The position numbers and the translations under genes are program-made. Positions 1 to 28,049 of a DNA stretch of 28,049 nucleotides are shown in pieces. The notes under the pieces were generated by a model. It saw nothing but the letters and a program-made list of their open reading frames with translations. It ran no database searches and was not told the origin of the DNA. Source of the DNA: a virus; the IMG/VR virus record IMGVR_UViG_3300020583_000036, positions 1 through 28,049 of that record; one strand, given 5' to 3'. Within the stretch, counting starts at the first letter, position 1. The number at the start of each line of letters is the position of its first letter.

Positions 1-161
1 CGTCCGTTGTTTGTCTCGTGCTCGGCGACGGACATCGCGAGCATGATGGCGTTGCGGTGCGACGGCTCCGACGCGAGTCCGCCCGCGCTGGGGAAGCACT
101 GGACGTAGGCGGACAGGTAGTCCGCGGCGAGGGACAGCCAATAGGATTCGTCGAGGCTCAT
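1..161 (-). CDS. Partial gene, possible endolysin (muramidase/transglycosylase-like), cut by window edge
   Basis: Only the first 53 codons are present; the frame is still open at base 1. The start is ATG at 161, in an ATGA overlap with the stop of the 33-residue ORF before it. The visible protein begins MSLDESYWLSLAADYLSAYV and reaches a helix with AMSVAEHETNNG at about residues 42-53. A hydrophobic helix leading to a Glu followed by a small polar/Gly turn resembles the catalytic-Glu helix of lysozyme-like and transglycosylase-like phage enzymes. It lies downstream of a holin candidate and lipoprotein genes, where an endolysin is often found. Function is inferred from this short motif plus position. 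It could equally be an unrelated accessory protein, because the rest of the domain lies outside the window. Confidence 0.6.
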   Translation of the reverse strand, partial: MSLDESYWLSLAADYLSAYVQCFPSAGGLASEPSHRNAIMLAMSVAEHETNNG

Positions 162-259
162 CGGTACCCCTTCAGGCTCCCCCAGTAGAGAGCGAGTCCC
201 AGGAAGTTCACGCCGTGCTTGCGGCGGCGGTACATCGGCAGCCAGTCACCGATGGCCAT
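158..259 (-). CDS. Small hypothetical protein (33 aa)
   Basis: A 33-residue ORF starting at ATG 259, inside the last codons of the preceding gene (14-base overlap), and ending in an ATGA overlap with the next gene. The sequence is basic and aromatic: MAIGDWLPMYRRRKHG, then a short hydrophobic stretch (NFLGLALYWG). It fills the only space between its neighbours and keeps the overlap style of the operon, which is the main reason to accept it. The hydrophobic stretch is too short for a confident membrane segment. No family recognised. Confidence 0.4.
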   Translation of the reverse strand: MAIGDWLPMYRRRKHGVNFLGLALYWGSLKGYR

Positions 260-572
260 GGCTGTCCTCCGGCACGCAGACCGCGCTGTCCGGCCCCGTC
301 TGCACCCACGTGCACGGCGGCGATGCGATGGTCACGCGCTGCGGGTGGCAGGGCGGCGCGGTGGGAGCAACCTGCGCGGGAGGGGCGGCGCAGGCGATGA
401 GGGCGAGCATGGCGGGGATGCCGCAGCGGGCGAGCTTGGCCCTCCACGCCTGCGAGGCCGCGTCCTGTTCGCACCGTAGGCCCCTGGTCGCCCGGAGCTT
501 GCCGCAGTCGATGCAGAGGCCCTCAGCGCGTAGGCGGTAGCGCCGCGCCTTCCATGCGGCGGGGCCCTTCAC
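246..572 (-). CDS. Cys-rich protein with an N-terminal zinc-hairpin-like motif and an internal lipobox (108 aa)
   Basis: Starts at GTG 572 in a GTGA overlap with the upstream lipoprotein gene. Residues 1-50 are basic and carry C20-x2-C23 and C34, like the small CxxC motifs of phage accessory proteins. Residues 46-61 (KLARCGIPAMLALIAC) then look like a lipoprotein signal: positive charge, short hydrophobic core and a good lipobox LIAC with Cys61. The remaining 47 residues contain ten prolines and three cysteines, recalling the proline-rich outer-membrane spanin Rz1. A lipobox so far from the start is unusual, and I see no in-frame internal start codon that would give a normal signal peptide. 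It could be a spanin-type lipoprotein with a long cytoplasmic leader, or the lipobox could be chance. Gene is likely real; role uncertain. Confidence 0.6.
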   Translation of the reverse strand: MKGPAAWKARRYRLRAEGLCIDCGKLRATRGLRCEQDAASQAWRAKLARCGIPAMLALIACAAPPAQVAPTAPPCHPQRVTIASPPCTWVQTGPDSAVCVPEDSHGHR

Positions 573-757
573 GGCGCGTCCCCCGCGTACACCGTGCCGG
601 GGCCCGCATCGTCGACCACGCAGCCCTCGCCGTGGGGCCCGCAGCCGCCCGAGGCTGGCGCATGGCCGCAGCTCGTGCCGAAGCCGATGCAGGGGCCGTC
701 CGTGGCGCAGGCGGCGACGATGGCGATGAGGGCGAGGGGGAGGATGGCGAGCTTCAT
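569..757 (-). CDS. Small lipoprotein, candidate outer-membrane spanin (62 aa)
   Basis: ATG at 757 overlaps the previous stop as TGATG. The protein starts MKLAILPLALIAIVAAC, a textbook type II signal peptide: Lys2, hydrophobic core, and lipobox VAAC with Cys17 as the lipidated residue. The mature part is about 46 residues, rich in Gly and Cys (C23, C30, C39, C46), ending in an acidic tail. A lipoprotein this short beside a holin in a phage lysis region fits an o-spanin (Rz1-like) role: anchored in the outer membrane and joining an inner-membrane partner in the last step of lysis. Against this, it is not proline-rich and no clear i-spanin partner is seen. The lipoprotein call is strong, the spanin call tentative. 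Confidence 0.75.
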   Translation of the reverse strand: MKLAILPLALIAIVAACATDGPCIGFGTSCGHAPASGGCGPHGEGCVVDDAGPGTVYAGDAP

Positions 758-1017
758 CACTTGCCGTCCGGGTACGTCTTCTCCGCCAGCATCGCGTCCG
801 CCTGCTGCTCGACGCCCTGCACGGCCGTCTGGATGGGCGTCAGCGTGCCGTTGCTGAGGCCCTCCAGGTCGTCCGCAAGGCCCTTCGCAAGCGCGATGAG
901 GGGGGCGACGACGGCCGCATCGGGCACGCCCACCGCAGCCGCCGCGTTCACCGCGAGCTGCGCGGCCTGGAGGCCCTTCTCCACGTCGGTCAGGATGGTC
1001 TGCCAGTCGATGCTCAT
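757..1017 (-). CDS. Hypothetical helical protein (86 aa)
   Basis: ATG at 1017, ATGA overlap with the gene before and TGATG overlap with the lipoprotein gene after. The sequence looks wholly helical, with an amphipathic N-terminal helix (WQTILTDVEKGLQAAQLAV), an Ala/Val-rich middle (about residues 22-47) and a second amphipathic helix. The middle is only moderately hydrophobic and broken by Asp and Pro, so a membrane segment is possible but not convincing. Its position inside the lysis region suggests an accessory lysis role, but no family is recognised. Confidence 0.75.
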   Translation of the reverse strand: MSIDWQTILTDVEKGLQAAQLAVNAAAAVGVPDAAVVAPLIALAKGLADDLEGLSNGTLTPIQTAVQGVEQQADAMLAEKTYPDGK

Positions 1018-1400
1018 CGGTCGCCTCCCGCGTCACCCGTCACGGCGTCCACCCACTTCGTCAGCGTGGGACCCATCGGCGAGCTACCACCCGCATCGAG
1101 CCCGCAGCCGCCCTGTACCTGGAGCCGACCGCCCAGCCCGCACCACTGCTTCTTCACCGTGGCCATGCACGCGATGGCCTGCGCGCGCGACGCGCTGCCC
1201 GTCACGCAGTCGTCCAGGTCCGCGCCGTACGCGCCAACGTCGACCACCTGCACGGGGTTGAGCGGCGACGGGGCGGGTCCGCACGCGCACATGCCCAGCA
1301 TGAACGCGAGCACCGACAGGGTCAGCGTGACCGCGGCGACCTGCACGCGCTGCGAGGGGGAGAGCGGCGTTGCGGGGGGGCGGGGGCGGTAGGGGGTCAC
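1014..1400 (-). CDS. Membrane-anchored or lipoprotein-like Cys-rich protein (128 aa)
   Basis: GTG at 1400 overlaps the previous stop as GTGA; this start was chosen over an upstream in-frame start at 1436 because the latter would invade the preceding gene. Residues 1-19 are basic and proline-rich. Residues 20-37 form one hydrophobic segment, followed by C38-A-C40-G-P. Either Cys could be lipidated (LGMC or MCAC), though both are imperfect lipoboxes, so a simple signal anchor is also possible. The exported part holds four more cysteines (C65, C78, C87, C99), spaced as if for two disulfides. It lies between a CxxC protein and a helical protein in the lysis region. No family recognised. Confidence 0.75.
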   Translation of the reverse strand: MTPYRPRPPATPLSPSQRVQVAAVTLTLSVLAFMLGMCACGPAPSPLNPVQVVDVGAYGADLDDCVTGSASRAQAIACMATVKKQWCGLGGRLQVQGGCGLDAGGSSPMGPTLTKWVDAVTGDAGGDR

Positions 1401-1630
1401 AGTTTCACCTTCGGGTTGTAGGCAGGCGCCGAGCACACGAGGAACCGCGGCTCACCGAAGCGGATGTTCGGCGTCCCGTCCGGCCGCATCGGGATGGGCG
1501 GCGTATAGAACTGCGTGCCCTTGAGGCGCTCGTCGGAGCCGCTGATGCCGCAGCGAGCGCAGAACGGCGGGTAGCAGGTCTTCCACTCGCCATCGTGAGC
1601 GCAGGCGTCCTGACTTACTCGGTAGCTCAC
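1397..1630 (-). CDS. Small Cys-rich hypothetical protein (77 aa)
   Basis: GTG at 1630 in a GTGA overlap with the preceding gene, and the same overlap at its own end. Cysteines at 10, 19, 24, 27 and 66 include a CARC knuckle at 24-27, suggesting a small zinc-binding or disulfide-stabilised fold. A segment rich in Pro and aromatic residues follows (about residues 40-60). It contains SDERLK at 32-37, matching the active-site hexapeptide of chaperone-of-endosialidase domains, but nothing else of that domain is present, so this looks coincidental. Function unknown. Confidence 0.7.
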   Translation of the reverse strand: MSYRVSQDACAHDGEWKTCYPPFCARCGISGSDERLKGTQFYTPPIPMRPDGTPNIRFGEPRFLVCSAPAYNPKVKL

Positions 1631-1857
1631 GACAGACCCTCCAGGCTGATTGAGACCGACGTGAGCGCGGCGGGGTCGATGCCACGAAGCTCGATGACCT
1701 GCTGGAGCACGTCGAGCCATCGGTCGCCCGGCTTCCACCCGAAGTGGCCACCGCTCTGCACGGAGTTGTCGGACGTGGTCTTCCACCAGAGGTCGACCTT
1801 CCAGAAATACGAGCGGCCCTCTTCGGTCGCGGGCACGCGAGGCGTCATCGACAGCAT
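1627..1857 (-). CDS. Hypothetical protein (76 aa)
   Basis: Placed at ATG 1857, a TGATG overlap with the holin-candidate stop; GTG at 1860 is an equally coupled alternative adding one residue. The protein has a Trp-rich half (SYFWKVDLWWKTTSDNSV, then HFGWKPGDRW) followed by a helix DVLQQVIELRG and an Ile/Ser-rich end. It looks like a compact soluble alpha/beta protein without membrane segment or signal peptide. It sits directly behind the holin candidate, which says only that it is co-expressed with lysis genes. No family recognised. Confidence 0.7.
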   Translation of the reverse strand: MLSMTPRVPATEEGRSYFWKVDLWWKTTSDNSVQSGGHFGWKPGDRWLDVLQQVIELRGIDPAALTSVSISLEGLS

Positions 1858-2027
1858 CACGACTCGCCCCCCTTCCCGAGCACCGGCCCGAGCGCGCCGG
1901 CCACCACGGTCCCCAGAATGCCGACGAGGTACGACGGCACCGGGACCTTCGCCACCTCGAGCACCACGACCCCCGCAATCGTCCCGAGGATGACGAGCGC
2001 GGTCCAGGGATTCAGCTTCTGAAGCAT
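1857..2027 (-). CDS. Candidate holin, two transmembrane helices (56 aa)
   Basis: A 56-residue ORF from ATG 2027, preceded by AAGAGGT about 6 bases upstream as ribosome binding site. The sequence MLQKLNPWTALVILGTIAGV begins a first hydrophobic helix (about 9-24); a short polar turn with EVAKVPVP follows, then a second helix (about 32-49), ending in a charged Gly-rich tail GKGGES. Size, two helices separated by a short loop and a polar C-terminus match small class II holins, which form holes in the inner membrane and time lysis. Position supports this: a coiled-coil protein with a C-terminal membrane anchor lies just upstream and lipoproteins lie downstream. Many unrelated small phage membrane proteins look similar, so the holin call is an inference. 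Confidence 0.7.
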   Translation of the reverse strand: MLQKLNPWTALVILGTIAGVVVLEVAKVPVPSYLVGILGTVVAGALGPVLGKGGES

Positions 2028-2051
2028 GGACGACCTCTTGGCAGTAAATCT

Positions 2052-2064
2052 ACTCCGTTGGAGT
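2052..2064 (-). other. Short hairpin in a 50-base gap
   Basis: In the non-coding gap 2028-2077 the minus strand reads ACTCC-AAC-GGAGT, a perfect 5-base-pair stem with a 3-base loop. It is followed by AGATTTACTG rather than a run of T, so it is a poor intrinsic terminator. It may simply separate the anchored coiled-coil gene from the holin candidate, or affect local RNA stability. Nothing else of note is in this gap apart from the ribosome binding site of the next gene. Confidence 0.3.
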
Positions 2065-2077
2065 GGGCGGCGCTACC

Positions 2078-2467
2078 TCAGTGGCCACGAGTCAGCGCCC
2101 ACACGAGCAGCGCCCCGCAGACCGTCAGGGCCGCACCCATGAGTGCCAGCAGTACCTTCATGGGCCCTTCCGCCTTGCGCTCGGCCACGATGACGCGGTG
2201 CGAGCCCGTGTCCTCGGCCAGCTTGTCCTGCTTGGCCTCATGACGCGTCGCGCGCTCCTCGAGGCTTCCGATGCGCCAGTGGTGTTGGTCGAGTCGAGAC
2301 GCATGGGCAGCGAACCGCTCCACGTCGTTCTTCTCGTGCATCGCCTGGTTGTCGACGATGCGCTGAAGGGTGCCCTGGATGGCGGCGTTCGTGTGCCCGA
2401 GCTCGCGCTCCGACTCGCACGCGTCGAGGAACTCTTTCAGCCGGCGATCGAGGTCGTTGTCACTCAT
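2078..2467 (-). CDS. Coiled-coil protein with C-terminal membrane anchor, lysis-accessory-like (129 aa)
   Basis: ATG at 2467 overlaps the previous stop as ATGA; the open frame continues upstream to 2506 but only inside the preceding gene. Residues 1-100 are highly charged and helical, with heptad-like stretches (such as RIGSLEERATRHEAKQDKLA). Residues 104-125 are one hydrophobic membrane segment, followed by TRGH. A charged coiled coil plus one C-terminal membrane helix resembles XhlA-type (hemolysin-associated) proteins that act with a holin. The gene directly precedes the holin candidate, which supports such a role. No catalytic motif seen. Confidence 0.75.
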   Translation of the reverse strand: MSDNDLDRRLKEFLDACESERELGHTNAAIQGTLQRIVDNQAMHEKNDVERFAAHASRLDQHHWRIGSLEERATRHEAKQDKLAEDTGSHRVIVAERKAEGPMKVLLALMGAALTVCGALLVWALTRGH

Positions 2468-2748
2468 GCCGGCTTGACCTCTCCCGTCTCCGCATCGACC
2501 CCCCACCGCTGCTTCGGATCCAGCCCGATCGCCGCCAGCGCCTTGTTGCCCGTCTCATCGAGCGCCCGCATCTCCATGGCGCACTGCTGCACGAGCAGGC
2601 CGCGCTGCTGGTCGAGCAGGGCCCGCTGCATGTCCAGCTCGCCTAGCTTGCGCTGCGCCTCGGCCACGCGAGCGCGCAGGGCCCGCATCTCGACTATCGA
2701 GTCGGCGGGGAGCTTGGGGGCTGAGTGGGCTGCGGGCTTACGTCGCAT
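2464..2748 (-). CDS. Coiled-coil hypothetical protein (94 aa)
   Basis: Starts at 2748, overlapping the tail-fibre stop by 11 bases, and ends in an ATGA overlap. Residues 18-70 form a long charged helix with heptad-like spacing (MRALRARVAEAQRKLGELDM and onward), followed by a short tail with a DPKQRWGVD segment. No signal or membrane segment. It lies between the tail fibre and the lysis region, so it could be a small structural or fibre-associated protein or a lysis accessory; the sequence does not decide. Gene likely real. Confidence 0.75.
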   Translation of the reverse strand: MRRKPAAHSAPKLPADSIVEMRALRARVAEAQRKLGELDMQRALLDQQRGLLVQQCAMEMRALDETGNKALAAIGLDPKQRWGVDAETGEVKPA

Positions 2749-4201
2749 AGTAGGGGATCTTCCTCGATGTGCCGCCGATGCTCACGACGATGAAGCCGAC
2801 CGGCGAGCCCGGGAGGGTCGCGGCGCCTCCGGAGGCCGAGGCCGCCGTGGAGATGGCCGACAGGGACAGTCCCGCCGTGGCCACCGTGAAGGTCGAGGCC
2901 GTGATGCTGGCCCACGTCGACGCGGCGATGGCAAACTGGATGGTCCCGCCGGTGGGCGCGTTGAACTGCGTGAAGGTCGACGCGTCGGCCAGGAACGCGT
3001 AGTTGGTCGTGCTGGGCGTCGCGGGCCCGAGCCAGAAGGCGCCGTAGGGCTGCGCGGGGTACTTGCCGATCGCTCCGTAGACCTGTCCGCCGCGGGTGAC
3101 CGACAGCATCGCCTCGTTGCCAGTGCTGACCGGCGTTGCGAGCGCGACGACGAACGAGCCGGGGGTGCCCGTGGGCGTGGAGCCGGCGCCCGCGCCGGGA
3201 GCCTGGGGGTCGACCTCGAAGTTGTTCGGGTTCGATCCGTTCGCCTGCTGCGCCTGCGTGAACTTCGGGAAGAGAGCCTGTGAGAAGTTGACCTGCCCGC
3301 GACCCGCCGACGTCTGCGCGCCGCCGAAGCTGATCTGGTCGGTGCCAGCCAGGCCGCCGAACAGCATGACGATGCCGCCATCCTGATTGCCCGCGCCGCC
3401 TCCGCCGCCGCCCGGCCCGGAGACCAGCAGTGCCGAGCCGCCCGTGTTGCCTGATGCCCCAGCCTGGCCGAGCAGCGCTCCCGAGGCGCCCTGGGCGCTC
3501 GGCGATGCGGTCTGATGGCCGAACAGCACGCTTCCGGACGTATTGATGCCGACGAACGGGAAGTTGCCAGTACCAGAGCTGAACGCGGCGATGGTGGTGG
3601 AGATGCCGGTCCAGTTGAAACGCAGGTAGCCGGCCGGGGACGTCGGTGCATACGCGCCGAATGCGGCATAGTCGTTGGCGAGCGCGCCGAGCTGCAGGAG
3701 CACGGCGGAGGCGTTGTTGGCGATCTGGACGTTCTGCCCCGATGGCGCGTTGATGACGGCGCCACCTGTTGAGCCCTGGCCGAACAGCAAGCCCGTGGGC
3801 GATTGGATGATGTTCTGAGAGCCAGATGGGACGCGTAGGAAGCCGGCACCGGCGGGCGACGCACCGAACGCCGCGAAGTCCGTGCTCGTCGCACCGAGCT
3901 GCAAGGCCGTCGTCCCGTTGACCGCGGCCGACACGGACGCATGGCCGCCCAGGACCACCGCGCCCGTCGAGGAGAGCGACAGGATGCTCTGCACGGCGGT
4001 CGTGTCGACGATGATGGGCGTCGTGCTCGCCCCAGGCTCCGGCACGTTGATGGGCAGACCGACGCTCACGCTTCCGGGGCTCACCCACTGCACGTCGGTA
4101 CCGCCCGCGTTCACCTGGAGGATGGTGAGCGGCGCCCCGAGCGGCTGGCTGAGCACCAGCAGCGGAAGGCCCGCGGAGCTGACCCAGAGCAGGGTGCTCA
4201 T
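2738..4201 (-). CDS. Tail fibre / receptor-binding protein (487 aa)
   Basis: ATG at 4201 in an ATGA overlap with the previous gene; the longer frame upstream is the shadow of that gene. The protein is Gly/Ser/Ala/Thr-rich with many short beta repeats, low charge and no helices, as in trimeric phage fibres. Two diverged repeats are visible: residues about 100-162 and 169-230, each starting LQLGA and containing a DF/DY-AAFGA motif. A glycine run lies at 264-269. The C-terminus SPVGFIVVSIGGTSRKIPYY is a common fibre ending. It probably recognises the host surface as part of the adhesion module with the preceding three genes. No enzymatic depolymerase signature seen; no chaperone domain at its end. 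Confidence 0.8.
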   Translation of the reverse strand: MSTLLWVSSAGLPLLVLSQPLGAPLTILQVNAGGTDVQWVSPGSVSVGLPINVPEPGASTTPIIVDTTAVQSILSLSSTGAVVLGGHASVSAAVNGTTALQLGATSTDFAAFGASPAGAGFLRVPSGSQNIIQSPTGLLFGQGSTGGAVINAPSGQNVQIANNASAVLLQLGALANDYAAFGAYAPTSPAGYLRFNWTGISTTIAAFSSGTGNFPFVGINTSGSVLFGHQTASPSAQGASGALLGQAGASGNTGGSALLVSGPGGGGGGAGNQDGGIVMLFGGLAGTDQISFGGAQTSAGRGQVNFSQALFPKFTQAQQANGSNPNNFEVDPQAPGAGAGSTPTGTPGSFVVALATPVSTGNEAMLSVTRGGQVYGAIGKYPAQPYGAFWLGPATPSTTNYAFLADASTFTQFNAPTGGTIQFAIAASTWASITASTFTVATAGLSLSAISTAASASGGAATLPGSPVGFIVVSIGGTSRKIPYYAT

Positions 4202-4575
4202 GAGAAGTACACCCCGATGCCCTCGTATGTCGTACTGACGATGTAGAGGGCCCCGCCGGGCGCGATGGGGATGACCACGCTGCCGGCGGTCCACGAGGCG
4301 GACCCGGCATCAGCCAGGTTGTACTTGAGCGTCTTGGCGTTCGTGCTCGGCCCCACCCCCAGCGGGAGGAGCTCGACACGGGTGAAGGTGTAGCCCTGCG
4401 CGAGCGACGGGACGGGGATCTGGTTGTTGCCCGCGCCGAGGTTGATGCTGCCCGGAGGCGGCGCGTTCGTGTTGGCCGGCGTCGTGGTGGGGTTGTCCTG
4501 GGCGACCGGGCTCGTGGACCCGAGGCCAAAGCCCGTGTAGCTCGTTGCAGCCAGGTAGCTCGCGGTGATGGCCAT
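4198..4575 (-). CDS. Small structural protein of the adhesion module (125 aa)
   Basis: ATG at 4575 has a strong ribosome binding site (GAGGGA, 5-6 bases upstream). The protein is beta-rich, with a flexible Asn/Pro/Thr-rich stretch (about residues 28-45) followed by strands (FTRVELLPLGVG, ASWTAGSVVIPIAPGGALYI) suggesting a small jelly-roll or beta-sandwich. It lies between the lectin-like gene and the tail fibre, to which it is coupled by an ATGA overlap, so it is probably a virion component linked to attachment. No named family recognised. Confidence 0.75.
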   Translation of the reverse strand: MAITASYLAATSYTGFGLGSTSPVAQDNPTTTPANTNAPPPGSINLGAGNNQIPVPSLAQGYTFTRVELLPLGVGPSTNAKTLKYNLADAGSASWTAGSVVIPIAPGGALYIVSTTYEGIGVYFS

Positions 4576-4584
4576 ATCGATCCC

Positions 4585-5289
4585 TCAGAGCCCGTATCTC
4601 GCGAGCAGGTAGGCGTTGACGTTCGTGATATCCCCCGCCGCGGCGGTCGCGTTCATACCGATGACCTCGGCGACGTCGACCGACGTGACCGCGGCGGCCG
4701 TGTTCTGGAGCGCGATGCCCGCGTCAGGTGTGCCTGCCGCGATGTTGCCGCTCAGCGTGTGCCCCGACCCGTTGACCTGGAAGACCTGCGTTCCGCCGGA
4801 GCTCACGATGTAGCCCCAGGCTTCCCAGGTGGCCGACGTGTACGTGGACGGCGAATCGTTCTGCGTGTTGGCGCCGATCGTCATCAGGCGACTCGCGCCG
4901 CTGTTGAGGCCCAGCGCGACCTTCGTCGTGCTCCCCAGCACCACGGTGTTCTGCGAGCCGAGGGGGCCGCCCGTGATGCGCTGGACGATCCAGAGCGTGT
5001 ACGCGTTCCCGTTGAACGGCCGCCCCACGCCGGAGAGCGACGACGTGGCCGCCCCGAAGCGCACGGCCGGCAGCGAGTTGGGCGCTCCCGTCGCGAGCAA
5101 GGACAGCGTACCGGCGCCCGTGGTGAGGTTGTTGCCCGCGGTGCTCTGGTCGTTCCAGGCCGTGGGCGTGCCGCCGCCGACGACGCCGAGGTCGCCGCGC
5201 AGCCACCACGTGAGGTTGGAGAGCTGGGAAGGGGAGAAGGACTTCACCCCGCCGCCAGCGCTCATGCTCAACCCCATGCCCAGCATCAT
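4585..5289 (-). CDS. Concanavalin A-like lectin / LamG-type jelly-roll virion protein (234 aa)
   Basis: Begins at ATG 5289 (a second ATG follows at once) with GAGG 7 bases upstream. After a short Gly/Met-rich leader, the pattern SPSQLSNLTWWLRGDLGV, then TPTAWNDQSTAGNNL, LPAVRFGAA and the ending DVAEVIGMN...NAYLLARYGL is that of phage and bacterial concanavalin A-like (LamG/pentraxin) domains, which usually open with a Trp-Leu-x-Ala/Gly-Asp motif and close with YLxxRYGL. Such domains bind carbohydrate. In a phage particle this points to host-surface binding. It sits between a spike-base-like protein and the fibre genes. No catalytic residues identified. Confidence 0.75.
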   Translation of the reverse strand: MMLGMGLSMSAGGGVKSFSPSQLSNLTWWLRGDLGVVGGGTPTAWNDQSTAGNNLTTGAGTLSLLATGAPNSLPAVRFGAATSSLSGVGRPFNGNAYTLWIVQRITGGPLGSQNTVVLGSTTKVALGLNSGASRLMTIGANTQNDSPSTYTSATWEAWGYIVSSGGTQVFQVNGSGHTLSGNIAAGTPDAGIALQNTAAAVTSVDVAEVIGMNATAAAGDITNVNAYLLARYGL

Positions 5290-5298
5290 GGCGGCACC

Positions 5299-5697
5299 TC
5301 AGAAGAGCAGGTTGCCAGCGGCCGTCGTGCCGGTCTGCCGGACGAGCGCGAGTTGGAGCGGGTAGATGGTGCCCGCAGCGAGGTTGCTCCAGGTCTGATC
5401 GGCCGTGTCCTCGACGAGGCGGCCGACGAGGTTGCCGGCCGTGCCGATGTAGACGCCGCGCGCGCAGTTCGTGAGCACCTGGTCGCCGCCGCCGACATTG
5501 ATCGCCGCCGACGAGCGCCCCCCCTCGCTCGAGACGCGAAGCTGTTGCCGCCGCGTGACCTTGACCGATGCGGTGCGCCCCTGCCCCGTCGTCGTGGAGG
5601 TCCCCTGCGCCGCCACGTCGACCGGCAGCGTGACCTTCAGGGCGCCCGCGACGTTGGGGCCCTCACCTTCGTACGTGCCCGTGATGCCTGCGCTCAT
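5299..5697 (-). CDS. Spike-base-like structural protein (132 aa)
   Basis: ATG at 5697, three bases after the large ejection-protein gene stop. The second half (GVYIGTAGNLVGRL, then SNLAAGTIYPLQLALVRQTG and TTAAGNLLF) follows the pattern of the spike base family named after RCAP_rcc01079 of the Rhodobacter gene transfer agent: a GTAG-containing hairpin, an AAGTI(Y/L)P turn and a terminal TGTTA. Members form the foot of capsid or tail spikes. The first half is more basic and may be the docking part. It opens the adhesion module, consistent with anchoring the lectin and fibre proteins. The family assignment is from memory of the motif and is moderate. Confidence 0.65.
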   Translation of the reverse strand: MSAGITGTYEGEGPNVAGALKVTLPVDVAAQGTSTTTGQGRTASVKVTRRQQLRVSSEGGRSSAAINVGGGDQVLTNCARGVYIGTAGNLVGRLVEDTADQTWSNLAAGTIYPLQLALVRQTGTTAAGNLLF

Positions 5698-5700
5698 CGC

Positions 5701-8385
5701 TCATCCCATCGCTTTCTCGGTCAACGTCTGCATCGACTTGCCGACCTGAAGGTGCGCCGGCCCACGCCCCGGAGACCCACGACGCGGCGGCGCTCCAGCC
5801 GGCTTCGGCTGCGGCGTGCTGGCCGCGTAGAGCTGCTGCACGTCGAGGGTGAAGTGCCCGTCGAGCGTCGGGTCGAGCGGGCGCTGCATGAACAGCGAGA
5901 GCTGGAGCTTCGCCTGGTAGTCGACCGGCTTCTTGCGGCCCGCGAGCTCTGCGGACACCTTGGCCTGCGCCTCGACGAGTGAATGCGGGAAGCACCGATC
6001 GGCGGTCTCCACATCCTCGGGGGTCAATCGGCCAGCTGCGAGCCTCTTCATCACGTGCGGCAAACCGCCTTCCGCAGCGTCAACATACCGCAGAAAACGG
6101 ATCCTGTCCTCGGCGGACGTGACGTCCTTGTGCAGCTGCGGCGTCGCGCTCAAACCTGGATCGTGCGCGGGGACTTTGCTGGCAAGGAAGCTGCGGACCG
6201 TCTCGACGTGCTGGTGAACCAGCGTGCCCGTCTCGGGCGCGTGCGTAGTCAGGGGCCGCGTCTGCGCCTGGAGGTGCGGCGCCACGACGGACGACGACAG
6301 AGCCGCCATCTGCGTGACCCGCTCGCGTTCCTTCTCGTAGCGGTCCTCGCTGCTCGACGTGTGGAAGACGCGCCCCAGCTTGATGCGCTTGCCGCTGACG
6401 GCCTGCGTGACGGCGCGGCCCACCTGCTCGTCGACGTCCTGGACGGCGCGGGCCATGCCGCCCCAGGTGCCGAGGCGGTCCAGCAGGATCGCCGCGTACG
6501 CGTTGCCGTGGTGCCGGAGCTCCCGGTGCGCAAGCGTCGAACCCAGCGCGACGGCCGCGCCCACGGGATGCCCCGCAGCGAGCGCGGTCATGCCCGGCCC
6601 GATGCCGGTCAGGTAGTCGCTCATCGAAAAGTTGCGGTTGGTCGCATAGCTGGCCTGCGTCGACTCCGCTGCGTCCTCGGCGAGCTTGAGGCGCTGGTAG
6701 CGCTTGTTCAGGTCGCGCAGCTCGTCGCCGGCCGCCTTGCCCTCCGCCTCGCTCGCCTTGTTCAGCGCCGACGTCTCGAGGTCGCCCCACTCGCGCGACA
6801 CGTCGCGGAGCAGCTGGACGCGCAGGTGCGGGTCGAGCGCCTTGGTCTCCTGGAAGGCGAGCTGCTGGAGGGCCCGGCGCTGCTCGACGGCCTGGGCAAG
6901 GGGCACATGCATCTGCATCGCCCGGTCGGCGTGGTCAGTCATCGAGGCGCCGACGTACTCGTCGACGAATTGCTTCCAGGGCTCCGAGCCGGCCACGAGT
7001 CCCTCGTCCGCGGCAGCGGTGCGGCCCATGGCGGTGAGCTCAGACAGGTCCGGCGCGCCTGCGAAGATGCGCAGCATGCTCGTCTTGAGCTTCTGGAGCG
7101 CGTTGACCTTGTCCTCCCCGCCGACCTTCTGCGCGAATTCGTTGATGCGCGCGTCGATGGGGTTGATCATGTCCTCGAGCTTCACGGTGGCTTCGGAGTA
7201 GCCGGCGATCTTCTCCCCGATGGCCTTGCCCGCCTTGTCGACGGCGGCCCGGATGGCGTCGAGCTTCTCCTCCGGATCCATGCGGAGGGCCCCCATCCCT
7301 CGCTCCTCGATGAGCGGGCGCATCACGTCGTCCAGCACGACGCGGCCCACCTCCTCGGTGCCCCCCGCGCGGGCGATCGCCTCTTTCGTCACGGCGTTCT
7401 TCGGGGCGAGCCACTTGAACGCCTGCTCCCCCGCCAGCTCGTCGAGCTTGGGGGAGAGCTTGCCGATGAGGGCCTGGCCGCCCTCGGCCACGAGCTTGCC
7501 GGCGCCCCCCAGGCCGAAGCCGAGGAGGCCCCCGTAGAACATCGAGTGGCCCACGCTGGTGGCAAGCTTCTCCGCGGTGAGCGGCTTGTTCTCCAGCGTC
7601 GCTTCGCTGTACGCCTGCCCGGCGCCCATCAGGCCCGCCTCGACGATGCTGCGCGCCGCGGTCTTCGCCGCGGACTGACCGGCGCGCCCGAGCACGGTGT
7701 CCGCCGTGGCGCCCAAGAGGCCACTCGCTGCGTGCTCGGCGAGGTCGCCAGCCGCGTTCACGCCGCGCGGCAGGACGCCCAGGGTGCGCACGCCCTGCGC
7801 GACCCGGCCCAGTGTGCTGGCCTCCTCGAGGCCCGCTGCGACGCGCGCGCCGCCCAGGACGCCGATCTCCTCGGGGGCAGCCGCGCCGGCAGAGAGCAGC
7901 ACCGGGGCGATGGCTCCAGCGACCTCCCCGGCCCCGGAGACCCAGGGGTGCGCTTCCTTCTCCTCGGCCAGGTGCGTCCGGACCGCCTCGGCCGCCTTGT
8001 CGCCGCCGAACAGCCGCGCGCCGCCCACCGCCACCGGGTCGAGCACCCCGAGCGAGAGGCCCCGCCCGACGCCCTCCACCCCAGCGAGCGCGGTGCCGCC
8101 GATGCCCCCGTACTTCGCGTCCAGCTCCGCCTGCCGGATGTCCTCGTGCGTGGCGAGCTGCCCGCCCGCCTGGAGGAACTGCTGTAGGTGCTCCGGCGCG
8201 ACCGTGACCGGGCGCCCCTGCTCGTCGCGGCCAGGGACGGGGCCCGCCGCGCGGATGGTGTGCGTGCCGGCGAGGAACTGCCGCCGGGCCGCCTCGAGGT
8301 CCGTGGGGACGCTGACGTTGCCCTGCGCGTCGACGAGCTTGTAGCCGACCGCTGCCGGATCGGGCGGCGCCCCCGGGCCGCTCAT
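5701..8385 (-). CDS. Large internal virion / DNA-ejection-like protein (894 aa)
   Basis: ATG at 8385 in an ATGA overlap with the preceding gene; the longer open frame upstream is only the shadow of that gene. The protein opens with a small domain (GYKLVDAQGNVSVPTDL and VAPEHLQQFLQAG, residues 14-73), followed by Gly/Ala-rich hydrophobic stretches (about 92-125, 148-185 and 280-305) and long charged helices. Another hydrophobic stretch (YLTGIGPGMTALAAGHPVG) lies in the last third. Alternating amphipathic helices and Gly/Ala membrane-active segments in a very long protein just after two similar ones match podovirus ejection proteins, which leave the capsid with the DNA and form a channel through the cell envelope. 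No transglycosylase motif is visible, so peptidoglycan cutting must lie elsewhere. Specific family not recognised. Confidence 0.7.
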   Translation of the reverse strand: MSGPGAPPDPAAVGYKLVDAQGNVSVPTDLEAARRQFLAGTHTIRAAGPVPGRDEQGRPVTVAPEHLQQFLQAGGQLATHEDIRQAELDAKYGGIGGTALAGVEGVGRGLSLGVLDPVAVGGARLFGGDKAAEAVRTHLAEEKEAHPWVSGAGEVAGAIAPVLLSAGAAAPEEIGVLGGARVAAGLEEASTLGRVAQGVRTLGVLPRGVNAAGDLAEHAASGLLGATADTVLGRAGQSAAKTAARSIVEAGLMGAGQAYSEATLENKPLTAEKLATSVGHSMFYGGLLGFGLGGAGKLVAEGGQALIGKLSPKLDELAGEQAFKWLAPKNAVTKEAIARAGGTEEVGRVVLDDVMRPLIEERGMGALRMDPEEKLDAIRAAVDKAGKAIGEKIAGYSEATVKLEDMINPIDARINEFAQKVGGEDKVNALQKLKTSMLRIFAGAPDLSELTAMGRTAAADEGLVAGSEPWKQFVDEYVGASMTDHADRAMQMHVPLAQAVEQRRALQQLAFQETKALDPHLRVQLLRDVSREWGDLETSALNKASEAEGKAAGDELRDLNKRYQRLKLAEDAAESTQASYATNRNFSMSDYLTGIGPGMTALAAGHPVGAAVALGSTLAHRELRHHGNAYAAILLDRLGTWGGMARAVQDVDEQVGRAVTQAVSGKRIKLGRVFHTSSSEDRYEKERERVTQMAALSSSVVAPHLQAQTRPLTTHAPETGTLVHQHVETVRSFLASKVPAHDPGLSATPQLHKDVTSAEDRIRFLRYVDAAEGGLPHVMKRLAAGRLTPEDVETADRCFPHSLVEAQAKVSAELAGRKKPVDYQAKLQLSLFMQRPLDPTLDGHFTLDVQQLYAASTPQPKPAGAPPRRGSPGRGPAHLQVGKSMQTLTEKAMG

Positions 8386-10085
8386 CGCGAGCTCCCCACG
8401 GGCGTGGCGAACGAGCTGGGGGGCGGTCCCGACGTGGCCGGACGCTGCGGGCCGATGCCGAGGTCCTTCTGCGCCAGGTGCACCTTCGCGGCGACGACGG
8501 CGGGCGTGTCGCCCTTCTTGATCAGGTACGGCTTGCCGAGCGCCTCTTGCGCCTCGGGTGTGCGCGCGCCGGCCGCCTTGTGGAAGTGGCCCTTGATGGC
8601 GCTGTTCCAGGCCTCCTGCTCGCGCGCGACGCCCCCCGTCTCGGTGGCCCCCATGTACGCCCGCGGGTCCGGGATGCCCTGCACGCCGGTCGCGTTGGTG
8701 CTCTGGGGGATGGTGAGGCCCGACGTATCGGGGCCCTCGCTGGCCTTGCCGACGCCGAAGGCCGGGGCCGTGCCGCCGCCGGGGCCGTGCTGCGCGACGA
8801 ACGCATCGAAGCTGGGGAAGGGCTGCGCGCCCTGGGGCAGCTTCCCCTCGAGGGCCGCCTTGTCGTACTCCTCGCGCTGGCGCTGGTACTCCTTGCGTAG
8901 ATCCGGGCCGCTCCCGCCGACGCCCAGCGGGGTCCAGTGCTCGGCCTGCTGGTGCCACTGCGCCTTGAGCATGTCCGTCTCGGCCTTGAACATGTCGGCC
9001 TGCGCCTTCATGACCGGCGACTTCGCGCGCTCCGCCGCCGCGAGCGCCTGGTAGCCCATCTGCTCTGCGCGGTAGGCCCGGAAGCCCGCTTCGGCGGCGC
9101 GCTCGTCACCGAAGCGCTCGCGCATCTTGGCGAGCAGCTCCCCCTTCTGCTGCGCGGCCTTGTGCTTGTTCGCCAGCGCGTCGGACTGCTCGCGGTAGTC
9201 GTCGTCGACGCCCTTTTCGATGATCTGCTTCGCGAGGTTGGGCGCCTCGGGGTGACGCTGGATCGCGTTGCCCAGCGCATTCATCCCCATGAACACGGCG
9301 CCCATGAGCCGCGCCCCGCCCGTGCGTCGGTCGTAGATGGGCTTGCCCTCGGAGGCTTCCTTCTGGAGCCGCTCGTAGTCGGCCATCTGCGCGTCGAGCG
9401 CATGCTTGCGCGTCCGTTCCGCCGCCTTCGCCTCCACCTCGTCCAGCGCGGCATAGTTCGCGCGGCGCTGGAGGGCATCGTGCTGCGCTTCGCTCTGCTC
9501 CTGCTGCGCGTTGCTGAGTGCCTGCCCCGCAGCCTCGCGCTCCCCGAACGCCTGCTCGAACTGCCCGCGCGATTCGGGGCTGATGAGGGACGTGGCGTGC
9601 GCCTGGATGACGCCGCCGCTCCCCCAGCTCGAGCGCGCTGCGCCAGCCGCCCCGGGCTGCGACGCCCTGATGTCCTGCTCGGGAGGGCCAGCCGGCCCGC
9701 CGCCGCCGGGGGGAGGCCCCGCGAACGCGTGCCCCCCACGCACGTTCTGCTGGAGCGCCATGTTCTGCACCGGGTCGAGCCCCGGCGTGGGCTGAAGGAC
9801 GCTCCCCGCGACCGCGTTGGCCGTCTCCCGCTGCTGCGGCGACATGGCGTTGTACGCGCGTACCAGGCCCGCCCCGGGCGGCGCCCCCGGCGCGAGCGCG
9901 ATGTTGGCCAGCGCCCCGACGCTGGGGCCACCGGGCTGCAGAGGGTTGGGAGGAGGCTGGCCCGTGCCGGCCAGGACCGCGGCGTTCTGCGGATCCGGCG
10001 TCTGCGGCGGGGGGACCCCGGGCGTGCGCGGAAGGATGCCCCGCGCGCGCAGCAGTTCCAGCGTGTCTTCGCCCAGGCCGCCCAT
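8382..10085 (-). CDS. Internal virion / ejection-like protein with long coiled coil (567 aa)
   Basis: ATG at 10085 overlaps the previous stop as TGATG. Residues 1-150 are Pro/Gly/Ala-rich and look disordered. The middle (about 170-400) is a long charged, Ala/Gln/Glu-rich helical region (for example QQEQSEAQHDALQRRANYAA) with one short hydrophobic patch (RLMGAVFMGMNALGNAI). The C-terminal third is again low complexity, ending near a helix (KKGDTPAVVAAKVHLAQKDL). No enzyme motif found. It sits between two other large candidate ejection proteins, so it is most likely the second of a three-protein ejection set. It could alternatively be a tail-associated structural protein. Confidence 0.7.
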   Translation of the reverse strand: MGGLGEDTLELLRARGILPRTPGVPPPQTPDPQNAAVLAGTGQPPPNPLQPGGPSVGALANIALAPGAPPGAGLVRAYNAMSPQQRETANAVAGSVLQPTPGLDPVQNMALQQNVRGGHAFAGPPPGGGGPAGPPEQDIRASQPGAAGAARSSWGSGGVIQAHATSLISPESRGQFEQAFGEREAAGQALSNAQQEQSEAQHDALQRRANYAALDEVEAKAAERTRKHALDAQMADYERLQKEASEGKPIYDRRTGGARLMGAVFMGMNALGNAIQRHPEAPNLAKQIIEKGVDDDYREQSDALANKHKAAQQKGELLAKMRERFGDERAAEAGFRAYRAEQMGYQALAAAERAKSPVMKAQADMFKAETDMLKAQWHQQAEHWTPLGVGGSGPDLRKEYQRQREEYDKAALEGKLPQGAQPFPSFDAFVAQHGPGGGTAPAFGVGKASEGPDTSGLTIPQSTNATGVQGIPDPRAYMGATETGGVAREQEAWNSAIKGHFHKAAGARTPEAQEALGKPYLIKKGDTPAVVAAKVHLAQKDLGIGPQRPATSGPPPSSFATPVGSSR

Positions 10086-11677
10086 CAGCGCACCCCTGCC
10101 CTCTGCCGCCCCTCGAGGCGCAAGAGGCGCTCATGCAGGCGCCCAAGCGCCGCGGCGGATGCGCCCGCGAGCGAGGGGACATCCACGCGCTTCACGCCAT
10201 CGGGGCCCGGCGAGACGAGCTTGCGTCCCTCGGGCGTGCGCTCCAGGTCCTGCGCCATGACGCCCAGGTAGCGGTCCCCCGCGCCGTCGGGGTTGGGCTC
10301 GTAGGAGGGACTCTGGTAGCTGAAGGTCTTGGGCTCCAGGCTCCCCAGGAAGCGGTCCACGGGGGGCTCGCCGCCGTCGGTGCGCCGCTCGCTCTTGACG
10401 CGCTCGTCGCTCGTCAGCGCGTAGGGTCCCTCCTCGGCGGGAGGCTGCGCGGGGACGTACCCCGTTGGCGCCGCCACGAGCGTCTGTCCGCCCGACTTCA
10501 GGACGGGAGGGTGCTCGGCGGGTGGCGGACCAGAGATGGGGCCCCGGTAGGCTGCGTGCTCAGTCACGGGGATCGCCGCGTCACCCGTCGGCTTGGGCGT
10601 CGCTGCCGGCACCATCCCGAACGGCCCCAGCACACGCGCAGGGGCGCCGGGGGAGGCACCGAGGTAGGGCGGCATGCTGCCCGTCCGCGCGAGCACCTGA
10701 GGCGTCGTCGCCGCCTGCACCCCCGCCTCGACACCCTGCGAGTAGCTGGCGTCCGCCACGCGTTCCTTCACGCGCTCGTCGGAGGTGAGGCCCTTGCCTG
10801 CCGCGCCACCCAGCGCGCCGCCCGCCGCAGCGCCCACGGGCCCGCCGACCATCGCGCCGCCCACGGTGCCCGCGGCGCTGAGCAGGCCGCCCACCATCGC
10901 ACCCGCCGCGCCCGAGTTGGACGCGTTCTGCTGCTGCTGCACTCCGGCGTACCCGAGGCCCGTCTGCGCGCTGGCGTTCTGCACGCCGAGGCCCTGCCCC
11001 TCGTAGCCCTGCTGGAGCCCCTCGCCCGCCTGCACGGCATTCTGCCCGCTCTGCTCGTACCCGAGCTGCGCGTTGGTCCCCGCCTGGAGCGCCCCGAGCT
11101 GCTGCCCCTGGAAGCCCTGCGCCGCGTTGTTCGCGAGCCCGCCCATCCCGAGCGACCCCTGCATGTACGCCTGCTGCGCCGCGGCCATCTCCTGCGCCCG
11201 CAGCGCCGCCGCCTGGTCCACGCCCGACTGCTGCATCTGGGCGCCCGCGTCCATCGCCTGCTTGTTCGCGTTCGCGAGCCCGAAGCCGCCGCGCGTCGCC
11301 CCGGCCATCGCCATCTGCTGCTTGGCGGCCTGGTCGAGCCCCTGCTGCATCTGGATCGCCGCGGCGCTCGGGGTCTTCCCCGCAGCCGCGTCTGCGAGCT
11401 GCCCGAGCGCGAGATTGCCCTGGTTCTGCGCGCCCTGGAGCGCGCCGTACTGCTGCTGACCCTGCTGGCCGTACTGCGCGCCGAGATTCTGGTACTGCCC
11501 CCACTCCTGGGCGCCCTGCTGGCCCATCGTGTTGGCGTAGCCCTGGCCCTGCGCAGCGGCGGCACCGCCGAGGCCCTTCTGCTGGTTCTGCTGCGTCGTG
11601 GCAGCCGAGTTGCCCTGACCCCATGCCCCGCCCGGCGCCTGCGTCTGACCCGTGATGCTGTTCCACGCGGCGCTCAT
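10085..11677 (-). CDS. Q/G/A-rich virion protein with glycine zipper and C-terminal S74-type intramolecular chaperone domain (530 aa)
   Basis: ATG at 11677, ATGA overlap. Residues 1-250 are Gln/Gly/Ala-rich helical low complexity. Residues 257-295 form a glycine-zipper segment (GAAGAMVGGLLSAAGTVGG and on), typical of membrane-inserting ejection proteins. SDERVK at 299-304 follows directly. A proline-rich linker (about 335-418) leads to a second SDERVK at 423-428, then FLGSLEPKTFSYQ, RYLGVMAQDLERTPEG and a terminal helix with VPSLAGASAAALGRLHERLL. The last block matches the chaperone-of-endosialidase (peptidase S74) domain, which folds trimers and cuts itself off before the catalytic Ser; Ser and Lys five residues apart fit its dyad. 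Placement in the ejection gene group rather than on a fibre is notable. Confidence 0.75.
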   Translation of the reverse strand: MSAAWNSITGQTQAPGGAWGQGNSAATTQQNQQKGLGGAAAAQGQGYANTMGQQGAQEWGQYQNLGAQYGQQGQQQYGALQGAQNQGNLALGQLADAAAGKTPSAAAIQMQQGLDQAAKQQMAMAGATRGGFGLANANKQAMDAGAQMQQSGVDQAAALRAQEMAAAQQAYMQGSLGMGGLANNAAQGFQGQQLGALQAGTNAQLGYEQSGQNAVQAGEGLQQGYEGQGLGVQNASAQTGLGYAGVQQQQNASNSGAAGAMVGGLLSAAGTVGGAMVGGPVGAAAGGALGGAAGKGLTSDERVKERVADASYSQGVEAGVQAATTPQVLARTGSMPPYLGASPGAPARVLGPFGMVPAATPKPTGDAAIPVTEHAAYRGPISGPPPAEHPPVLKSGGQTLVAAPTGYVPAQPPAEEGPYALTSDERVKSERRTDGGEPPVDRFLGSLEPKTFSYQSPSYEPNPDGAGDRYLGVMAQDLERTPEGRKLVSPGPDGVKRVDVPSLAGASAAALGRLHERLLRLEGRQRAGVR

Positions 11678-12066
11678 GCGGCCTCCACTGCCTTGACGAT
11701 CTGCCTGAGGGGCGGCCCCGCGAGCCGCCAGCCGTGGCGTCGCCCGAGCTCCACGATGCTGGGGAGGGACGACTGGCCCACGAGGTACGCCCCGCCCCGC
11801 GCCGCCGCGAACGCGTCCACCTCGCGGCAGAGGGCGTCCAGCGCGGCCATCTTCTCCGCCTCCTCCGCGTCGGGGCTCGAGATGACGTTCTCCACGAAGA
11901 GCACCGCCGAGTCCGTGCGGTAGACCCACAGCGCCGCGACGCCCGGCACGATGAAGCCCACCTCGGGCAGCCAGTGCGGCGGGAAGGGCTGCATCTCCCA
12001 CCCGCGGCACCACGCGTCGATGGTCTCGCGGTGCTCCGACTCGCTGTAGCGCACGACGGGGCTCAT
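11674..12066 (-). CDS. GNAT-fold acetyltransferase-like protein (130 aa)
   Basis: ATG at 12066, ATGA overlaps on both sides. The pattern of an N-terminal strand, a helix with HRETIDAWCRGW, then PPHWLPEVGFIV, strands GVAALWVYRTDSAVLFVENV and a helix EKMAALDALCREVDAFAAAR followed by YLVGQSSLPSIVELGRRHGW resembles small phage GNAT-type proteins. The usual acetyl-CoA pyrophosphate loop (Q/R-x-x-G-x-G/A) is not visible at the start of the second helix (SSPDAEEAEKMAAL), so the fold may be kept without normal catalysis. Embedded between the nozzle and the first ejection protein, it could modify a virion or host protein or play a structural role. Fold call moderate, activity doubtful. Confidence 0.65.
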   Translation of the reverse strand: MSPVVRYSESEHRETIDAWCRGWEMQPFPPHWLPEVGFIVPGVAALWVYRTDSAVLFVENVISSPDAEEAEKMAALDALCREVDAFAAARGGAYLVGQSSLPSIVELGRRHGWRLAGPPLRQIVKAVEAA

Positions 12067-15000
12067 CCGCGCGCCCCGCCCGGGATGTTCGGCCACCGCT
12101 TCGTGCCGTCCACGCCAAGCTCGATGCTCAGATCCGCCCAGCTGGGGCCGGCCCCCGTCGTCGCCGCCGGCCCGCCCGTGGGGGGCGCGTCGGTGAGGGT
12201 GATCTGGAGCGACTTGGCCAACTGATTGCCCACCAGCATCTCCACGTCCACCTGAGGATACCGCGAGAAACCCGCAATGTCCTGCGCCGTGAAGCTCGGG
12301 GACTTCCCGTTCAGAGTCTCCGAGTAGAAGCCCGTACCCGCCCCGTCGAAAGTGAGCGTCATGGTGAAGTTGTACGGGTCGACAGAGTCGCCCACGAGCT
12401 GTACCCGCCAGAAGCGCGTAGCCTGCGAGATGGCCGCTTTGATGAGGGCCGTTTGCACGGTCATCTGCACCCACTGACCCGCGTCGTAGTTCGCCTGCGC
12501 GCCCGTGCCGACGTTCTCCCGGTAGACGCGTCCACCCGCGGTCGCCCAGTGGTAGGTGGGCGCTGGGGCGCCGCTCTGCGAGGCGTTGGCGATCCACGCG
12601 GCGCGCGAGCCCGGGACGCCGGCCGTGTCGACGTCGTAGACCTGGTCCGTCGACCACACCCCCATGATGTAGTCCCACACGAGCCGCACGCCGGCCGTAG
12701 GGGCCGAGTCGCTGTTCAGGCACTCGATGTAGACGCGCCCCGCGCTCGGGTGGACCGTCATCGACGAGACGACGGGGAACGCTGCCAGCGAGTCCTCGAC
12801 GGCGGCGCCGACGTACTGCGTCTGAAGGTCGCGCGTCAGCATGTAGAAACCGCCGGCGCCATGTGGACCACCCACAGGCGCCCGGAAGAGCGCGCCGAAG
12901 GGCCCGGTGCAGATGCCGCGTTGGTCGATGGGCCCGACGTCGGAGGGGATCTGCTGCGGCGGGGACCAGTCGCTCTGCTGCCCGTTGTCGAGCGGTCCCT
13001 GCCCGCTCATGAACTCCAGGCCATAGCCGCTCGTCCGCTGCACACCGATGACCAGCTTGTCGTCCAGCACCGCGAGCGCGCGCACCGCGCCGGATGCTGA
13101 GATGTTCAGCGCCTCGTTGAAGCCCGGGGCCAGCCCGGGCGTCAGCTGCTCGCTGAACCACATCGCGCTGGGGTCATCGCAGCCGGACACGCAGTAGCGG
13201 CTGTCCCAGGTCGTACGGCACCGACCGCCGGGGGGGCACAGCTTGTCGAGGAAGCCGCCCAGCGTGTAGTCCGTCTCGTGCGTGCCATCCTGCAACGTCG
13301 CATCGCTGATGGTGTCCGTGAACGTGATGGTCCCCTGCCCGTCCTGGCAGAGCAGCGAATCCGGCGGGGGCGACGACGGCACGCGGTAGAAGACCTGCCC
13401 GCCACCCGCCGTGCGGTACGGGATGCAGTAGACGCCCTGAGGCGCCGTCTGCTGCTTGGCCCCGCCGCCCCCGATCGCCGCCGCTCCGTACCGACGCTGC
13501 GTCAGGCCGAGGCTGGGAAGGGTGAGCGTGACGCTGCCCGAGGTGCCGGCGCCCAGCGCGCTCATGTCGGCGGTCTCGACGGGGCTCGTGCCGCTCTGAT
13601 GGCGGTTGCCGAGCGCGTCGTACCATTCCCAGATGAGCTTGTACTGGTAGACGTCGGTCGGTGCCCCCGTCGCCATCGAGCCGCCTGTCGCGCTGATGGC
13701 GATGCCGCTCGGCGTGCCACCCAGCGGCGCCAGCTCGGGGTAGTACGCGAAGCCCATCTCGAAGGCGTTCTGCCCGTCATGCGCGTACGTCTGCCCCGCC
13801 GTCAGCAGCATGTCGCTCACGCCGCCGAGGTCCGCGCTCGCGTATCGGAGCGTCGAGGCGAAGTCGAACACCTGGCAGTAGATCGCCTGATGCTTGGGCT
13901 GCGTGCTCGTCGTCACCGGCACGGACCACACGCTGCCCGCGTCGTTGCAGATGTGCGGGATGGTCTCCGCGCTGTTCTGCGGGCTGTAGCGCGACAGGCG
14001 CGGCGAGACAATGGCCACGCAGCGCGCCGGGAACGGGTTGGCCGTCACGAGGTCCCCGAACCAGTCGTGCGCGACGAGGTACTGCGTCCCCTGCACCTGG
14101 CTGGGGACGGTCATCATCATGTAGCAGCCGCCGTTGATGATGACGGGCCGGCTCGTGGGCACGACCGCCGCCTCGAAGCGCTCGACACCCTGGAGCGCCG
14201 TGGCGCCAGCGGCGATGTGGAACTGCCGCGCGCGCGTCCAGGTCGCCGCCATCTGCCCAATCTGCGGAGGCGCGGCCGCGGGCACGTTGGGCGACCAGAA
14301 GACCGTGGCGCTACTCGAGTCACCAGCGGGCGTGACGATGCCGTGCGGGCCGATGGCGACCGGTGAGCCGGGCCACGAGTAGACTGTCACCGGCGTCGAG
14401 GGCGTTCCGGTCGGATCCGTGAAGCCCCACGCGCGCAGGGCCGTCCCAGCGCCGCTCGCGATGGCCGTGTAGGCCATCCAGTGCGTGCCGCCCGATGTGG
14501 CCACCAGATCCACCGAGATGAACTGCGTGAACGTCCCCTCGGTGAACGCGAAGGACTGCTGGACGAAGGACAGGTTGAAGATGCGCACGACGGCCGCATT
14601 GCCGCCGCTCGAGAACTCGTAGGCGATGGCGAACCGCGTCGCGTCGCCGATGACGGGGCTCGCGTCGTAGATGCCAAGGCCAACGAAGTGCACGCCGTCG
14701 CTCGCGAGCGCGGTGGCCGCGCCCCACCCGAGCCACGGCTGCGTCATGTCGAGCGATCGGCCGTAGATGATGCCGTTGTAGACGTAGGTCAGGACCGCCG
14801 TCGTCCCACAGAGCGACAGGCGCGCCCCGAACACCGCGAAGCTCGTCAGCGTCGGGTCGACCGGACGCGCAGAGACGACGTTGGCGCCCGTCACCAGGTC
14901 GAGCACCGCGTAGCTGGGGCTGGCCAGGCCGCTGCCGAAGATGTCCGCGGTGTAGAGGACGAGCCGGTAGCCGCTAGACGCGCACGCGTCGACGTCGGTG

Positions 15001-15359
15001 TTGCCCTGCGCCAGCGAGGACACCGGCACGCGGTCGCGCACCTGCGCCTCGGGGAGCCGCCCGGAGAAGAGCCAGCGCGCTGCCGCGTCGGAGTAGACGT
15101 AGAGGCCCGTGCCGTCGCTCATCCAGGCGGCGCCGCGGTAGCTGCCACCAGCGACGCACGCGCCCAGCGTCGGCCCCGCCCCGCCCTGCGCGGTCTTCGT
15201 CACCGCCGTGTGGCCGGGGCGCTTGATGATGGCGTTGTTCTTCTGCTTGCGGCAGTTGACGAGCTGCGCGTGGCCGCCCAGCTCCAGAAAGCGTGGGTCC
15301 GCCTTCTGGTTCACGCCCGCCGCGAGCGGGACGTCAATCACCTTGCGCTCGAGCGGCAT
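12063..15359 (-). CDS. Tail nozzle / stabilisation protein, tail tube B-like (1098 aa)
   Basis: ATG at 15359, three bases after the previous stop. The N-terminus (VIDVPLAAGVNQKADPRFLE, then GHAQLVNCRKQKNNAIIKRPG) matches the opening of podovirus nozzle/stabilisation proteins, which announce a list of virion parameters with an 'all-positions, known-value, KRPG' pattern (T7 gp12-like, P22 gp10-like). The long body is beta-rich with Trp/Tyr repeats and turns such as VRLVWDYIMGVWSTDQVYD, typical of the beta-propeller part. The C-terminus has further beta strands. It would form the tip of the short tail below the adaptor. At 1098 residues it is longer than T7 gp12 (about 800), with the extra length in the middle. 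No catalytic motif seen. Confidence 0.75.
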   Translation of the reverse strand: MPLERKVIDVPLAAGVNQKADPRFLELGGHAQLVNCRKQKNNAIIKRPGHTAVTKTAQGGAGPTLGACVAGGSYRGAAWMSDGTGLYVYSDAAARWLFSGRLPEAQVRDRVPVSSLAQGNTDVDACASSGYRLVLYTADIFGSGLASPSYAVLDLVTGANVVSARPVDPTLTSFAVFGARLSLCGTTAVLTYVYNGIIYGRSLDMTQPWLGWGAATALASDGVHFVGLGIYDASPVIGDATRFAIAYEFSSGGNAAVVRIFNLSFVQQSFAFTEGTFTQFISVDLVATSGGTHWMAYTAIASGAGTALRAWGFTDPTGTPSTPVTVYSWPGSPVAIGPHGIVTPAGDSSSATVFWSPNVPAAAPPQIGQMAATWTRARQFHIAAGATALQGVERFEAAVVPTSRPVIINGGCYMMMTVPSQVQGTQYLVAHDWFGDLVTANPFPARCVAIVSPRLSRYSPQNSAETIPHICNDAGSVWSVPVTTSTQPKHQAIYCQVFDFASTLRYASADLGGVSDMLLTAGQTYAHDGQNAFEMGFAYYPELAPLGGTPSGIAISATGGSMATGAPTDVYQYKLIWEWYDALGNRHQSGTSPVETADMSALGAGTSGSVTLTLPSLGLTQRRYGAAAIGGGGAKQQTAPQGVYCIPYRTAGGGQVFYRVPSSPPPDSLLCQDGQGTITFTDTISDATLQDGTHETDYTLGGFLDKLCPPGGRCRTTWDSRYCVSGCDDPSAMWFSEQLTPGLAPGFNEALNISASGAVRALAVLDDKLVIGVQRTSGYGLEFMSGQGPLDNGQQSDWSPPQQIPSDVGPIDQRGICTGPFGALFRAPVGGPHGAGGFYMLTRDLQTQYVGAAVEDSLAAFPVVSSMTVHPSAGRVYIECLNSDSAPTAGVRLVWDYIMGVWSTDQVYDVDTAGVPGSRAAWIANASQSGAPAPTYHWATAGGRVYRENVGTGAQANYDAGQWVQMTVQTALIKAAISQATRFWRVQLVGDSVDPYNFTMTLTFDGAGTGFYSETLNGKSPSFTAQDIAGFSRYPQVDVEMLVGNQLAKSLQITLTDAPPTGGPAATTGAGPSWADLSIELGVDGTKRWPNIPGGARG

Positions 15360-15362
15360 GCC

Positions 15363-15806
15363 TCAGAACACCCAGAAGCTGTACGTGCCCGACGTCGCGC
15401 TCTGCACGCCAACCTGCTGCGAGGCGGTGACCTGCGCGGGGAGCGCCAGCGTGCCAGCGATCGTGTCGTTGATGTCCCGCGTCGGGCCCGCAACGACGAT
15501 GACGCCCACGGGGGGCCGGCCGAGCCCGTGGTTCAGGTAGGCCGTCGTGCCGCCTGTGAGCGACTGGTTCGCCAGTAGGTTGCCCACCAGCAGCGGGCAT
15601 GTCGTCAGTGGCCGGAGGGCCTGCCGGATGAAGTCCTGGAGCTTGCTGACGACCTGGTAGAGCTTGTCGGGATCCTTCAGGTCGCTCGACGTGAAGAAGA
15701 CCTGTTTGATGCCCTGCATCGAGCGGCTGATGACCGTCGCCTTGCCCTGCGCTGCCGAGGGCTGGACGACGGTCGACGAACCGCGCGATGCGACGGGCCC
15801 CGCCAT
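15363..15806 (-). CDS. Structural protein, tail-associated (147 aa)
   Basis: ATG at 15806, 14 bases after the upstream stop, with AGGG in the gap as likely ribosome binding site. The first half is helical and polar (KDPDKLYQVVSKLQDFIRQA). The second half holds beta strands including YLNHGLGRPPVGVIVV and ends with GTYSFWVF; the 'NHGLGR-P-G-V' turn is common in short phage beta-domain proteins placed near head fibres or tail genes. It lies between a structural protein and the nozzle gene. Probable virion protein, exact family unknown. Confidence 0.7.
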   Translation of the reverse strand: MAGPVASRGSSTVVQPSAAQGKATVISRSMQGIKQVFFTSSDLKDPDKLYQVVSKLQDFIRQALRPLTTCPLLVGNLLANQSLTGGTTAYLNHGLGRPPVGVIVVAGPTRDINDTIAGTLALPAQVTASQQVGVQSATSGTYSFWVF

Positions 15807-15820
15807 GGCCGGACCCTACG

Positions 15821-16876
15821 TCAGCAGGGATTCACGTACGTGACGTTCATCGTCGAGATGTCGGCGTTGTTGATGGTGCCCGCCGCCACCGTCGCGAAGA
15901 CGCTTGCCGCGCCGGTCCCGAGTCCGCCGGCCGCCACGACGCCCGTGTCCATCTGGTACGTGATGGTCGCCGTGCACGTGTTGGGCGTGCGGCGCGTGTA
16001 GAGGAAGTTGGTGAGCGTCGCGCTCTGGATGCTCGCGACCGCCGGGGCGCCCGCCGTCGCGCCTACCCCCGCCGTCACGATGCCCGCCACCATCGCGCTC
16101 GTCCAGGTCACCTGGCGCGGGAAGAACGTGAAGCTCGCCGTGTTCACGACGTTGCTCAGGCCCGTCAGCGTGTTGACCCAGGTCGTCCCGCCGAAGACCG
16201 TCCCGCGGAAGCCCACGAGCACCTCGGTCTTCGGCAGCATCACGGCGCCCGTCGCCATGTCGCCGATGCGCGCCGCGCCGAAGGGCACCGAGCCGGAGCC
16301 CACCGTGACGAGCTGGTAGAGCCCGACGTCCGCCGCGCCCGCAGCGCGCCCCTGCTCTAGCAGGAAGATGTCCCCGACCGCCGGGGTCGCCCCGTCCGCC
16401 ATCGTGCTGGTGACGGCCGCGTTGCCCGTGCCCGTCAGGGTCCCGCCGACGTTGGTGTAGGCCGGGAGCGCCGTGACGATGACGTAGTCCGCGACGTGCT
16501 GCATCGGCACCGCCGCGCCGCCCTTCGCCTGGAGGAAGGCCAGGCTGGTGGGGATGCTGCCGCCCGAGGCGTCCGACACCATCGAGATGATCTGGATCCC
16601 GCTGGCCGGGTTGGTCCCGCTGACCGGCGCCGCCGGCATCGGGAACGTGAACGCGTTCGCCTGCCCCGGGAGCCAGTCGCGCGTCACCAGGTGCAGCGAG
16701 GAGACGGCCGGGCAGATGAACTGGAAGGTCCACTTGCCGATACCGCTCGTCGACTGGAGCGCCACCGTGATGGTGCCGCCCGGCGTGTACTGGAACGATC
16801 CGCCGTTCGAGACGTTGGACGCGGCTCCCGAGCCGTCGGTGATCGCGATGTTCGCTGCGGTGCTGGAGAGTGCCAT
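15821..16876 (-). CDS. Beta-rich virion protein (351 aa)
   Basis: ATG at 16876 with AAGGAAAG about 8 bases upstream in a 28-base gap. The sequence is rich in Gly, Ala, Thr, Ser and Val with almost no charge: NGGSFQYTPGGTITVALQST (about 25-44), KWTFQFICP and many short strands, ending MNVTYVNPC. This composition suggests beta-sandwich domains as in head decoration, head fibre or tail structural proteins. It follows the adaptor gene, so it may sit at the head-tail junction or on the capsid surface. No family recognised with confidence. Confidence 0.7.
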   Translation of the reverse strand: MALSSTAANIAITDGSGAASNVSNGGSFQYTPGGTITVALQSTSGIGKWTFQFICPAVSSLHLVTRDWLPGQANAFTFPMPAAPVSGTNPASGIQIISMVSDASGGSIPTSLAFLQAKGGAAVPMQHVADYVIVTALPAYTNVGGTLTGTGNAAVTSTMADGATPAVGDIFLLEQGRAAGAADVGLYQLVTVGSGSVPFGAARIGDMATGAVMLPKTEVLVGFRGTVFGGTTWVNTLTGLSNVVNTASFTFFPRQVTWTSAMVAGIVTAGVGATAGAPAVASIQSATLTNFLYTRRTPNTCTATITYQMDTGVVAAGGLGTGAASVFATVAAGTINNADISTMNVTYVNPC

Positions 16877-16904
16877 GGTGTCGTCTTTCCTTCGTCGTCG
16901 GTGG

Positions 16905-17642
16905 TCAGAATCCGAATCCGTACCCGTCCACGACGCCCATCGGCCCCGTGACGTCCTGAATGCGCTCCGGCTCCTCCGCGTCGCGGTTGTCCGCCTCGGT
17001 GAGGATCCGCTGCTTCTCCGCCTCCTGCATCTGCATGAGGACCTGCGCGTGCTCGAGACGCTCCTGGCGCACGAGCAGCTTGATGGCAGCGTCGAGGATT
17101 GCGTACTCCTCGAAGCCGTTGATGCCGTCGAACGTGTCGCCTGGCTGCATGAGCACCGGCGGCGCGGGCGTGTACCAGAGCATGCACTGGAAGACGCCGC
17201 CCGGGTTGGGCATCAGCTTGATGGCGTTGCCGATCATCCGGTACGCGAGGGGCTGCGTGTATACCCACCCGCCGAGCCACTTGTAGCGGTTGCGCTCGTG
17301 CCACATGAACGAACGGGCCGTCTGCACGATGTTCTGCCCGAAGTTCACGTCGATGCCGCGGAGCTTCATGAAGTCCGAGACGGGGATCTCCTGCTGGAGC
17401 CTGTACGTGTCCGTCGTCGAGTTGGTCGCGAAGGGGACGCTGGAGAGGTAGTACGGCTGCCCGTCCACGCGGCTGAACAGGCCGTACAGCTTCGCGATGC
17501 CCTCGACGATGCTGTCCGTGAGCTCGCCCTGGAACTGCGCGGGCGAGGAGGCACCGAGCGCGGCCGTCGCGCTGGCAAACTGCATCGCCGCGCGCTGAAG
17601 CACGCGAGCCTGCATCGTTTGCAGCGAGACGAGCCGCGCCAT
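16905..17642 (-). CDS. Head-tail adaptor-like (tail tube A / gp11-like) protein (245 aa)
   Basis: ATG at 17642, four bases after the upstream stop. The N-terminal two thirds are helical with aromatic beta hairpins (SFMWHERNRYKWLGGWVYTQ, then YRMIGNAIKLMPNPGGVFQC, LWYTPAPPVL). The C-terminal third is a long helix (YAILDAAIKLLVRQERLEHA and onward), followed by RDAEEPERIQDVTGP. A segment ending in a conserved aspartate/proline tail after a regulatory helix is the pattern of podovirus adaptor proteins that bind the portal ring and seat the nozzle. Position between head genes and nozzle agrees. The family name is inferred from pattern plus order. Confidence 0.7.
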   Translation of the reverse strand: MARLVSLQTMQARVLQRAAMQFASATAALGASSPAQFQGELTDSIVEGIAKLYGLFSRVDGQPYYLSSVPFATNSTTDTYRLQQEIPVSDFMKLRGIDVNFGQNIVQTARSFMWHERNRYKWLGGWVYTQPLAYRMIGNAIKLMPNPGGVFQCMLWYTPAPPVLMQPGDTFDGINGFEEYAILDAAIKLLVRQERLEHAQVLMQMQEAEKQRILTEADNRDAEEPERIQDVTGPMGVVDGYGFGF

Positions 17643-17646
17643 GGTG

Positions 17647-17901
17647 TCAGCCCGCCTCGCTCTTGTTGTGGATGGTCAGGAACCGCGCGAGCGCCTTGCC
17701 GTGGCCCACGTGGTCGTCGGCCGCCGCCGCATCGAGCATCTCGCGCGAGCACTGCTGGAGGCCCTCGTGCAGCTCGTCGTTGTCGTCCGTCTCGTCGCTG
17801 GCCTCGTCGCGCTCGACGTCGCCATCGTCCGGCTCGGTGGCCCCGATGAGGCCCCGGGCGATCTCCGGCATGTCCTTCTTCTTGCCCTCGTCGTTCTTCA
17901 T
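17647..17901 (-). CDS. Small acidic protein (84 aa)
   Basis: ATG at 17901 with GGGGGCG close upstream; the longer open frame upstream overlaps the preceding gene and is rejected. After a Lys-rich start (MKNDEGKKKDMPEIARG), residues 22-45 are very acidic (for example DDGDVERDEASDETDDNDEL). The C-terminal half is a helix with QQCSREMLDAAAADDHVGHG. Likely soluble, partly disordered. It lies between a small head protein and the adaptor, so it may be a head-completion or assembly factor. No family recognised. Confidence 0.7.
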   Translation of the reverse strand: MKNDEGKKKDMPEIARGLIGATEPDDGDVERDEASDETDDNDELHEGLQQCSREMLDAAAADDHVGHGKALARFLTIHNKSEAG

Positions 17902-17912
17902 GGGCGCCCCCG

Positions 17913-18410
17913 TCACGGCTTCTGGAACTGGACGGTGGAGTCCTCGAACTGCACGAAGAAGTGCAGGCGGAACGCGTTGGGCGTGCCGACGTCCGTCGGG
18001 CTGCCCGAGCTGTTGATGGTGAGCAGCTGGATGCTCGGCGCGATGCCCGCCGCTGCGCCCAGGACGCCCGTGTTGGTCCACGGCTCGACGGGCTGCGACC
18101 AGAGGGCCGAGCCCGACGACGGCGCCGCGAGGTCGCAGGAGATGACGTTGATCTCCCGGTACGAGTCGTCGAACGTGAGGGTGTAGAGGCCGCCGCTGGG
18201 GTGGGCGACGCCAGGCGTCGACGTAATGCCGGACCGCGCGCTGGTCTGAAGGGTCATGACCCCGGCGATCGGCGCGTAGCCGAAGCCGAGGCCCTTCACC
18301 TTGGACGCGACGATGGTCCCGGTGCTGGACGTGAGGGGCACGAACGAGCCGGCGACGTCGATGAGTCGCTTGCCGATCGTGTAGCCCTGATCGAAGTTGC
18401 GATTGCTCAT
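17913..18410 (-). CDS. Small head protein, possible decoration protein (165 aa)
   Basis: ATG at 18410, seven bases after the major capsid stop. Beta-rich and nearly uncharged in its middle (GTIVASKVKGLGFGYAPIAG, LYTLTFDDSYREINVISCDL), with a C-terminal strand pair RLHFFVQFEDSTVQFQ. In many tailed phages a small beta-rich gene directly beside the capsid gene encodes a decoration or cement protein on the outer capsid. Here it follows rather than precedes the capsid gene. Function inferred from position and composition only. Confidence 0.75.
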   Translation of the reverse strand: MSNRNFDQGYTIGKRLIDVAGSFVPLTSSTGTIVASKVKGLGFGYAPIAGVMTLQTSARSGITSTPGVAHPSGGLYTLTFDDSYREINVISCDLAAPSSGSALWSQPVEPWTNTGVLGAAAGIAPSIQLLTINSSGSPTDVGTPNAFRLHFFVQFEDSTVQFQKP

Positions 18411-18417
18411 CGCAGCC

Positions 18418-19656
18418 TCACCACGTGCCGATCAGGTTGTACCCGGGCGCCTCGCAGCCGTACTGGAAGTACCCGCCCATGCGCCACTGGTAGCCGTCGT
18501 TGTTCGCCTCGCGCAGCATCTTCAGACCGTCGTCGTCGAGGATGCGGGGAACGCCCTTGGCGCTCTTGAGGACCCACGTCTCCATGTCGAGCAGCGCGAA
18601 CTTGCCGCGCGGCATGTTGACGTCGCTGAAGACCTTGATGGTTCCGTCCGGCCCCTCGATATTCAGTGCGCGGTAGCCGATGTCCCCGTCGGTCGAGTTG
18701 ACCGGCTCGTAGATGGCCTTGGAGCCGAGCGACTTGATGATGTCCGCGCGATCGAGGTTGTTGATGAAGGCCGTGAGGTCTTCCGCGCCCTCGCGCCCGG
18801 CGAGTTCCGCCGCGTCGATGAGGGTCTCTTCCTTGTTCCCGCCTCCGCCCGTGTAGCGGAGGCCGGCGAGGCGCACGACGTCCACGCTGCGGTCGACGCC
18901 GAAGTGGTTGTCGCCCGCCGTGGGGGCCGTCGTGGGGATCCAGCGCTGCACGCCGGCCGGGCCGAGCGAGTAGTCGCCGTTGCGGAAGATGAAGTCGCTG
19001 TTGCTGACGTTCGTCAGGGTCGTGATGACCTGCGTGAACGTCACGGTCCCCGCGATGCGGTCGAGGGACAGGACCGTCAGCGGGCCGTTGCCGCGCACCT
19101 GCGCGAGCGCGCCGCCGTTGTTGTAGCCGTCGTCCGCGCTGAAGTCGCATTTCATGCTGACTTCGAAGCCGGTGATGTCCGCGGCCTGGAGGAGCGTCGC
19201 GACCGCGCCCGCGGTCGAGTACGACCCGTTGCCCTGCGCGCGCTGCCCGCCGCCGTTGCGCCAGCTGTGGATCTGGATCGAGCGGTTGAGGTTCCGCATC
19301 GAACCTTCCATCTCGCCGCGCAGCGTGTTGTAGATGGTGTTCTCGTCACCATCGCCGGCCGCGAGGGCCTCACCGCTGATGCCGGAGACCTGGTAGTCCT
19401 TGGCGCGCGTCAGCATGAAGCCGACGTCGGAGCTGGATGTGACGTTGTTCTGGGCGATGTTCAGCTGGAAGCTGCCGCCCTGGGGTGCCCCGTACCGCAG
19501 CGAGATGCGCGCATTGTTCGCGCCGAACTTCTCGTCCTTCCGGATCTGACCGACGAAGGCGGCCTTGCGGTAGAAGAGCTGGTGGAAGACCTTCTGGTCG
19601 TACCGGGTCTTCAGGATGTTGGTGAGCGCTGCTACGGTGGCGTCGCCTGCGGGCAT
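18418..19656 (-). CDS. Major capsid protein (412 aa)
   Basis: ATG at 19656 with GGAG 8 bases upstream. The N-terminus (ALTNILKTRYDQKVFHQLFY) and basic/aromatic segments such as RKAAFVGQIRKDEKFGANNA followed by RISLRYGAPQGGSFQ look like the arm and E-loop of an HK97-fold capsid. The C-terminal half has a helix-strand succession (LIDAAELAGREGAEDLTAFI) resembling the spine and axial domain, ending MGGYFQYGCEAPGYNLIGTW. It directly follows the scaffold gene, and its size suits a major capsid protein. It carries no protease domain, and none is apparent in its neighbours. A stable hairpin lies just before its ribosome binding site. Confidence 0.85.
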   Translation of the reverse strand: MPAGDATVAALTNILKTRYDQKVFHQLFYRKAAFVGQIRKDEKFGANNARISLRYGAPQGGSFQLNIAQNNVTSSSDVGFMLTRAKDYQVSGISGEALAAGDGDENTIYNTLRGEMEGSMRNLNRSIQIHSWRNGGGQRAQGNGSYSTAGAVATLLQAADITGFEVSMKCDFSADDGYNNGGALAQVRGNGPLTVLSLDRIAGTVTFTQVITTLTNVSNSDFIFRNGDYSLGPAGVQRWIPTTAPTAGDNHFGVDRSVDVVRLAGLRYTGGGGNKEETLIDAAELAGREGAEDLTAFINNLDRADIIKSLGSKAIYEPVNSTDGDIGYRALNIEGPDGTIKVFSDVNMPRGKFALLDMETWVLKSAKGVPRILDDDGLKMLREANNDGYQWRMGGYFQYGCEAPGYNLIGTW

Positions 19657-19667
19657 GGGAGGGTCTC

Positions 19668-19685
19668 CGTCGAGTCATCTCGACG
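19668..19685 (-). promoter_or_regulatory. Hairpin just upstream of the major capsid ribosome binding site
   Basis: In the 63-base non-coding gap (19657-19719) the minus strand reads CGTCGAG-ATGA-CTCGACG, a perfect 7-base-pair stem with a 4-base loop. Its last base coincides with the first G of GGAG, the capsid ribosome binding site (19665-19668). The GGAG can also pair with CTCC three bases downstream. The hairpin may protect or set the 5' end of capsid mRNA, or tune capsid translation independently of the scaffold gene. There is no T run, so it is not a classic terminator, and no promoter-like sequence is seen in the gap. Confidence 0.5.
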
Positions 19686-19719
19686 CGACCTCTCTCGGGC
19701 GATGCGGTGGACGGCGCGG

Positions 19720-20748
19720 TCAGTGCTGCTTGGCGGCGGCCTTGGCTTCAGCATCGCGCGCGGCGCGATCCTTCGCGGTGGCCTTGCGGAGCGCGGCGAG
19801 GTCTTCCTCTTGCTCCTGCTCCCGAGTCAGCACCCTGCGCTGGTTGCCGCGTCCCTGAGGAGTCGCGCCAGCACCCGGCCCATTGCCTCGGTGGCCGTTA
19901 CCCGCAGAAGCGTCGCCGCTTCGCCCCGTTTGGATCGGTGGGGCCAGGCCCGCGGCAGGAGTCCCATTCGGGGTACCTGCGAGCGCCAAAAGACGCTCCT
20001 TACGCTCTTCGTACAGTGTCTTGGCACGCTTGTCCAGGTGTGACGCGACCTGGTCAAACGTGAAAGTCTTCCCCTCGCTCTCCGCCCATTCCTGGATCTC
20101 CGCCGCCATCGCGCGGATCTCCGCTGGGGAATGCATGGCGTTGAGGTAGGCGTATGTCTTCGCAGACTCGCCCTCGCTGACCGCTCGAGCAAACCCGGCA
20201 ACCTGGGCGGCGCGAGCCTGCGCCTGCCGCTCCTCCTGGCCCTTGCGAGCCGCCTCGGCGTACTCCGCCTTCGCGTCGGCCAGCTCCTTCTTGGCCTCCT
20301 CGGCGATGCGTCGCGCCTCGGCGATCTCCTGGCGCGTGCGCTTCTCCGGCGTCTCCCCCTCCGCATAGTCGCGGATCGCCCGCTCCGCCTGGTCGGGGGG
20401 CAGGTGCGCGAAGGGGCTCGCCTTGAAGGCGTCCATTTGCTTCTGGAGCTCGGCGAGCTTTGCCTCCGTGGCGGCCCGCGCGTCGCTCTCCGCCTTGAGG
20501 CGAGTCTCGTACTGCGATACCGACTCGCCCACGCGCTTCAGCTCGCGCTTGGCCTCGCGCGCGTCGTGCTTGGCCTTCTCCAGCGCGGCGAACTCGCGCC
20601 CCGTCTTCGGTTGCGACGGCGCCGCCTCGGGCACCACGGCCCCGGAAGCTGCCCCGGACGATGACGCGCTCGCAGGCGGGGGGGCACCTGCGTCGCTAGG
20701 AGTAACGTCCGGCGCAGCTTGCGGAGTCGTGGCTTCAGGCATTGGCAT
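19720..20748 (-). CDS. Scaffolding protein (342 aa)
   Basis: ATG at 20748, overlapping the previous gene by 14 bases; ATG at 20742 is a second possible start. The first 45 residues are Pro/Ala/Ser-rich and disordered. Residues about 50-215 are long, highly charged helices with coiled-coil character (LEKAKHDAREAKRELKRVGE, then QEIAEARRIAEEAKKELADA). The end is basic and Gln/Arg/Lys-rich (RGNQRRVLTREQEQEEDLAA), a feature of scaffolds whose C-terminal helix binds capsid. Position immediately before the major capsid gene and after portal supports the call. No protease motif seen, so the scaffold may exit intact or be cut by another enzyme. Confidence 0.8.
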   Translation of the reverse strand: MPMPEATTPQAAPDVTPSDAGAPPPASASSSGAASGAVVPEAAPSQPKTGREFAALEKAKHDAREAKRELKRVGESVSQYETRLKAESDARAATEAKLAELQKQMDAFKASPFAHLPPDQAERAIRDYAEGETPEKRTRQEIAEARRIAEEAKKELADAKAEYAEAARKGQEERQAQARAAQVAGFARAVSEGESAKTYAYLNAMHSPAEIRAMAAEIQEWAESEGKTFTFDQVASHLDKRAKTLYEERKERLLALAGTPNGTPAAGLAPPIQTGRSGDASAGNGHRGNGPGAGATPQGRGNQRRVLTREQEQEEDLAALRKATAKDRAARDAEAKAAAKQH

Positions 20749-21082
20749 CTCGCTTGGGTTGCAGGCGCTTCGGGCTGCGAGTCCCGATGCGGAATGGCGG
20801 GGCCGGAGGCGGCCATGTGGCGCGATAGGCGTAGTCGACCTCGCGGAAGATGAACCGGACCATCTCCTGCGGATCGTGGTCGAAGCGAGTCAGGTCTGCT
20901 TGTCGGAGGGTCGCGACCGCGGACCGCGATCCGTGGTCGGTGGGCCTGCCATCGGCGAGCCGCACCACGTAGTCGCCGTCCCCATTCATGCCGACGTAGG
21001 AGTGCCCCGCTTTCGGCCAGGCGTGCCCCTGCCAGGTCCGAACGATCTGCCCCAGCGCTGAGCGCGTGGCCGTCAGCGTCAT
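20735..21082 (-). CDS. Hypothetical protein between portal and scaffold (115 aa)
   Basis: ATG at 21082 in an ATGA overlap with the portal stop; the open frame upstream is the portal gene's shadow. The sequence has strands around GHSYVGMNGDGDYVVRLADG, a helix (RSAVATLRQADL) and an aromatic stretch with FIFREVDYAYRATWPPP, ending in a basic tail. It looks like a small soluble alpha/beta protein. It belongs to the head gene block by position; nothing points to a named function. Confidence 0.7.
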   Translation of the reverse strand: MTLTATRSALGQIVRTWQGHAWPKAGHSYVGMNGDGDYVVRLADGRPTDHGSRSAVATLRQADLTRFDHDPQEMVRFIFREVDYAYRATWPPPAPPFRIGTRSPKRLQPKRDANA

Positions 21083-23061
21083 GCGGCCATCCCAGGCGGC
21101 GGCATCGCAGCAGGCGGCATGGGCCCTGGCCCCGCCGCGGGTGTTCCCGGCCCAGGCAGCACCGGCGGCGCCGCTCCAGGCCCCAGCATCGGCCCGCCCG
21201 GCATCATCGGCTGCGGGGGCGGCGGCGCGGCGGCCTGCGCATCGCTCTTCAGCTTCTTCAGCGCCACGAGGAAGTCGCGCACGTCCTGGAGGTTTTCCTC
21301 CGGCACCGTGTCGGGCTTGTCGACGTTCTTGCTCTCCGCGAGGCAGAGCATCTGGCTGGTGAGGACGATGGCCTCGTCGATGTTGACGTAGCTGGGCGGC
21401 CCCCACGGCTCGCCGTGCACGAGCATGCGCCCCACGCGCTTCATGATGAGCAGCGCGCTGCCCCGCTTCATCTGCGTCCGCTGGAAGGCGTCCGGGATGC
21501 CGATGATGTCCGTCACGTCGGCCGCGTCGAACTCGCCGATCTGCATCAGGTCGTACGCCAGGTCCACCTTGCCAGCGAGCGTGCCCGGGAGCGACGCGGT
21601 TGGAGCGACCTGGAGCTCCATTCCGTCCGGGTCTTCGATCTTCTTCCAGTCGACGGTCTCGAAGCCGTCGTCGTTCATCGCCCGCACTTCGTACGGCGCC
21701 TTCTTCGCCAACTGCCGCGCCGCGTACCGGACCTTCTCCCCGTTGTCCTGCACGAACTTTTCGTACCGCGCGCCCTTGTCGAGGAGCGTCTCATTCTGCT
21801 GGTTCGCGTACTCGCGCTGCGCCTCGCCGCTCTTCAGGCCCGCTGGCAAGGACGCGGTGGCCGCCTGCTTCGAGATGCCAACCTCGTCGTAGTACTGGTC
21901 CACCAGCTTCCAGAGGTGCGCGTACACCTCGGGGCTGATGATGGCCGGCACGATGTACTGCGGCGCCAGCCCGGGCGCGTGGTTCAGGATGGTCGTCAGG
22001 TCGTTGTTGATGTGGGCCTTCAGCACGCCGCTTCCGGTCGGAACGAGCCACTTGCCCGTGACCATGTGGTGGCCCTGCTGGATCTGCCGAATGAGCTTGT
22101 TCACCTCGGCCTGCTTGCCGGCGCCGAGCTCCACGATCCCCTGTCCGTAGAACCCGAGTATCGGCTTGGTCCACCGGAAGTCGCAGAACGGGTCGCCCTC
22201 GCCGTCCCACTTCTTGTCGGTCAGCGTGCAGTTCTTCACCGCGCGCACGTAGCGCCCATCGTTCGCGCCCTTGCCCGTCGGCAGGCGCCACGCCTCGCGC
22301 ACCAGCACGCGGAAGCCCACCTGCTGGAAGCCGAACTCCGCGTCCTCGTCGGTCTCGCCCTTCAGCCGGTCGACCTGCGTCGCCTTGTAGGCCAGCTCCT
22401 CGTCCGTGCCGTCAGCCCATAGGCCCTTGCGCACGCGGTCCACCAGGACGTAGCGGTCCTCGTAGTGCTCCGCGTAGAACGTCATGCGGCGGCCCTTGTA
22501 GAAGACCTCGCCCGGGTCGATGACGCGCTCCCACGGGTTGTACAGGTCGATGGTGACCTTCCCCGCGTCGTAGTCGGGCTCGACGCGCGTGGAGCCGGTG
22601 CCGTACACGCAGCCGAGGCGCCCGCCGTCGACGAACGTGTCGTACGCGTCCGTCTCGTAGAAGACGCCGTCGATGCCCATCGTGAGCTGGCGCGCGTGCT
22701 CCTGCCGCTCGGGGCCGCCCCCCTCCGTCACGTGCTTCAGCTTCGGCTTGCTCTTGGCGAAGACGCGCGAGCACACCGCATCCACCACGATGCGAGACAG
22801 GTTCAGAGACAGGTTGGTCCGGCCGCGCGGTGTCGAGCGCACGTTGACGTCCGCCGCGGTCCCCTGGCCCGTCTGCGGGATGCCGCCCGTATACATCGAC
22901 GCGTAGAGCAGGAAGTCGCGCTTGCGGTTGTGCTCGTCCTGGATGCACTTGAGCACCGCGAGGACCTTCTCGTGCGCGCGCGGGTCCTCCTCGTCGACGA
23001 AGCCCTCGGGGCGCACCCACCAGGCGCGCACGTCGTCGGCCAGCTGCGTGATGTTGCCCAC
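21079..23061 (-). CDS. Portal protein (660 aa)
   Basis: Starts at GTG 23061, one base after the stop of the small gene before, with GAGG 9 bases upstream. Recognisable portal features: an N-terminal domain rich in charged helices, RTNLSLNLSRIVVDAVCSRV, a central DPxxxR-like stretch (NPWERVIDPGEVFYKGRRM), and KPILGFYGQGIVELGAGKQA followed by VNKLIRQIQQGHHMVTGKW, typical of the portal wing-to-stem helix region of podoviruses. A later helix block (YYDEVGISKQAATASLP) fits the crown. The last roughly 50 residues are Pro/Gly/Met-rich, an unusually long disordered tail. It forms the dodecameric DNA channel at the capsid vertex. Position just after terL agrees. Confidence 0.88.
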   Translation of the reverse strand: MGNITQLADDVRAWWVRPEGFVDEEDPRAHEKVLAVLKCIQDEHNRKRDFLLYASMYTGGIPQTGQGTAADVNVRSTPRGRTNLSLNLSRIVVDAVCSRVFAKSKPKLKHVTEGGGPERQEHARQLTMGIDGVFYETDAYDTFVDGGRLGCVYGTGSTRVEPDYDAGKVTIDLYNPWERVIDPGEVFYKGRRMTFYAEHYEDRYVLVDRVRKGLWADGTDEELAYKATQVDRLKGETDEDAEFGFQQVGFRVLVREAWRLPTGKGANDGRYVRAVKNCTLTDKKWDGEGDPFCDFRWTKPILGFYGQGIVELGAGKQAEVNKLIRQIQQGHHMVTGKWLVPTGSGVLKAHINNDLTTILNHAPGLAPQYIVPAIISPEVYAHLWKLVDQYYDEVGISKQAATASLPAGLKSGEAQREYANQQNETLLDKGARYEKFVQDNGEKVRYAARQLAKKAPYEVRAMNDDGFETVDWKKIEDPDGMELQVAPTASLPGTLAGKVDLAYDLMQIGEFDAADVTDIIGIPDAFQRTQMKRGSALLIMKRVGRMLVHGEPWGPPSYVNIDEAIVLTSQMLCLAESKNVDKPDTVPEENLQDVRDFLVALKKLKSDAQAAAPPPPQPMMPGGPMLGPGAAPPVLPGPGTPAAGPGPMPPAAMPPPGMAA

Positions 23062-23062
23062 G

Positions 23063-23341
23063 TCAGGCCGCCTCGAGGGCCGCGGGGTCGATCATCCGGT
23101 CGCACACCGCGTCCGGCAGGTCCTGGCCGACCTTGTCGCGCACCTCCTGCCGCAGTTCCTCGAGGCGCGCTCGCCGGCGCTCCGCCTCCAGCTGCGCCGG
23201 GTCCACCTGCTCGCCCTTCGCCGCCTTCGCCTCCAGCGTCGCCAGCTTCGTGGGCTCCGGGCCCAGGATGATGCCCTCGGCCTGCACGGCGCCGACCTCG
23301 CGCATCACCGCGACGAACGCGCGAAGCTCCTGAGGTGTCAC
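23063..23341 (-). CDS. Small helical protein between terminase and portal (92 aa)
   Basis: GTG at 23341, first gene after the promoter-like gap, with a weak GGGCGGG upstream. Mostly helical: an N-terminal helix (QELRAFVAVMREVGAV), then a charged coiled-coil region (EAERRRARLEELRQEVRDKV) and a short C-terminal helix. No Cys cluster, membrane or signal segment. Its position at the head of the portal-capsid block suggests a co-translated assembly factor, but no family is recognised. One base separates its stop from the portal start. Confidence 0.75.
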   Translation of the reverse strand: MTPQELRAFVAVMREVGAVQAEGIILGPEPTKLATLEAKAAKGEQVDPAQLEAERRRARLEELRQEVRDKVGQDLPDAVCDRMIDPAALEAA

Positions 23342-23358
23342 TGCCCGCCCATGGTCAG

Positions 23359-23374
23359 GAATGTGTCAGCATTC
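23359..23374. promoter_or_regulatory. 16-base dyad over the -10 and start site (possible operator)
   Basis: The sequence GAATG-TGTCAG-CATTC is an inverted repeat with perfect 5-base arms. One arm overlaps the -10 hexamer of the promoter above and the other falls about where transcription would start. A binding site here could repress or activate the structural operon. As RNA it would form a small 5' hairpin. No second copy of the dyad was noticed elsewhere in the window. Five-base arms can occur by chance, so this is suggestive only. Confidence 0.4.
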
Positions 23375-23400
23375 TAACCGCGCATGGGCCCTATACGCAA
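23371..23400 (-). promoter_or_regulatory. Sigma70-like promoter before the head genes
   Basis: The 71-base gap between terL and the next gene holds, on the minus strand, TTGCGT (23400-23395), an 18-base spacer and TAGAAT (23376-23371). These are close to the -35 and -10 consensus hexamers with a workable spacing, and the gap is less GC-rich than the coding sequence around it. It would transcribe the small 92-residue gene, portal, scaffold and the rest of the structural block. This is the only gap in the window where I see a promoter-like pair. Confidence 0.5.
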
Positions 23401-23412
23401 CCTGCATGACGG

Positions 23413-24831
23413 CTACACCCAGCCGTCTGCCCGCGCCTCGTCCTCCTCGCGCTCCATCTCCGCGTCGATGGCGGCCTCGAGGCGGTCCTCCTCGGCCTTC
23501 GCTGCCTCGCGCGTGCCGGGCTTGGGAACGATGGGCTTGGGCTGCTCCAGGAACGCGAAGCACGCCCGCCACGCGTAGAGCGCGCTGTCCGCGCAGTGGT
23601 TGTCCAAGCCCGGCGCTTCCTTACGGCCCGCCTCGTCCCACGCGAGATTCAGCCACTCCTCGACGAGCTCACCGGCCGTCGCCGCGCAGACCTTGATCTG
23701 CTCGCGGTCGAGCGCGCTATTCATGAGCGCGACGTAGCCGAACTTGTTCACCTTGTCGGCCGGCTCGATGGGGATGCCGCGGCGCTGGATCATCTCCTCG
23801 GCGATCGCCTTCCCCAGCCCGCCCACGTCGCCCACGATGCGGTCAAACCCGCCGTACACGCGCGCCAGCTCGTTCACCCGGTCGGCGCACTGGTCGGAGA
23901 GCATGCCCTGCACCTTGAAGCTCTCGAGCACGAAGACGGTCTGCGAGTGCTCGGCCCAGCCCACGACGGTGAACGCGGTGGGGTCCACCGTGCCGAAGTC
24001 CAGGCCCAGGATGAAATGCGTCAGGTTGAAGCGCTTGCGCACCTCGGCGGGCGACAGGGCCAGCTCGTTCTTCTGCCGCTCGAAGGACCCGTAGACGCTG
24101 CCGTAGGCGTCCTGGATCCACTCGCCCATCATCTGCCGGCGCAGGATGGGCGGCGCCTTCTTCAGCTGCACCTCGTAGTCATCCTGGTCGATGTACGGGT
24201 TGTCGCGGAAGTTGGCCGGGATGAACGCGCGATCCGCGTCGCTCGTGTCGACGAAGCGCTTCTTCACCCACTCGTGGCCGGGTCCGCCCGGGTTGGTCGC
24301 GCCTCGCATGGCCGTCTGCACGGGGAAGCCCATGAGCCGGCGCTGGCGCGTGAACATGAAGCCGTACCAGTCCCACGGGAAGTGCGTGAGCTCGTCGAAC
24401 GCGATTCGCACCCACTGCGCGCTCTGGTAGCGCAGCCGATCGGCCCACGTGTCGAAGTGCCCGAACTCGATGGTCGCGCCGCTCGGGAAGGTCCAGCGGC
24501 TCTTCGTGCCGTTCCACTGCGCCGGGGTGCCTGCGAGCCACTCGTGGGACCGGTCGATGAGCGCGCCCTTCAGCGTCAGCTCGGCGTGCGTGCGTCGCAG
24601 GATGAGCGCGCCGTAGCCGGGGACGTGCACGTAGTTCAGCGCGTCGATGAGCAGCGCGTCGCTCTTGCCGCCGCCGGCTGCGCCTCCGTAGAGCGCCTCG
24701 CTGCATGTCAGGCCGAGGAACTGGCGCTGCTTGGGAAAGGGCTCGTGAGGGATCCAGTTGCGCGACGCTCGAGCGGCCCGGAGCTCGGCGCGGATGCGCG
24801 CGGGCCTAGCGCCGGAGCTCGCGGAGGTCAT
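23413..24831 (-). CDS. terL: Large terminase subunit, ATPase and nuclease (472 aa)
   Basis: Start set at ATG 24831, with GAGGGG about 10 bases upstream and 26 bases of overlap with the gene before; the open frame extends to 24927 but into that gene. An adenine-binding region FPKQRQFLG (33-40) precedes Walker A GGAAGGGKS (49-57). Walker B is VRIAFDE (141-147), with catalytic Glu147. The coupling region has ATNPGGPGHEWVKKRF. The RNase H-like nuclease part starts with FILGLDFG (Asp278), continues with VGDVGG (Asp335) and HCADSALYAWR (Asp415), the expected acidic triad. The protein pumps DNA into the capsid and cuts it at the end. The C-terminal 45 residues are a charged helix, perhaps for portal contact. 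All key residues are present. Confidence 0.95.
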   Translation of the reverse strand: MTSASSGARPARIRAELRAARASRNWIPHEPFPKQRQFLGLTCSEALYGGAAGGGKSDALLIDALNYVHVPGYGALILRRTHAELTLKGALIDRSHEWLAGTPAQWNGTKSRWTFPSGATIEFGHFDTWADRLRYQSAQWVRIAFDELTHFPWDWYGFMFTRQRRLMGFPVQTAMRGATNPGGPGHEWVKKRFVDTSDADRAFIPANFRDNPYIDQDDYEVQLKKAPPILRRQMMGEWIQDAYGSVYGSFERQKNELALSPAEVRKRFNLTHFILGLDFGTVDPTAFTVVGWAEHSQTVFVLESFKVQGMLSDQCADRVNELARVYGGFDRIVGDVGGLGKAIAEEMIQRRGIPIEPADKVNKFGYVALMNSALDREQIKVCAATAGELVEEWLNLAWDEAGRKEAPGLDNHCADSALYAWRACFAFLEQPKPIVPKPGTREAAKAEEDRLEAAIDAEMEREEDEARADGWV

Positions 24832-25081
24832 GCCGCACGGCCCCCTCGTCGACGCAGGCGATATGGCGCAGGATGCGCGCTCCGGGCGGTGGCTTCGCGA
24901 CCGCATGGCCGCCGATGAGGCGCGCACCGCGGGGCGCCCCGAGCGGATTGCGCGTCCACTCGTCCACGGTGCGCTTGTGGTCTTCGCACGCCACCGCGAG
25001 ATAGCCCTCGGGCAGCGGGAACTCGGCGCAGGGCGGGTCCTGGCAGCCCGCGACGGAGCAGAGGGGGGCGCGGAGCTTCAC
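24806..25081 (-). CDS. Small Cys/His protein before terL (91 aa)
   Basis: GTG at 25081, GTGA overlap; ends 26 bases inside terL. Cysteines 8, 13, 18 and 32 plus His35 (CEDH) form a likely zinc-binding cluster in the first 35 residues (APLCSVAGCQDPPC, then AVACEDHKRTVDEW). The rest is basic and Pro/Gly/Arg-rich. Small zinc-finger proteins are common in phage late operons and may bind nucleic acid or protein. It is the last of four consecutive genes with such clusters. No specific function can be given. Confidence 0.7.
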   Translation of the reverse strand: MKLRAPLCSVAGCQDPPCAEFPLPEGYLAVACEDHKRTVDEWTRNPLGAPRGARLIGGHAVAKPPPGARILRHIACVDEGAVRHDLRELRR

Positions 25082-25431
25082 GGCTTGCGCTCCGCGATGG
25101 CCTTGCGTGCCGCATCACGACTGGTCTGGTCGGGCAGGCCCGCAGCGGTCAGGGCGGCGTCGAGCGCGCAGTCTCGCGCATGCTTTTGGTCCTGAGGTTT
25201 GCTGTTTCCCACCTCTGCCTCGCAACACGGGCACCACGGGCCCTGGAACTCCTGCATCCTGTACGGCGAGTGCTCGGCGTCCTGCAAAACACCGTGGCGA
25301 CCGTCGTGCCACCACTCCCATTCCACGCGGAGCAGTGCCTCGACAAGCTGATCGCGGAGCTGTTCCAGCTCGGGAACAACAGCGTCCGCGTCCTCCAGGT
25401 CGGCGCACTGCGAATGCTCGCGGTAGCTCAT
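25078..25431 (-). CDS. Zinc-finger-like hypothetical protein (117 aa)
   Basis: ATG at 25431 in an ATGA overlap; the open frame upstream is the neighbour's shadow. Residues 10-45 form an acidic amphipathic helix (LEDADAVVPELEQLRDQLVE) followed by EWEWWHDGRHG. A compact CCHC arrangement follows: C67-P-C69-C70, H84 and C88 (GPWCPCCEAEV, then KHARDCALDAALTAAGLPD). The 'C-x2-C ... H-x3-C-x-LDAALTAAGLP' pattern recurs in small phage proteins of unknown role. Probably a zinc-stabilised accessory protein. Confidence 0.7.
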   Translation of the reverse strand: MSYREHSQCADLEDADAVVPELEQLRDQLVEALLRVEWEWWHDGRHGVLQDAEHSPYRMQEFQGPWCPCCEAEVGNSKPQDQKHARDCALDAALTAAGLPDQTSRDAARKAIAERKP

Positions 25432-25829
25432 CCCGCCCCCCACCTTCGCGCCACGCCCTCCGGCGTGACGTCCTGCCGGAACTGCCTGTCCCCCTCCGGC
25501 GCGAAGAAGCTCAGGCGGCTGACGATGTCCGTGAAGCGCTGCGGCGACCAGCCCGGGCCCTTCAGGATGACCGTCGAGGACTTCATCGTCGGGTGGTTCT
25601 TCGCGCTGAAGCCGAAGACCGCGAGGCCGCTGGACGGGTCGATGCGCGTGCCGCCGCAGCGCGCCCATACCTCGATGCTGCCGTCCGTCTCGTTCTCGAT
25701 GCCGTACGCGTCGACGGCCCGGCCGCAGCGCGCGCACTTGGGCCAGAGCATGACGCCCTTGGCCGCCACCGCGCGCGGCAGGACGATGGCGCCGCCGGGG
25801 TTGGTCTTGCGGGGGAAGAAGAAGCTCAC
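25428..25829 (-). CDS. Cys-motif hypothetical protein (133 aa)
   Basis: GTG at 25829, GTGA overlap; the longer frame upstream is excluded because it runs into the preceding gene. A CARC knuckle (C32, C35) and C58 in VWARCGG suggest a zinc ribbon missing one usual ligand, or one completed by a non-Cys residue. The N-terminus is basic and hydrophobic (MSFFFPRKTNPGGAIVLPRA) and the second half holds strands and a helix (SPQRFTDIVSRLSFFAPEGD). Soluble, function unknown. Third from the end of the pre-terminase gene run. Confidence 0.7.
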   Translation of the reverse strand: MSFFFPRKTNPGGAIVLPRAVAAKGVMLWPKCARCGRAVDAYGIENETDGSIEVWARCGGTRIDPSSGLAVFGFSAKNHPTMKSSTVILKGPGWSPQRFTDIVSRLSFFAPEGDRQFRQDVTPEGVARRWGAG

Positions 25830-26029
25830 GGCGCGCCCCTGCGAGCCAGCTTGAGGGCGTCGAGCAGCACCGTGCGCGCAGCGGCGGGCACGAGCCACGC
25901 ATCCGAGCCATCGACGGGCTTCAGGTCGTTGAAGACCCGCAGCAGAGCCAAATACATCGCTGGCGCCGCCGACTGGAGCAGCTGCTCCTGGCGCTCGCGG
26001 ATGTTCTTATCCGTGGCGGACTCGCTCAC
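25826..26029 (-). CDS. Small helical hypothetical protein (67 aa)
   Basis: GTG at 26029, GTGA overlaps at both ends; the much longer open frame is a shadow through the two genes upstream. The sequence is almost fully helical, with IRERQEQLLQSAAPAMYLAL and ARTVLLDALKLARRG separated by a loop KPVDGSDAWLVP. No Cys, membrane or signal segment. Its neighbours have Cys clusters but it does not. No family recognised; accepted because it fits the gene spacing exactly. Confidence 0.65.
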   Translation of the reverse strand: MSESATDKNIRERQEQLLQSAAPAMYLALLRVFNDLKPVDGSDAWLVPAAARTVLLDALKLARRGAP

Positions 26030-26334
26030 TTGCCCCACCCCTGCGCCTTGAGCCCCTCGACGAACGCCTCGTCCTCCGCCTCGAAAGCTTCCGCCACGCA
26101 CGCGGAGCACCGCTTCTCCACGACGGCGGGATGCCTGTTGAATGCCTTGCCGCAGCTCGGGCAGCTCGTGGGCAGCGCGGGCACGACGGCGAGGATGCCC
26201 GGGCCCGCCGGGGCTGGCGGTAGGCCCATCGACGCGCGGCGCTTGCGCGCAGCATCGCCCCGGCCACGCGCGATGCCCAGCGCGAAGGCCAGGGCCACCG
26301 CGACGACGACGGCGAGGGCGAGCACGGGGCTCAC
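26026..26334 (-). CDS. Membrane-anchored zinc-ribbon protein (102 aa)
   Basis: GTG at 26334, GTGA overlaps at both ends; upstream starts in the same frame lie inside the preceding gene. Residues 3-22 are one hydrophobic helix (PVLALAVVVAVALAFALG) followed by positive charge (RGRGDAARKRR), which predicts the C-terminal part stays in the cytoplasm. That part has CPSC (58-61) and CSAC (76-79), a classic four-cysteine zinc ribbon, then an acidic helix (VAEAFEAEDEAFVEGLKAQG). A zinc ribbon on the inner face of the membrane is unusual for a phage late gene. Role unknown. Confidence 0.7.
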   Translation of the reverse strand: MSPVLALAVVVAVALAFALGIARGRGDAARKRRASMGLPPAPAGPGILAVVPALPTSCPSCGKAFNRHPAVVEKRCSACVAEAFEAEDEAFVEGLKAQGWGK

Positions 26335-26678
26335 GACGCCGCGGCCGCCTTCGCTGCGGGCGATGCCGGCGCGGTCGCCTCCTCCAGCTCCGCCTCGACG
26401 CGCGCCTCGTCCTCGGCGTCGAACGGCACGCACGTGATGGCCTTGGACGCCGGGATGTAGTGCTCCAGCCCGCTCGTCGGGTGGCGCACGACGACGAAGC
26501 CGGGCCGCCCCGGGTCGAGCGCGAGGTCGTACGGCGTGTTCTTCGGCTCGCGGCCGGGCTGGCGAGGGAAGCGGTGCAGCACGTCTGTGCGCGACTCCAC
26601 GATGTCCTTCTTCGGCCCCGGCGGCTCAATGGGCTCGGAGAAGACGACGCGACGCAGACGGGTCACCTTGGCGCTCAT
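26331..26678 (-). CDS. Hypothetical protein (115 aa)
   Basis: ATG at 26678, ATGA overlap; longer in-frame starts would overlap several upstream genes. Beta-rich first part (RLRRVVFSEPIEPPGPKKDI) then a region with FVVVRHPTSGLEHYIPASKA followed by ITCVPFDAED, giving the impression of a small SH3-like or barrel fold that contacts protein or nucleic acid. The C-terminal 25 residues are an acidic helix running into an Ala-rich tail. No motif identifies a family. Confidence 0.65.
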   Translation of the reverse strand: MSAKVTRLRRVVFSEPIEPPGPKKDIVESRTDVLHRFPRQPGREPKNTPYDLALDPGRPGFVVVRHPTSGLEHYIPASKAITCVPFDAEDEARVEAELEEATAPASPAAKAAAAS

Positions 26679-26866
26679 GCGTCCTCCAGCTTCACGCCGT
26701 CGCCCGCGGCGTCCAGGATGGCGTTGGTCCAGCCCGCCGTGGGCAGCTTGAGCGCCTCGCCCTTGTCGTGTGGCGTGCGCGCGTCGGTCCACACGACCTT
26801 GTGCTCGCCGCTGCGAGGCGTATGCACCTCGCGCACGTAGCGCTTGCCGTCGGTGGCGACCTTCAC
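26675..26866 (-). CDS. Small hypothetical protein (63 aa)
   Basis: GTG at 26866 in a GTGA overlap with the upstream gene and ATGA with the next. A small beta-rich basic protein: KVATDGKRYVREVHTPRSGE then HKVVWTDARTPHDKG, ending in a short helix (AGWTNAILDAAGDGVKLEDA). No Cys, signal or membrane segment. No family recognised. Accepted on tight spacing and a protein-like composition. Confidence 0.6.
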   Translation of the reverse strand: MKVATDGKRYVREVHTPRSGEHKVVWTDARTPHDKGEALKLPTAGWTNAILDAAGDGVKLEDA

Positions 26867-27171
26867 CGGTTGTTCCCGTCGGTCTTGTGGAACCGCTCGA
26901 GCTCCGCCGGGTGGCCCGTGTGGATCGCGTTCTGCTGCTTGCCGTGGCGCGTCGACTCGTGGCTGCCGTCCGCCCCGCCGTCGGTGCCCATGCCCGCAGA
27001 GTGCTTGCCGTGGTGTCCCATCTCCTCGCCGCTCTTCTTCGCCATGTGCTTGCTCCTGCGCTGCTCACTGTATCCGATGGCGACCGCTTGGGCTACCGGT
27101 TTGCCCGCGCGCACCTCGGCGGCGATGTTGGCCTCGCGTGTCCGGTTTGAGCCGCCGCGATTCAGGGGCAT
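26863..27171 (-). CDS. DUF6496-like small protein with His-rich extension (102 aa)
   Basis: Start placed at ATG 27171; two GTG codons just before it (27177, 27174) are alternatives. Residues 1-42 (PLNRGGSNRTREANIAAEVR then AGKPVAQAVAIGYSEQRRSK) follow the pattern of short DUF6496-type phage proteins: a serine/arginine start, helix 'I-x2-E-x-RAGKP', then QAVAIA. From residue 43 a hydrophilic, His/Gly-rich tail follows (MAKKSGEEMGHHGKHSAGMG). At that internal Met (ATG 27045) there is an exact AGGAG 7 bases upstream, so a separate 60-residue product may also be made. Function unknown. Confidence 0.65.
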   Translation of the reverse strand: MPLNRGGSNRTREANIAAEVRAGKPVAQAVAIGYSEQRRSKHMAKKSGEEMGHHGKHSAGMGTDGGADGSHESTRHGKQQNAIHTGHPAELERFHKTDGNNR

Positions 27172-27271
27172 CACCACACCAAGTCGGCGAGCTTGCGCCC
27201 CCGTCCTTCGCGAAGCCCGTATACGGGAAGTGCCGGCCCTCGTCGGCGCGGCAACGCTCGCACGTGGTCAC
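27065..27271 (-). CDS. Possible small CxxC protein, overlapping the next gene (68 aa)
   Basis: GTG at 27271 in a GTGA overlap with the small ORF before it. The first 30 residues look protein-like, with a CERC knuckle at 4-7 and CRADEGRHFPYTGFAKDGG, as in small phage zinc-motif proteins. The last half overlaps the DUF6496-like gene by over 100 bases in another frame and is Arg/Gly-rich, like a shadow. Either this is a true overlapping gene, or only its beginning is meaningful (for example if the true reading frame shifts). Listed with low confidence. Confidence 0.35.
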   Translation of the reverse strand: MTTCERCRADEGRHFPYTGFAKDGGASSPTWCGDAPESRRLKPDTRGQHRRRGARGQTGSPSGRHRIQ

Positions 27272-27330
27272 GCTGCCCCCTTAGGTTCGTCGCCACCGAT
27301 GGGGAATCGCTCCCAGAATCGGGCGCTCAT
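27268..27330 (-). CDS. Possible tiny ORF (20 aa)
   Basis: ATG at 27330 in an ATGA overlap with the upstream stop and a GTGA overlap at its own end. It encodes MSARFWERFPIGGDEPKGAA, with no Shine-Dalgarno besides coupling. It may be a genuine small coupled peptide or simply the space between genes. Kept because it exactly links two overlaps, in the style of this operon. Confidence 0.25.
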   Translation of the reverse strand: MSARFWERFPIGGDEPKGAA

Positions 27331-27653
27331 GCCGCACCGTCCCCGCCCTGCTCGTCCTCGATGGCCTTTCCGCCCTCGACGCCACCCGGAACGACCATGT
27401 TGGAACGTTCCAGCGTGAGATAGAAGTCCGAGCCCACCTCGCGCACGTCCAGCCGGCAGCCCTGGTCCAGGCTGTTCATGTCCTGCTTGCGCACCCGCAC
27501 GCGCCCTTGCGCAAGCACGATGGCGTAGAGCAAGTCCTGCATCGCCTGGCGCTCCTGCTCGAGCCGCACCACCTGCTCGCGCAGCAAGGTCGCGCTCACC
27601 TCGCCCGTCCTGCGCACCGTCGCGTCGCTCGCCCGCCGGCCCTGGCGGTTCAT
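27327..27653 (-). CDS. Hypothetical protein with helical first half (108 aa)
   Basis: ATG at 27653, ATGA overlaps on both sides. Residues 1-22 are basic; about 22-50 form a coiled-coil-like helix (LREQVVRLEQERQAMQDLLY). A compact beta part follows (VRVRKQDMNSLDQGCRLDVR then EVGSDFYLTLERSNM), then an acidic Gly-rich tail. The middle resembles small barrel domains found in several phage accessory proteins, but no family can be named. Upstream coiled-coil gene may be a partner. Confidence 0.65.
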   Translation of the reverse strand: MNRQGRRASDATVRRTGEVSATLLREQVVRLEQERQAMQDLLYAIVLAQGRVRVRKQDMNSLDQGCRLDVREVGSDFYLTLERSNMVVPGGVEGGKAIEDEQGGDGAA

Positions 27654-27784
27654 CGCTCGAGCTCCGCGCGGGCCGCCTCGATGGTCTGGACGCGCTTCAG
27701 CGCCACCCCCAGCTCCGCGCTGACCCGCCGCAGCTTGTCCTGCGTCTCGGCCAGTTCACCCCGCAACAGCTCTTCCGTGTTCAT
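27650..27784 (-). CDS. Small coiled-coil protein (44 aa)
   Basis: A 44-residue ORF from ATG 27784, in ATGA overlap with the small-terminase-like stop and ATGA overlap with the next gene. Sequence MNTEELLRGELAETQDKLRR, then VSAELGVALKRVQTIEAARA and ELER, is one continuous amphipathic helix with heptad spacing, so it is probably a coiled-coil dimer or binds the similar helix of the next protein. Function unknown. The two exact overlaps and the clean helix make a real gene likely. Confidence 0.6.
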   Translation of the reverse strand: MNTEELLRGELAETQDKLRRVSAELGVALKRVQTIEAARAELER

Positions 27785-28049
27785 CCCGCCTGCCTCCTCG
27801 CCTTTCGCTCCTGCAAGAGCTTCAGGTATTCGTCCTCCTCCGCCTCGCTGAGCGGCTCGTCAACGCCGTCCTGCGAGGGGTGCCGACCCGTCACGTGCTC
27901 GATGATGGCCTTCGCTGCGCCTACGCGCGACGCCTCGGCGCAGTCGGGGTCCAGGTGCACGCTCCGGAGCGTCCCGATCGCCTCGAGGAGAAGCTCTGAG
28001 TCAGGGGGCAGCGGTTGCAGCAGCACCGCTTTCGCGCGCGCGACCCGAC
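27781..28049 (-). CDS. Probable small terminase subunit, C-terminal part, cut by window edge
   Basis: The frame is open to base 28049 (visible start RVARAKAVLLQPLPPDSELL), so a GTG at 28026 is probably not the true start. The visible helix VARAKAVLLQPL, then LLLEAIGTLRSV, HLDPDCAEASRVGAAKAIIE and HVTGRHPSQ follows a pattern often seen at the end of small terminase subunits and related helix-turn-helix DNA-packaging proteins: a repeated helix with 'ARVAAAKAILEH(T/V)xGRP', then an acidic tail (EPLSEAEEDEYLKLLQERKA) that may contact the large subunit. About 3 kb separates it from terL, further than usual. Role inferred from this pattern; its DNA-binding N-terminus lies outside. Confidence 0.6.
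   Translation of the reverse strand, partial: RVARAKAVLLQPLPPDSELLLEAIGTLRSVHLDPDCAEASRVGAAKAIIEHVTGRHPSQDGVDEPLSEAEEDEYLKLLQERKARRQAG

Follow-up and report, generated by a model that had tools for sequence, protein, structure and literature searches.

The 530-residue protein studied here carries an S74-type intramolecular chaperone at its C-terminus and two copies of the motif LTSDERVK, and it is reasonably likely to be a self-trimming ejection protein resembling gp14 of T7, in which Ser299 and Ser423 mark the candidate cut sites. Its gene comes from a 28-kb virus record; the window, i.e., the whole stretch of DNA analysed, is the entire record of 28,049 nt, which bears no annotation. The protein has four parts: a Q/A/G-rich N-terminus, a glycine zipper, a linker, and the C-terminal S74 domain (residues 421-530). 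Coordinates are presented in Table 1. The proposed mechanism is that a gp14-like internal virion protein, which would insert into the host outer membrane, bears a C-terminal chaperone that would trimerise and cut the chain before the Ser of SDxxxK. The chaperone would be discarded, leaving as the working form the Q-rich stretch with its glycine zipper, whose C-terminal end would lie at the zipper or shortly beyond it. Given that the first motif lies where the related viruses' protein naturally ends, the 530-residue protein probably trims itself to this form. Most likely there is at least one cut, in front of Ser423; a cut in front of Ser299 may occur in addition or in its place.

Table 1. Features of the candidate ejection protein and of neighbouring genes in the window.
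Feature	Position	Strand	Basis
Upstream gene, 1098 aa, nozzle / gp12 position	12063..15359	-	identity and position in relatives
Candidate ejection protein gene, 530 aa	10085..11677	-	ORF and translation, conserved gene order in relatives; T7 gp14 position
Conserved core, residues 88-176 (PSAA...LRAQE)	11150..11416	-	identity and invariant columns against relatives
Glycine zipper / small-residue hydrophobic segment, residues 256-296	10790..10912	-	composition; same segment type in relatives
Motif copy 1, LTSDERVK 297-304, then ERV; candidate cut before Ser299	10766..10789	-	translation, position in relatives
Linker, residues 305-420, 116 aa	10418..10765	-	composition, pLDDT
Motif copy 2, LTSDERVK 421-428, adjoining the S74 body; candidate cut before Ser423	10394..10417	-	Pfam, alignment
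S74 / intramolecular chaperone body, residues 437-528	10094..10369	-	Pfam, alignment, PDB profile matches, AlphaFold, Foldseek
Next gene, 567 aa, gp15 position	8382..10085	-	homologues directly next in L005, L009, L004, L013, L015, L012, L002
Separate fibre gene, further along from the 8382 gene	5299-5697		phrog_12296 match

A capsid-protein scan of viral contigs gave 16 related loci, and a scan of genome contigs gave two only. The second capsid scan returned no additional complete copies of the 530-residue protein, and no viral contigs matched this protein, the nozzle or the terminase as single queries. Named phages searched with the 530-residue protein, its core, the nozzle, the portal and five relatives yielded nothing at E <= 0.01, and at E up to 10 matched only in fibre S74 domains. 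Gene order is kept in the seven loci that reach far enough (L002, L004, L005, L009, L012, L013 and L015): terminase and portal (where covered), scaffold, capsid, the genes at 17913, 16905, 15821 and 15363, nozzle, the 530-residue protein, and the gene at 8382, whose start overlaps the stop of the 530-residue gene by one base. The nozzle-position protein is found just upstream in all eight relatives compared, with 33-45% identity over about 1100 residues. A small gene between the nozzle and the 530-residue protein (11674-12066, minus strand) has no Pfam match and matches nothing in the sister loci. The capsid protein (18418-19656, minus strand) is 79-85% identical to most of loci L002-L015 and 69% identical in L014, an unusual contrast with the far lower identity of other proteins encoded in that gene block (terminase 40-59%, portal 40-49%, nozzle 33-45%).

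T7 gp14 is an ejection protein that forms a pore in the outer membrane. It is ejected first and is located in that membrane (PMC8954989). The 530-residue protein resembles it in following the nozzle, in preceding two large proteins and the fibre, and in having a small-residue hydrophobic segment, but differs in that it matches no ejection family in PHROG or Pfam. Hence, the protein is not assigned to the gp14 family; what it shares with gp14 is the position and, judging by gene position and composition, probably the ejection role, which the preliminary description had proposed and the conserved gene order supports. Within the protein, the core, used as the query that gave 34 family loci, is 46-53% identical to six relatives, with 22 invariant columns. 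In one family member (L036, 3746-5971) the core is followed by an M23 peptidase domain (E 2e-14), as one would expect of an ejection protein that penetrates the cell wall.

S74 domains are found on fibres, spikes, Bdellovibrio fibres and MyRF, usually at the C-terminus, and are best known on fibres. This association, together with PHROG matches of relatives L042 and L143 that mostly read "tail fiber", would favour a fibre or tail appendage. Such an identity is nevertheless improbable, since the gene sits between the nozzle and the gp15-position gene, the window has its own fibre gene (Table 1), the composition is Q/A/G-rich with a zipper, and the family includes the M23-bearing member. In ten S74-positive phage records (nine relatives and the window), the one S74 match of each lies on an ejection-type protein and never on a fibre; because of this, fibre labels derived from S74 can mislead, and "tail fiber" labels from S74 or PHROG matches can be wrong.

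The S74-type ending claimed from the sequence was confirmed. A search against Pfam Peptidase_S74 (PF13884) matched residues 423-479 at 18.2 and 19.8 bits, below the curated cut-off of 22, which the matches of the sister proteins exceed. The doubt this leaves is removed by a profile of the relatives, which matches the solved S74 chains 6f45, 3gud and 8jov at E 7e-6 to 3e-4. Residues S423, D424, K428, G472, A475 and Q476 are invariant in 38 aligned sequences (the window protein and 37 relatives), and the body carries GVMAQ (472-476) and a C-terminal helix (about 500-528). In an AlphaFold monomer model of residues 285-530, only the S74 part folds confidently (pLDDT about 85-96); the Pro/Ala/Gly-rich linker is low-confidence throughout, with pLDDT mostly 41-62, and is predicted to be largely disordered. 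When the C-terminus was folded from a single sequence, the model was poor. The best PDB matches to the AlphaFold model are the S74 structures 7dc3 (MyRF), 3gud and 3gw6, its Foldseek neighbours being the S74 domains of MyRF, GA-1 and K1F; the match to 7dc3 has probability 1.00 with an E-value of only 7e-3.

In the MYRF papers, the conserved residues singled out as key are S, D, K and G, with Ser and Lys forming the dyad (PMC3742443, PMC8326128), and cutting at this Ser is established in MyRF (Ser587, Lys592), K1F endosialidase and a Bdellovibrio fibre (PMC8326128, PMC10769870). It is unlikely that the S74 domain serves here only as an uncut trimerising or folding cap, with the 53 kDa protein whole in the virion. 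No triple beta-helix precedes the domain, and in endosialidase a residue of that helix joins in cutting, which would suit such a cap; MyRF, however, cuts without help from its stalk (PMC8326128), and the Ser-Lys dyad and the Asp are invariant in all of the aligned sequences. Self-trimming, the reading preferred here, also faces the objection that known chaperones act on beta-helical stalks, whereas the upstream part is here Q-rich, zipper-like and disordered. Further, T7 gp14-type assemblies are not known to be trimers, which also counts against this reading.

The S74 domains of K1F endosialidase, the GA-1 neck appendage, the T5 fibre and MyRF share with that of the window protein the fold, the SDxxxK dyad, G..AQ and a C-terminal helix. 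Compared with these proteins, the S74 domain of the window is on a Q-rich glycine-zipper protein at an ejection-gene position, not on a fibre or spike, and an extra SDxxxK, without an S74 body of its own, occurs 124 residues upstream. T7 gp14 is not known to have the C-terminal linker or the chaperone. There is also a likeness to MyRF, a membrane-bound transcription factor in which S74 is likewise on a non-fibre protein near a membrane segment and releases an N-terminal part; yet the membrane segment follows the domain in MyRF and precedes the cut site in the window protein, which is a phage virion protein. A literature search, with most subscription journals outside its reach, found no paper describing S74 on an ejection protein, and databases carry unnamed phage proteins labelled as containing the domain. 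If true, a self-removing chaperone placed where the membrane-active segment ends would be a direct answer to how ejection proteins stay soluble and inactive until packaging.

Where S74 attaches in the relatives bears on the role of the first motif. In L005, L013, L004 and L009, S74 directly follows the zipper; a long extension comes after the body, of 160-288 residues, with a shared stretch WTLREEPDFxLAxN...HGAGPI. L002 is without S74 and ends at the zipper. L015 and L012, whose proteins are identical, resemble the window: the zipper meets a first SDxxxK, and beyond a linker comes SDERAK with S74. Across the family, the first motif directly abuts a zipper-like segment in 12 of the 14 members scored as S74-bearing, and of the approximately 18 members without S74, nine stop no more than five residues away from such a segment (in one case at the edge of a contig); L019 (cut by the contig end) and L044 were left out of these counts, as they were scored S74-less though carrying an S74 start or a whole S74. 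The placement is not universal, some members having tails of other kinds, and this is a point against self-trimming. In one such tail (L049, 3413-5167) the zipper leads straight into a Hint-like segment that begins with Cys, at 19.1 bits against a cut-off of 32.1, and a PDB search gave no support for it; the segment is only suggestive of a self-cleaving module, unrelated to S74, in this place.

LTSDERVK occurs, as the preliminary description reported and translation confirms, at residues 297-304 (bases 10789-10766) and 421-428 (10417-10394). Copy 1 is at the end of the zipper, whose glycine-rich character is supported by composition (35% Gly and 28% Ala over residues 251-296), and copy 2 is at the start of the S74 domain. 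The self-processing reading given earlier is supported in part, as regards the S74 domain, the zipper and the ejection role, with the refinement that there is a single S74 body, none belonging to copy 1. Since the position of copy 1 is that of the S74 start in L005, L013, L004 and L009, sequence comparison indicates that copy 1 and the site at which S74 enters in the sister phages are homologous. The most plausible view is that copy 1 was the ancestral entry site, that an inserted linker now holds it apart from the chaperone, and that copy 2 serves as its backup: the disordered linker would have come between copy 1 and the chaperone, leaving a second motif beside the chaperone.

The codons of the two copies differ, as claimed, at Leu, Thr, Ser (TCC and AGC) and Val. 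These differences rule out a recent DNA duplication and bear out an old divergence. Four of the eight codons are identical, against about 5.2 expected under an independent codon draw; hence, the synonymous sites are saturated. Despite this, all eight residues are identical, five of them beyond S, D and K. These identical residues over saturated codons suggest selection on copy 1, although the copies were found by their motif. Copy 1 may instead be an inert relic, a possibility that deserves weight short of even: an older zipper-attached S74 would have lost its body after a second S74 gain or an insertion, and only copy 2 would be cut, giving a 41 kDa product that keeps the linker. In L132, the sequence that follows upstream copies 1 and 2 still resembles the N-terminal part of S74 significantly (0 of 200 shuffles as good), which fits such a history; traces are weak in the window (12 of 200, not significant), L012 (10 of 200) and L097 (10 of 200). 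The eight-residue identity argues against it, tempered by E, R and V being also common at these positions in the family, as do the canonical +8 V that copy 1 keeps and copy 2 lost and the enrichment of SDxxxK over control motifs described below.

Of the 80 loci recovered by an S74 scan, almost all have a Q/A-rich or zipper-type upstream part. Among 87 S74 proteins, an extra SDxxxK in the 250 residues upstream of S74 was observed 10 times against 1.5 expected by shuffling (P 4e-6), and control motifs (altered spacings, most permutations) show no or weak enrichment, the strongest being SK...D (6 against 1.4). These values indicate that the repetition is more than chance. The multi-motif cases are the window, L012/L015, L029, L033, L085, L097, L102 and L132, the last with four copies, the maximum per protein; two SDxxxK-like sites were also seen by eye in L044. 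Upstream copies recur in several lineages, and on the S74 body tree, which is weakly resolved, the multi-motif label of the starred branches requires at least three changes. At +8, I or V is present in 67 of 70 single-motif S74 proteins, compared with two of seven body-adjacent copies in multi-motif proteins, or three of seven counting L (Fisher P 4e-4 counting I/V/L). The lack of this residue in copy 2 of the window is a further point against self-trimming. Upstream copies keep I or V at +8 in 7 of 13 cases (P 3e-5), a conservation that is partly ascertainment, given that these copies were found only through their kept SDxxxK. Similarity at variable residues is mildly higher between copies within one protein than between proteins (P 0.02).

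These repeats raise, tentatively, the possibility that one chaperone trimer cuts at both motifs, yielding three pieces: the ejection protein up to the end of its zipper (29 kDa), the linker (12 kDa) and the chaperone (12 kDa). Consistent with this, relatives without S74 end at the zipper, L132 has up to four motifs, and in seven relatives (L090, L104, L107, L131, L144, L147 and L033) the motif is 45-141 residues before the S74 body, without a second motif beside it, so a distant motif seems tolerated. The difficulty is that, once Ser423 has been cut, the chaperone and the upstream chain may part, and copy 1 would need to be cut first or in trans. More broadly, it is a rather doubtful extrapolation that podophage ejection proteins include a widespread class self-cleaving at the zipper end via S74, and possibly via a Hint-like module (L049), some with two to four SDxxxK sites trimmed by a single chaperone. 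The related motif SDERLK also occurs in a short ORF of the window (1397-1978, minus strand; GISGSDERLKGTQF) without an S74 body, probably by chance.
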